From Luteimonas galliterrae (lineage in GTDB: Bacteria > Pseudomonadota > Gammaproteobacteria > Xanthomonadales > Xanthomonadaceae): 64,000 nucleotides of DNA. Positions 1 to 64,000 of the stretch are shown here, one piece after another. The stretch is from positions 1,488,001 to 1,552,000 of the forward strand of contig NZ_JAMBEP010000001.1 in the NCBI RefSeq assembly GCF_023374055.1, in the 5' to 3' direction. How positions within the stretch are numbered: the stretch's first letter is position 1; the number at the start of each line of letters is the position of its first letter. A model generated the notes under the pieces. The model did no database searches and was not told the origin of the DNA. It worked only from the letters and a program-made list of their open reading frames with translations. The position numbers and the translations under genes were made by a program.

Positions 1-3328
<3,328 letters not shown>

Positions 3329-3378
3329 TGCTATCTCCTAGGAGCTGGATGAGAGGTTCGAGTTTCGGTTTCCCGTAC

Positions 3379-7530
<4,152 letters not shown>

Positions 7531-7619
7531 GGGGAGCTAGCGCCTCATTTGTGTCGCAAGAGCCCTACGCGAAGGCTCTTGGGTGGACCGCGCGTCCGCG
7601 GCCCGGGGGAACGAAAAAC

Positions 7620-7684
7620 CGTCAGTTGGAAATCGCTGGTATTGCCGGCACCAGCACGCCTTCTCCCGCTATTTCCAACTGACG
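7620..7684 (-). repeat. 14-bp inverted repeat, possible RNase III stem between rplL and rpoB
   Basis: The arms CGTCAGTTGGAAAT and ATTTCCAACTGACG are perfect complements, separated by 37 bases. They would form a stable stem in the polycistronic mRNA. Seen directly; a processing role is inferred from the E. coli locus. Confidence 0.55.
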
Positions 7685-7695
7685 ACTCGGGGTGT

Positions 7696-7780
7696 GGGAT
7701 TGGGGATTCGGGATTCGGGATTCGTAGAAGCGCTTTTCGCTGTTTGCTCTACGAATCCCGAATCCCTACTCCCTAATCCC
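7696..7780. repeat. Palindromic repeat, GGGATTCGGGATT family, copy 1
   Basis: The left arm is an iteration of GGGATTC units and the right arm is its complement (GAATCCC units). The same family recurs at 23734-23816 and 24811-24892, each time between genes. Confidence 0.75.
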
Positions 7781-7864
7781 GGGTCTTACTGGAACGACCG
7801 AAGGCCAGGGGCTTTCGCCCCCAGCCTCGGCTGGCCGCCATTACCGCTGGCGACGCAACAACGC

Positions 7865-8239
7865 TTACTTGACTTCGACCGTGGCGCCGGCCGCTTCCAG
7901 GTCCTTCTTGAACTTGGCAGCGTCGTCCTTCGACACGGCTTCCTTGACCACGCCACCGGCTTCGGTCAGGTCCTTGGCTTCTTTCAGGCCCAGGCCGGTG
8001 ATCGCGCGAACCACCTTGATGACTTCGACCTTCTTCTCGCCGGCGGACTTCAGGGAGACCGTGAACTCGGTCTGCTCTTCGGCCGGGGCGGCAGCGGCGG
8101 CGGCCGGACCAGCGGCGACGGCCACCGGAGCGGCGGCGGACACGCCGAACTTCTCTTCCATCGCCTTGACCAGCTCCATCACCTCGACGAGGGTCTTGCT
8201 GCTGATCGCTTCGATGATCTGCTCGTTGGAAAGGGACAT
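7865..8239 (-). CDS. rplL: 50S ribosomal protein L7/L12
   Basis: This is the stalk protein L7/L12 (124 residues, usual length), which recruits GTPase translation factors to the ribosome. It has the N-terminal dimerisation helix region, an Ala/Pro-rich hinge of about 20 residues, and the compact C-terminal domain with the typical [19 protein letters not shown] segment. It sits 73 bp after rplJ, as expected for the L10-L12 unit, and is followed by rpoB. Identification is certain. Confidence 0.98.
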
Positions 8240-8312
8240 TGTATTTACCTCTGTTATCTAAGATTTGGAAACGACTGATTGATTCGAAAATCGGTTTACC
8301 GAACTGATGGCC

Positions 8313-8837
8313 TCAAGCCGCCTTCTGCTGACCGACCGCGTTGGTGACGCGGGCGATCTGCGAGGCCGGTTCGCTGAGCAAGCGGACCAGCATGGTGGCG
8401 GGCTGCACCATGACGCTGAGCAGCATCGACAGCGCTTGATCGCGGGTCGGCAGCGACGCCAGGACATCCACATGGGAGCCCGGGTACATCTGCCCGCCCA
8501 ACGACACCAGGCGCGGCTTCAGCTTGTCGTTCGCTTTCGCGAACTCTTTGATCAGACGTCCGGCGGCGCCGGGATCTTCCTTCGAGAAGGCGTACAGCAG
8601 AGGCCCGGTCAGCGCGTCTTTGACGACGGCGTAATCGGTGTTCTCCACTGCGCGCGAAACCAGCGTGTTCTTGGCTACTTTCAAGAAAACGCCTTCCTGA
8701 CGCGCCTTCTTGCGAAGGTTGGTCAGCTGCTCGACCGTAAGACCCGCGTATTCCGCGGCGACCAGCGAGTGCGCCTTGCCGGCGACCTCGGCCAGTTCGG
8801 CAACGACTTCCTGCTTCTGGGTCAGATTTAGAGCCAT
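8313..8837 (-). CDS. rplJ: 50S ribosomal protein L10
   Basis: This is L10 (174 residues), the base of the ribosomal stalk, which binds 23S rRNA through its N-terminal domain and L7/L12 dimers through its C-terminal helix. The sequence opens [22 protein letters not shown] and keeps the family core [18 protein letters not shown]. The gene starts at ATG 8837 with GAGG upstream and lies just before rplL. L10 in complex with L7/L12 represses its own mRNA in other gammaproteobacteria; the structured 5' leader just upstream fits this. Confidence 0.97.
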
Positions 8838-8960
8838 TGCATTACCTCGATGATTCCGGCGACGATGCGTTGTCGTCGGAACTCCTGAACGCCATCACCG
8901 GTTCCGAACCGGGATGGTCCTGGGCGGCATCGGTCCTTCGATGCCGGGACGCCTATGAAG
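8838..8960 (-). promoter_or_regulatory. Structured 5' leader of rplJ (candidate L10 leader)
   Basis: Three perfect or near-perfect stems lie in a row upstream of rplJ: 8926-8945 (GGCATCG paired with CGATGCC), 8898-8912 (CCGGTTC paired with GAACCGG) and 8854-8881 (TTCCGACGAC with GTCGCCGGAA), ending at the ribosome binding site. Their position and compact stem series suit the autoregulatory L10 leader known in gammaproteobacteria. The stems are seen; the ligand is inferred. Confidence 0.55.
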
Positions 8961-9205
8961 CCGACGTCCTTTGCGGTTGGCCGTTTCCAGATCTGAAACA
9001 AACACGAAAATCACTGGAGGGTCGGCAACCATCTGCGCAGGCTGTCGCTCGCTTTCGCGAGTTTGATTAAGCGATCCCGCTTTCCGCGACGGCGATTCCT
9101 TGCCAATCGAGCATCCGTGCCCGTCGTCGTGGTGCGCTGACCGCGCCTGCGGTCTTTGACGGCTCCGTTTCGGGTTTGATCCCTCGCGGTGCCCTCAAAA
9201 CGAAT

Positions 9206-9308
9206 CCCCCTCTCCCGCTTGCGGAAGAGGGTCGGGGTGAGGGCGCGTAAACGGTAACTCGCTGCGCTCGCCCCTCACCCCAGCCTTCTCCCGCAAGCGG
9301 GAGAAGGA
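9206..9308. repeat. Long imperfect palindrome of CCTCTCCCGC type between rplA and rplJ
   Basis: The arms CCCCTCTCCCGCTTGCGG and CCGCAAGCGGGAGAAGG flank two further complementary segments (GGTGAGGG and CCCTCACC). A shorter relative occurs near 31220-31250. It fills most of the otherwise empty end of the 480-bp rplA-rplJ gap; the segment 8961-9205 shows nothing recognisable. Confidence 0.7.
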
Positions 9309-9317
9309 ACTAAAGCA

Positions 9318-10013
9318 TTACTTCAAAGCCAAAGAAGACTGGTCGACGATCACGCCCGGGCCCATGGTCGAGCTCAGCGAGATCTTCTGCAGGTAGGTGC
9401 CCTTGGCGCTGGACGGCTTGGCCTTGATCAGGTCGGCCAGCAGCGCCTGCAGATTGCTCTTCAGCTTGTCGGCGTCGAAATCGGCCTTGCCGATGGTGCA
9501 GTGGATGATGCCGGCCTTGTCGGTGCGATAACGCACCTGGCCGCCCTTGGCGTTCTTCACCGCTTCGGCCGGGTTCGGCGAAACGGTGCCCACCTTCGGG
9601 TTCGGCATCAGGCCGCGCGGACCGAGCACCTGGCCGAGCTTGCCGACCACGCGCATCGCATCCGGCGTGGCGATGACCACGTCGTAATTCAGATCGCCGG
9701 CCTGCATCTTCTCGGCCAGATCGTCCATGCCGACCGCTTCGGCGCCGGCTGCCAGCGCTTCGTCGGCCTTCGCGCCCGGAGGTGCGAACACGGCTACGCG
9801 CACGGTCTTGCCGGTGCCTTCGGGCAGCACGGTCGAACCGCGCACCTGCTGGTCGGATTTCTTCGCGTCCACGCCCAAACGCACGGCGACGTCGACGGAC
9901 TCGACGAACTTCACCTTGCTGTTGTCGCGGACGATCTTGATCGCTTCGTCGATCGGATAAGCCTTACCCGGCTCGATGGCGGTTTGCGCCTTGATTCGCT
10001 TGGTCGTCGTCAT
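9318..10013 (-). CDS. rplA: 50S ribosomal protein L1
   Basis: This is L1 (231 residues, usual length), which forms the mobile L1 stalk near the E site and, in relatives, represses the rplKA mRNA. Hallmarks include [18 protein letters not shown] in the N-terminal part and the [14 protein letters not shown] signature in the middle of domain II. The ATG at 10013 lies two bases beyond the rplK stop, so the two genes are translationally coupled. Identification is certain. Confidence 0.98.
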
Positions 10014-10015
10014 GA

Positions 10016-10444
10016 TCAGCCCTCCACCACAAGACCCATGGAACGGGCCGAGCCCGCGATCGTCTTCACCGCCGCGTCCAGATCGGCCGCGGTCAGATCG
10101 GCTTCTTTCGCCTTGGCGATGTCTTCGAGCTGCTTACGGGTGACCTTGCCCACCTTCTCGGTGTTCGGACGCTTGGAGCCGGACTGGATGCCCGCGGCCT
10201 TCTTCAGCAGCACCGAAGCCGGGGTCGACTTGGTGATGAAGGTGAAGGTGCGGTCCGAGTACGCGGTGATGATCACCGGCGTCGGCAGACCCGGCTCCAG
10301 CTTGGAGGTGGCGGCGTTGAACGCCTTGCAGAATTCCATGATGTTCAGGCCGCGCTGGCCCAGGGCGGGACCGACCGGCGGCGACGGATTCGCCTGCCCG
10401 GCCTTGACCTGCAGTTTGATGTAACCGACTACTTTCTTTGCCAT
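10016..10444 (-). CDS. rplK: 50S ribosomal protein L11
   Basis: This is L11 (142 residues), which binds the GTPase-associated centre of 23S rRNA and is needed for RelA activation. It opens with [20 protein letters not shown] and contains the proline-rich [20 protein letters not shown] hinge region typical of the family. It directly precedes rplA. Upstream, towards nusG, is a 200-bp gap largely filled by a REP-like palindrome, so rplKA may have its own promoter, though none is obvious. Confidence 0.98.
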
Positions 10445-10550
10445 TTCTCTCTACTCCTGCGAGTGCAAGCGCCTTTTGTCTTTCGACAGCGGGCTCCTCG
10501 CGTTGATGCCGGTGCGAACCACTCGCACCCGCGAATCCCTGTTTCCGCTT

Positions 10551-10632
10551 TTTGTAGGAGCGGCTTTAGCCGCGAGCTCTTGCCAGGTTCGACAATGTCT
10601 TGAAAGCTCGCGGCTAAAGCCGCTCCTACAAA
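10551..10632. repeat. REP-like inverted pair, GTAGGAGCGGCTTTAGCCGCGAGCT family, copy 1
   Basis: Two inverted copies of a 28-bp unit, each itself palindromic (GCGGCTTTAGCCGC), are separated by about 26 bases. Related pairs lie at 26480-26562 and 33171-33250. This resembles REP/BIME elements of Pseudomonas and Xanthomonadaceae. Confidence 0.85.
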
Positions 10633-10645
10633 AGGCTTGAAGCGT

Positions 10646-11227
10646 TTAGGCCTTCTCGACCTGGCCGAACTCCAGCTCGACCGGGGTGGATCGACCGAAG
10701 ATCAGGACCGCCACGCGGACCCTGCTCTTCTCGTAATTGACTTCCTCGACCACGCCGTTGAAGTCGTTGAACGGGCCGTCGGTGACGCGCACCATTTCGC
10801 CCGGTTCGAACAGCACCTTCGGACGCGGCTTTTCGACGCCGTCCTGCACGCGCTGCAGGATCGCGTTGGCCTCGTCGTCGCGAATCGGCAGCGGACGGTC
10901 GGCGGTGCCGCCGATGAAGCCCATCACCTTCGGCGTTTCCTTGATCAGGTGCCAGCTTTCGCTATCGATGCGCGGAATGCCGGCTTCCTCATGGGTCGCG
11001 ATCTGCACCAGCACATAGCCGGGGAAGAACTTGCGCTCGGAACGGCGCTTCTGGCCGGAGCGCATCTCCACCACTTCCTCGGTCGGCACCAGCACGTCGC
11101 CGAACTTGTCCTGCATGCCGGTGCGCGCGATGCGGTCGCGCAGTGCCTGCGCCACCGACTTCTCGAAGCCGGAATAGGCGTGGACCACGTACCAGCGGCG
11201 GTTGTTGTTTTCTTCGGCGGTCTGCAT
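10646..11227 (-). CDS. nusG: Transcription termination/antitermination factor NusG
   Basis: NusG binds RNA polymerase beta' through its N-terminal NGN domain and Rho or ribosomal protein S10 through its C-terminal KOW domain. The protein has the NGN start [18 protein letters not shown], the [10 protein letters not shown] strand and the KOW motif [20 protein letters not shown]. Three in-frame ATGs lie at 11239, 11233 and 11227. The last has GGAG six bases upstream and gives 193 residues, so it is preferred. The first would overlap the secE stop (TGATG), so the two genes are coupled either way. Confidence 0.95.
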
Positions 11228-11238
11228 TTCCATCTCCA

Positions 11239-11619
11239 TCAACGACCCAGCAGCCACTTGACCGCGAATTGGATGACCACGTCGAAAGCCGCCAGCATCA
11301 GGCTCACCACGATCACCACAGCAATCACCACCCAGGTCGTGCGCATGGCTTCCTGGCGCGTCGGCCAGACCACCTTGCGCAGTTCGAAGCGCGACTCGGA
11401 CAGGAACTCGATCGTCTGCGCGCCCTTGCGCGACGTCAGGAACGCCACGCTGCCCAGCACCAGCCCGCCAACCACGGCCAGGATGCGCAACGCCGTCGGC
11501 CACTGGGCGAACCAGTAGAACGCGAACACGCCGCCGGCGACCAGCAACGCGGCCAGCGCGTACTTCAGGATGTCGCCCGCTGAAGTGCCGGCTTTGGATT
11601 GTTCGACTCTGCTGTTCAC
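11239..11619 (-). CDS. secE: Preprotein translocase subunit SecE
   Basis: SecE is the small clamp subunit of the SecYEG channel in the inner membrane. The 126-residue protein has three hydrophobic segments, about residues 18-36, 41-60 and 96-115, matching the three-helix E. coli form. The amphipathic stretch between the second and third helix ([18 protein letters not shown]) is the family signature. The start codon is GTG. Its place between tRNA-Trp and nusG is conserved in this group. Confidence 0.95.
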
Positions 11620-11643
11620 TTCGTCTCGTTACTCTGTTTCGGA

Positions 11644-11719
<76 letters not shown>

Positions 11720-11820
11720 ATTCCGTAAATTCTGCGGTTTCCTTCAAACGGCGAAGGCGGACCGCATCGCGGCCCGCCGTTCGCGCGTTCCGGCGGCGCA
11801 TTACGCGCCAGCCGATCGGC

Positions 11821-13011
<1,191 letters not shown>

Positions 13012-13065
13012 GACTTTCTCGCTGACTTTGAATTGGTGGAAGGCGTGTTGGACGTACTGCTGGAA

Positions 13066-13141
13066 TGGTGCTCACGAATGGAATCGAACCATCGACCTCC
13101 TCCTTACCAAGGAGGTGCTCTACCGACTGAGCTACGTGAGC
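13066..13141 (-). tRNA. tRNA-Thr (GGT)
   Basis: The 76-nt gene has acceptor strands GCTCACG and CGTGAGC, discriminator A and an encoded CCA. The anticodon loop contains TTGGTAA (anticodon GGT). It lies directly upstream of tuf in the same transcript. Confidence 0.96.
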
Positions 13142-13182
13142 GTTGTATCTTGTGGCGCGGTGCGGGTTTATCAATGTAGGGG

Positions 13183-13256
13183 TGGAGCGGGAGAAGGGAA
13201 TCGAACCCTCGTAATCAGTTTGGAAAACTGATGTTCTACCATTGAACTACTCCCGC
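13183..13256 (-). tRNA. tRNA-Gly (TCC)
   Basis: The 74-nt gene has acceptor strands GCGGGAG and CTCCCGC, discriminator T and an encoded CCA. The anticodon loop TTTCCAA gives TCC. It is the second tRNA of the tuf cluster. Confidence 0.96.
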
Positions 13257-13284
13257 ACCGGGAGAACCTTTTGCCGCATGAAAC

Positions 13285-13370
13285 TGGTGGAGGGAGGTGG
13301 ATTCGAACCACCGAAGGCGTAAGCCAGCAGATTTACAGTCTGCCCCCGTTGGCCGCTTGGGTATCCCTCC
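13285..13370 (-). tRNA. tRNA-Tyr (GTA)
   Basis: This is an 86-nt class II tRNA with a long variable arm. Acceptor strands GGAGGGA and TCCCTCC are followed by A73 and an encoded CCA. The anticodon loop CTGTAAA gives GTA. It is the first gene of the tuf-secE-nusG transcript. Confidence 0.96.
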
Positions 13371-13402
13371 GGTCGTTCCATAAAGCCGTGAAACAGCCCG
13401 CG

Positions 13403-13431
13403 ATTTTGACGCCAGGGCGTTTTTCTGTCAA
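13403..13431 (-). promoter_or_regulatory. Sigma-70 promoter of the tRNA-tuf operon
   Basis: On the minus strand TTGACA (13431-13426) is followed after exactly 17 bases by CAAAAT (13408-13403), then a GC-rich discriminator CGCGGGC and, about 30 bases on, tRNA-Tyr. A consensus -35, correct spacing and a GC discriminator suit a strong, growth-rate-controlled promoter. Seen in sequence; the start site is not known. Confidence 0.65.
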
Positions 13432-13517
13432 CGCCGCGCTAACAAAAATCGAGCCGGGCCGGGTGCGGACCCGGCCTGGGCGGAGATTCTGTTCAGGGCG
13501 GCGGCTGGCCGGCTCTG

Positions 13518-13566
13518 TGTGGGAGGGGCTTCAGCCCCGACAGTCGGGGCTGAAGCCCCTCCCACA
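13518..13566. repeat. Palindrome, TGTGGGAGGGGCTTCAGCCCCGAC family
   Basis: Two perfect inverted copies of a 24-bp unit are joined with almost no spacer, so the pair forms one long hairpin. It lies between the tRNA cluster promoter and the 3' end of iaaA. It is a variant of the REP-like units found elsewhere in the window. Confidence 0.85.
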
Positions 13567-13592
13567 AGAGCGTTTACGGCAGGATCGAATGA

Positions 13593-14624
13593 CTACTTGC
13601 CCGCTTTGCCTGGCATGGGCAGGGCATCGTCCGAGTAAATGGCCACGTGCGGCACGCCGTCGGCGCCGATCCAGCCCCGGAACATCCCCTCGGTATTGAA
13701 CGGAAAGGCCGCGCTGCCGTCCGCGCCCAGTACGATCGCACCGCCGTCGCCGCCCATCTTGGGTATGGCCTGGTCGATGACCGCCTCGCCGGCCTGGGCC
13801 GGGGTCTCCTTCAGGTAGGCCACCCGGGCGCAAATGTCGTGGGCAGCGGCCGTGCGGATATAGAACTCGCCCCAGCCGGTGCCGGAGACGGCGCAGCTGG
13901 CGTTGGCGTAGGTGCCGGCACCGATGATCGGGGAATCGCCGACCCGGCCGTAACGCTTGTTGGTCATGCCGCCGGTGGAGGTGCCGGCAGCCAGATGGCC
14001 CTGGGCGTCCAGGGCCGCCGCGCCGACGGTGCCGAAGTGTTTGGCGGTCTCCAGGTCGGCATTCGCCTGGCCGGCGGCCTCCTCTTTAAGCGCCCGCTGG
14101 AGCTGCTGCCAGCGTTTTTCGGTGCGGAAGTAGGACGGATCGACCAGCTCGATGCCCTGCTCCTTGGCGAAACTCTCGGCGCCGTCGCCGACCATCATCA
14201 CGTGCTTGGAGCGCTCCATCACGGCCCGCGCCAGCAGGATCGGGTTCTTGACCCGGTGCACCCCGGCCACGGCACCGGCGTTCAGGGTGGCGCCGTCCAT
14301 CAGCGATGCATCCAGCTCGTTCTTGCCGTCGTGGTTGAAGACCGCACCCTTGCCGGCATTGAAATTCGGGTCGTCCTCCAGGGTCGTGATCGCTGCGATC
14401 ACCGCCTCCAGGGCGGGCTTGCCGGCCGCCAGCGCAGCATGGCCGCGGCGCAAGGCCAGCTCCAGTGCGGCCCGGGCTGCTTTTTCGTCATCCGGGGTCA
14501 TGCCCTTGCGCTCCACGCCGGCGCCGCCGTGGATGATCAACAGGGGTTTGGGCGCATCGGCGGCGTAGGCCATCGGGGCCGAACATAGCAGCAGGACGAG
14601 GCAGGAACGCAGGATTCGGATCAT
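13593..14624 (-). CDS. iaaA: Isoaspartyl peptidase / type III L-asparaginase, exported
   Basis: This Ntn-hydrolase cleaves isoaspartyl (beta-aspartyl) dipeptides and is made as a precursor that cuts itself before a catalytic threonine. In the 343-residue protein the motif HFGTVGAAALD places Thr199 as the nucleophile, and HGGAGV near residue 32 and GTSTGGM near 214 are the other family signatures. The first 21 residues form a signal peptide ending AYA-AD, so it acts in the periplasm or outside. ATG 14624 has GGAG ten bases upstream and is preferred over a start 39 bases earlier. It lies beside cyanophycinase on the same strand, which suggests that beta-Asp-Arg dipeptides from cyanophycin are a substrate (inference). 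Confidence 0.92.
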   Translation of the reverse strand: MIRILRSCLVLLLCSAPMAYAADAPKPLLIIHGGAGVERKGMTPDDEKAARAALELALRRGHAALAAGKPALEAVIAAITTLEDDPNFNAGKGAVFNHDGKNELDASLMDGATLNAGAVAGVHRVKNPILLARAVMERSKHVMMVGDGAESFAKEQGIELVDPSYFRTEKRWQQLQRALKEEAAGQANADLETAKHFGTVGAAALDAQGHLAAGTSTGGMTNKRYGRVGDSPIIGAGTYANASCAVSGTGWGEFYIRTAAAHDICARVAYLKETPAQAGEAVIDQAIPKMGGDGGAIVLGADGSAAFPFNTEGMFRGWIGADGVPHVAIYSDDALPMPGKAGK

Positions 14625-14675
14625 TTTCGAGCTCCGGAAGGCGGTCGGTAACGGGGGCTGCAACGAACCCTTGCA

Positions 14676-14813
14676 CCGTCATCCCAGCGAAAGCTGGGAC
14701 CCATGTTGATTTTGATTTGGGCTTATTAAGCATGAAAAGCAAAATGGGTCCCAGCTTTCGCTGGGATGACGGAACGAGTAAGTCACTGGATTCCCGCCTT
14801 CGCGGGAATGACG
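14676..14813. repeat. Three GTCATCCCAGC/GCTGGGATGAC-type palindromes between iaaA and cyanophycinase
   Basis: The units GTCATCCCAGCGAAAGCTGG, its inverted partner and a TTCCCGCCTTCGCGGGAATG variant fill the gap. Each unit is a short palindrome. The same family recurs at 31174-31335, in every copy of the large composite repeat and at 63734-63801. Confidence 0.8.
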
Positions 14814-14835
14814 GCTTATAAAGCTAGATACATGG

Positions 14836-15855
14836 TCAGTGGGTAGCTACGGCAACCGAGAGCCGCCCGCCCATCACGTCATAAACTTTTGAAAATGCTG
14901 GTTTTTCTACCTGGAAATCCGGCAGCCGAAGCAAGCTCTCAGTGCCGAGGCCGACCACCGGCACCGCACGGAACGTCAGCGGCCCCGCACCGAACTCATC
15001 GGCCTGCCGCTGCGGCCTCACCAGCCAGGCATAGCCGCCATTGCCAGTGAATACCCGCCCCGTGCCGGCATCGTCGATGCACAGCGCGGTGTACTCGTCC
15101 ACGCCTATGCCGGCCAGGTCGGACCTGCCCTGCTCCTTCGACAGCCGGGCGACGAACGCGATCAACCGGCCCAACCGCTCGCGCTTGCCGAAGTGGCTGT
15201 CGGTGATCACGTTCTCCAGGTAAGGCATGTGCAGGAAATCGCCGACCAGGGTGACTTCCGAACTCATCGGATTTTTCAGTGCGGTTTCCGACACCACGCT
15301 GCCGCCGTCCATCGCGCCGTACGACCAGGCCCCCAGGATGGCCAGCCCGGCGCTGGTGCCGCCGATCGGCTTGCCGGCGCGGACGTGCTCGTCGAGCAGC
15401 TTGTTGAGCGGCGTGCCCTTCCAATAATTCACGTAGTTGGACTGGTCGCCGCCGGCCAGGAAGATGCCGTCCGCGTTGCGCACGATCTCCAGCACTTTCG
15501 GGTCGCTGGCGGCGCGGCGGTGGCTGAAGACCAGCGTCTGCGCCGCGGTGATGCCGCCGATGTCCTTGAAGAATTCGTCCTGCGCCTCGGTCGAGCCCGA
15601 GGCGCGCAGGATCACGATGCGGCCGTGGCCGGCGCGCGCGATCATCCAGCGGAAAGCGTCGTAGGGCCAATCGCCGCCGCCGACCAGCATCATGCCGGCC
15701 TGGGTCGCGCCGGGCCTGGGCGCCTGCACGTCGCCGATCTCGAAATAGCGGTAGCCCTTGCCGCCGGCCTTGGGCGCAGCCAGTGCGGCTGCGCAGCAGA
15801 ACAGCGCCAGGCACAGCACGATGCGGACGACCGATGTATGCCAACGCAAACCCAT
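14836..15855 (-). CDS. Cyanophycinase (S51 peptidase), exported
   Basis: Cyanophycinase hydrolyses the storage polymer multi-L-arginyl-poly-L-aspartate to beta-Asp-Arg dipeptides. The 339-residue protein has a signal peptide (residues 1-27, cleavage about ALAA-PKAG), the GGDQSN motif at 135-140 and the nucleophile elbow GGTSAG with Ser168, as in the S51 family. ATG 15855 has GGGGGAG eight bases upstream and is chosen over an earlier start. Export indicates use of external polymer rather than an internal store, like the secreted enzymes of cyanophycin-degrading bacteria. It is followed by iaaA on the same strand and is divergent from the ECF sigma gene at 15999 across 143 bp. Confidence 0.9.
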   Translation of the reverse strand: MGLRWHTSVVRIVLCLALFCCAAALAAPKAGGKGYRYFEIGDVQAPRPGATQAGMMLVGGGDWPYDAFRWMIARAGHGRIVILRASGSTEAQDEFFKDIGGITAAQTLVFSHRRAASDPKVLEIVRNADGIFLAGGDQSNYVNYWKGTPLNKLLDEHVRAGKPIGGTSAGLAILGAWSYGAMDGGSVVSETALKNPMSSEVTLVGDFLHMPYLENVITDSHFGKRERLGRLIAFVARLSKEQGRSDLAGIGVDEYTALCIDDAGTGRVFTGNGGYAWLVRPQRQADEFGAGPLTFRAVPVVGLGTESLLRLPDFQVEKPAFSKVYDVMGGRLSVAVATH

Positions 15856-15998
15856 GCCTGTTTCTCCCCCGCGCGTTTTCGCACGGCCCATGGAGCCTGA
15901 GACGAACGTAAGCGCGCCATCCCCCATCCCCGCGCGCGTTGCGGGAATTTATTTTCGCGGCGGCTTCTTACCCGGCCGCGATCGGGTAAGGTCGCGCC

Positions 15999-16586
15999 AT
16001 GAACGAGTCGCTCGACGCCTGGTTCGCCCGCGAAATCCTCGTCCACGAGGATTCGCTGGTGCTTTATCTGCGGCGCTGCTGGCCGCAGCGCGACGATATC
16101 CACGATCTGCGCCAGGAAGTTTACGTGCGCATCTACGAAGCGGCCGGCAAGGCGCGGCCGGCGATGCCCAAGTCGTTCCTGTTCGCCACCGCGCGGCACC
16201 TGATGACCGACCGGCTGCGGCGCGGTCGGGTGGTGTCGATCGAGACAGTGGGTGATTTCGAGTCGATGAACGTCTTGATAGACGAGATCTCGCCGGAACG
16301 CCGCCTGGGCGCGCGGCAGGTGCTCAGGCAACTGGCCGAAGCCTTCGACCGGCTTCCGGACCGGTGCCGGGAGGTGGTCTGGCTTCGGCGCGTGGAAGAA
16401 CTGCCGCAAAAAGAAGTCGCAGCGCGCCTGGGCATTACAGAGAAGACTGTGGAGAAACACGTCGCAAAAGGCGTTCGCATGATCGCCGAGCATTTTTACG
16501 GCGGGGACTCGGCGCGAGCCGGTCGTTCGCGACAGGCAGCGGACGCCGAACGGGAAACGGACCATGAGCAGCAGCAGGCAGATTGA
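15999..16586 (+). CDS. FecI-type ECF sigma factor
   Basis: This 195-residue protein is an ECF sigma factor of the iron-starvation (FecI) group. Region 2 is at about residues 15-80 (DDIHDLRQEVYVRIYEAAG) and region 4 at about 110-165 (LPDRCREVVWLRRVEELPQKEVAARLGITEKTVEKHV). These factors are held inactive by a FecR protein until a TonB receptor binds its ligand. The stop codon lies 23 bp inside the following fecR-like gene, so the two are coupled. It is divergent from cyanophycinase. Which promoters it serves cannot be read from the sequence. Confidence 0.9.
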   Translation: MNESLDAWFAREILVHEDSLVLYLRRCWPQRDDIHDLRQEVYVRIYEAAGKARPAMPKSFLFATARHLMTDRLRRGRVVSIETVGDFESMNVLIDEISPERRLGARQVLRQLAEAFDRLPDRCREVVWLRRVEELPQKEVAARLGITEKTVEKHVAKGVRMIAEHFYGGDSARAGRSRQAADAERETDHEQQQAD

Positions 16587-17625
16587 ACGCACCGCCGCGG
16601 CCTGGCTGGCGCAGCGCGACGGCGGACGTTGGTCCGAGCGCGACCAGGCGCGTCTGGAGGCTTGGCTGTCGGCTTCGACCGCGCACCGCGTCGCCTTCCT
16701 GCGATTGGAAAGCGCATGGCAGCAGAGCGACCGGCTGAAAGCGCTCGGCGCGGGGTTGCCGGCCGGCACGCTGCCTGAGCGCGGACAGTGGGCGCCATCG
16801 CCGTTCCTGGGCTCACGCGAACCGGCGAGTGAGACGACGCGCGCCGCATCGGCACTCTCTGCGTCTCGCACGCCACGACGAAGCGGGCGGATGGGGCGTT
16901 ATTTCGGTGCGGCTGCCGCATTGGTGCTCGCCGTTTCGTCGGTAGGGCTCTGGCATCACCTCACCGCAGTCGAGCAGACCTCCTATCAATCCGGACTCGG
17001 CGAACTGCGCCTGATACCGCTGGCCGACGGTTCGCGCGCCACGCTGAGCAGCGACAGCCGCATCCTGGTATCGATGTCGCGCAGCGAGCGCCGCATCGAT
17101 CTGCAGCAAGGCGAAGCGTTCTTCGATGTCGCCAAAGATCCCGGCCGGCCGTTCGTAGTCGCCGCAGGCGCACGCCGCGCCGTCGCCGTCGGTACGCATT
17201 ACGCCGTTCGTCGCGACGCGGCGAACCTGCGCGTGGTGGTCACCGAAGGCACGGTGCGTTTGGAAACCGATTCCGCCCCGGACCAACATCCGCAACCCAC
17301 CACCCTGCTGCCTGCCGGCAGCGTGGCGCTGGCCAGCCGCAACGGCGTGCTGGTGCGTTCGGGTTCGGTGGAGGAGGCCGAGCAGCAGCTCAATTGGCGC
17401 AGCGGCTTCCTGGCTTTCCACGACACTCCGCTGGCCGACGCCGCGGCCGAATTCAACCGCTACAACGCCCGCAAGATCGTGATCGGCGACGCCGAGACCG
17501 CAGCGATGCGGGTGGGCGGCAACTTCCGCTGGTCGAACGTGGATGTGTTCGTGCGGCTCCTGGAGCAGGGTTTCCCGGTCCGGGCCGAATACCGGGACGA
17601 CCGCATCGTCTTGCGCAGTCAGTGA
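16564..17625 (+). CDS. FecR-type anti-sigma factor / sensor
   Basis: This is the inner-membrane partner of the preceding sigma factor (353 residues). It has an N-terminal cytoplasmic DUF4880 domain (residues about 8-55, AAAWLAQRDGGRWSERDQ), one transmembrane helix at about 112-130, a periplasmic FecR domain (about 140-250) and a C-terminal DUF4974-like domain (about 280-350) that would contact the receptor's STN domain. It overlaps the sigma gene by 23 bp and is followed 92 bp later by the TonB receptor, the standard order of a cell-surface signalling cassette. Confidence 0.9.
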   Translation: MSSSRQIERTAAAWLAQRDGGRWSERDQARLEAWLSASTAHRVAFLRLESAWQQSDRLKALGAGLPAGTLPERGQWAPSPFLGSREPASETTRAASALSASRTPRRSGRMGRYFGAAAALVLAVSSVGLWHHLTAVEQTSYQSGLGELRLIPLADGSRATLSSDSRILVSMSRSERRIDLQQGEAFFDVAKDPGRPFVVAAGARRAVAVGTHYAVRRDAANLRVVVTEGTVRLETDSAPDQHPQPTTLLPAGSVALASRNGVLVRSGSVEEAEQQLNWRSGFLAFHDTPLADAAAEFNRYNARKIVIGDAETAAMRVGGNFRWSNVDVFVRLLEQGFPVRAEYRDDRIVLRSQ

Positions 17626-17717
17626 CGCCGATCGCATTCGGGCGGGGGATTTTCCGGACTCGTTCGTCCCCACAGTCATACGGCGCCGTTCCGTGCGCCG
17701 ATGGGGAGGGGAACCCG

Positions 17718-20700
17718 ATGGTGCGTTCGTTCCGTGTCTTGCTGCTCGCATTGGCCTGTTCGGCCGCCCTGGCCGCGCAGGCCCAGACCGGCGGTCCCGC
17801 GCGGATCGACATCCCTCCCGGCGATCTGGTGACTGCGCTGGATTCGCTGGCCAAGCAATCGGGCGCGCAATTCGTCTATCGCGCCGATCAACTGAAAGGC
17901 CTGCGCACGCAGGGCGTGCAGGGCGCGCGCTCGTCCGACGAAGCGCTCGACCGCTTGTTGCGCGGCAGCGGTTATGCCGCGCGGCGCGATGCGTCGGGCG
18001 CGGTGGTGATCGTGAAAAGCGAAGCCGCCGCGACGCCGCGCCCCGCTACCGCCGCGCCCGCCGCTTCCGGCGGCGCTTCGGCCGATGCCGCCGCGCAGCA
18101 GACGACTACGCTGGAAACGGTGCAAGTGACCGGCTCGCGCATTCCGCGCGCGCAAGTCGAAGGGCCGGCGCCGGTGACCGTCGTCACTTCCGCGGACATC
18201 CAGGCCAGCGGATTCACCAGCGTTCCCGACGTGCTGCGGGCGATGACCCAGAACGGCGGCGAGACCCAGAGCCAGCAATCCTTCAGCGGCGGCGATTTTT
18301 CGCCAGGCGCGGAGCAGGTCGACCTGCGCGGCCTGGGTCCCAACCATACGCTGGTCTTGGTCAACGGCCGCCGCATCGCCGACTTTCCGATGCCGTTCAA
18401 GGGCCGCAGCAACTTCACCGACATCTCCAACATTCCGCTGGGCATGGTCGACCGCATCGAGGTGCTGACCGGCAGCGCGTCGGCGGTCTACGGTTCGGAT
18501 GCGATTTCCGGCGTCGTGAACTTCATCCTCAAGGATTACGCCGACGGCACCACCGTCGACTTGCGCTATGGCGACACCGAACGCGGGGGCGGCGAATCGA
18601 TCAAGCTGAGCCTGTCGTCGGGCTTTTCGCGCGGCGCTTTCAACGCGGTGTACGGCGTCGAATTGCTCGACCAGAAACCGCTGTGGGCGTACGAGCGCAG
18701 TCTGCAGGATTCGACGAAAGACTCGCCCGATCCGGGTGCGGCATCGCGCCGCGCATTCCTGCAGACGGCGTGGGATCCGGACGACGGCGACAACGAATAC
18801 TACGTCGACCCCGGCCAAGCCACCTGCGATGCGCTGGCCTATCTCAACAAGGGATCGACCTACCGGGCCAGCCGGCCGAACTGGGGACGCTACGACCCCA
18901 TCGCCGACGACTATCCGCCCGGCCGCTTCTGCGGCAGCGACGAATCCATCGGCTACGGGACGATCATCAGCAAGCGCCGCGGCGCCAACGCTTACGGCTC
19001 GATGAGCTACGCCTTCGACGGCGACACCGAGTGGTTCGCCGAAGTGCAGCTGGGCTACCACGAAGTCGAACTGTTCACCGACGTGCGCAGTTGGAGCTAC
19101 ATGGCCCCCGACGGCAACGAGGAAGGCTATTTCTTCAACCAGGCCACGAACCGCGTCGAATACTGGCAGCGCCAGTTTTCGCCCGAGGAAATGGGCGGCC
19201 TGGACCAAGGCATGATCCGCAACAAGCAAAAGACGTTCGGCGTCGTCACCGGTTTCAAGGGCGTATTCGGCGAGGACTGGGACTGGGAAGCGGCTTTCAG
19301 CCATTCGCAATACAAATCCGAGATCGGCTGGCCGCAGATCGTCGCGGCGGCGGCCAACAATTTGTTTCTAGGCCCGCAACTGGGCGTGGACCCCACCTAC
19401 GAGCTGCCGATCTTCAACGCCGATCCGAACCGCCTGTACACGCCGCTCACCCGCGCCGAGTACGACTCGATCGCCGACTACACCACCTATCACCCGAGGT
19501 CGCGCACCGACACGCTGTCGTTCACGGTGACCAACACCAGCCTGTTCGAGATGCCGGCCGGGCCTGCGGGCTTTGCCGGCGTGGTGGAGATCGGCAACCA
19601 GGCCTACGACCTCAATCCGGATCCGCGCGCGCTGGAGTACTACTACTACAGTTGGAAGGACTCCAACGGCAAAGGCAGTCGCGACCGCTGGGCCGCGGCC
19701 GGAGAGGTGCGCATGCCACTGTTCGAGACGCTGAACCTCAGCACCGCTGCGCGCTACGACCGATACCGCTACTCCGGTCGCGAAGTCGGCAAGTTCACCT
19801 ACAGCGCCGGCTTGGAATGGCGGCCGGTGGATTCGTTGCTGGTGCGCGGTTCCTACGGCACCGCATTCCGCGCCGCCGACCTGCACTATCTCTACGCCGG
19901 CATCGGCAACGATGAAACCTCCGGCGTCGACTATTACCGTTGCCGTACCGAGGAACCGGGCGAAACCTTCGAGGATTGCAGTTGGGGCGACGAAGGCTTG
20001 ATCCGTACCCGCTCCGGCAATCGCTACCTCGAACCCGAGACCAGCACTTCTTGGACCGCGGGCCTGGTGTGGTCGCCGAACGACAATTTCGACTTGTCGG
20101 TGGACTATTTCGACATCGACATGCGCAAGCAAGTCCAGGACATGAGCAACGACCCGATCCTACGGGACGAAGCGGACTGTCGGATCGGTTCGCGCGTGGA
20201 CGGTACGCCGGTGGACGTGAATTCGCCGACCTGCCAGGATGCGATTTCGCGCGTGACCCGCATCGACGGCCGGCTGTACGGCATTTACGTCAACCCGATC
20301 AACATCGCCCGCGAAAGCACCAACGGCATCGACTTCAGCACGCATTTCCGGCTGCCGACGCGGATCGGCGATTTCCGCTTCACCGGCAACTACACCTGGG
20401 TGCGCGAGCACACGTTCCAGCAGTTCGACGGCGACGTAATCGAAGACGAATTCGCGGTCAACAGCGGCTTCGACATCCCGCGCACCAAGGCCAGCGCCAC
20501 GCTGTCGTGGGAGAAGAACGCCTGGATCGCGAGCCTGCACGGCGAACGCCTGGGTCGCCTGCCCAATTCCGATTCCTACGACGGCGTCTTCGATCCCGAG
20601 GACCCGGAGGCCGGCAGCCCCTACATCGCCGCCACGTACCGCTACAACGCGACTTTGCAATACCGGTTCACTGACCACATGCGGCTGTCGCTAGCGGTGG

Positions 20701-20837
20701 ACAACCTGTTCGACAAGATGCCGCCGCGGGACAAGACCTATACCGCGTATCCCTATTACGACGTGTCGTGGTTCGACACGCTGGGGCGCAGCTATTACCT
20801 GCAGTTCACCTACAAGTTCGGCGGAAAGGCGCTCTAA
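17718..20837 (+). CDS. TonB-dependent receptor with STN signalling domain
   Basis: This outer-membrane transporter has 1039 residues from ATG 17718, which is preceded by GGGGAGGGGAA. A signal peptide (to about residue 22) is followed by an STN secretin/TonB short N-terminal domain (about 28-92), an Ala/Pro-rich linker, a TonB-box-like segment TLETVQVTGSRIPRAQVEG, the plug domain (about 130-250) and a barrel ending in a terminal aromatic strand YYLQFTYKFGGKAL. The STN domain shows that it also signals through the adjacent FecR/FecI pair. The ligand is unknown. Divergent cyanophycinase and isoaspartyl peptidase genes suggest an arginine/aspartate dipeptide or polymer fragment (inference). Confidence 0.9.
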   Translation: MVRSFRVLLLALACSAALAAQAQTGGPARIDIPPGDLVTALDSLAKQSGAQFVYRADQLKGLRTQGVQGARSSDEALDRLLRGSGYAARRDASGAVVIVKSEAAATPRPATAAPAASGGASADAAAQQTTTLETVQVTGSRIPRAQVEGPAPVTVVTSADIQASGFTSVPDVLRAMTQNGGETQSQQSFSGGDFSPGAEQVDLRGLGPNHTLVLVNGRRIADFPMPFKGRSNFTDISNIPLGMVDRIEVLTGSASAVYGSDAISGVVNFILKDYADGTTVDLRYGDTERGGGESIKLSLSSGFSRGAFNAVYGVELLDQKPLWAYERSLQDSTKDSPDPGAASRRAFLQTAWDPDDGDNEYYVDPGQATCDALAYLNKGSTYRASRPNWGRYDPIADDYPPGRFCGSDESIGYGTIISKRRGANAYGSMSYAFDGDTEWFAEVQLGYHEVELFTDVRSWSYMAPDGNEEGYFFNQATNRVEYWQRQFSPEEMGGLDQGMIRNKQKTFGVVTGFKGVFGEDWDWEAAFSHSQYKSEIGWPQIVAAAANNLFLGPQLGVDPTYELPIFNADPNRLYTPLTRAEYDSIADYTTYHPRSRTDTLSFTVTNTSLFEMPAGPAGFAGVVEIGNQAYDLNPDPRALEYYYYSWKDSNGKGSRDRWAAAGEVRMPLFETLNLSTAARYDRYRYSGREVGKFTYSAGLEWRPVDSLLVRGSYGTAFRAADLHYLYAGIGNDETSGVDYYRCRTEEPGETFEDCSWGDEGLIRTRSGNRYLEPETSTSWTAGLVWSPNDNFDLSVDYFDIDMRKQVQDMSNDPILRDEADCRIGSRVDGTPVDVNSPTCQDAISRVTRIDGRLYGIYVNPINIARESTNGIDFSTHFRLPTRIGDFRFTGNYTWVREHTFQQFDGDVIEDEFAVNSGFDIPRTKASATLSWEKNAWIASLHGERLGRLPNSDSYDGVFDPEDPEAGSPYIAATYRYNATLQYRFTDHMRLSLAVDNLFDKMPPRDKTYTAYPYYDVSWFDTLGRSYYLQFTYKFGGKAL

Positions 20838-20856
20838 AACGTAGTCCCGCCCTCGA

Positions 20857-20884
20857 AACCTCCCGGCGACGGGAGGTTTTTTTC
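20857..20884 (+). terminator. Rho-independent terminator of the TonB receptor operon
   Basis: The stem AACCTCCCG and CGGGAGGTT with loop GCGA is followed by a run of seven Ts. It begins 20 bp after the receptor stop codon. Confidence 0.9.
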
Positions 20885-20895
20885 GCCCGATGCTT

Positions 20896-21042
20896 TGTAG
20901 AGCGTAGCTTGCTGCGCTGCTTTTGCTTCCAGCTTTCGCTTTTGTAGGTGCGAATTCATTCGCACGCATTTTTGACGCCAAGTACGCGCGAATGAATTCG
21001 CACCTACCAAGCAAAGGGCAGCGGAGCAAGCTCCGCTCTACA
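20896..21042. repeat. Nested palindromes (TGTAGAGCGTAGCTTGCTGCGC and GTAGGTGCGAATTCATTCGCAC families)
   Basis: An outer inverted pair (TGTAGAGCG...GCTTGC and its complement near 21020-21042) encloses an inner inverted pair of GTAGGTGCGAATTCATTCGC. The inner family recurs at 61699-61763. No gene is present between the terminator and ychF. Confidence 0.8.
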
Positions 21043-21055
21043 AAAGCGGGCGCGA

Positions 21056-22147
21056 TCAGACGTTGAAGCGGAAATGCAGCACATCGCCTTCCTGCACGCG
21101 GTATTCCTTGCCTTCCAAACGCAGGCGGCCGGCGTCGCGGGCGCCGGATTCGCCTTTGTATTTGAGGAAATCGTCGTAGCCGATCGTTTCGGCGCGGATG
21201 AAGCCCTTCTCGAAATCGGTGTGGATCACGCCGGCCGCCTGCGGCGCGGTCGAGCCGGCCTTCACCGTCCAGGCGCGCACCTCCTTCACGCCGGCGGTGA
21301 AATAGGTCTGCAGGCCTAGCAGTTTGTAAGCCGCACGGATCACGCGGTTCAAGCCGGGTTCGTCCAGACCCAGATCGGTCAGGAACGCATCGCGGTCGGC
21401 GTCGTCCAACTGCGAGAGTTCTTCTTCGATCGCGGCCGACACCGGCACCACTTCGGCGCCCTCGCCCGCCGCGCGTGCGCGCACGGCGTCCAGGTGCGGA
21501 TTGTTCTCGAAACCGTCCTCGAGCACGTTCGCCACGTACATCACCGGCTTGAGCGTGAGCAGGAACAGGTCGCGCACGGCCGCCATGTCGTCGTCGGACA
21601 GGCCCAGCGCGCGCGCGGGCTTGCCGGCATCCAAGCCGGCGCGCACGCGCGCGAGCACTTCGACGCGTGCCTTCGCGTCCTTGTCGCCGGTCTTGGCGGT
21701 GCGCTCGGCGCGCTGCAGCGCCTTGTCCACCGATTCCAGGTCGGCCAGCGCCAATTCGGTGTCGATGGTGTCGATATCGGCGATCGGATCGACCTTGTTG
21801 TTGACGTGGATGACGTCCGGGTTCTCGAAGCAACGCACCACGTGCGTGATCGCGTCCACTTCGCGGATGTGGGCCAGGAACTTGTTGCCCAGGCCTTCGC
21901 CGCTGGCCGCGCCGGCGACGAGTCCTGCGATGTCGACGAACTCGACCGCGGTCGGGATCACCTTCTGCGGCTTGACGATCTCCGACAACGCGTTCAGGCG
22001 GATGTCCGGCACCGGCACCACGCCCACGTTCGGCTCGATCGTGCAGAACGGGAAATTGGCCGCGGCGATGCCCGCTTTGGTCAGCGCGTTGAACAGGGTC
22101 GATTTGCCGACGTTAGGCAGGCCGACGATGCCGCATTTGATGCCCAT
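21056..22147 (-). CDS. ychF: Redox-regulated ATPase YchF
   Basis: YchF is an Obg-family P-loop protein that prefers ATP and associates with ribosomes; in E. coli it affects the oxidative stress response. The 363-residue protein has the G1 motif GLPNVGKS (residues 9-16), the coiled-coil insertion and the C-terminal TGS domain ending in [14 protein letters not shown], all typical. It follows pth on the same strand, a conserved pairing. Confidence 0.96.
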
Positions 22148-22209
22148 TATTTTTGGTCCGGTACGTGGATCGTGTCTGATGAATCGGTGGGGCGGAATCC
22201 CACAAGAGC

Positions 22210-22283
22210 GTCATCCGAGCGCAGCGAGGGATCGGCTGTATCGGCCGACGTGCAAGCAGATCCCTCGCTACGCTCGGGATGAC
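22210..22283. repeat. Inverted repeat GTCATCCGAGCG/CGCTCGGGATGAC
   Basis: Two inverted copies of a unit running from GTCATCCGAGC to GAGGGATC are separated by about 28 bases. It is related to the GTCATCCC palindromes and lies between pth and ychF. Confidence 0.75.
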
Positions 22284-22295
22284 AGCCCTGTATTG

Positions 22296-22880
22296 CTATT
22301 CCTTGGTGGTATGCAGGCGTTTCATCGCTTCGTTGAAATCGCCATTCACCGCCAACGGCAGAACATCGAGCGCAGCGTCGATCGCCCGCCCGATCAAAAT
22401 CTCGTCATCCTTGCCCGGGCCGCCCTTCAGCAGCCACGGCGTCACTTTGTCCTTGTTGCCCGGATGGCCGATGCCGATCCGCAAACGGTGGAACTTGCCG
22501 TGGCCCAGCATGGCCATCGTGTCGCGCACGCCGTTCTGGCCGCCGTGGCCGCCGTCGAATTTCAAACGGACGATCCCCGGCGCCAGATCCAGCTCGTCGT
22601 GCGCCACCAGGCACTCTTCGGGCTCGATCTTCCAGAAACGCAGCGCGGCGCCGATCGATTTGCCGCTGAGGTTCATATAAGTGGCGGGCTTGAGCAGCCA
22701 CACCGATCGCCCTGCGATTTCCGCCTTGGCGGTCTCGCCGAACAGTTTGGATTCCACAGAAAAACGCGCGCCGGTTTTCTCGGCGAGCGCATCGACAAAC
22801 CAGAACCCGGCGTTGTGCCGCGTCCGGGCGTGCTCCGGCCCGGGATTGCCCAGGCCCACGATCAGGCGCAAACCAGCCAT
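22296..22880 (-). CDS. pth: Peptidyl-tRNA hydrolase
   Basis: Pth releases tRNA from peptidyl-tRNA dropped by stalled ribosomes. The 194-residue protein opens with LIVGLGNPG and carries the catalytic Asn12 and His22 (TRHNAGF), the KPATYMNLSG segment and the HDELDLAPG motif. It lies between rplY and ychF, the usual neighbours. Confidence 0.97.
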   Translation of the reverse strand: MAGLRLIVGLGNPGPEHARTRHNAGFWFVDALAEKTGARFSVESKLFGETAKAEIAGRSVWLLKPATYMNLSGKSIGAALRFWKIEPEECLVAHDELDLAPGIVRLKFDGGHGGQNGVRDTMAMLGHGKFHRLRIGIGHPGNKDKVTPWLLKGGPGKDDEILIGRAIDAALDVLPLAVNGDFNEAMKRLHTTKE

Positions 22881-22907
22881 CTCTCAACCGTCATCCCGAA
22901 ATGAAGT

Positions 22908-22935
22908 GGGGGACCTGCTTTTCGGCAGGTCCCCC
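22908..22935 (-). terminator. Strong hairpin after rplY (weak terminator candidate)
   Basis: The stem GGGGGACCTGC pairs perfectly with GCAGGTCCCCC around a six-base loop. The minus-strand sequence after it has no clear T run, so efficient intrinsic termination is doubtful; it may serve as an mRNA 3' end. Confidence 0.45.
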
Positions 22936-22970
22936 GCAAGCCCGCAAAGAGGAACGCCGCGACGCGACGA

Positions 22971-23651
22971 TCACTCCTTGTCGCCACCCTCTTCGGCTTC
23001 CTCGTCGGAAACCTTGGCGGCCGGCACTTCGGCGGAGGCCTCGCCTTCGGCGGTTTCTTCTTCCACTTCTTCCTTGACGAAGCGAGCCACCACCACCGCC
23101 ACGTCGTGGTCGGCGCCGAGCTTGAGCTCGGGCACTTCCACGCCGGCCGGCAGCTTCACTTCGGACAAGTGGATCGTATCGCCGACCTTCAGATCGGCCA
23201 GATCGATCTCGATGAACTCCGGCAGGTCCTTCGGCAGGCAGCTGATCTCCACTTCGGTCAGCTCGTGCGTCACGGCGACGTCGGCGGCCTTGCCGGCCGG
23301 CGACTTGTCTTCGTTGATGAAGTGCAGCGGCACCGCCACGCGGATGGCTTCGTTCGCGCTGACGCGCTGGAAGTCCATGTGCATGATGATCTGCTTGTAC
23401 GGGTGGCGCTGCATATCGCGCAGCAGCACCTGCTCGGCCTTGCCGTCCACTTCCAGGGTCAGGATCGACGAGTAGAACCACTCGTTCTGGCTGGCGATCC
23501 AGGTCTTCTCGTGCTCCAACTGGATGCTCTGCGGATCGGCGTGGGCGCCATAGACGATGGCGGGGATCTGGCCGGCGCGACGCAGGCGGCGGCTCGCACC
23601 CTTGCCCTCGTCGCCGCGCGCGGCAGCTGCGATTTTATGTTCGGTAGCCAT
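22971..23651 (-). CDS. rplY: 50S ribosomal protein L25/CTC family
   Basis: This is the long (226-residue) two-domain form of L25, which binds 5S rRNA. The N-terminal L25 domain includes RGDEGKGASRRLRRAGQIPA and IVYGAHADPQSIQLEH, and the TL5/CTC C-terminal domain follows from about residue 100. The last 45 residues are very rich in Glu and Ala, an acidic tail common in this family. It sits between prs and pth, as in many gammaproteobacteria. Confidence 0.96.
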   Translation of the reverse strand: MATEHKIAAAARGDEGKGASRRLRRAGQIPAIVYGAHADPQSIQLEHEKTWIASQNEWFYSSILTLEVDGKAEQVLLRDMQRHPYKQIIMHMDFQRVSANEAIRVAVPLHFINEDKSPAGKAADVAVTHELTEVEISCLPKDLPEFIEIDLADLKVGDTIHLSEVKLPAGVEVPELKLGADHDVAVVVARFVKEEVEEETAEGEASAEVPAAKVSDEEAEEGGDKE

Positions 23652-23733
23652 TTTTTTACTCTCTCTTCGTAACGTTAGATCGCCTCGCAGCGATTTGGAA
23701 AACTCCCCCGCGACCAGGGGAGCTTGCGTTCCC

Positions 23734-23816
23734 GGGATTCGGGAATCGGGATTGGTGATTCGAAAGAGCGAGTCCGCCGCCTTTTACGAATCCCTAATCC
23801 CCATTTCCTAATCCCC
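23734..23816. repeat. Palindromic repeat, GGGATTCGGGATT family, copy 2
   Basis: GGGATTCGGGAATCGGGATT on the left is complemented by AATCCCTAATCCCC-type units on the right. It fills most of the prs-rplY gap. Confidence 0.75.
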
Positions 23817-23820
23817 GCCC

Positions 23821-24780
23821 TCAATCCACGTACAGCGAACTCACCGACTCGCCGAACGAGATGCGACGGATGGTCTCCGCCAGCAGCTCGGCGACGCTGA
23901 GCTGCCTGATCTTGCGGCACCCGCGCGCCGCTTCCGACAACGGGATGGTGTCGGTGACGACCAGCTCGTCCAGCTCCGAACCGTTCAAGTTGTCGATCGC
24001 CGCGCCCGACAGCACCGGGTGCGTGCAGTACGCGACCACCTTGATCGCGCCCTGCGCCTTCAGCGCTGCCGCCGCCGCGCACAAGGTGCCCGCGGTGTCG
24101 ACGATGTCGTCGACCAGCACGCAGGTCTTGCCCGCCACGTCGCCGATGATGTTCATCACCGTGGCCACGTTGGCTTTCGGCCGGCGCTTGTCGATGATCG
24201 CCAGGTCGGCGTCGTCGAGGCGCTTGGCGATAGCCCGTGCGCGCACCACACCGCCCACGTCCGGCGACACCACGATCAAGTTGTCGGTGCCGTGCGCGCG
24301 CCAGACGTCGGCGAGCAGCAGCGGCGACCCGTACACGTTGTCGACCGGGATATCGAAGAAACCTTGGATCTGTTCCGCGTGCAGATCGATGGTCAGCACC
24401 CGGTCGGTGCCCACCGTCGAGAACATCTGCGCCGCGACCTTGGCCGTGATCGGCACCCGCGCCGAACGCGGCCGCCGGTCCTGCCGGGCGTAGCCGAAAT
24501 ACGGCACCACCGCGGTGACCTTGTTGGCCGAGGCGCGCTTGAGCGCATCCACCAGCACCAACAGTTCGACCAGGTTCTCCGCGCTCGGCGCGCTGGTCGG
24601 CTGGATCACGAACACGTCCTGGCCGCGGACGTTCTCCTCGATCTCGATCTGCACTTCGCCGTCGGAAAAACGCCCGACCAGCGCCTTGCCCAAGCGGATC
24701 CCCAGCTCCTTGCACACCGACAAGGCCAGCGGCCGGTTGGCGTTGCCGCTGAAGATCAGCAGATTGCGATCGTCTTGCAT
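23821..24780 (-). CDS. prs: Ribose-phosphate pyrophosphokinase (PRPP synthetase)
   Basis: Prs makes phosphoribosyl pyrophosphate from ribose 5-phosphate and ATP for nucleotide, histidine and tryptophan synthesis. The 319-residue protein has the flexible catalytic region around [10 protein letters not shown], the [11 protein letters not shown] signature and the PRPP-binding loop [13 protein letters not shown]. Its position between tRNA-Gln/ispE and rplY is conserved in this bacterial group. Confidence 0.97.
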
Positions 24781-24810
24781 GTTTACTCCGCTCGCTCTGA
24801 CCGTTGCGGT

Positions 24811-24892
24811 GGTTGGGATTTGGGATTGGTGATTAGGGACTAGTAAGCAATGGTCCGCGTCACCAATCTCGAATCACGAATCTCAAATCCCG
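24811..24892. repeat. Palindromic repeat, GGGATTCGGGATT family, copy 3 (degenerate)
   Basis: GGGATTTGGGATTGGTGATT on the left faces AATCTCGAATCACGAATC-type units on the right. It lies between tRNA-Gln and prs and is the most diverged of the three copies. Confidence 0.65.
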
Positions 24893-24898
24893 CAAAAT

Positions 24899-24975
24899 TG
24901 GCAGGGGCGGTAGGATTCGAACCTACGAATGCCAGGATCAAAACCTGGTGCCTTGGGCCTCTTGGCGACGCCCCT
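24899..24975 (-). tRNA. tRNA-Gln (TTG)
   Basis: Acceptor strands AGGGGCG and CGCCCCT are followed by G73 and an encoded CCA. The anticodon loop TTTTGAT gives TTG. It is the only tRNA between ispE and prs, a conserved position. Confidence 0.95.
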
Positions 24976-24979
24976 GCGG

Positions 24980-25837
24980 TTACCTGGTTGCGAGCGCCCT
25001 GCGCAGTGGCGATTCCGTCGCGCCTTGCGCCACCCAGCCGTTCAGGCCCGGCGGCAATGCCGCCAGTCCGGCCTCGGCCGAGTCGCGATCGACGAATTCA
25101 ACGAAGCAGCCGCTGCCCGACCCGGTCAAACGCGGCTCGCCGATCCGCGCCAAGGCTGCGAAAGCGGCCTCGACGGCCGGCTCGCGGCGGCGCAATACCG
25201 GCTCGAACGCATTGCCGAGCGGAACACCCGAAACGAAGTCCGATATTGTCGCGGGCGGCGAATCGCGCGTCAATTCAGGGGCTTGGAATAATTCGGCCGT
25301 GGCCGCGTGAACGCCCGGGTCGGCCAGCAGATACCAGGCCGGCGGCAGCGTGATCGGGGTCAGCGTTTCGCCCACGCCTTCGGCCCAGGCATTGCCGCCG
25401 TGAATGAAGACCGGCAGGTCCGCGCCCAGCCGCAGGCCCAGTTCGGCCAAGCGGTCGGCCGGCCATTTCAGGCCCCAAAGCCGGTTCAGAGCGACCAGCA
25501 CCGTTGCGGCATCGGACGATCCGCCGCCGAATCCACCTCCGACCGGGATTCGTTTTTCGACGAGGATGTCGGCACCTTGGGCGACCTTGGCCGCTTCTTT
25601 CAGTAGATAGGCCGCCCTGACCGAGAGGTCTTCATGCTCGCCTGCCGCGTAAGCGGGCTGACCGTGGCGGACGATCCGGCCGTCCTCGCGGACCCGCAGC
25701 TTGACCGTGTCTCCCCAATCGAGGAGACGGAATACGGTCTGCAGCTGGTGATAGCCGTCGGCGCGCCGGCCGGTGATCCGCAGGAACAGATTCAGCTTCG
25801 CCGGCGCCGGCCACTCGGACCAGTCGGCGGCGTTCAT
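24980..25837 (-). CDS. ispE: 4-diphosphocytidyl-2-C-methyl-D-erythritol kinase
   Basis: IspE phosphorylates CDP-ME in the MEP pathway of isoprenoid synthesis. The 285-residue GHMP kinase has the N-terminal [21 protein letters not shown] signature (shortened), the glycine-rich ATP loop [14 protein letters not shown] and the C-terminal LTGSGSGCF motif. ATG 25837 overlaps the lolB stop in the ATGA pattern, so the two are translationally coupled. Confidence 0.96.
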
Positions 25838-26559
25838 GGGGTTTCGACGCCATTCCAGCCGTCGACGACCAGGCGTACCTTGGCCTCGCCGCGCTGGGCG
25901 TTCAGCCGCAACGGCAGCGCTGCGGCCTCGGACGTCGGTTGCCAGGCGGCGTAGTCGATCGTCCAACCGCCCTGTTCGATGCGGGCCAACCGGAGGTCCG
26001 TGCCGAAAGCGAGCGTCGCCGGGCCGAAGACCGCTTCGTCAGCACGCGCGCCGCGGACCCAGGACGACAGCGCCGCGACCGGGATTTCCCAGCCGGTCGC
26101 TTCGCGCAGCAGTTGTTGCGGATCCGCGCCGCTGCGGGTGCCGCCTTCTAGGCCTTCCAACTGCGCGGCGACGCGGTCGCCGCTAAGTCGCCAGCTCTGC
26201 CGGGTGATCGGCGCGCTCAGGGCGACTTCGTAGCGGTCCGCATCCTGCCGCCAATCGATGCGGCCGCTGCCGCCGTTGCGGCCGTTGGATACGGCGACGC
26301 GGCCTTGCAGCGACCACGACGGTGCGGCGCGCACGGCCGCTTCGTGTGTGGTTTGTCGCGTTTGCGCCACTGCGACTTCCTGCGGCGAGAGCGACGGCAA
26401 TGGCGAGCGCACCGTCTGCGGCACGCAGGCCGCCAGTAACAAAGCGACCACCGTTATCGACGCGGTTCGTAGGTGCGCCTTTGTGGGAGCGGCTTCAGCC
26501 GCGAGCTCTTTGGTAGGACGCCCAAGCCTTGAAAAGCTCGCGGTTGAAGCCGCTCCCAC
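25834..26559 (-). CDS. lolB: Outer membrane lipoprotein receptor LolB
   Basis: LolB inserts lipoproteins into the inner leaflet of the outer membrane. The lipobox LLLAAC is clear, and the mature part has the LolB features [17 protein letters not shown] and the [12 protein letters not shown] strand pair. The start is unresolved. No ATG precedes the lipobox: one GTG (26451) leaves only eight residues before the Cys, and the next in-frame candidate is a GTG at 26559 inside a REP-like palindrome, used here. Either way the 5' end abuts or lies within the repeat, which seems to have replaced the ancestral start region. Confidence 0.8.
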
Positions 26560-26562
26560 AAA
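26480..26562. repeat. REP-like inverted pair, GTGGGAGCGGCTTCAGCCGCGAGCT family, copy 2
   Basis: Same family as 10551-10632. It spans the upstream part of lolB, and one of its arms supplies the candidate GTG start. Confidence 0.85.
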
Positions 26563-26591
26563 GGCTGCCCCCACAAAAGCCGTCGGCACGA

Positions 26592-28304
26592 TCAAGCCCC
26601 GGTCTTCGACAGCGCTCGCTGCAGCGAGCGGTTTTCCGGATCGAGCTTGCGCGCTTCGTCGAAATACTTGCGCGCTTCTTCTTTCTTGCCCGTCATCCAC
26701 AGCACCTCGCCGATATGCGCGGCGATCTCCGGATCTTTCTGCAACGTGAAGGCGCGACGCAGTTGCACCAGCGCCTCCTCGTTGCGGCCCAGCCGGTACA
26801 GCACCCAGCCGTGGCTGTCGATGATCGCGGCGTTGCCCGGTTCCGCGGCGCGCGCGCGGTCGATCAGCTCCATCGCTTCGGTGTAGCGCGTGGTGCGGTC
26901 GGCGAGCGTGTAACCCAGCGCGTTGAGCGCGGCCACGTTCTCGGGATCGGCGACCAATACCTTGCGCAGATCGGCTTCGGCGCGATCGATGCGGTCGCGG
27001 CGCTCCCAAGCCAGCGCCCGGCCGTACAACAATGCGCCGTCGTCGGGATAGGCGGCCAGGCCGCGCGCATAGACGTCGAGTTCGCCGGCGTCGTCCTTGT
27101 CCTTGGTGCGCAGTTCGGCTTCCAACAGGTAGGCGTCCCGGCTCACGTCTTCGTCGGCGCTGGAATCGGACTGCAGCCTGCGCACTTCGGCATAGGCTTC
27201 CGGCGCGCGCTTGAGTTGGTACAGCACGTTGACCGAGCGCAGCCGCGCGATCCACCGCTCCTGGCCGCCCGGCACGCCGCGATACCACTCCAGCGCCTCG
27301 TCGTAGCGTTTCAGGAACTCGGCGATCTGGCCGAGCAGCAAACGCCGCGACGGATTGGGCTGCGCGGCCTGCTTGCGCAACTCGTCGTAGAGCTGGGTCA
27401 ATGCGGCGTTGTTGTCCGACTTGGCGAGCAACGAAGCGCGCATGCCGTAGCTGCGGTCGTCCTGCGGTCCGCGCGCGAGCACGTCGGCCGCGGCGACGGC
27501 ATCGCCGAGCAGGTCGTATTCGGCGGCCATGGCGCGGCGGATATCGGGGTCGCGTTCGGCCTGCGGCAGCAGCTTGGCCAGCGCCTGCTTGGCCTCGTCG
27601 TTCTTGCCGGCCTCGCGCAGCTGGCTGGCGCGCAGCAAGGCCACGCGCGGCTCGCCAGGGAAACGCTTGACCACTTCGCCGACGATGCGTTCGGCCAGCG
27701 GCGCATCGTCCAGGCGCTGCGCCAGGCCGCCGAAGGCCAGCCAGGCCTGCAATTGCTGGGGGATGGCGTCGTCATCGATCATCTCGCCCAGCAGGCGCGC
27801 GGCCAGCTTGGGATCCTTGCCGCCGGTGCCCAAGGCGACGAAGGCATGCGCCCAGGCGGTCTTGTCGGGATCGCGCAGCAGGCCTTCGAGCTGTTTACGG
27901 GCGGCCCTGGCGTCGCCGCGGCGTAGCGACAGCGTGGCCTCCGCGGTGCGGATCGCCAGCGAATCCGGCGCTTGCTTGCGCCACAGGCTCAGCGCCTCGG
28001 CGGCGCGCTTGTCGTCGTTGGCCAGCAAGGCGATACGGGCCGCGCGTTCGGCCAGGCCGGCGTCGCCGGACACCCGGGCGGCTTCCAGATACCAACGCGC
28101 GGCCTCGTTCAATTGCCCGCTTTGCAACGCGAATTCGCCGGCCATGACCGGTTCCAGCGCGCCAGGCGGCGTCTTGGCCGGGGTCGCGGCGATGGCCTGC
28201 GTCGTGCCGGCGGCCAGCAGCAGCGCCAGCCACCAGCCGGTTTTGCGCGATTCCTGGCCCCGAACCAAAACCAAGTTGCGGAAATAACGAGCGAGTGCGG
28301 GCAT
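26592..28304 (-). CDS. Secreted tetratricopeptide repeat protein
   Basis: This 570-residue protein has an N-terminal hydrophobic segment (about residues 23-40, WWLALLLAAGTTQAIA) that acts as a signal peptide or anchor, then TPR-type helix pairs over nearly the whole length. Clear repeats include GLAERAARIALLANDDKRAA near residue 80 and the C-terminal run ALNALGYTLADRTTRY, AIIDSHGWVLYRLGRNEEAL and IAAHIGEVLWMTGKKEEA. TPR proteins scaffold envelope or assembly complexes; which one cannot be told. It precedes lolB on the same strand and is divergent from hemA across 67 bp, a common arrangement. Confidence 0.88.
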   Translation of the reverse strand: MPALARYFRNLVLVRGQESRKTGWWLALLLAAGTTQAIAATPAKTPPGALEPVMAGEFALQSGQLNEAARWYLEAARVSGDAGLAERAARIALLANDDKRAAEALSLWRKQAPDSLAIRTAEATLSLRRGDARAARKQLEGLLRDPDKTAWAHAFVALGTGGKDPKLAARLLGEMIDDDAIPQQLQAWLAFGGLAQRLDDAPLAERIVGEVVKRFPGEPRVALLRASQLREAGKNDEAKQALAKLLPQAERDPDIRRAMAAEYDLLGDAVAAADVLARGPQDDRSYGMRASLLAKSDNNAALTQLYDELRKQAAQPNPSRRLLLGQIAEFLKRYDEALEWYRGVPGGQERWIARLRSVNVLYQLKRAPEAYAEVRRLQSDSSADEDVSRDAYLLEAELRTKDKDDAGELDVYARGLAAYPDDGALLYGRALAWERRDRIDRAEADLRKVLVADPENVAALNALGYTLADRTTRYTEAMELIDRARAAEPGNAAIIDSHGWVLYRLGRNEEALVQLRRAFTLQKDPEIAAHIGEVLWMTGKKEEARKYFDEARKLDPENRSLQRALSKTGA

Positions 28305-28371
28305 CGGGCGACCGGGCCGCTAAAATGGCGGCTTGGGAATGAATAGCTAGCTTAATCGCAAGCCGCTGAAT

Positions 28372-29658
28372 ATGCCGTTGTATGCCTTGGGACTGAACCA
28401 CCAGACCGCGCCGGTCGCCCTGCGCGAGCGCGTCGCGTTCGACGCCGCCGCGCTGCCCGCGGCATTGGCGGCCCTGCGCGCCTTGCCGGAAGTTCGAGAA
28501 GTGGCCTTGCTCTCCACCTGCAACCGCACCGAGCTGTATGCGGTCGTCGACGACGACGGCCGCAGCGTGCGCGACTGGCTGGCCACACATCCGGACGGCA
28601 GCGAAGACCTGCACGCCTATTTATATGGTCATCGCGATCTGGATGCGGTGCGCCATCTGTTCCGTGTCGCCGCCGGCCTGGACTCGCTGGTGCTGGGCGA
28701 ACCGCAAATCCTGGGCCAGGTGAAGGAATCCTGGGCCGCGGCGCGCGCCGCCGGCACGCTGGGCAGCGGACTGGACCGCCTGTTCCAGCAGGCCTTCGCC
28801 ACCGCCAAGCGCGCCCGCACCGATACGCGCATCGGCGCGCATCCGGTGTCGGTGGCCTCGGCCGCCGTTCGCTTGGCGCAAAACGCGTTCGCGCGGCTGG
28901 ACGAGTCGACCGCACTGCTGATCGGCGCGGGCGAGACCATCGAGCTGGCCGCGCGCCATCTGAGCGAGGGCAAGGTCAAGCGCCTGCTGATCGCCAACCG
29001 GACGCTGGCGCATGCGCAGGACATCGCCTCCCGCCATGGCGGCGTGGCGCTGCCGCTCGGCGAGCTGGAACGGCATCTGGCCGAAGCGGACCTGGTGATT
29101 TCGGCCACCGCCAGCCGCGACACCGTGCTCAAACGCGCGCAAGTGGCCCACGCGCTCGCCACGCGCCGGCACCGGCCGATGCTGTTGCTGGACTTGGCCG
29201 TGCCGCGCGACATCGATGCGGACGTGGCCGAGCTCAAGGATGCCTTCCTCTATACCGTCGACGACCTGGAACGCGCGGTGGAAGACAATCGCCGCAGCCG
29301 GCGCGAAGCCGCGGCCGAGGCCGAAGCGATCATCGAGCTGCAAGCCGCGCGCTTCATCGAAACCACGACCGCCGCCACGCGCCATGCGCCGCTCAAGCGC
29401 CTGCGCGCGCACGGCGACAGCGCGCGCGCCGAAGCGCTGGCCAAGGCGCGCCGCGAACTCGCCGCCGGCGCCGATCCGAACGACGTGCTCGACCTGCTCG
29501 CCCACACCTTGACCAATCGCCTGCTGCACGCGCCGACCGTGGCGCTGCGCGAAGCGGCGCTGACCGGCGACGCCGAACTCGCGCGCGCCGCCGACAAACT
29601 GTTCCCGCCGACGGACGCCGACCAAGACGATGCAAGCGAACCTGCGCCGCAAGCTTGA
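28372..29658 (+). CDS. hemA: Glutamyl-tRNA reductase
   Basis: HemA reduces glutamyl-tRNA to glutamate-1-semialdehyde with NADPH, the first step of haem synthesis by the C5 pathway. The 428-residue protein has the catalytic Cys50 in [13 protein letters not shown], the [17 protein letters not shown] signature and the NADPH-binding [13 protein letters not shown]. The last 29 bases overlap the start of prfA, a conserved gene pair. Confidence 0.97.
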
Positions 29659-30715
29659 GGCCCTGGCCGAACGGCGCGAGGAACTGGAGCGGCTGCTGTC
29701 CGATCCGGGCGTGATCGCCGACGCCGATCGCTTCCGCAACTTTTCGCGCGAATTCTCGCAGCTGGAACCGGTAGCGAACGCGCTGGCGAACGAAGCGCAG
29801 GCGCGCCGCGACCTGGCCAACGCCGAAGCGATGCGCGGCGATCCGGAAATGCGCGAGCTGGCCGAAGAGGAAATCGCCGCCGCCAGCGCGCGGCTCGAAG
29901 CCCTCGACGACGAGCTGATGTCGCACTTGGTGCCCAAGGACGCACGCGACGAAGGCGGCCTGTACCTGGAAGTCCGTGCCGGCACTGGCGGCGACGAAGC
30001 GGCGATCTTCGCCGGCGACCTGTTCCGCATGTACGCCCGCTACGCCGAGCGGCAGGGCTGGAAGGTGGAAGTCGAATCGGCCAGCCCGGGCGAGCACGGC
30101 GGCTACAAGGAAATCATCGCCCGCGTCGAAGGCCGCGGCGCTTATTCCAAGCTGAAATTCGAATCCGGCACGCATCGCGTGCAACGCGTGCCCGAGACCG
30201 AGTCGCAGGGCCGCATCCACACTTCGGCGGCGACGGTGGCGATCATCGCCGAGGACATCAGCGACATCGAGGTCGAGATCAATCCGGTCGACCTGAAGGT
30301 CGATACCTTCCGCTCGTCCGGCGCGGGCGGCCAGCACGTCAACAAGACCGAATCGGCGATCCGCATCACCCACGTGCCCAGCGGCGTCGTCGTGGAAAGC
30401 CAGACCGAACGTTCGCAGCACGCCAACCGCGACAAGGCGATGAAGCGGCTCAAGGCCATGCTGGTCGAGGCCGAGATCGCCAAGCGCGAGGCCGCGCAGG
30501 CGCAGGACCGCAAGCTGCAGGTCGGCAGCGGCGACCGCAGCCAGCGCATCCGCACCTACAACTATCCGCAGGGCCGCATCACCGACCATCGCGTCGAAGG
30601 GCTGACATTGTACGACCTGCCCAACGTGCTCGAAGGCAACTTGGATGCGTTGATCGAGCGCCTCAGCCGCGAGCACCAGGCCGATGAGCTCGCACGCATG
30701 ACAGAGTCCGCATGA
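29630..30715 (+). CDS. prfA: Peptide chain release factor 1
   Basis: RF1 reads UAG and UAA stop codons. The 361-residue protein has the codon-reading PxT motif (Pro188-Glu-Thr190) and the catalytic GGQ at 233-235 in [15 protein letters not shown]. It overlaps the hemA end by 29 bp and the next gene by 4 bp. In many relatives prmC, which methylates this GGQ glutamine, follows directly; here an acetyltransferase takes that place. Confidence 0.97.
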
Positions 30716-31158
30716 GCCTGCGCATCAAACGCGTTTCGACGCAGGACATCGATGCCATCGCGCCGCTGTTCGACGCCTATCGCGGCTTCTACGGCCAGCC
30801 GTCGGATCCGGCGCGTGCGCGCGAGTGGCTGCAGGCGCGGATCGATGCGGGCGAATCGGTCGTATTGCTGGCCGAAGACGGCGGTCGCGCGGTCGGCTTC
30901 ACGCAGCTGTATCCGATGTTCTCCTCCGTGCACACCGCGCGCACCTGGATCCTCAACGACCTGTACGTGGACGCGGCCGCGCGCCGCGGCGGCGTCGCCC
31001 GCGCCCTGCTCGACGCCGCCGCCGATTTCGCCCGCGCGGACGGCGCGCGCGGCATCGTGCTGGAGACCACGCGCGATAACGATGCTGCACGAGCGCTCTA
31101 TCGAAATGCCGGCTGGCATGAGGACGAGACGCAGTGGTATTCGCTGCGCCTGGAGTGA
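30712..31158 (+). CDS. GNAT family N-acetyltransferase
   Basis: This 148-residue protein is a GCN5-related acetyltransferase. The acetyl-CoA-binding motif A is [20 protein letters not shown], and the C-terminal motif B-like segment [12 protein letters not shown] is also clear. The gene starts in the ATGA overlap with prfA, so it is translated from the same mRNA. The substrate is unknown; the coupling with the release factor does not prove a role in translation. Confidence 0.88.
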
Positions 31159-31173
31159 CGGCTTTTTGTTTTC

Positions 31174-31335
31174 AGCCGTCATTCCCGCGAAGGCGGGAAT
31201 CCAGCGACTTTGGCTTTAGCCCTCTCCCGCTTGCGGGGTTGGGTGAGGGCGCGCGGGATATCAAGTCGCCGCGTCTCGATCTGGAGAGTTCTTAACGTCA
31301 CTGGTTTCCCGCCTTCGCGGGAATGACGGCTGAAA
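31174..31335. repeat. Palindromic repeats (GTCATTCCCGCGAAGGCGGG pair) upstream of moaB
   Basis: Two inverted CAGCCGTCATTCCCGC-type units flank a short CCTCTCCCGCTTGCGG unit. The whole gap between the acetyltransferase and moaB is repeat sequence. Confidence 0.75.
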
Positions 31336-31380
31336 AACCCGCGACTGACGTTGCCATCCATCTTGCGCTAGGCTTACCGC

Positions 31381-31899
31381 ATGAGCGCGGCTAACGAACC
31401 CATCGCCTTGAACCTGTGCGTGCTGACGGTGTCTGATTCGCGCACATCAGCGGACGACACCTCCGGCGACTATCTGGTATCCGTCTTGCAGGCATCCGGC
31501 CACCGCCTGGCGGAACGCGCTCTATTGCCCGACGACCGCTACCGCCTGCGCGCGGCGGTTTCGCAATGGATCGCCGATCCGGCCATCGACGGCGTGCTCG
31601 TCACCGGCGGCACCGGCTTCACCGGCCGCGATTCCACGCCCGAGGCGCTGCTGCCGCTGCTGGACAAGGAAATGCCCGGCTTCGGCGAACTGTTCCGCGC
31701 GATCTCGTTCGAGGAAATCGGCACTTCGTCGCTGCAGTCGCGCGCCTTCGCCGGCCTGGCCAACGCCACCTTCGTGTTCTGCCTGCCCGGCTCGACCTCG
31801 GCCTGCCGCACCGCCTGGGAAAAGATCATCCGCGCGCAACTGGACGCGCGCACCAAGCCTTGCAACCTCGCCACCTTGAAGCCGCGGCTGAAGGAGTGA
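31381..31899 (+). CDS. moaB: Molybdenum cofactor biosynthesis protein B
   Basis: This 172-residue MoaB/Mog-type protein belongs to the molybdopterin adenylyltransferase fold family. It has LCVLTVSDSRT at the N-terminus, the molybdopterin-binding loop VTGGTGFTGRDSTPEAL and the FCLPGSTSACRTAWEKII segment. MoaB is the common form in Xanthomonadaceae. No other molybdenum cofactor genes are adjacent. The next gene starts two bases after its stop codon. Confidence 0.93.
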   Translation: MSAANEPIALNLCVLTVSDSRTSADDTSGDYLVSVLQASGHRLAERALLPDDRYRLRAAVSQWIADPAIDGVLVTGGTGFTGRDSTPEALLPLLDKEMPGFGELFRAISFEEIGTSSLQSRAFAGLANATFVFCLPGSTSACRTAWEKIIRAQLDARTKPCNLATLKPRLKE

Positions 31900-31901
31900 A
31901 G

Positions 31902-32222
31902 ATGTCGATCGATACCACCTTGCGGCTGCTGGCCAAGGCGCGCGGATACAGCGCCACCGACATCGCCACCGCCATTCCGCGCGCAGGCGTGGCTACCGTA
32001 TCGGCCTGGCTGCGCGGCGAAAAGCTGCCCGGCAAGGACCAACTCGATGCCTTGGCGCGCATGTTCGGCGTGCCCGCGGGCGCGCTGCTTTCCGAACTGG
32101 CGAGCACGCTCGATCCGGCCCGTACCAAAGGCGAGCACGACCTGCTCGCCGCCTACCGCAAGCTCAACACCAAGCAACAGGGCGCATTGCTCGAAGTGGC
32201 GCGCAGCATGGCGAAACGATGA
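31902..32222 (+). CDS. Small helix-turn-helix (XRE-like) protein
   Basis: This 106-residue protein has an N-terminal Cro/CI-type helix-turn-helix (about residues 16-65): YSATDIATAIPRAGVATVSAW with WLRGEKLPGKDQLDALARMF, typical of XRE proteins. The C-terminal 40 residues (LLAAYRKLNTKQQGALLEVA) resemble the tail of phage-type regulators. It is immediately downstream of moaB and probably cotranscribed. The target is unknown. Confidence 0.8.
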   Translation: MSIDTTLRLLAKARGYSATDIATAIPRAGVATVSAWLRGEKLPGKDQLDALARMFGVPAGALLSELASTLDPARTKGEHDLLAAYRKLNTKQQGALLEVARSMAKR

Positions 32223-32345
32223 CGTAGGGTGGGCCTTGGCCCATCGTCGCCATCTTTCGATGTCCGAATGCCATTGGGCGAAGCTTCGATCATTGTTCGA
32301 TGCGATCGGAATGAGGGTCATGGTGGGCCAAGGCCCACCCTACGG
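32223..32345. repeat. Inverted repeat GTAGGGTGGGCCTTGGCCCA between the HTH gene and ppk2
   Basis: GTAGGGTGGGCCTTGGCCCA at the left and TGGGCCAAGGCCCACCCTAC at the right are perfect inverted copies separated by about 80 bases. Units of this type are widespread in proteobacterial genomes. Confidence 0.8.
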
Positions 32346-32355
32346 AATCGACGGG

Positions 32356-33141
32356 ATGAAAAAACTGAAACGCAAGGATTACGAGGAACTGCTGGAACCG
32401 ATGCAGGTGGAACTGGTCGCGATGGCGCGCTGGGTCGCCGCCGCCGGCAAGCGCCTGGTGGTGTTGTTCGAGGGTCGCGATACGGCAGGCAAAGGCGGCG
32501 CGATCGATGCGATCCGCGAACACCTCAATCCGCGCCAATGCCGCGTCGTCGCCTTGCCCAAGCCGACCGACCGCGAAGCCACGCAGTGGTATTTCCAGCG
32601 CTATGCGGCGCAAATGCCCGCGGCCGGCGAAATCGTGCTGTTCGACCGCAGCTGGTACAACCGCGCCGGCGTCGAGAAGGTGATGGGCTTCGCCAGCGAG
32701 GCGCAGGTCAAGGCTTTCTTGCAGCAGACGCCGGCCTTCGAGAAGCAACTGGTCGACGACGGCATCCTCCTGTTCAAGTACTGGCTGTGCTGCGACCAGG
32801 AAGAGCAGGAAAAGCGTTTCGCCGAACGCGGCGAAGACCCCCTGAAGCGCTGGAAGCTGTCGCCGATCGATCTCGACGCCCGCGCCAGGTACGCCGACTA
32901 CACGCGTGCGCGCGAAGCCATGCTGAAGGCAACGCACGACGATTTCGCGCCTTGGACGCTGGTCGACTTCAACGACCAGAAACGCGGCCGCCTGACCCTG
33001 ATCCGCGACTTGCTGGATCGCCTGCCCGACACGCACCTGCCGGAATCCAAGCTCAAGCTGACGCCGCTGTCCGGCAAGCCGCACAAGGAACGCTACGGCG
33101 TCTTGAAGCCGATACCCGCCTTCGACCCCCAGGACGACTGA
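32356..33141 (+). CDS. ppk2: Polyphosphate kinase 2 family protein
   Basis: PPK2 enzymes transfer phosphate between polyphosphate and nucleotides. The 261-residue protein has the Walker A motif EGRDTAGKGG (about residues 39-48), the lid-region segment PRQCRVVALPKPTDREATQWYFQ (here abbreviated to its key residues P-K-P-T-D-R-E) and the Walker B LFDRSWYNR with Asp97. Length and the C-terminal VDFNDQKRGRL motif suit the one-domain class I type. Whether GDP or ADP is preferred is not readable. An earlier in-frame ATG would add residues from a repeat, so ATG 32356 is preferred. Confidence 0.92.
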   Translation: MKKLKRKDYEELLEPMQVELVAMARWVAAAGKRLVVLFEGRDTAGKGGAIDAIREHLNPRQCRVVALPKPTDREATQWYFQRYAAQMPAAGEIVLFDRSWYNRAGVEKVMGFASEAQVKAFLQQTPAFEKQLVDDGILLFKYWLCCDQEEQEKRFAERGEDPLKRWKLSPIDLDARARYADYTRAREAMLKATHDDFAPWTLVDFNDQKRGRLTLIRDLLDRLPDTHLPESKLKLTPLSGKPHKERYGVLKPIPAFDPQDD

Positions 33142-33170
33142 TCGTCGCGAGAGCGGCTTCGTGGAAGAGC

Positions 33171-33250
33171 TTTGTGGGAGCGGCTTTAGCCGCGAGCTTT
33201 TCGACACCGGCGGCACCAAAAAGCTCGCGGCTGAAAGCCGCTCCCACAAA
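33171..33250. repeat. REP-like inverted pair, GTGGGAGCGGCTTTAGCCGCGAGCT family, copy 3
   Basis: Same family as the pairs at 10551 and 26480, here between the convergent ppk2 and acyP genes, where it could also act as a bidirectional mRNA 3' end. Confidence 0.85.
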
Positions 33251-33258
33251 GTCCCGCT

Positions 33259-33528
33259 CTACGATACTTGGAAATCGCCGGCGATGGCGGGCTCATCGAT
33301 GTCGCTGCGTTCGATGGCATAGACCTGCGCCATCGGCGGACCGTGCCGCAGCCATTGCGCCAACGTCTCGATGCGGTCGGCATCGCCCACGGCCAACACC
33401 TCCACCCGTCCGTCGAGCAGATTCTTGGCGTACCCGCGCAAGCCCAGCGTCAAAGCCTGCTCGCGGGCCGACGCGCGGAAGAACACGCCCTGCACCTTGC
33501 CGCGCACCAGGAAGCGCGCAGCGGCCAT
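33259..33528 (-). CDS. acyP: Acylphosphatase
   Basis: Acylphosphatase hydrolyses acyl phosphates. The 89-residue protein has the phosphate-cradle loop [12 protein letters not shown] with Arg18 and the catalytic Asn36 in [14 protein letters not shown], both standard. Its start codon overlaps the stop of the upstream tlpA-like gene (TGATG), so it is the last gene of the yihY-tlpA-acyP operon. Confidence 0.93.
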
Positions 33529-34103
33529 CACGCGCCCGCTTTCGGGCCGCCCGCGGCGGAGATCGCCGACTCGATCTCCTTGGCCGTCACCGGGCCGAGG
33601 AAGCGCTTGGCGACCGTGCCGTCCGGCGCGATCAGATAGGTCATCGGCAAACCGCGCGGCGTTTCGAAATCCTGCGGCGGGTCGTAGACGTCGACCACCG
33701 CGATCGGATAGACCACCGGATGCTCGACGAGGAAAGCCTTGATCTGTTCGGGTTCGATCTCTTCGTAGGCCAACCCGACCACCTCGACGTGCTCGCGCAT
33801 CGCGTCCAGTGCCGACAGTTCGGGCATTTCCTTCAGGCAAGGCGCGCACCACGTCGCCCAGAAATTGACGACGACCCACTTGCCGCGGTGCGCCGCCAGG
33901 TCGTAGGGCTTGCCATCGACCGTGGCGAGCCTCAATGAAGGCTGCGCAGGCTTGGCTGCGGCCGCCGGGGATTTTTCCGCCGGCGCTGCAGGTGCCGGCG
34001 TCGCCGCCGGCTCGGCGGTCTTGGCGGTTTCGTCGCCGGTGGGCTTGGCGCAAGCGGCAAGCAACGCGGCAAGTAGGAGTATCGAAAGCTCGCGAGCGGT
34101 CAT
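33528..34103 (-). CDS. TlpA-like thiol:disulfide lipoprotein
   Basis: This 191-residue periplasmic thioredoxin-fold lipoprotein has a lipobox LLAAC at Cys18, an Ala/Pro/Lys linker of about 35 residues and a TlpA/ResA-type domain with the active site WCAPC (Cys86, Cys89) and the cis-proline segment RGLPMTYLI. Such proteins reduce disulfides of periplasmic clients, for example in cytochrome maturation; the client here is unknown. It overlaps both neighbours, yihY by 4 bp and acyP by 1 bp. Confidence 0.9.
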
Positions 34104-35374
34104 GCGCCTTCCTTCACGTTCGTATAGAGATCGCCGACGCGATGCTTGAGCAGTTCGCGCAACGGTATGCGGAGTTCGTCGAGGGCGCCGATGGCGGACT
34201 TGCCCAAGGCGTCGTCGCGGCACGGCAGGTGCGCCTCGGCGATGGGGATGCGCAGGTTGCAGGCCTCGTAGAGCTCGGCCAGCGTGAGCGTATCCAGGTC
34301 GCGCGCCAGCAGCCATTCGCCGGTTTCTGCGCGCGTCACCAATCCGATCTCGCACAACTGCGCCAGCATGTGCTGCACCAGCGAATCGGTGAGCATCGGT
34401 TCCAGCTGCTGGATCTCGTCGCTGTGCAGGCCGCGTCCGCGCGCGCGGTATTCGTCGAAACGGCCGAGCATGCGCAGCAAGCCGTAGATCTCGTAGCCCT
34501 GCGGCAGCCGCATCGAAGCCGGTTGGTAGCGGAACGCCGAGATCGACGAGGCGAACGAGGCGCCCAGCAGCACCGACACCCAGCTCAAATAGATCCACAA
34601 CAGGAAGATCGGCACCGAGGCGAAGGTGCTGTAGATCTTCTGGTAGGAATTGAACGTGGTCAGGAACAGCCCCATGCCGCTCTTGACCAGTTCGAACACC
34701 AGCACGCCTAGCAGCGCGCCCGCCACCGCATGCCGCCATTGGATCGTCCGGTGCGGCACGACGCGGTAGATGGCCGCGAATGCAGCCAGCTCGATCAGCA
34801 TCGGCGTCGCCCGCAGCATCAGTTCTTCCAGCCAGCGGCCGGGCTCGGTGTCGAAGATCGCCAGCGCGAAAAAACGTGCCGACAGCGCCAGGCTGGCCGC
34901 CGCCACCAGCGCGCCGAGCGTCAGCACCGTCCAGTACACCAGGAACCTGCCGAATTTGGGGCGCGCGGTCTCCACGCGCCAGATGCGGTTGAACGTGGTT
35001 TCCACGCCGACCAAGGTGATCAACAACGACAACACCAGCGCGATGATGCCGATCGCGGTCAGCTGGCCGGCGCTGTCCGAGAATTGCTTGAGGTAGCTCT
35101 GCACCGCGCGCGCCGAGGACGGCACGAAATTGGAGAACACGTAATCGCCTAGCCTGTCGCGCCATTCCTTGAACACCGGAAACGCCGACAGCGCGCTGAA
35201 CACCACCGTGGCCAGCGGCACCAGCGCGAACACGGTGGTGAACGACAGCGAGCCGGCCGCTTCGAATAGGCGGTCGTCGAGGAAACGCCGCCACAAAAAG
35301 CGAAAGAACGTCCCGGTACGCGCACGGTCGCGCATGCGGTCGCTCCAGCGGTTCAAGGAATCCAGCGGCTCCAT
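34100..35374 (-). CDS. yihY: YihY family inner membrane protein
   Basis: This protein has 424 residues with about six transmembrane helices in the first 280 residues (UPF0761/YihY, once misnamed ribonuclease BN). The signature [19 protein letters not shown] near residue 30 and the central [18 protein letters not shown] helix are clear. The C-terminal 120 residues are soluble and look like a winged-helix-type domain, as in many gammaproteobacterial members. ATG 35374 is chosen over an upstream TTG. It is the first gene of the yihY-tlpA-acyP operon. Confidence 0.9.
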
Positions 35375-35429
35375 AAGCGAAGGGTAGCAAAGCGGGCGCG
35401 TCGCCAGGTAATGGGGCAATTTGGCCCCT

Positions 35430-37344
<1,915 letters not shown>

Positions 37345-37348
<4 letters not shown>

Positions 37349-37458
37349 GCCTCGACGGCGAATGGGAAACGACGCTTCCGCCCTCGCCGGCCCGGCTGGA
37401 ACTCTGCGAAACTTACGGTCCGACGTATCATATCGAAGGGCCGGAAGACCGCGATTGA
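37345..37458 (+). CDS. Putative 37-residue coupled small protein
   Basis: The ORF encodes 37 residues starting MSLDGEWETTLPPSPARLEL and ending EGPEDRD. Its ATG overlaps the stop codon of the DUF2069 gene (ATGA), the same coupling seen upstream, and GGAA precedes it. It is acidic with no membrane segment or recognisable domain. Real coding is an inference from coupling; no function can be assigned. Confidence 0.5.
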
Positions 37459-37486
37459 ACTGCGGCAGCGCCGAACGAGGAACAGG

Positions 37487-37975
37487 ATGGAACAGTTACT
37501 GATCGTCACCACCGGCGGCACCATCGACAAGGTCTATTTCGACGACAAGTCGGATTACCAGGTCGGCGAACCGCAGATCGGCCGCATCTTGGAAGAGTTG
37601 GGCGTCGCGTTCCGCTTCAGCGTGATCCCGATCATCCGCAAGGATTCGCTGCACATCAGCCGCGAAGACCGCGAGCTGGTCCGCGCCGCCATCGCAGCCC
37701 AGGATGCGCGCCACGTGCTGGTCACGCACGGCACAGACAGCATGGTGGAAACTGCGCAAGTGCTCTCCAGCATCGCGGACAAGACTATCGTGCTCACCGG
37801 CGCGCTCAACCCCGCCCGATTCCGCGGCTCGGACGCCGAATTCAATATCGGCACGGCGGTCGGCGCCGTGCAATCGCTGCCGCCGGGGGTCTACATCGCG
37901 ATGAACGGCCGCGTCTGGGATCCGGCCAAGGTGCGCAAGAACGTGGCCGCGAACCGCTTCGAGGCCGTGGATTAA
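37487..37975 (+). CDS. One-domain asparaginase-like protein
   Basis: The 162-residue protein covers only the N-terminal half of type I/II L-asparaginases (normally about 330 residues). It has the first catalytic threonine motif TTGGTID near residue 8, the second motif VTHGTDSM near 78 and the following lysine strand DKTIVLTGAL. A stop codon ends the protein where the C-terminal domain would begin, without obvious downstream homology, so this is a natural short form rather than a fresh frameshift. Short relatives occur in other gammaproteobacteria. Whether it hydrolyses asparagine alone is unclear, since full enzymes use residues from a neighbouring subunit. Confidence 0.82.
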   Translation: MEQLLIVTTGGTIDKVYFDDKSDYQVGEPQIGRILEELGVAFRFSVIPIIRKDSLHISREDRELVRAAIAAQDARHVLVTHGTDSMVETAQVLSSIADKTIVLTGALNPARFRGSDAEFNIGTAVGAVQSLPPGVYIAMNGRVWDPAKVRKNVAANRFEAVD

Positions 37976-38012
37976 TACGGCCGCGCCACCGCAAGGCGGC
38001 GCCGATCCGCGC

Positions 38013-39578
38013 ATGGCCGGGCTGCCGGCCGATGCGATCCCGCGCATGCACGCGGCGGCGCGCGCGATCCGCGACGGCGCCGTCGCCGCGGCCGAAAGCC
38101 TTCTGGATGGCATTCTCGCGCAGGCGCCGGAACATCCGGAAGCGTTGCGCCTGTACGGCATCCTCTACAACCGATGCGGCCGTCACGTCGACGCGCAAGC
38201 GGCGCTGCAACGCGCGCTCGTCCAACGCCCCGACGATGCGCAGATCCTCAACGACCTCGGCAGCGCGCTGTACGGCAGCGGCGAACGCGAGCCGGCCTTC
38301 GCCAGCTGGCGCCGCGCCTGCGCGCTGGCGCCGCAAGAACCGATGCCCTGGTACAACCTCGGCCGCAACCTGCAGCTGGAAGGCGCCAGCGAAGCGGCCG
38401 CCGAGGCGCTCGGTCGCGCCACCGCGCTGGCGCCGGATTTCCTGCCCGCGCGCATCCTGCTCGGCGATGCGCTGGTGCATCTGGGGCGCTTCGACGACGC
38501 CGCAACGCAATACCGCGCAGCGCTGCGCGTGCATCCTGCATGCGGCGACGCCTGGCGCGGATTGGCCAATATCAAGACGCGTCCGCTGTCCGACGAAGAC
38601 CGTCAGCAGCTGTCGTTGCAGTTGCGCAGGGCCGACATCGCCGAATCCGACCGCATCGCGATCGGTTACGCGCTGGGCAAGGTATGCGAGGACCAAGGCC
38701 GCTATCCGGAGGCTTTCGCCGCGCTGAGCGACGCCAATGCGCGCTTGCGCCGAATGGCGCCGTGGAACGCGCAGGCCTTCCGCGTGTTCGTCGACGCCAC
38801 GATCGCCGTCGCCGAAACCCTGCCGGCGCCGGTGGACGAATCGCTGGGGCGGGAGGCCATCCTGATCGTCGGCCTGCCGCGCTCGGGCTCGACGCTGTTC
38901 GAGCAGATCCTGGCCGCGCATCCGCAGGTCGAGGGCGCGAGCGAGCTGCCCGATCTGGGCGAGGTGATCCGCGACGAATCGGCGCGCCGCGGCCTGCCCT
39001 TCCCGCAATGGGTGCCGAACGCGAGCGCGGAGGATTGGCGGCGGCTGGGCCGCGATTATCTGGAACGTACGGCGCGCTGGCGCCGGCGCCGTCCGCGCTT
39101 CACCGACAAGATGCCGGAAAACTGGCTGTACGCCGGCGTGCTGCGCGCGATGCTGCCCGGCGCGCGCATCGTCGACACGCGCCGCGATGCGTTGGAGACG
39201 GGCTGGTCGTGCTTCAAGCAGCAGTTCTACCGGCTGCCGCATTTTTCATGCGACCTGACTGATATCGCCGCCTACCTGCGCGACTGCGAGCGCGCGATGT
39301 CGCATTGGCAGCAGGCCGATCCGCGGCGCATCCGCACGCAATCCTACGAGGCGCTGTTGGCCGACCCGGAAAACCAGATACGCGAGCTGCTCGACTTCTG
39401 CGGCCTGCCCTTCGACGCGAGCTGCCTGGATTACCACCAGGCCGCGCGCAGCGTGCGCACGCCCAGCGCCTCGCAAGTAAGGCAACCGCTGCGCCAAGAC
39501 ACCGCCCGCGCCGAACGCTACGGCGCCCTGCTCGATCCACTGCGCGCGGCGCTAGTCCAATCGCGCCCGGCTCTGTAG
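38013..39578 (+). CDS. TPR-sulfotransferase fusion protein
   Basis: The 521-residue protein joins five or so tetratricopeptide repeats (residues about 10-235, for example HPEALRLYGILYNRCGRHVD and AQILNDLGSALYGSGE) to a sulfotransferase domain (about 280-500). The PAPS 5'-phosphosulfate loop is IVGLPRSGSTLFEQILAAHP, and the 3'-phosphate region is represented by RIVDTRRDALETGWSCF. This architecture is common in Xanthomonadaceae but the sulfate acceptor is unknown. It starts 37 bp after the asparaginase-like gene; an acceptable ribosome binding site is not obvious. Confidence 0.88.
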   Translation: MAGLPADAIPRMHAAARAIRDGAVAAAESLLDGILAQAPEHPEALRLYGILYNRCGRHVDAQAALQRALVQRPDDAQILNDLGSALYGSGEREPAFASWRRACALAPQEPMPWYNLGRNLQLEGASEAAAEALGRATALAPDFLPARILLGDALVHLGRFDDAATQYRAALRVHPACGDAWRGLANIKTRPLSDEDRQQLSLQLRRADIAESDRIAIGYALGKVCEDQGRYPEAFAALSDANARLRRMAPWNAQAFRVFVDATIAVAETLPAPVDESLGREAILIVGLPRSGSTLFEQILAAHPQVEGASELPDLGEVIRDESARRGLPFPQWVPNASAEDWRRLGRDYLERTARWRRRRPRFTDKMPENWLYAGVLRAMLPGARIVDTRRDALETGWSCFKQQFYRLPHFSCDLTDIAAYLRDCERAMSHWQQADPRRIRTQSYEALLADPENQIRELLDFCGLPFDASCLDYHQAARSVRTPSASQVRQPLRQDTARAERYGALLDPLRAALVQSRPAL

Positions 39579-40342
39579 AGCGCAGCCGGCCCGCTGCTCT
39601 TGCTCCAGCTCTGTAGAGCGGAGCTCGCTCCGCTGTCCTTGCTCCCGCTTTGTAGAGCGGGGCTTGCTCCGCTGCTATTCGCTCTTAAGCCGTTCGCTCT
39701 TAAGCCGTTCGCTCTTAAGCCGTTCGCTCTTAAGCTGTTCGCTCTTAAAGCCGTCATCCCAGCGAACGCTGGGACCCATCTTGCTCTGGCGCTTGCCCTT
39801 AAGCCGTCATCCCGGCGAATGCCGGGATCCAGGCCCGCGTCCTCACGGCTTGCGCTGCGACTCGCGCCATGGACAAAAGCTTCCGGGCTGCGCCCGGGTC
39901 ACTTTCTTTGTTGGCCCAAAGAAAGTAACCCAAGAAAGGGCCTGAACTGCGGTGCGATGCGTCGCAACTAAAAGTCCGCCAGCGGCCTAAGCTTTCGTCG
40001 CAGGTGACCTTCTTACGCAGGTACTAGATTTTGATTCGTAGCCTATGGGTGACGTGGCTTTTGCGGATTTGCGCTAAGGGGTCGTTCTGATCGATCGCCT
40101 CGGATCTGAATGTCGAAGCGACGGAGGAATCCCGAGGGCTAGCGAGCGGTGGCCAAGAACACGAGGTAACCCCATCGCCAGGATCCCTTCCAAAGGCCCT
40201 TTTTCTTTGGTGACTTCTCTTTTTGGGCCCCACAAAAAGAAAGTAACTCGGCCGCGGTTTTAGCGGACGAAACCCCGGCCCAAAGGGCCGGCAGGTCGCG
40301 ACAACCCCAAGCAAAGGCAGCGGAGCAAGCTCCGCTCTACAA
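39567..40342 (+). repeat. Composite intergenic repeat module, copy B (core 39901-40244)
   Basis: This module fills the 820-bp gap between the sulfotransferase gene and the first M4 peptidase. Three TGTAGAGCGGAGCTCGCTCC-type palindromes come first, then a 15-bp tandem array (39678-39750), CCCAGCGAACGCTGGG and CCCGGCGAATGCCGGG palindromes, GCTGCGACTCGCGCCATGGA and a 344-bp core of exactly the same length as in copy A. The right flank with CGGCCGCGGTTTTAGCGGAC and the AGCGGAGCAAGCTCCGCT unit is also preserved. Confidence 0.85.
39678..39750. repeat. Five tandem copies of a 15-bp unit (TTCGCTCTTAAGCCG)
   Basis: Units start at 39678, 39693, 39708, 39723 and 39738; the first three are identical, the fourth has one change and the last is truncated. 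The unit also appears once in copy A near 35468 and in inverted form near 62355-62385 in copy D, so it belongs to the composite module. Confidence 0.9.
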
Positions 40343-40371
40343 AGAAAACCCCGGCCGGAGCCGGGGTTTCC
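40341..40371 (-). terminator. Rho-independent terminator of M4 peptidase 1
   Basis: On the minus strand the stem AACCCCGGC and GCCGGGGTT is followed by TTCTTTG. It starts about 30 bp after the peptidase stop codon. Confidence 0.8.
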
Positions 40372-40400
40372 TTATCGTCCATGACAGGTCCGTTCTTGGA

Positions 40401-42665
<2,265 letters not shown>

Positions 42666-42688
42666 GATGTGTGTCCCTGCAAGATTGG

Positions 42689-42726
42689 AAAAATTTTGGA
42701 TCGCGCGCGCGCGACTTCTTTTTTTT
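42689..42726 (-). promoter_or_regulatory. A/T-flanked hairpin 24 bp before the M4 peptidase 1 start
   Basis: On the minus strand an A run, then TCGCGCGCGCGCGA (a perfect palindrome), then TCCAAAATTTTT lie just upstream of the ribosome binding site AGGGA. The same layout stands before M4 peptidase 2. It could be an attenuator or mRNA-stability element; only the structure is seen. Confidence 0.5.
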
Positions 42727-42895
42727 CCCGGCGAATAGAACTGCCATCGGCGGCCGGCGCAAATGCGTCGGCACGCTTCGAATCACACCAACCCCCTGTG
42801 GACCGCAAGCCGGCTAGCGGTCCAAACAGACGACTCCGGCATCCGCCTGAGCTGTCCTTCCGTTACTGCTCCTTTTTGCTGCCGCTCCGAACGAA

Positions 42896-42933
42896 ACAAA
42901 CAAAAACGCCGCGGACGTCGCCGTCCGCGGCGT
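42896..42933 (-). terminator. Intrinsic terminator-like hairpin inside the M4 peptidase 1 upstream region
   Basis: A 12-bp perfect stem (ACGCCGCGGACG with CGTCCGCGGCGT, loop of four) is followed on the minus strand by TTTTTGTTTGTTTCG. It lies between the CRP-like site and the gene, so it either stops read-through from the M28 gene or attenuates the peptidase transcript. Confidence 0.7.
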
Positions 42934-43201
42934 GATCGATCAGGGCGACCGGCCGTAACCGGTTGCCCGCGCTGAATGCAGGGTGGCCGCGGACGTGCAG
43001 GCGTTCGCACGACGCGAGCTTGTTTCGGACATCCGCCATCCCCCGAACGAAAACCTATGACCGCTGGGCGGTCGTGGCCGGAGTCTGTCGTGCAGGCTCC
43101 GACGGGTATCAAAACCAGGTGGACTTCCCTGTCCGAAAGTGACAATAAACGACACTTAAAGACAGGTTCACGCTGCAAGCGCAGCAAAACAAGCATTAAA
43201 A

Positions 43202-43217
43202 TGTGATGTTCATCACA
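43202..43217. promoter_or_regulatory. CRP/Clp-like site upstream of M4 peptidase 1
   Basis: TGTGATGTTCATCACA is a perfect TGTGA-N6-TCACA palindrome, the consensus of the CRP family. In Xanthomonas and Lysobacter the CRP-like protein Clp controls extracellular protease genes, so binding by Clp is a reasonable inference. Confidence 0.65.
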
Positions 43218-43399
43218 TTTTTACCATGTAACGAAATTTGATTGCAAGGCTTAACGAAGGCCTAACGCTCAGTTGGCGGTACGCGTGTGACCGGCGCCGT
43301 GAAGGCGGCCCAGCGAAGGCCGAATCGCGCGCCGACGGGCCCCGTCGGAAAGGCATGCGCCGATGGCGGCTCCGGCCTGGAACCGGAGCCGCGCCGCAG

Positions 43400-45628
43400 T
43401 CAGAACGTGATGCTCCAGCTATCGATGTAACCGGTGTCGCTGCGCGAGTTGTCGTTGACGCGCAGCTTCCAACCGCCGTTCAACGCCTCGCTCGACAGAT
43501 TCTTCGTAAACGTGCCGGAGACGTTGTCCGCGCTGCCGCCGGTGCGGTCGTGCAGGTTGTACAACGTGCCGTCGGGCGCGACCAGATCGACCTTCAGATC
43601 GCCTTTGTACGTATGCACGATGGCGAACGAAACCGATGCGTTGCCGGGTGCGTTGCCGGTGCGGCCGGACACCGCGATCGGGCTGTCGACCGTGGCGTTG
43701 TCGTCGATCGGATAGTCGGTGCCGTTGCTGTACGTTTGCGTGCCGCCGCCCCCGCCGCCGGTGGCGTAATCGCCCACCAGGCTCACGCCGGAGAAGCTGG
43801 AGTACGCCTTGAGCCGCACGTGATAGGTGCCGGCCTGGGGCGCGGCGAAAGTGCAGGTCTCGGCATTTCCGCTCCGGTACGGACGGCAGTCGTACGCCGT
43901 GTCGGTCGGCGCGCTGCCGAACCGGACGTACATATCGGCATCGCCGCTGCCGCCGGAGATGGCGAAGCTGAGGTTGGTCGCGCCGGCCGGCACCACCATG
44001 GTGTAGTTCAACGCGTTGCCCGTGGTCGCCGCCAGCCCGGTCACCGGCACGCCCTTGCTCAGGACGTTGCCGCTGCCGTCGCTCACGACCACGGACTGGG
44101 TGCGCGTGTGGGTCGCGCCGTCGTCGTCGGTCACCGTCAGGCTGACGCTGTAGCTGCCCGCCGCCGCGTAAGCATGGCTGGGATTGGCCGCTGTCGACGT
44201 GCCGCCGTCGCCGAAGTTCCAGCTGCGCGACGCGATGCTGCCGTCGCTGTCGGTCGAGGTATCGGTGAACTGCACCGTCAGTCCGCTCGGCGCAGCGGTG
44301 AAGTTGGCCACCGGCGGCGTATTGCCCGGACCCGGGCCGCCGCTGGTGGTCTTGCCCAGTTCGCCGAGGAAGGCCAGGCCGAACTTGGCGAACTTGGCGC
44401 TGTGGCTCGCCGAATTGCCCATGTTCTGCAACTTGTCGTTGGCCGAATGGATATAGGGGAAGTAATCGCCGTCCTCGTCGCCGGCCTCGAACATCATCGC
44501 CGACGGGAAACCGGCGCTGGTCCAAGAAGCGTGGTCGGAGCAGCCGTAGCCGCAGGTGTAGCTGCCGCGCGTCATGCCCAGCGGCGCCATGTAGGCGTCG
44601 AACAGGTTGGTCAGGAACGTCTTCATCGACGCGTTCGAATAGTCCGTGATCAACTGCATGTCGACGCCGTTGCCGACCTTGTAGTTGGTCATGTCCAGCT
44701 GCAGCACGCCGACCACGTTCTTGCCCTGCGTCTGGAACGATTGCGCGATGGCATTGGAGCCGCGCAGGCCCACTTCCTCGGCCGCGTAGCCCATGAACTT
44801 GACGGTGCGTTTGGGCTTCCAACCGCTGGCCAGCGCCACACGCAGCACTTCGGTCAGCGTGGCGATGCCCGAGGCGTCGTCGTCGGCGCCGGGTGCGACC
44901 ATGTTTTCGCCGCCGCCGGCGGTGTTGATCGAATCCAGATGCGCGCCGAGCACGACGATTTCGCCGGGCAGGTCGGTGCCCTGGATGGTCAGGATGACCG
45001 ATGGCTGCGTCGAGCAATTGCCGCACGAAAACAGCTCGGTGCTGACATCGGTGCGGCCGTTGGCCAGCGCCGCCCAGGTGTCGCGGATCCAGTTGGCCGA
45101 GGTCTGGCCGTGGCTGCTGGCGTAATAGCGGTTGGGATAGGCCGTGGACAGATGGTTGATCGTGCCCAGGATGTTGGCCGCCTGCACCTGCGGCAGCCAG
45201 GGGTCGACCGTGGCGTGGTTGTCGATGGTGTAGTCGACCAGCGCCGCGAGGCTCCTGGCCTGCGCCGAGCGATCGTTGCGGATGAAGGCATCGGCTTGCG
45301 CGCGGGTGGCGAAAGCGAAATAGCCGCCGCAGCGCTTCTCGCGCACATGGATCCGTTCGCTGACTTCCGGCAACTGGTGCGCCTCGATTTCCGATACCAC
45401 CAGATCGGCGCCGATGCTGTCGCGCCTGGCGACGCCGTTGCGGGCGACCTGCTGCAACGTGTTGATGTAGGTGTCGCGCGAAGTGACGATGTAGACCGGC
45501 GCGAACGGCGCCTGCTCGAACCTGGCCGCGTCGGTTTCGTGCGCGGGATGCACGGTACCTTGCTGCGCCTGGGCTGCGAACGACAAACCCGCCAGCAGGC
45601 AGGTCAATACGGTGCGGTGCAATGTCAT
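43400..45628 (-). CDS. Secreted M28 aminopeptidase with PKD, PPC and P domains
   Basis: The 742-residue protein is a zinc-dependent aminopeptidase of the leucyl aminopeptidase (M28) type. After a signal peptide (1-21) and an N-terminal prodomain it has the catalytic domain with the zinc ligands in GAHLDS, APGADDDASG, YAAEEVGLRG, LQLDMTNY and the final histidine in YIHSANDKLQ. Downstream are a PKD domain (about 435-520, TDTSTDSDGSIASRSWNFGD), a PPC domain (about 535-620) and a P domain (about 635-742) ending SWSITF. It lies 200 bp downstream of M4 peptidase 2 and upstream of M4 peptidase 1 on the same strand. It probably completes digestion begun by the M4 enzymes. Confidence 0.94.
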   Translation of the reverse strand: MTLHRTVLTCLLAGLSFAAQAQQGTVHPAHETDAARFEQAPFAPVYIVTSRDTYINTLQQVARNGVARRDSIGADLVVSEIEAHQLPEVSERIHVREKRCGGYFAFATRAQADAFIRNDRSAQARSLAALVDYTIDNHATVDPWLPQVQAANILGTINHLSTAYPNRYYASSHGQTSANWIRDTWAALANGRTDVSTELFSCGNCSTQPSVILTIQGTDLPGEIVVLGAHLDSINTAGGGENMVAPGADDDASGIATLTEVLRVALASGWKPKRTVKFMGYAAEEVGLRGSNAIAQSFQTQGKNVVGVLQLDMTNYKVGNGVDMQLITDYSNASMKTFLTNLFDAYMAPLGMTRGSYTCGYGCSDHASWTSAGFPSAMMFEAGDEDGDYFPYIHSANDKLQNMGNSASHSAKFAKFGLAFLGELGKTTSGGPGPGNTPPVANFTAAPSGLTVQFTDTSTDSDGSIASRSWNFGDGGTSTAANPSHAYAAAGSYSVSLTVTDDDGATHTRTQSVVVSDGSGNVLSKGVPVTGLAATTGNALNYTMVVPAGATNLSFAISGGSGDADMYVRFGSAPTDTAYDCRPYRSGNAETCTFAAPQAGTYHVRLKAYSSFSGVSLVGDYATGGGGGGTQTYSNGTDYPIDDNATVDSPIAVSGRTGNAPGNASVSFAIVHTYKGDLKVDLVAPDGTLYNLHDRTGGSADNVSGTFTKNLSSEALNGGWKLRVNDNSRSDTGYIDSWSITF

Positions 45629-45774
45629 CGGAACGCTCCCTCATGTCCGGGCGCGCGCCCGGATCCGGTGCTGATCGCTGGAGGAATGGCGGCAGGGGCC
45701 GGGTCGAAGCGAATCGGCCCGATCCGTGCGCCATACCGAACTGCCTCGCCGCCCACGGGCCTGGCGAGGAAAAC

Positions 45775-45803
45775 GGATGGCGGCCGTTGCGCGGCCGCCA
45801 TCC
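45775..45803 (-). terminator. Hairpin after M4 peptidase 2
   Basis: A perfect 12-bp stem (GGATGGCGGCCG with CGGCCGCCATCC, loop of five) begins 25 bp after the peptidase stop codon and is followed on the minus strand by GTTTTCC. The T run is short, so termination may be partial. Confidence 0.6.
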
Positions 45804-45827
45804 AGGTCACGTCCCTGTGGGTACTGC

Positions 45828-47810
<1,983 letters not shown>

Positions 47811-48171
47811 TCAACCACCCCCTGGGGAGCGCAAGCCGGCTTGCGTTCCAAATCCGGCAGCCGTCCGGCTACCGGCGCTTCCTTTCCTTGCGTTTATTCG
47901 CTCCGTCCTGGAATTGACCGTGTAATGCCGACGACACCGGCGCGCGAAGGCGCGGGCGCATGGCGCGGGAGCGATGCAGGTGGTGGTGAGACATGACGTA
48001 ACGCCCCCGAAACTGGAAAGTCACCCAAAGAGGTGACGAAAGTCAGGGTATTGGCATTGCCCTACCCGACTAATGGCTCGAACGAGTGACGCTCTTCGTC
48101 CGAAAAGTGACCATATAGGACACTTCGCCTTGGTTTCACGCTGCAGGTGCAGCATAAACGGGGGTTAAAGA

Positions 48172-48187
48172 TGTGATCGGTTTCACG
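48172..48187. promoter_or_regulatory. CRP/Clp-like site upstream of M4 peptidase 2
   Basis: TGTGATCGGTTTCACG matches TGTGA-N6-TCACA in nine of ten positions. It lies at the same relative place in the duplicated upstream region as the perfect site at 43202. Confidence 0.55.
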
Positions 48188-48246
48188 TATCGATCACGTA
48201 AACGATTTCATTTGCAACTTTTTATGTTCGCGGGTGTTCCGGCGGC

Positions 48247-48439
48247 GTAGCCCGGGTGGAGCGCAGCGATACCCGGGGCTTGTCCCATTCCGCCATTTCG
48301 CTTTTCCGCCGAGGCCCAAGGCTGGGGCAGCAAAAAACGGGATAAACGATCTTGCGCCGCGCGCGGCGGCGCGTTGTGACGGCATCGCACGCGGATTTGC
48401 CCAGCGGCGCGGTATCGCCATCGGCTCCACCCGGGCTAC
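48247..48439. repeat. Inverted repeat GTAGCCCGGGTGGAGC flanking the sufT 3' end
   Basis: GTAGCCCGGGTGGAGCGCAG at the left is complemented by GGCTCCACCCGGGCTAC at the right, with about 150 bases between. The right arm touches the sufT stop codon. Confidence 0.75.
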
Positions 48440-48987
48440 AGCATGCCGGTTTCGAGCCTGGCGGCCTCGGACATCATGCTGCGGTTCCATGGCGGATCGA
48501 ACACCAGCTCGACATCGGCTTCGGCCACGGTGGGAATGAGCTCGAGCTTGCTGCGCACATCGTCGACCAGGATGTCGCCCATGCCGCAGCCGGGCGCGGT
48601 CAGCGTCATCTTGACGCCGACCTCGCGCTGTCCGTCGTCGCGCCGATGCACCTGCGCTTCGTAGACCAGGCCCAGGTCGACCACGTTGATCGGGATCTCC
48701 GGATCGAAGCAGGTGCGCAACTGCTTCCATACCAAGGTTTCGACGTCGTCGTCGCTGGCGCCTTCAGGCAGCTCCAGCGCCGGCGCCGGCTCCTTGCCGA
48801 TCGCATCGGCGTCGCGGCCTGCGATCCGGAACAGGTTGCCTTCGACGAAGACCGTGTAGCTGCCGCCCAGCGCCTGCGTGATATAGCCGATGCTGCCGGC
48901 CGGCAGGCTGACGGCTTCGCCCTGCGGCACCAGGACGGCGTCGCAGTCGCGTTCGAAACGGACAGGCTCGCTGTTGCGGGAATACAT
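48436..48987 (-). CDS. sufT: Putative Fe-S cluster assembly protein SufT
   Basis: SufT is a MIP18/DUF59-family maturation factor for Fe-S proteins. The 183-residue protein has an N-terminal extension with a GSIGYITQALGGSYTVFVEG barrel-like segment and a C-terminal DUF59 domain containing DPEIPINVVDLGLVYEA and the cysteine motif APGCGMGDILVDDV. ATG 48987 gives the usual length; a longer start is possible. No other suf genes are present in the window. Confidence 0.88.
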   Translation of the reverse strand: MYSRNSEPVRFERDCDAVLVPQGEAVSLPAGSIGYITQALGGSYTVFVEGNLFRIAGRDADAIGKEPAPALELPEGASDDDVETLVWKQLRTCFDPEIPINVVDLGLVYEAQVHRRDDGQREVGVKMTLTAPGCGMGDILVDDVRSKLELIPTVAEADVELVFDPPWNRSMMSEAARLETGML

Positions 48988-49101
48988 GGTTCTGCGGGGA
49001 GCGGAGACGATAGGAAGATGCGGGCGCCGGAGCCCGACGCAAGAGCGCGCCATTCTAAACGCCGCCCTGCCGCTATCCTATGCGGCCACTGCGGAGCGCC
49101 G

Positions 49102-49521
49102 ATGGATCACCCCACCCCTGCCGCCAAGCCCCGTGCCGGGCTGGCCATCGCATTGCTGCTGCTCGGCAGCGTCGGTTTCGCGGCGCTGTGGGTGCTGCTG
49201 GCGCTGTACGCCGATCGGCTGCTCGGCTGGATGGCGGTGCCTGCCGCCGCGGATGCCGCCTTGCTGCTGCGCCTGGGCGGCATGCGGCGCGGATGGCGGC
49301 GGGCCGTGTGCGCGATCGCGGCGACGGCGATGACGGTCGTGCTGGCCAACTGGGGCATCGCCGCCGGCCAGATCGGCGCTGCGATGGGCCTGCTGCCGTG
49401 GGAATCGTTGCTGAAGCTCGGTCTGGACTATGCCTGGACGCTGGCGCAACTGGCCAACGGCGGCGTCGAGCTCGCCTGGACGGCCGCTGCGCTGGCGGTG
49501 GCGGCATGGCTGGGCCGCTGA
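49102..49521 (+). CDS. Four-helix membrane protein of unknown function
   Basis: The 139-residue protein starts at ATG 49102 with GGAG seven bases upstream. It has four hydrophobic segments, about residues 14-34, 40-58, 66-87 and 115-137, and few charged residues. No family is recognised. It is divergent from sufT and convergent with the MocR-type regulator, whose stop codon is only 4 bp away. Confidence 0.65.
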   Translation: MDHPTPAAKPRAGLAIALLLLGSVGFAALWVLLALYADRLLGWMAVPAAADAALLLRLGGMRRGWRRAVCAIAATAMTVVLANWGIAAGQIGAAMGLLPWESLLKLGLDYAWTLAQLANGGVELAWTAAALAVAAWLGR

Positions 49522-49525
49522 GCGC

Positions 49526-50965
49526 CTAGACCTGCATCTCGTCCAGGCAACGCGCGAACCGCAGCACGGCCTGCTCGATCTCGTTCACCGACATCGATGC
49601 GAAACCCAGCAACAGCCCGGCGCGATCCGGCGGATCGATGCAGAACTGCGACACCGAGGTCAGCTCCATGTCCAGCGTTCGCGCATGCGCGATGAAAGCT
49701 TCGCCTTGCTCGCGGTTCTTGCCGCGCAGCCAGGCCACCAGATGCATGCCGGCGTGCGAGTCGGCGATCTCGATGCGGTCGCCCGCATGCCGGCGCAGGC
49801 CGTCGAGCAGCACCGTGCGGCGTTCCTTCAAGGTTTTCGCGGTGCGCCGCAGGTGCCGCTCGAAGCCGCCGTTGGCCATGAAGTTGGCCAGCGCCGCCTG
49901 CTCCACGGTCGGCGCGCCGAAATCGTCCAGCCATTTGGCGATGATGAAATCCGAGCGCAGCTGCGTGGGCATGACGATATAGCCCAGCCGCACCGACGGG
50001 AACAGCGCCTTGGAGAAGGTGCCGATGTAGATCACGCGGCCGGCGTCGTCGAGCGAACGCAACGCCGCCAGCGGCTTGGTGTCGTAGCGGAATTCGCCGT
50101 CGTAATCGTCTTCGAAGATCCAGCACTTGTGCCGGTGCGCGTATTCCAGCAGCGCCATCCGCCGCGACAGCGACAGCACCGAACCCATCGGGAACTGGTG
50201 CGACGGCGACACGCAGACCAGGCGCGGCGGCTTGTTGGGCAGCATGTCCACGCGCAATCCCTGTTCGTCGACCGGGATCGGCGTCAGCCGCGCGCCGTGC
50301 ACTTTCAGTACGGTGCGTATCGCCGAGTATTGCGGGTCTTCGATGGCGACGTCGGCGCCTTCGTCCAGCAGCACGCGCGCGGTCAGCGCCATCGCCTGCT
50401 GGGTGCCGCCGACGATCAGGATGTCGTCGGGCTGCGCCTGCACGCCGCGGCGCCGGCCCAGGTAATCGCACACGGCCGCTCGCAAGGCCGGCAACCCTTG
50501 CGCGGTCGGATAGCCCGGCGGCGTGTACAGCGCGGCGTGGGAGAGTTCGCGCGCCCAGGCGCTGGTAAGCGTCGGATTGGTCGACGGCGAGGCGTAGTGG
50601 AAGGCGTAGCGCGCCGGCGGCGGACGCTGGCGGAAGAACCGTGCCTGTTCCTGGTACTCGCGCGAGCGGCGGGCATAGGCCGATTGCGGTTCGATCGGCT
50701 CGGCCGGCACCGGCGCCGATGCCATGCTCTGCAGCGGCGGGGTGACGTAGCTGCCCGATCCGACGCGGCCGTCGACGAAACCTTCCGCCCGCAGCTGCTC
50801 GTAGGCCGCCAGCACGGTGTTGCGCGAAATCCCGAGTTCGCGCGCAAGCAGGCGGGTGGCGGGCAGACGCGCGCCGACGTGGACGCTGCCGGTGTACATC
50901 GCCGACTTCAGAGCGCGGGTGAGTTGGCCGTGCAAGGGACCGCTGCCGTCGAGTTCGAGGTACAT
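49526..50965 (-). CDS. MocR/PdxR-type GntR regulator with aminotransferase domain
   Basis: The 479-residue protein joins a GntR winged helix (residues about 5-75, ATRLLARELGISRNTVLAAYEQLRAEGF) to a fold-type I aminotransferase domain. The PLP lysine is in GTFSKALFPSVRLGY, the PLP-contacting aspartate is in FEDDYDGEFRY, and the TPPGYPTAQGLPALR segment is typical of MocR. Members sense vitamin B6 or amino-acid ligands and often control a divergent gene; here that is the membrane protein at 51111. ATG 50965 is preferred to an upstream start. Confidence 0.9.
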   Translation of the reverse strand: MYLELDGSGPLHGQLTRALKSAMYTGSVHVGARLPATRLLARELGISRNTVLAAYEQLRAEGFVDGRVGSGSYVTPPLQSMASAPVPAEPIEPQSAYARRSREYQEQARFFRQRPPPARYAFHYASPSTNPTLTSAWARELSHAALYTPPGYPTAQGLPALRAAVCDYLGRRRGVQAQPDDILIVGGTQQAMALTARVLLDEGADVAIEDPQYSAIRTVLKVHGARLTPIPVDEQGLRVDMLPNKPPRLVCVSPSHQFPMGSVLSLSRRMALLEYAHRHKCWIFEDDYDGEFRYDTKPLAALRSLDDAGRVIYIGTFSKALFPSVRLGYIVMPTQLRSDFIIAKWLDDFGAPTVEQAALANFMANGGFERHLRRTAKTLKERRTVLLDGLRRHAGDRIEIADSHAGMHLVAWLRGKNREQGEAFIAHARTLDMELTSVSQFCIDPPDRAGLLLGFASMSVNEIEQAVLRFARCLDEMQV

Positions 50966-50981
50966 GGGCCGCTCCGGAGGA

Positions 50982-51051
50982 ATTGGCACCATTCAAATGT
51001 ACTCAATTGGACCTTTCTAGGGCCAATGTATCGGGCTTAGATGGGGCCAAT
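50982..51051. promoter_or_regulatory. Candidate MocR operator in the divergent intergenic region
   Basis: Two direct copies of GGGCCAAT (51020-51027 and 51044-51051, 24 bp apart) and an inverted partner ATTGGACC (51006-51013) with a related ATTGGCACC (50982-50990) lie between the regulator and the divergent gene. MocR proteins bind direct repeats of about this spacing. Operator function is inferred. Confidence 0.5.
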
Positions 51052-51110
51052 CGGCGCCCTCACGCCGGGATGCCGCCCTGAACGCCCCCCGCAGCCAACG
51101 GAGAAACTTC

Positions 51111-51614
51111 GTGAATACCGTCCGCGCATTGCACAGCACTTCCGTCCCACCCTGGGCCTGGATCGTACTCGGCGCAGTGACCGCGACCGCGCTGGACCTG
51201 GCATTCGCGGCGATCTATTGGGAGACGCTGCATCGCGTCTCGCCGGCGACGATCATGCAGGCGATCGCGGCGTACTGGGGTTGGGGCCGCGAAGCCTATG
51301 CCGGCGGCGCGACGACCGCTGCGCTGGGCGCGGGCCTATTTCTGGCCAGGATGCTGGTGCTGGCGGCGATCTACCATGCTGCGGCCCGCCGTTTCGCGGT
51401 GCTGATCGAACGTCCCTACACCTGCGGCGCTTTGTTCGGCTTGGCGATCTACCTGAGCAACAAATACATCGTCGTGCCGCTGATCGGTGCGATGCCGCAG
51501 ACGGCCACCGCCGACAAGGATCTGGCCTGGATGTTCAGTTGCATCCTGGCGCATATGCTGCTGGTCGGCATCCCACTTGCGCTGTTCTCGCGCATGGCAT
51601 CGCGCGACGAATGA
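51111..51614 (+). CDS. Membrane protein of unknown function, paralogue of 55876
   Basis: The 167-residue protein starts at GTG 51111 with GGAGAAAC upstream. It has four hydrophobic segments (about 14-36, 62-90, 105-125 and 140-160). The core GAVTATALDLAFAAIYW, the LGAGLFLARMLVLAAIYHAA helix and the LIERPYTCGALFGLAIYL segment match a second gene at 55876 helix for helix. It lies opposite the MocR regulator, which may control it. Function unknown. Confidence 0.75.
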   Translation: MNTVRALHSTSVPPWAWIVLGAVTATALDLAFAAIYWETLHRVSPATIMQAIAAYWGWGREAYAGGATTAALGAGLFLARMLVLAAIYHAAARRFAVLIERPYTCGALFGLAIYLSNKYIVVPLIGAMPQTATADKDLAWMFSCILAHMLLVGIPLALFSRMASRDE

Positions 51615-51645
51615 ATCGCGCGATGCGGGGGCGAACATTGTTCCC

Positions 51646-52279
51646 CCTTCTGTAGAACGGTAGAGCGGCTTGCTCGGCTGCTCTTGCCCTTAAATGCCGT
51701 CATCCCAGCAAACGCTGGGACCCATGTTGTCCTTGCTCTTAGCCGTCATCCCGGCGAAGGCCGGGATCCAGGCCCGCGTCCTGGCGGCTTGCGCTGCGAC
51801 TCGCGCCATGGACAAAGGCTTCCGGGCTGCGCCCGGGTCACTTTCTTTGCTGGCCCAAAGAAAGTAACCCAAGAAAGGGCCTGAACTGCGGTGCGATGCG
51901 TCGTACCTGAAGTCCGCCAGCGGCCCGGCTTTCGTCGCAGGTGACCTTCTTACGCAGGTACTAGATTTTGATTCGCAGCCTATGGGTGACGTGGCTTTTG
52001 CGGATAGGCGCTAGGAGTATTTCTGGTCGATCGCCCCGAATCAAAATGTCGAAGCGACGGAGGAATCACGAGAGCCGGTGAGAAGGGCCAAGAACACGGG
52101 GGAGCCCCATCGCCGGGATCCCTTCCAAAGGCCCTTTTTCTTTGGTTACTGTTCTTTTTGGGCCCCACAAAAAGAAAGTCACTCGGCCGCGGTTTGAGCG
52201 GACGAAACCTCGGCCTGAAAGGCCGGCAGGTCGCGACAACCCCAAGCAAAGGCAGCGGAGCAAGCTCCGCTCTACAGAG
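51646..52279 (+). repeat. Composite intergenic repeat module, copy C (core 51840-52179)
   Basis: This module lies in the 1.06-kb gap between the membrane protein and the Oar-like receptor. It has the same block order as copies A and B with a core of 340 bp, four shorter than theirs. Similarity to copy A continues to about 52330 (ACAGAGCCAAAGCAAATCTC and following). The rest of the gap, to 52673, includes the receptor's probable promoter region, in which nothing certain is seen. Confidence 0.85.
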
Positions 52280-52673
52280 CCAAAGCAAATCTCCCTCGGT
52301 CCCTCTTTTCAAAGAGGGGAGACAAGCCGAGGCGCTGGATCTCCGTCTTCGCGGAATGACGGCTATTCGCGTATCCGGCATGTGGCGTACGTGTGCCCGC
52401 GTCGCATTCGGCGACCTGCGCGTGTGAGCTATTCCACGCATTCGTGAATTGGTTCCTCTCCACGAAGCGCAAGTGGCTCTGGCTGCGCCGGTCGCGCGTC
52501 ACTAATTTTTAACGCGTCACGCGACCGGCAAGCGCATCGCGCCGCCCGCATTCGCAAACGCAACTCGCTTGCGGCACGCGGCCACCGAAGCGCCCGCTCG
52601 GCCGAATTCCTTCGTGCATGGGCCCGTGACGGCATTGCATACACATCCACCGATTCCGGGGAGAACTTGCGAC

Positions 52674-55600
52674 ATGTCACAACATCATCGACAAATATTC
52701 CGCCGCAGCGCGCTGGGTCTGGCGCTGGGCCTGTGCTTCACCGGCGGCGTGCAGGCGCAAACCAATACCGCGGGCGCGGTCACCGGCCGCGCCGTCGCCG
52801 GCGACACCATTACCATCGAGAACCCGGCCACCGGCTTTTCGCGCACCATCACCGTGGGCGGCGACGGCAGCTATCGCCTGTCGCAAGTTCCGATCGGCCA
52901 ATACACGGTAACGCGCAAAGGCACGGACGGCTCGACCAGCACCCGCAATGCCAGCGTCAGCGTCGGCACGTCCGCCAACGTGAGCTTCGTCAGCGCCAGC
53001 GGCGATGCGCAGACCCTGGACACGGTCACGGTGATCGGCACCGGCGCGATCAACCCGATCGACGTCTCCTCGGTCGAGTCGACCACCATCCTCACCGCCG
53101 AACAGATCGCCAAGATCCCGGTGCAACGCGACGCCACCAGCGTAGCGCTGCTGGCGCCGGGTACCGTGCGCGGCGACGCCGCATTCGGCAACCTGGCTTC
53201 GTTCGGCGGTTCGTCGGTCGCCGAGAACCAGTACTACGTCAACGGATTCAACATCACCAACACGTTCCAGAACCTCAATTTCGCCCAAATACCGTTCGAA
53301 GCTGTCGCCGAACAACAGGTCAAGACCGGCGGCTACGGCGCCGAGTTCGGCCGTTCGCTGGGCGGGGTGATCAACATGATCACCAAGCGCGGCACCAACG
53401 AATTCCACGCTGGCGGCAACATCTTTTGGGAACCCGAGGACCTGCGCGAGGACGGGAAATCCGTCTACATGACCGACGGCACCCTGTTCGAGGACAACAG
53501 CAAGGACAGCCAGTGGCAGGCGGTGGCTTCGGTGTGGGCCAGCGGCGCCCTGATCAAGGACAAGCTGTTCGCCTACGGCCTGGTGTCGTTCGGACGGCGC
53601 GAGAACGAAACGTTCAACAACAACCAGATCCTCACCAACAACAGCGCCAGGACGGAAACGCCGAACTGGTTGCTGAAGATGGACTGGAACGTCACCGACG
53701 ACCATTTGCTGGAACTGACCGCGTTCTCCGACAAACAGGAAACCGATAGCGACATCTTCCTCAACGACGAAGGCGTGCTCAACCGCAAGGATTTCCTCGG
53801 CACGGCCTTCACCGAGCAGGGCGGCGACAACTACGTGCTGAAATACACGGGCTACCTGACCGACAACTTCACCCTGTCGGCATTGGCCGGCCACAGCGTG
53901 TTCTCGCGCGCGCAGCGCCTGCGCACGGCGGGCGGGCTCGACGTTTCCTATGGGGGCGACATCAACGTGCCCGCCAGCGGCTGCCCGAACATCGTCGATC
54001 TGCGCCCCGGCTACCGCCAAGCCATCGACGGCACGCGCGCCAGCACCTGCAACCTGACCGGCGCCAACATCACCCGCCGCGACGCGGAGGACACCCGCGA
54101 CCAGTACCGGATCGATGCCGAGTGGCAGCTGGGCGATCACCTGCTGCGCTTCGGCGTGGACGTGGACGATTTCGAGTCGGTCGACGGCGGGTCTTTCGAA
54201 GGCGGCCGCATCTTCAGCTACCGGACCGACAACGGCCCCGACGATGAACCCAATACCGGCGACGAGGTCGACTTCGTCCGCGAACAGATCGTCAACCAAG
54301 GCGCGGTAGTCAAGGTCGAGCAGAAAGCCTATTACATCCAGGACAGCTGGAACGTCACCGACAACTTCATCGCCTATCTCGGCGCGCGCTGGGACAGCTT
54401 CGAGAACCTCAACGGGCAGGGACAGAGCTACGTCGAGATCAAGGACCAATTCGGTCCGCGCCTGGGCTTTTCGTGGGACGTGAACGGCGATTCCACTTTC
54501 AAGGTGTTCGGCAATGCCGGCCGCTACGCGCTGCCGCTGACGGCGACCGTGGCCGTGCGAGGCGCGAGCGCTTCGTTGTTCACGCGCCAGGAATTCTTCT
54601 ACACCGGGTTCGATCCTGTGACCGGCGCGCCGACCGGCATGACCGACATCTCCGACGGCTCGGCGCCCGGCGAGCGCGGGCCGACCAGTTCTTTCCGCTA
54701 CGTCAACGGCGAATTCGGCACCGCCAAGAATCCGCAGACGATCGCGGCGAAGAACCTGGATCCGATGTACCAGGACGAGTACATCCTGGGCTTCCAGAAA
54801 GCGTTGAACGACAATTTCGCGATCGGCATCCGCGCCATCTTCCGCGACCTGAAGGCCGCGATCGACGACAACTGCGACTACACCGCCATCCTGACCACCG
54901 AAGGCTTCGAACAGCAGGACGACGGCCGCTGGCTGGGCCCGGACGGACGATTCGCCGCGCTTCCGAATTCCGGCTTCCCCTATTGCCGCATCTTCAATCC
55001 CGGCGCGGACGCGGTGTTCCTGACCGATCTGTACGGCGACGGCAACCTGAAGGAAACCACGGTGCCCGGCGCGTTGCTCAGCCCGAAGGCCAAGCGCACG
55101 TACTCCGCCTTGGAGATCTTCTTCGACGGCAAGTGGGACAAGCTGTTCTTGCAAGGCTCGTACACCTACGCCAAGAGCAAAGGCAACACCGAAGGCGGCG
55201 TCAAATCGGATATCGGCCAGGCCGACACCAATGTCACGCAGGACTTCGACTACAAGGAGCTTGCGGTCGACAGCTACGGTTACCTGCCCAACGACCGGCG
55301 CCACAGCCTGAAGCTGTTCGGCAACTACGAGATCACCGACGAATGGTCGGTGGGCGCGAACCTGATCGTGCAGTCCGGCCGCCCGAAGAACTGCCTGGGC
55401 GTGCTGTCGCCTTGGCCCAGCCCGACCGGCACGCACCCATACGGTTCGTCGTTCTTCCGTTGCAACGGCGTCCCGACGCCGCGCGGCACGGAAGGCCGCC
55501 TGCCGTGGACGCGCACGTTCGACTTGAATGTGGCCTATCGTCCGAACTTCGCCGAAGGGCTGCAGTTCAAGGTAGACATTTTCAATGTCTTCAACTCGCG

Positions 55601-55727
55601 CGAGGTGACCTCGGTGAACGAGCAGGTCGAGGACGCTTCTTCCGGCGCGCGCCTGGATCTGGCTTTCCTGCCGCTGTCGTTCCAAGCGCCGCGGACGGTC
55701 CGCTTCATGGTGCAGTACGACTTCTGA
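52674..55727 (+). CDS. Oar-like TonB-dependent receptor with CarboxypepD_reg-type N-terminus
   Basis: The 1017-residue outer-membrane protein has a signal peptide (1-29), an N-terminal carboxypeptidase-regulatory-like beta-sandwich (about 30-110: TNTAGAVTGRAVAGDTITIE) and a plug starting near QTLDTVTVIG and IAKIPVQRDATSV. The barrel is long and ends RTVRFMVQYDF. This arrangement is typical of Oar-like receptors, which are very numerous in Xanthomonadaceae and may handle peptides or large substrates. It has no STN domain and so probably no sigma partner. ATG 52674 has GGGGAG about ten bases upstream. A strong terminator follows. Confidence 0.9.
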   Translation: MSQHHRQIFRRSALGLALGLCFTGGVQAQTNTAGAVTGRAVAGDTITIENPATGFSRTITVGGDGSYRLSQVPIGQYTVTRKGTDGSTSTRNASVSVGTSANVSFVSASGDAQTLDTVTVIGTGAINPIDVSSVESTTILTAEQIAKIPVQRDATSVALLAPGTVRGDAAFGNLASFGGSSVAENQYYVNGFNITNTFQNLNFAQIPFEAVAEQQVKTGGYGAEFGRSLGGVINMITKRGTNEFHAGGNIFWEPEDLREDGKSVYMTDGTLFEDNSKDSQWQAVASVWASGALIKDKLFAYGLVSFGRRENETFNNNQILTNNSARTETPNWLLKMDWNVTDDHLLELTAFSDKQETDSDIFLNDEGVLNRKDFLGTAFTEQGGDNYVLKYTGYLTDNFTLSALAGHSVFSRAQRLRTAGGLDVSYGGDINVPASGCPNIVDLRPGYRQAIDGTRASTCNLTGANITRRDAEDTRDQYRIDAEWQLGDHLLRFGVDVDDFESVDGGSFEGGRIFSYRTDNGPDDEPNTGDEVDFVREQIVNQGAVVKVEQKAYYIQDSWNVTDNFIAYLGARWDSFENLNGQGQSYVEIKDQFGPRLGFSWDVNGDSTFKVFGNAGRYALPLTATVAVRGASASLFTRQEFFYTGFDPVTGAPTGMTDISDGSAPGERGPTSSFRYVNGEFGTAKNPQTIAAKNLDPMYQDEYILGFQKALNDNFAIGIRAIFRDLKAAIDDNCDYTAILTTEGFEQQDDGRWLGPDGRFAALPNSGFPYCRIFNPGADAVFLTDLYGDGNLKETTVPGALLSPKAKRTYSALEIFFDGKWDKLFLQGSYTYAKSKGNTEGGVKSDIGQADTNVTQDFDYKELAVDSYGYLPNDRRHSLKLFGNYEITDEWSVGANLIVQSGRPKNCLGVLSPWPSPTGTHPYGSSFFRCNGVPTPRGTEGRLPWTRTFDLNVAYRPNFAEGLQFKVDIFNVFNSREVTSVNEQVEDASSGARLDLAFLPLSFQAPRTVRFMVQYDF

Positions 55728-55781
55728 TCGAGGAAAGAGAAGAGCATCATTCATGATGCCATTGTGGTAACCCCCGGACCT

Positions 55782-55819
55782 CCCGCAGCCGACCGACCTG
55801 TCGGCTGCGGGGCTTTTTT
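55782..55819 (+). terminator. Rho-independent terminator after the Oar-like receptor
   Basis: An 11-bp stem (CCCGCAGCCGA with TCGGCTGCGGG) around an eight-base loop is followed by GCTTTTTTG. It starts 55 bp after the receptor stop. Confidence 0.9.
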
Positions 55820-55875
55820 GCCGCGGCGGGGTTGGTATCCTCGCCACCGGCCGCAACCCCGCCTGGAGAATTGCG

Positions 55876-56361
55876 ATGAACGCCGACGTACTGCCCCGCG
55901 CCGGATCGCGAGGCCCGCTGTCCGCATTGCTGATGGGCGGAATCGTCCTGGGCACGCTCGATATCGCCTTCGCATACGCCTTCTGGATTTCCAAGGGCGC
56001 GACCGTCGCGGGAATCTTCCGCTCCATCGCTGCCGGCGTGCTCGGCGACGCGAGCCGGCAGGGCGGCGCCGCCGCGGCGTGGCTCGGCGCCGGGCTGCAT
56101 TACTTCATCGCCACGATGATGGTGGCCGCGTATTACCTGGCTGCGCGCACGTATCCCGCCTTGGTCCAGCGGCCGGTCGCGTTCGGCTTGCCCTATGGCC
56201 TGGTGCTGTACGCGGCGATGAATTTCGTGGTGTTGCCGCTGTCCGCCGCGGGCATGGCCAAGTTCGACAACGCGGCGTGGATCGCCAGCAGCATCTTCAT
56301 GCATGCGGTGTTCGGCGTCATCTGCGCCGTATTCGCGCGCAAGGCGCTGGCCGCGAGGTGA
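55876..56361 (+). CDS. Membrane protein of unknown function, paralogue of 51111
   Basis: The 161-residue protein has four hydrophobic segments and GGAG six to nine bases before its ATG. MGGIVLGTLDIAFAYAFW, AAWLGAGLHYFIATMMVAAY and LVQRPVAFGLPYGLVLYAAM align with the same parts of the 51111 protein. The two are separated by copy C of the repeat module and the Oar-like receptor. No domain of known function is recognised. Confidence 0.75.
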   Translation: MNADVLPRAGSRGPLSALLMGGIVLGTLDIAFAYAFWISKGATVAGIFRSIAAGVLGDASRQGGAAAAWLGAGLHYFIATMMVAAYYLAARTYPALVQRPVAFGLPYGLVLYAAMNFVVLPLSAAGMAKFDNAAWIASSIFMHAVFGVICAVFARKALAAR

Positions 56362-56422
56362 TGCGCCCGGACGCGATGCGCCTGCCTTCGCGCTCCCACC
56401 ACTTTAGATAGCGGACGCCGCC

Positions 56423-57193
56423 ATGAACCGACTGGGCACTACCGGACGATGGGTTTTCGCGTTGGGCATCGCCGCCATCGGCGCGGTGAGCCTGCTGTTC
56501 GGCCAATACGTATCCGCGCTGCAACCGTTGCCCGAGGATCTGCCTGGCCGTGCGGCGATCGCCTTCGCCGGCGGCGCGTCGCTGTTGCTGTGCGGAGCGG
56601 GCCTGGCATTCGCCAAAACAGCGCGCGCGGCGGCTCTCGCGCTCGCCTTCCTGCTGCTGGGCGCCTGCCTGGCGATCCATCTGCCGATATTGCTTGCCGG
56701 CGTGCGCAACGGCACTTCCTGGGTTCGCCTGTTCGAACCGCTGGCTCTCGCCGGAGCGGCATTGATCGTCGCCGCAAGCCTGCGCGCGACCGCCGTTTCT
56801 GCGCGGACGATCGCGATCGGGCGTTGGCTGTTCGCCGTCTCGTTGCCGGTGTTCGCGGCCACCCACTTCATCTATGCCGAATTCGTCGCATCGCTGATAC
56901 CGGCCTGGATTCCGGCGCGATTGTTCTGGGCCTATTTCACCGGCGCTGCGCACCTCTTCGCCGGATTGGCGATCATGAGCAACGTGCTGGCGCGGCTGGC
57001 GGCGACGCTGGCCGGCGCCATGTACGGCTCGTGGGCCGTGATCCTGCACCTGCCGCGGGTCATGGCCGACACCGGCAACCAGGGCGAAATCACCAGCCTG
57101 TTCATGGCGGTGGCGTTATGCGGAGCCGCCTGGGTGATCGCCGGCAGCGCCGGCGAGCGCGAAGCGGCATGGCCGGCGCGCTCGAACGCCTGA
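56423..57193 (+). CDS. DoxX-like multipass membrane protein
   Basis: The 256-residue protein has about seven hydrophobic helices and few charged residues. The segments FAATHFIYAEFVASLIPAWI and PARLFWAYFTGAAHLFAGLA resemble the conserved helices of DoxX/DUF417-type proteins, so a member of that loose superfamily is likely. It stands 61 bp after the 55876 gene on the same strand and may be cotranscribed. Function unknown. Confidence 0.7.
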   Translation: MNRLGTTGRWVFALGIAAIGAVSLLFGQYVSALQPLPEDLPGRAAIAFAGGASLLLCGAGLAFAKTARAAALALAFLLLGACLAIHLPILLAGVRNGTSWVRLFEPLALAGAALIVAASLRATAVSARTIAIGRWLFAVSLPVFAATHFIYAEFVASLIPAWIPARLFWAYFTGAAHLFAGLAIMSNVLARLAATLAGAMYGSWAVILHLPRVMADTGNQGEITSLFMAVALCGAAWVIAGSAGEREAAWPARSNA

Positions 57194-57409
57194 GCTTTTT
57201 CCGAAACGCCTTCGGCTGCGCGCGAATGGCTCCCGCGCGATCCGGGAAAGTGGCGCTGGAGACATTCGCCGCACTGGCTTAGCTTCGGCGCATCGCGCCG
57301 TGCGCTTCGGCAACCCTTGCGCCGATCCGCCGGCGAGAACGTTTTCCGCCAAAAGCCACGCACGGCCGGCGTCCGGCTCGCGCGCTTCCCACCCGCGCAG
57401 GAGAGCACC

Positions 57410-57880
57410 ATGAGAAACGCCAGCCTCAGCTTGATCGCACTATCCGCCCTAGCCGCGCCGCTGTCGGCGAGCGCCGACGGCGCGCACTGCAAACGCGTCC
57501 GCGCCGATCTGGTGGAAGTGTCCGCGACCGCCGGCTGCAAGCCCGGGCACGCGTCGTGCTTCCTGGGCGAAGTGGACGGCAACAACGGCCTCAACGGCAC
57601 CACGTACTTCAAAAGCGACAGCGGCGGCACGCCGCCGTCGGGGTCGCCCAATTCGTTTCCCTACAGCGGGCCGTTCGAATACCACACCGGCAAGGGCAGC
57701 CTGTTCATGCGCGAAACCGGCATCACCGTGCCCGGCGCGGTGACCGCGCACCAGGCGATCGTGGAAGGCACCGGCGATTACGCCGGCGCGACCGGCTATT
57801 TCTTCGTCAGCGGCTTGCGTGCCAGCGGCGTCATCACCACCGAGGTCACAGGCGAAATCTGCTATCCGCGCGGACACTGA
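57410..57880 (+). CDS. Secreted protein of unknown function
   Basis: The 156-residue protein has a signal peptide (1-22, ...APLSASADG) and a mature part of about 134 residues with four cysteines. The pattern GEVDGNNGLNGTTYF followed by the glycine-rich AIVEGTGDYAGATGYF recalls the small beta-barrel proteins of the allene-oxide-cyclase/dirigent type, but this is a weak resemblance. CAGGAGAG lies just before the start. It is convergent with pntB, whose stop codon is 23 bp away. Confidence 0.65.
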   Translation: MRNASLSLIALSALAAPLSASADGAHCKRVRADLVEVSATAGCKPGHASCFLGEVDGNNGLNGTTYFKSDSGGTPPSGSPNSFPYSGPFEYHTGKGSLFMRETGITVPGAVTAHQAIVEGTGDYAGATGYFFVSGLRASGVITTEVTGEICYPRGH

Positions 57881-57903
57881 GCCGCGCAAACGGACGGCGG
57901 GGC

Positions 57904-59310
57904 TTAGTGCCCGCCGTCCAACGCCTTGAGCTCGCTCACCAGCGCCGCGGCCATCTCGGCGCCGTCGCCGTACAGCATGCGCGTGTTGTCGGCGTAGAAC
58001 AGCGCATTTTCGATGCCGGCGAAACCGGTGCCCTTGCCGCGCTTGATGACGATGGTGTTCTTGGAATCGACCACGTCCAGGATCGGCATGCCGTAGATCG
58101 GGCTGGCCGGATCGGTCTTGGCGACGGGATTGACCACGTCGTTGGCGCCGATCACCAGGCTGACGTCGGTGGCGGCGAATTCCGGATTGATGTCGTCCAT
58201 GTCGGCGATCAGGTCGTAAGGCACGCCCGCCTCGGCCAGCAGCACGTTCATGTGCCCGGGCATGCGGCCGGCGACCGGATGGATCGCGAATTTCACTTTC
58301 ACGCCGCGCTCGATCAGTTTCTGCGTCAGTTCCCAGATCTTGTGCTGCGCCTGCGCCACCGCCATGCCGTAACCGGGCACGATCACCACGCGCTCGGCGT
58401 AGGCCATCATCGCGGCCACGTCGCCGGCCTCGATCGGCTTCTGCGCGCCGGTGATCTCCTGCATTTCGCCGCCGCCGCCGAAATTCGAGAACAGCACGCT
58501 CTTGATCGAGCGGTTCATGGCCTTGGCCATCAGCTGGGTCAGCAGCGTACCGGCCGCGCCGACCATCATGCCGGCGATGATCAGCGCCTCGTTCTGCAGC
58601 ACATAACCTTCGAAAGCCACCGCCAGGCCGGTCAGCGCGTTGTACAGCGAGATCACCACGGGCATGTCGGCGCCGCCGATCGGCAGCGTCATCAGCACGC
58701 CGAGCGCGAGCGCGCAGATGAAGAACGCGATGATCGTCGGCACGCCCAGCGAATGGATCACCAGGCCGCCGAGCGCGACCGCGGCCATCGCCACCGCCGC
58801 GTTGAAGTATTGCTGGCCCGGAAAGGTGTAGCGCTTGTCCATGCGGCCGTCGAGCTTGGCCCAGGCGATGATCGAACCGGATAGCGACACGGCGCCGATC
58901 AGAGCGCCGACGACCGCGAGCACCAAGACCATGGTCGACGGGCCCTGCGACGGCAAAGACGCCTGCGACTCGCCGCTCATGCGCAACAATTCGACGGCAC
59001 CGATCGCCGCCGCCGACCCGCCGCCCATGCCGTTGTACAGCGCCACCATCTGCGGCATGTCGGTGATGGCGACCTTCTTGCCCGAGATCCACGCCGCGGC
59101 GGTGCCGATGACCAATGCGGTGGCGATCAGCGGCAGGTTGTGCAACCCCGGCAGCAGGAAGGTCGCGAAAGTGGCGATCAGCATGCCCGCGCCGGCCCAC
59201 TGGATGCCGCTGCGTGCGGTCTTGGGCGAGGCCATGCGCTGCAGGCCCAGCAGGAACAGCGTAGCGGCGACCAGATAGCTCGTTTTCACCAGCAGCGGCA
59301 GCCAATCCAT
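57904..59310 (-). CDS. pntB: NAD(P) transhydrogenase subunit beta
   Basis: PntB carries membrane helices and the NADP(H)-binding domain III of the proton-translocating transhydrogenase. The 468-residue protein has about nine hydrophobic segments in the first 270 residues and the C-terminal NADP site VVIVPGYGMAVAQAQHK, VKFAIHPVAGRMPGHMNVLL and FAGIENALFYADNTRMLYGD (each a known domain III landmark). ATG 59310 has GGAGG seven bases upstream and overlaps the pntA2 stop as TGATG. Confidence 0.95.
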   Translation of the reverse strand: MDWLPLLVKTSYLVAATLFLLGLQRMASPKTARSGIQWAGAGMLIATFATFLLPGLHNLPLIATALVIGTAAAWISGKKVAITDMPQMVALYNGMGGGSAAAIGAVELLRMSGESQASLPSQGPSTMVLVLAVVGALIGAVSLSGSIIAWAKLDGRMDKRYTFPGQQYFNAAVAMAAVALGGLVIHSLGVPTIIAFFICALALGVLMTLPIGGADMPVVISLYNALTGLAVAFEGYVLQNEALIIAGMMVGAAGTLLTQLMAKAMNRSIKSVLFSNFGGGGEMQEITGAQKPIEAGDVAAMMAYAERVVIVPGYGMAVAQAQHKIWELTQKLIERGVKVKFAIHPVAGRMPGHMNVLLAEAGVPYDLIADMDDINPEFAATDVSLVIGANDVVNPVAKTDPASPIYGMPILDVVDSKNTIVIKRGKGTGFAGIENALFYADNTRMLYGDGAEMAAALVSELKALDGGH

Positions 59311-59606
59311 CACTTGGCCTCCGGCTTCTTGGAGGACTTGAACATCTCCAGCATCCGCTCGGTGACGACATAACCGCCAGCCGCGTTGCCCGCGCCCAGC
59401 AGCACCGCGACGAAGCCGATCGCCTTCTCCAACGTGGTGTCCGCGTGTCCCAGCACCACCATCGCACCGATCAGCACGATGCCGTGGATGAAGTTGCTGC
59501 CCGACATCAGCGGCGTGTGCAGGATCACCGGCACCCGCGAAATGATCACGTGGCCGGCGATCGCCGCCAGCATGAAGATGTACAGCGCCACAAAGCCGTC
59601 GCTCAT
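59310..59606 (-). CDS. pntAB: NAD(P) transhydrogenase subunit alpha part 2
   Basis: The 98-residue protein supplies the alpha-subunit membrane helices (three hydrophobic segments, about 8-25, 38-55 and 60-80) in three-gene transhydrogenases. LYIFMLAAIAGHVIISRVP and the GHADTTLEKAIGFVAVLLGA region are typical. AGGGAG precedes ATG 59606. It is coupled to pntB, but the other half of the alpha subunit (pntA1, 62474-63571) lies 2.9 kb upstream beyond three plus-strand genes and a repeat module. Confidence 0.93.
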   Translation of the reverse strand: MSDGFVALYIFMLAAIAGHVIISRVPVILHTPLMSGSNFIHGIVLIGAMVVLGHADTTLEKAIGFVAVLLGAGNAAGGYVVTERMLEMFKSSKKPEAK

Positions 59607-59741
59607 CGTCGTCTCCCTACCCCGGTCCTCGGCATCATAACCGGGCCGTGAATCCGCCGGTCGCCCTGTCAACCGCAGCCTTGGCCCGGCGTTTCCATCC
59701 TCGCAGGCCTGCCCCACCCTGACCGAGAGCAAGGAGAGACC

Positions 59742-60083
59742 ATGAAGACCCTGTTGCTGACCGTCCCGCTGCTGTTGCTTGCGGGCGCCGCGAGCGCCGG
59801 CGCCGCCGTGGCAGGCGACTTCGGCGACCGCGTGCAGAACCGCATGGACAACCGCGGCGACCGCATCGACAACCGCCTGGACCACCGTGGCAGCCGCATC
59901 GACAATCGGCTGGATCGCCGTTCCGAGCACCAGGAAAACCTGGGCCACGAGCGCCGCGCGATCCACCTGGACAACCGCGGCGACCGCATCGGCAACCGCC
60001 TGGATCGCCGTGGCGACATGGCCGACAACCGGCTGGACCGCCGCGGCGAGCGCTACGACCGGCGCTGGGACAGGCGGCATTGA
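59742..60083 (+). CDS. Secreted Asn/Arg/Asp-rich repeat protein
   Basis: The 113-residue protein has a signal peptide (1-25, MKTLLLTVPLLLLAGAASAG...) and a mature part made of repeats of the form DNRxDRIDNRLDRRG, about seven units of seven to fourteen residues. It is highly charged and would not fold as a normal globular domain. AAGGAGAG stands before the ATG. It lies 26 bp before the sigma-factor gene at 60109 and on the same strand, so it may be the first gene of that group. Similar small repeat proteins occur in Xanthomonadaceae; function unknown. Confidence 0.7.
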   Translation: MKTLLLTVPLLLLAGAASAGAAVAGDFGDRVQNRMDNRGDRIDNRLDHRGSRIDNRLDRRSEHQENLGHERRAIHLDNRGDRIGNRLDRRGDMADNRLDRRGERYDRRWDRRH

Positions 60084-60108
60084 GGCCGGCGGACGTAAGC
60101 TTGCCTAG

Positions 60109-60771
60109 GTGAATGCCGATGTCGGCCAAGTGTCCCTCGCTACGACCGCGTCCATCGCGGCGACGCCTTCCGCTGCGCCGATCGAACGCGTTTCGGGCGA
60201 ATCGGCTTCGATCGAGCCGGCTTCGATCGAGCCGGCTTCGATCGAGCCGGCTTCGATCGAGCCGGCTTCGATCGAGCAATTCCTGGCCGGCATCGGCAAC
60301 CGCGCCTTCCGTTTCGCCGAACTCGGGCTGCGCCACCGCGACGACGCGCTGGACGCGGTGCAGGACGCGATGATGAAGATGCTGGCCTATCGCGAGCGCC
60401 CGGCGGCGGAATGGACGCCGTTGTTCTGGAGCATCCTGCGCAGCCGCATCGTCGACGCGCAGCGGCGGCGCACGTTCCGGCTGCGCTGGCTGTCGCCGCA
60501 AGAGCCGCGCGACGACGACGGCGCGATCGATTGGGCCGACGAAGGGCCGGATCCGCAACGCGCCCACGACGGGCGCGAGGCCTACGGCAAACTCGCGCAA
60601 GCTTTGCGGGAGCTGCCGCGCCGGCAGCGCGAGGCGTTCAGCTTGCGCGTGCTGGAGGAATTGAACGTGGCCGACACGGCCAAAGCGATGGGCTGCACCG
60701 AGGGCTCGGTGAAAACCCACCTGTCGCGGGCCCGCGAGGCGTTGCAGAAACAACTGGAAGACTGGCGATGA
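60109..60771 (+). CDS. ECF-type sigma factor with ASIEP tandem repeat
   Basis: The 220-residue protein has sigma region 2 at about residues 65-120 (FRFAELGLRHRDDALDAVQD) and region 4 at about 165-218 (LPRRQREAFSLRVLEELNVAD followed by GCTEGSVKTHLSRAREAL). Before region 2 is an unusual low-complexity stretch of five ASIEP units (residues about 33-56) encoded by five 15-bp direct repeats. The start is GTG 60109; no ATG precedes region 2. The next gene, a likely anti-sigma factor, overlaps the stop codon in the ATGA pattern. Confidence 0.85.
   Translation: MNADVGQVSLATTASIAATPSAAPIERVSGESASIEPASIEPASIEPASIEPASIEQFLAGIGNRAFRFAELGLRHRDDALDAVQDAMMKMLAYRERPAAEWTPLFWSILRSRIVDAQRRRTFRLRWLSPQEPRDDDGAIDWADEGPDPQRAHDGREAYGKLAQALRELPRRQREAFSLRVLEELNVADTAKAMGCTEGSVKTHLSRAREALQKQLEDWR
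60204..60278 (+). repeat. Five tandem 15-bp repeats inside the sigma-factor gene
   Basis: Units of GGCTTCGATCGAGCC start at 60204, 60219, 60234, 60249 and 60264; all are identical except the last base of the last. Each unit contains the palindrome TCGATCGA. The period of 15 keeps the reading frame, so copy-number change would add or remove five residues without breaking the gene. Confidence 0.95.
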
Positions 60772-61136
60772 GCGATATCCGAAACAAAGAAGACGCCTTC
60801 GATGCCGCGATGCGCGAACGCTATCGCGTGGCCGCCGGCAGCACATCCGTAGCCACGCGCGCGCGGCTGCGACAGGCAAGGCATGCGGCCGCAGCCGGCG
60901 AAACGCGCAGGCACGGGTTCTCGTGGCCGCTGCTGTTCGGTGGCGCCGCGGCCGCGGTGTTCGCGATCGCTTTCGGCCTGGGCCTGCGCAAGGAAGCGGC
61001 GCTGCCCGCACCCGAAATCGCCGCGTCGGCAGCGTCGGCGGCCGATGACTACGAAACCGCGTCGGCGCTGGAACAGGATCCCGATTTCTATGCCTGGCTC
61101 GGTTCGCCCGATGCCGAACTGGTAGCGGTGGAGTAA
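60768..61136 (+). CDS. Small membrane protein, likely anti-sigma factor (DUF3619-like)
   Basis: The 122-residue protein overlaps the sigma gene by 4 bp. It has a cytoplasmic N-terminal part (1-48, MSDIRNKEDAFDAAMRERYR...), one transmembrane helix (about 52-70) and an acidic periplasmic tail ending DPDFYAWLGSPDAELVAVE. The size, the single helix and the place between a sigma factor and a DUF3106 gene match the DUF3619-type protein of similar operons. An anti-sigma role is inferred from position. Confidence 0.7.
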   Translation: MSDIRNKEDAFDAAMRERYRVAAGSTSVATRARLRQARHAAAAGETRRHGFSWPLLFGGAAAAVFAIAFGLGLRKEAALPAPEIAASAASAADDYETASALEQDPDFYAWLGSPDAELVAVE

Positions 61137-61570
61137 TGGCGATGACGAACAAAGCATATTGGCTGGCGGCAGCGCTCGCACTGGCCGGCCTGGCGAGCGC
61201 CGCGCAAGCGCAAGACAGGACGCAATCGATCCCGCTGCCGGCCTGGGAGCAACTGACCCCGGCCCAGCGCGACGAACTGATCGCACCGATGCGCGAACGC
61301 TGGAACCGTTCGCCCGAAGATCGGCAGCGCATGTACGACCACGCCAAACGCTGGCGGAGCATGAGCCCGGACGAGCGCCGCGAAGCACGCAAGGGCATGC
61401 ACCGCTGGGAGAAGATGGATCCGGCCAGGCGCGAACAAGCGCGTGCACTGTTCGAACGCATGCGCACGATGAGTCCCGAGGAGCGCAAGGCCCTACGCGA
61501 CCAGTGGCATGCGATGACGCCCGAGCAGCGTCAGCAGTGGATCGACAAGAATCCAGCCCGAAAGCCTTAA
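61136..61570 (+). CDS. DUF3106 secreted protein
   Basis: The 144-residue protein has a signal peptide (1-25, ALAGLASAAQAQ) and a mature part of helical repeats of the pattern W-x-x-M-S/T-P-D/E-E/Q-R: SPEDRQRMYDHAKRWRSMSP, EKMDPARREQARALFERM and TMSPEERKALRDQWHAMTP. This is the DUF3106 signature. The start (ATG 61136) overlaps the stop of the previous gene by one base; an ATG at 61142 is equally possible. Periplasmic sensor or binding partner of the anti-sigma factor is an inference. Confidence 0.85.
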   Translation: MAMTNKAYWLAAALALAGLASAAQAQDRTQSIPLPAWEQLTPAQRDELIAPMRERWNRSPEDRQRMYDHAKRWRSMSPDERREARKGMHRWEKMDPARREQARALFERMRTMSPEERKALRDQWHAMTPEQRQQWIDKNPARKP

Positions 61571-61698
61571 GCCCGTCACTCCCGCGAAGACGGAACTGCG
61601 GAGGCCGAAGGCCGTAGCGAACCTCTGCGTCAGCGGATGGCCCCGAGGGCGAGCGAAGCGAGTAATCCAGCGCCGTGCCCCTGATGCTCTTGCTTTTC

Positions 61699-61763
61699 GT
61701 AGGTGCGAATTCATTCGCACGCTTTTCGGCGTATCAAGAGCGTGCGAATGAATTCGCACCTAC
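61699..61763. repeat. Inverted pair GTAGGTGCGAATTCATTCGCAC, second copy
   Basis: Same family as the inner pair at 20943-21007. It lies just before copy D of the composite module. Confidence 0.85.
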
Positions 61764-61766
61764 ATT

Positions 61767-62418
61767 TGTAGAGCGGAGCTTGCTCCGCTGCCTTCGCTGT
61801 TGGGTTCTGGCGATCTGCCGGCCTTCCAGGCCGGGGTTTCGTCCGCTAAAACCGCGGCCGAGTGACTTTCTTTTTGTGGGGCCCAAAAAGAGAAGTAACC
61901 AAAGAAAAAGGGCCTTTGGAAGGATCCCGGCGATGGGGCTCCCCCGTATTCTTGGCCATCACTCGCCAGCGCTCGGGATTCCTCCGTCGCTTCGATATTC
62001 AGATCCGAGGCGATCGGCCCGAACGCCTCCTTAGCGCCAATCCGCAAAAGACACGTCACCCATACGCTACGAATCAAAATCTAGTGCCTGCGTAAGAAGG
62101 TCAGCCACGACGAAAGCAGGTCCGCTGGCGGACTTTCAGGCGCGACGCATCGCACCGCAGTTCAGGCCCTTTCTTGGGTTACTTTCTTTGGGCCAGCAAA
62201 GAAAGTGACCCGCGCGCAGCGCGGAAGCCTTTATCCATGGCGCGAGTCGCAGCGCACCTGCGAGGACGCGGGCCTGGGTCCCGGCCTTCGCCGGGATGAC
62301 GGCTTAAGGGCGAGAGCAAGATGGGTCCCAGCGTTCGCTGGGATGACGGCATGAGAGCGAGCGACTTAAGAGCAAGCGACTTAAGAGCAAGAGCAGCGGA
62401 GCAAGCCCCGCTCTACAA
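61767..62418 (-). repeat. Composite intergenic repeat module, copy D, inverted (core 61865-62206)
   Basis: This is the only copy in the opposite orientation. Read on the minus strand it repeats the block order of A-C: CCCAGCGAACGCTGGG and CCCGGCGAAGGCCGGG palindromes, GCTGCGACTCGCGCCATGGA, the core (342 bp), CGGCCGCGGTTTTAGCGGAC and the AGCGGAGCAAGCTCCGCT palindrome. It lies inside the 900-bp gap between the DUF3106 gene and pntA1. No gene is seen in the gap. Confidence 0.85.
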
Positions 62419-62473
62419 AGACGGAGCAAGAGCAGCGGAGCGGCTCCATGGATGACGGGTTTTTACGAGCGGA

Positions 62474-63571
62474 TTAAGCCGCAGGCCGCTCCGGCCAAAC
62501 CGTCTTGGCCAACAGTTCGTCGCCCCAGTCGAACGCGATCGCGCCGTCCTTGACGAACAAGCTGACGAAATTGAACAGGTTGCGCGCATACATCTCGCTT
62601 GCGTGCATGGCGCCGCTGCTGGCCAAGTTCAAAGGCCCGGCGATGGTGACGCCGCCCTGCTCGACGGTTTCGCCGGGCCGGGTGAGCTCGCAATTGCCGC
62701 CGGTTTCCGCGGCCAGGTCCACTAGCACGCTGCCCGGCTTCATGCCCGCGACCATCGCCGCACTGACGATCTTCGGCGCCGGACGTCCAGGCACCGCGGC
62801 GGTGCAGACGATCACGTCGATGTTCTTGATGTGCTCGCCCAGACGACGCTGCTGTTCGGCGCGCTCCTCGTCGGTGAGCTGGCGCGCATAACCGCCCTCG
62901 CCCGCGGCGCTGACGCCCAGGTCCAGGAATTTGCCGCCCAGCGACTCGATCTGCTCGCGCACTTCCGGACGCACGTCGAAGCCCTCGACTTGCGCACCGA
63001 GGCGCTTGGCGGTCGCGATGGCCTGCAGGCCGGCCACGCCGGCGCCGATCACCAGCAGTTTCGAAGGACGGATAGTGCCGGCGGCGGTCGTCAGCATCGG
63101 GAAGAAACGCGGCGCCAGCTGCGCCGCGATCAGCACGGCCTTGTAACCGGCCATGCCGGCCTGCGAGCTCAGCACGTCCATGGCCTGCGCGCGCGTGGTG
63201 CGCGGCAGCTTCTCCAACGGAAAGGCCACGATCTGGCGCGACTGCAGCGCCGCGGCGCGGGCTTCGTCCGCCTGCGGCTGCAGCATGCCCACCAGCGCGG
63301 CGCCCGGCTTGAGCGTGCCGATCGCCGCGGCGTCGGGCGGCTGCACGCAAAGCACCAGATCGGCGCCGCCGTAGGCGGCGGCGCGGTCGGCGACGATCTG
63401 CGCGCCTGCATCCGCATAGGCCTGGTCGGTGAAATGCGCGCCAGTGCCGGCGCCGCGTTCGACGTGCACCATGGCGCCGGCCGCGATCAGCTTCTTGCAG
63501 GTTTCCGGCGTGGCCGCAACGCGCTTCTCGCCCGGCGCCGTTTCGCGCGCAACGCCTATGGTGACTGCCAT
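62474..63571 (-). CDS. pntAA: NAD(P) transhydrogenase subunit alpha part 1
   Basis: This is the soluble NAD(H)-binding domain I of transhydrogenase (365 residues). It opens with MAVTIGVARETAPGEKRVAA, carries the domain signature QAMDVLSSQAGMAGYKAVL near residue 125, the Rossmann loop VIGAGVAGLQAIATAKRLGA near 175 and the mobile loop region downstream, and ends DWGDELLAKTVWPERPAA. In many bacteria pntA2 and pntB follow directly; here they come only after about 2.9 kb of plus-strand genes and repeats. The three subunits should still assemble one membrane enzyme that makes NADPH from NADH using the proton gradient. Confidence 0.94.
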   Translation of the reverse strand: MAVTIGVARETAPGEKRVAATPETCKKLIAAGAMVHVERGAGTGAHFTDQAYADAGAQIVADRAAAYGGADLVLCVQPPDAAAIGTLKPGAALVGMLQPQADEARAAALQSRQIVAFPLEKLPRTTRAQAMDVLSSQAGMAGYKAVLIAAQLAPRFFPMLTTAAGTIRPSKLLVIGAGVAGLQAIATAKRLGAQVEGFDVRPEVREQIESLGGKFLDLGVSAAGEGGYARQLTDEERAEQQRRLGEHIKNIDVIVCTAAVPGRPAPKIVSAAMVAGMKPGSVLVDLAAETGGNCELTRPGETVEQGGVTIAGPLNLASSGAMHASEMYARNLFNFVSLFVKDGAIAFDWGDELLAKTVWPERPAA

Positions 63572-63733
63572 GCCTGCCCCGCCGCGGTGGATAGTCGGGC
63601 AATCCTAGCAAAAGCGCCGACTGACGGAGCTGCGGGTCTTTGGCCGCGGCTAGTGGGTCAACAAATAAAAGGCCCGACGGGCTCAGAACCGATCGGACGG
63701 CCGGCAGGTGGCGACGTCAACCGCATGATCAAG

Positions 63734-63801
63734 ATGGGTCCCAGCTTTCGCTGGGATGACGGTTCAAAGGCGCTGGATCCCGGCGTACGCCGGGATGACG
63801 A
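63734..63801. repeat. GTCCCAGC/GCTGGGATGAC-type palindromes
   Basis: Two units (GGGTCCCAGCTTTCGCTGGG and GGATCCCGGCGTACGCCGGG) lie in the gap upstream of pntA1. They belong to the family at 14676-14813. Confidence 0.8.
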
Positions 63802-63846
63802 ATCGAGAAGTATCCGCCGCCGCAACGCGTTGCGCGAATGCTGCGT

Positions 63847-64000
63847 TCAAGCCGCGCGCTGGAGGTGCTTCCAGACCTGTTTCATCGCCCCTTCGAACGG
63901 CGCGTCCGGCAAACCCACGATCAACCGGCCGGCTTGCGCCAGCAACGCCAGTTGTTCGGCCGTAGCGACCAGCTCTCGCACGCCGCGGCGGTTGACGATC
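63847..64000 (-). CDS. Unidentified protein, C-terminal 50 residues only
   Basis: An open frame enters from the right edge and ends at a TGA at 63847-63849. The visible 50 residues include VNRRGVRELVATAEQLALLA, then AGRLIVGLPDAPFEGAMKQV, and end in HLQRAA. Codon use fits the surrounding genes, and the alternation of hydrophobic and charged residues suits a folded helical C-terminus. Too little is visible to name a family. Confidence 0.6.
   Translation of the reverse strand, partial: IVNRRGVRELVATAEQLALLAQAGRLIVGLPDAPFEGAMKQVWKHLQRAA

Follow-up and report, generated by a model that had tools for sequence, protein, structure and literature searches.

Cyanobacteria and other bacteria store nitrogen as cyanophycin and, to our knowledge, little is known of how bacteria locate this polymer outside the cell and feed on it. 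A locus of Luteimonas galliterrae raises the question of whether a surface receptor, its signalling proteins and two exported peptidases form one system for such a task. We analysed positions 1,488,001 to 1,552,000 of the forward strand of NZ_JAMBEP010000001.1 (assembly GCF_023374055.1); this whole stretch of 64,000 nt is the window, and coordinates are positions in it. An earlier note on this DNA had described five genes in two arms divergent across 143 bp. All five were found where it had placed them, and the start codons of S51 and sigma lie 143 bp apart. Start codons were refined from the sequence (ATG at 14624 for IaaA, 15855 for S51, 15999 for sigma and 17718 for the receptor), giving the following features:

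13593..14624, minus strand: iaaA, exported isoaspartyl peptidase / L-asparaginase (Ntn hydrolase, catalytic Thr199), from PF01112, a match to 2zak and motif residues
14836..15855, minus strand: cphB/cphE-like gene, exported S51 cyanophycinase-like peptidase, from PF03575, PDB and fold matches and conserved residues
15901..15923, minus strand: ECF-type promoter motif GGGAT-N10-CGTTCGTC oriented towards the S51 gene, an exact match conserved in relatives
15999..16586, plus strand: ECF sigma factor, from Sigma70_r2, Sigma70_r4 and sigma70-ECF
16564..17625, plus strand: FecR-type anti-sigma/regulator, from FecR and DUF4880
17646..17668, plus strand: ECF-type promoter motif GGGAT-N10-CGTTCGTC oriented towards the TonB receptor, an exact match
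17718..20837, plus strand: TonB-dependent receptor with leader, STN domain, plug and beta-barrel, from Pfam STN, Plug and barrel
17868..18017, plus strand: STN signalling domain of the receptor, from Pfam STN at residues 52-101 of the 17715-20837 translation

The FecR frame (16564-17625) overlaps the sigma frame (15999-16586). The gap between iaaA and the S51 gene is 211 bp in the window and holds an inverted repeat, so joint transcription of the two genes is not certain.

The earlier note proposed gene order in relatives as a check on the locus, and the order is conserved. IaaA adjoins S51 in all 51 orthologous loci examined, which were picked by score and spread and not at random, and the receptor is divergent from the enzyme pair in 50 of the 51, the contig ending first in the remaining one. 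Among 247 family genomes, 82 have both the S51 gene and the receptor, 2 the S51 gene alone and 4 the receptor alone. Roughly one in three of the sampled family genomes (84/247) thus carries the module, with a receptor in 82/84 S51-module genomes and an S51 gene in 82/86 receptor genomes. As the genomes are related, these counts lack independence. No transporter gene recurs with the module. The linkage of enzymes and receptor is more than chance. Outside the family, the whole cassette occurs in the same gene order in G397 (another family), while G592 and G619 (same phylum) and two Novosphingobium plasmids have the divergent receptor, S51 and IaaA without an adjoining sigma, S51 and IaaA being fused on the plasmids. 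Lack of signalling is not certain in G592 because a second, distant sigma/FecR/receptor set lies less than 10 kb from its triad.

A complete ECF sigma/FecR/STN-type receptor cassette had also been claimed, and Pfam domains bear this out for all three proteins: Sigma70_r2 and r4 in the sigma factor (NCBIfam sigma70-ECF 80.2 bits against a cut-off of 42.9), FecR (65.9 bits) plus DUF4880 in the FecR protein, and STN (36.2 bits, cut-off 28.4), Plug (80.3) and barrel (134.7) in the receptor. The NCBIfam FecI and FecR equivalog models match cassette proteins below their own cut-offs. An ECF sigma, a FecR and an STN-bearing TonB receptor in one cluster form the arrangement of a surface-signalling system.

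Upstream of both arms lies the 23-base motif GGGAT-N10-CGTTCGTC, with the 10-base spacing in both copies. A scan of the 3.6-Mb host genome gave 3 exact matches, 2 of them at this locus, and with at most one mismatch 5 matches, where the reversed pattern gave 2. On the receptor side the motif is found with at most one mismatch in 34/35 sigma-bearing loci and in 0/15 sigma-less loci, one of which has a match at 2 mismatches with odd spacing. Locus L072 was seen to be without a good receptor-side motif. We built a weight matrix from receptor-side sites only, with the threshold at the 99th percentile of 740 shuffles. An S51-side site above this threshold, on the strand towards S51, was found in 27 of 37 regions; none was found towards sigma (0/37), in control upstream regions (0/174) or in sigma-less loci (0/15). 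An exported S9 peptidase in one genome also carries the motif. The promoter would offer a way to find regulon members.

Sigma and FecR are present in 36 loci, and the STN leader in all 35 of them with the receptor start on the contig; in the 15 loci without sigma and FecR it is missing from 15/15 receptors (presence and absence rechecked by Pfam on a sample of 3 loci with and 5 without). The sigma, FecR, STN and promoter are therefore present or absent jointly (36 loci with, 15 without). Mapped on the S51 tree, gain or loss of the cassette takes 3 changes, of which starred branches force at least 2. From this joint pattern we consider it very probable that both arms are under the control of the cassette.

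One explanation for the cassette would be an ordinary iron or heme uptake system to which the peptidase genes are adjacent by chance. Cassettes of the FecI/FecR/FecA type are classically iron systems, and sequence comparison with receptors of solved structure places colicin I, vitamin B12 and siderophore receptors nearest, in matches that cover mainly the plug or, for ferripyoverdine receptors, the N-terminal part. We nevertheless consider this explanation very unlikely indeed, given the reciprocal occurrence of receptor and S51 gene described above, the promoter common to both arms, and a linkage that persists without sigma/FecR and in another class. No Fur-box-like site scored above shuffles in either intergenic region (best 10 and 8 of 19), and no siderophore or heme receptor model was over its cut-off. 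Both results speak against an iron/siderophore uptake identity.

The peptidase arm points to beta-aspartyl peptides. The S51 protein (339 aa) has the Peptidase_S51 domain (PF03575, 40.7 bits vs a cut-off of 23.9) and misses the NCBIfam TIGR02069 cyanophycinase cut-off (94.6 bits vs 126.6), and its identity to solved cyanophycinases is only 21-23 %. Its PDB matches by sequence, 3en0, 7uqv and 7uqw, are also best by fold: the predicted model (mean pLDDT 70.5) matched 3en0 (E 4e-14), 7uqw and 7uqv (to 2e-12), with an actinobacterial peptidase next (5e-10) and dipeptidases E behind it (2e-7 and weaker). Among the best matches, 7uqv bears the title pseudo-CphB. Catalytic Ser168, His221 and Glu254 are each kept in 52/52 aligned sequences and correspond to the Ser/His/Glu proposed for CphE (PMC3235067). 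Using the list of pocket residues for CphB activity from the same source, we found that Gln138, Asp219 and Arg225/227/230, the equivalents of Gln101, Asp172, Arg178, Arg180 and Arg183, are likewise each kept in 52/52. Nine more distant S51 proteins also keep the pocket residues, which therefore do not single out this clade. The position of CphB Glu150, which we take to be the acid of its catalytic triad, is Ser in 52/52 S51 sequences and in 7uqv too.

IaaA carries Asparaginase_2 (PF01112, 378 bits) with its catalytic Thr; Thr199 and six further motif residues are kept in 52/52, and the protein matches the E. coli enzyme 2zak (E 9e-84). Its score lies below the NCBIfam NF007589 beta-aspartyl-peptidase cut-off (318.6 vs 567). 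The signal peptides that had been noted on both enzymes agree with a rule-based scan of relatives, where the S51 domain follows a hydrophobic leader stretch in 51/51 related loci, as does unfused IaaA in 27/27. In 24 of the 51 orthologous loci S51 and IaaA form a single fused open frame, with both domains found by Pfam in L074 and L094 and, outside the family, in L144. Such natural fusions may take cyanophycin all the way to free amino acids.

It is conceivable that the same architecture and control serve other beta-aspartyl (isoaspartyl) peptides, such as those derived from aged proteins, from cell walls or from modified peptides, with IaaA giving broad isoaspartyl activity and the S51 enzyme trimming a related backbone. 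At L143 the triad adjoins DUF1611, enolase-superfamily and amidohydrolase genes, presumably of types known from D-amino-acid metabolism. The motif before the S9 peptidase and the TIGR02069 score of the window protein would also fit, as would the Asp-Xaa dipeptidases and microcin C-like antibiotic resistance peptidases included in S51 (PMC9239234) and the promiscuity of IaaA from a cyanophycin cluster (PMC10206079). We hold this reading to be possible if somewhat unlikely: the CphB-critical pocket residues are kept except Gln173, whose position is Thr (as in CphE) or Ser, the fold search puts cyanophycinase structures before the other peptidases, and a 31%-identical plasmid relative, annotated cyanophycinase, adjoins an aspartate ammonia-lyase gene.

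Could the peptidases instead turn over the cell's own cyanophycin reserve, with the receptor a bystander? A cyanophycin synthetase candidate is present in 29 of the 84 module genomes, and so scavenging is possibly not the sole role of the module there. No cyanophycin synthetase was over the cut-off in the host genome (best 76.8 bits vs 850), however, and three same-genus genomes have no candidate; moreover both enzymes have export leaders, while the reserve is intracellular. The chance of this reading is close to negligible. In the host, cyanophycinase and isoaspartyl dipeptidase genes are clustered with no cphA1, as in the clusters without synthetase regarded as scavenging clusters (Sharon and Schmeing 2023, PMC10206079) and in cyanophycin utilization or scavenging loci (Ben Hania 2017, as cited in PMC10206079).

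Alternatively, the receptor may sense the peptide while import is minor, digestion taking place on the cell surface or beyond it and the free amino acids entering by other routes. Known CphE enzymes are extracellular (PMC3235067), the S51 leader is lipoprotein-like in six loci of one clade and in L058 (rule-based scan), and whole cyanophycin chains would seem too large for a TonB channel. We rate this as very unlikely. The 15 loci that retain the receptor without the signalling domain and sigma/FecR suggest that import alone is worth keeping, and in the Novosphingobium plasmid receptors the match starts at residue 96 or residue 122 and leaves out nearly all or all of the STN domain. Direct passage of cyanophycin through the receptor is uncertain because the polymer, called insoluble (PMC7564069), has large chains.

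We propose, with a probability of about 60 %, that the locus is a scavenging module which induces itself and serves an external beta-aspartyl peptide, most likely cyanophycin or its oligomers. The TonB receptor would bind the ligand and its STN domain would activate the ECF sigma through FecR, a step supported by the joint presence or absence of STN, FecR, sigma and promoter. From the motif observed before each of them, the sigma would then drive transcription of the receptor gene and of the S51-iaaA pair. The receptor would import oligomers into the periplasm, where the S51 enzyme would free beta-Asp-Arg dipeptides and exported IaaA would cut these to aspartate and arginine; for both enzymes the family is observed, and substrate and place are predicted. 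General amino-acid transporters would take up the two products. Conserved linkage and shared promoter thus favour the earlier note's proposal that the locus senses, imports and digests external cyanophycin or its dipeptides, with cyanophycin as the ligand being the part that we infer. We give even odds to a broader scenario in which FecI/FecR-type signalling was recruited to sense an amino-acid polymer. Here an older, partly plasmid-borne triad of receptor, cyanophycinase and isoaspartyl peptidase would in Lysobacterales have gained (or other lineages lost) sigma, FecR, STN and two matching promoters as one unit, and cyanophycin peptides would induce their own receptor and periplasmic enzymes, fused into a bifunctional cyanophycinase-dipeptidase in many species.

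Among known systems, exported CphE of Pseudomonas (PMC3235067) has in common with the window enzyme an export leader, the Ser/His/Glu and the pocket Gln, Asp and three Arg; it has Thr at the Gln173 position, where the window clade has Thr or Ser, and by its published description is about 420 aa long compared to 339 aa. The cyanophycin scavenging loci (PMC10206079) likewise have a transport function beside the enzyme genes, and the window module differs in its TonB receptor, ECF sigma/FecR pair, shared promoter and natural fusions in relatives. The link between a TonB receptor and a polymer, which the earlier note thought new, was already proposed in 2012 for Citromicrobium sp. JLT1363, where a receptor lies beside cyanophycinase and cyanophycin was the proposed substrate (Tang 2012, PMC3400609). 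That account concerns one locus, and its available text does not mention isoaspartyl peptidase, sigma, FecR or promoter. Surface-signalling control, shared promoter and natural fusion were not found in the available portions of the literature on receptor-cyanophycinase linkage and scavenging loci. New here is the ECF-type promoter before both arms. Lasso-peptide isopeptidase loci carry FecI/FecR and a TonB receptor, and they resemble the module in placing a surface-signalling receptor cassette beside a peptide-cleaving enzyme, which is of another family. In the FecI/FecR/FecA paradigm an STN receptor signals via FecR to activate an ECF sigma. The module shares the order sigma, FecR, STN receptor and a predicted ECF-type promoter before the receptor, but has the same promoter type before a peptidase arm and no iron signature. 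As one unit that holds a receptor, a sensor, two enzymes and a 23-base promoter, the module would, if our reading is true, take TonB-receptor surface signalling beyond metals to a peptide polymer.

Two genes for exported peptidases lie back to back with a sigma/FecR/receptor cassette in the window. The host genome is 3.6 Mb and belongs to the Lysobacteraceae, and the nearest S51 proteins in named species are those of Luteimonas cucumeris (88 % identity) and L. gilva (86 %). The five genes are:

13593-14624, minus strand: iaaA, isoaspartyl peptidase (IaaA) with export leader
14836-15855, minus strand: S51 cyanophycinase-like peptidase with export leader
15999-16586, plus strand: ECF sigma factor, 143 bp from the S51 gene
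16564-17625, plus strand: FecR, overlapping the sigma gene
17718-20837, plus strand: TonB-dependent receptor with STN domain

The earlier note had proposed that this module senses, imports and digests external cyanophycin or its dipeptides, and had named conserved linkage in relatives as the check. We searched 247 genomes of the family with the S51 protein and obtained matches at 96 places in 89 genomes. Orthologue-like proteins (at least 45 % identity) are found in 84 genomes, while 12 places have more distant proteins (35-41 %). Surroundings were fetched for 60 of the 96 places, picked by score and spread and not at random, resulting in 51 orthologue-like loci from 51 genomes (host excluded) and 9 distant ones. 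The linkage is indeed conserved: in 51/51 orthologous loci the IaaA and S51 genes are neighbours on one strand, and in 50/51 the receptor gene runs divergently from the S51 gene, the contig of the remaining locus (L049) ending before that point. For 24 of the 51 loci, S51 and IaaA share a single reading frame. Of these family fusions two were tested (L074 and L094), and Pfam detects both domains in each, as it does in a fusion from outside the family (L144).

Defining a close receptor as one scoring at least 800 bits (the scores show a gap between 812 and 705), 82 of the 247 genomes have both the S51 orthologue and the receptor, 2 the S51 orthologue only and 4 the receptor only (Fisher's p ~1e-57, kinship ignored). 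Incomplete genomes (75-85 %) account for two of the four receptor-only cases and one of the two S51-only cases. G194 lacks just the S51 gene, with IaaA and the receptor still there, and G230 lacks both enzymes. The genes flanking the module vary between lineages, so the set is kept together at varying locations. Clustering of the flanking genes within 4.5 kb gave no family present in more than 13 of the 51 loci; the commonest are ribosomal or NusG-type genes of the tuf neighbourhood, and the rarer clusters were identified only in part. In this clustering of the 51 loci no transporter gene was a recurrent neighbour of the module, and single genomes may have one nearby. The distant S51 loci that we fetched (L096-L104, 9 of the 12 such places) were left out of the 51 as they lack IaaA in 9/9 and a receptor match in 8/9; L101 has a 26 % match.

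Side-by-side comparison of intergenic regions of related loci revealed a motif, GGGAT-N10-CGTTCGTC, located ahead of the receptor gene and, in the opposite orientation, ahead of the S51 gene. The window has two exact copies with equal 10-base spacing. At two mismatches it has 6 matches versus 2.8 expected; 8 of 100 shuffles also give 6, and so only the exact window copies count. The host genome contains three exact matches, two of which are at this locus, and five within one mismatch compared to two for a backward control. The third exact match (G000:C1:1152440-1152462) has no sensible target gene after it, the stretch that follows looking like a tRNA gene, and was taken as chance.

We scanned all loci allowing spacings of 8-13; sites in sigma/FecR loci have 9-11. 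The S51-side copy has at most two mismatches in 35 of the 36 loci with sigma and FecR and three in the other one, and the receptor-side copy has at most one mismatch in 34/35, with L072 being poor. The 15 loci without sigma and FecR show no match with zero or one mismatch on either side, one match at two mismatches (spacing 12) and two at three. The motif words were chosen from these same regions and, as a non-circular test, we built a matrix solely on 33 receptor-side sites. Applied to the S51-side region, it passes the 99th percentile (740 shuffles) in 27/37 cases on the strand towards S51, and 19 beat every shuffle. That percentile is exceeded by 0/37 towards sigma, by 0/174 housekeeping or iaaA upstream regions and by 0/15 sigma-less regions. 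For 12 genomes that we picked by hand (10 with the sigma-type module), the form GGGAW-N10-CGTTCGTC has 24 exact matches, of which 16 lie at the two arms (the receptor gene and the S51-iaaA pair), compared to 2 for the backward pattern. A Fur-box scan for the iron reading was negative.

Two other elements were read by eye. In the window six bases separate a TAAGGT hexamer (15987-15992) from the sigma ATG, and many relatives have TAATGT, TATGGT and similar hexamers there, a placement that would suit a leaderless sigma mRNA. An inverted repeat with 28-base arms (CGTCATCCCAGCGAAAGCTGGGACCCAT) lies between the S51 gene and iaaA (14677-14771). In L048 (1872-4147), an exported S9 (prolyl oligopeptidase family) gene convergent with the receptor has an exact GGGAW-form motif 67 bp upstream; this comes from one genome only, present twice in the set (L048/L006).

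The receptors themselves follow the same division. Among sigma-bearing loci, 35/35 receptors with their start on the contig have a leader and an STN region, while 15/15 receptors of sigma-less loci start with a leader directly before the plug. Pfam finds STN in 3/3 sampled receptors with sigma and 0/5 without. A tree of 55 S51 proteins gives three changes in sigma presence (at least two on starred branches) and two in fusion; these counts are unsure because of eight long end branches, chiefly those of L143 and L144, and the tree does not distinguish gain from loss. Taken together, sigma, FecR, STN and the promoter pair are four separate features travelling together, which is the strongest sign that the signalling parts would serve this receptor and both arms.

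In a phylum sample of 398 genomes, 11 match, and 4 of these are from outside the family. G397, which belongs to a different family within the order, carries all five genes, with an exact motif copy on one arm and a one-mismatch copy on the other. In G592 and G619 no sigma adjoins the receptor, S51 and IaaA genes, the enzymes being fused in G619, and G369 has a distant S51 gene only. In addition, two Novosphingobium plasmids (Alphaproteobacteria) carry the receptor and a fused S51-IaaA, with no sigma or FecR match in the stretches examined. Since these triads lack an adjoining sigma, the core of the module is receptor, S51 and IaaA; the adjoining sigma/FecR/STN part was seen only in Lysobacterales. 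Around the G592 triad (L143:1-18174), a distantly related sigma/FecR pair (31-33 % identity) and a second STN-like receptor are found within 10 kb, and one more sigma gene lies on the opposite side. After the triad come genes of the DUF1611, enolase-superfamily and amidohydrolase types. A 31 % relative on a Priestia megaterium plasmid (L178), annotated as cyanophycinase, adjoins aspartate ammonia-lyase. Conversely, the sigma-FecR-STN receptor cassettes L147, L148 and L149 belong to the same family but have neither S51 nor IaaA, and other ligands may use this signalling family. L152 shows none of the genes.

The only PDB matches of the S51 protein by sequence are solved cyanophycinases (21-23 % identity). 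Its predicted model (mean pLDDT 70.5) best matches the folds of 3en0, 7uqw and 7uqv, the last titled pseudo-CphB (E 4e-14 to 2e-12), followed by an actinobacterial peptidase (5e-10) and dipeptidases E (from 2e-7). Ser168, His221, Glu254, Gln138, Asp219, Arg225, Arg227 and Arg230 are invariant in 52/52 S51 sequences, and the IaaA catalytic Thr is present in 52/52. Two observations count against a cyanophycinase: the protein misses the TIGR02069 cut-off (94.6 versus 126.6), and the equivalent of Glu150, the triad acid of CphB, is Ser in all 52 S51 sequences. Excerpts of PMC3235067 propose Ser171/His224/Glu251 as catalytic in the exported CphE and give Gln101, Asp172, Gln173, Arg178, Arg180 and Arg183 as critical in CphB, CphE having Thr for Gln173. 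The Gln173 equivalent is Thr in 36 and Ser in 16 of the 52 (Ser in the window), so the S51 protein is like CphE rather than CphB there. Nine distant S51 proteins also keep most of those residues, and therefore the residues alone do not mark this clade.

No cyanophycin synthetase over the cut-off was found in the host or three same-genus genomes. Synthetase candidates occur in 57/247 family genomes (54 over the cut-off), 29 of them among the 84 module genomes, leaving 55/84 without. Most genomes with the module thus cannot make the polymer, which fits scavenging, though this is not true of all of them. All 51 S51 leaders contain a hydrophobic stretch. A lipobox-like cysteine ends this stretch in L058 and in L066, L067, L069, L070, L071 and L077, the latter being 6/7 loci of one well-supported clade (L076 is the exception); the cysteine of L087 is ambiguous. 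The enzyme is probably a lipoprotein in the first seven of these loci, and the leaders would fit cell-anchored or periplasmic action better than free secretion.

The predicted receptor structure (mean pLDDT 46.4) was set aside, and the nearest solved receptors match the window receptor mainly over the plug, so no ligand is readable from them. Its best host paralogue (37 % identity, C1:778654-781191) is near a second Asparaginase_2 gene. That locus (L125, G000:C1:772000-791000; translations read by eye) has a LacI-type regulator, a sugar transporter and kinase, a TonB receptor and a glycosylasparaginase-like gene. Its gene content looks like N-glycan utilisation, and we rejected it as a second cyanophycin locus.

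PMC10206079, citing Ben Hania 2017, treats clusters of cyanophycinase and isoaspartyl dipeptidase in genomes without cphA1, the cyanophycin synthetase gene, as probably serving scavenging; amino-acid transporters often accompany them, and the IaaA of one of them is promiscuous. In an excerpt of PMC3400609 (2012) cyanophycin is listed as a TonB receptor substrate on the strength of a single neighbourhood, and the cphA-cphB pair of Lysobacter capsici is a storage arrangement according to an excerpt of PMC4742617. In the open-licence literature searched, we found nothing on a sigma/FecR-controlled cyanophycin locus, a shared promoter or an S51-IaaA fusion. Among the papers found on FecI/FecR control of polymer use is PMC6180224, the excerpted part of which concerns other sigma factors; the motif resembles the Sinorhizobium meliloti ECF promoters mapped there, e.g. 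that of rpoE4 with GGAAT and CTCGCTCGTC. The parts and the idea were hence already known and cyanophycin is the likely substrate; the control layer is new and strongly supported by the genomes.
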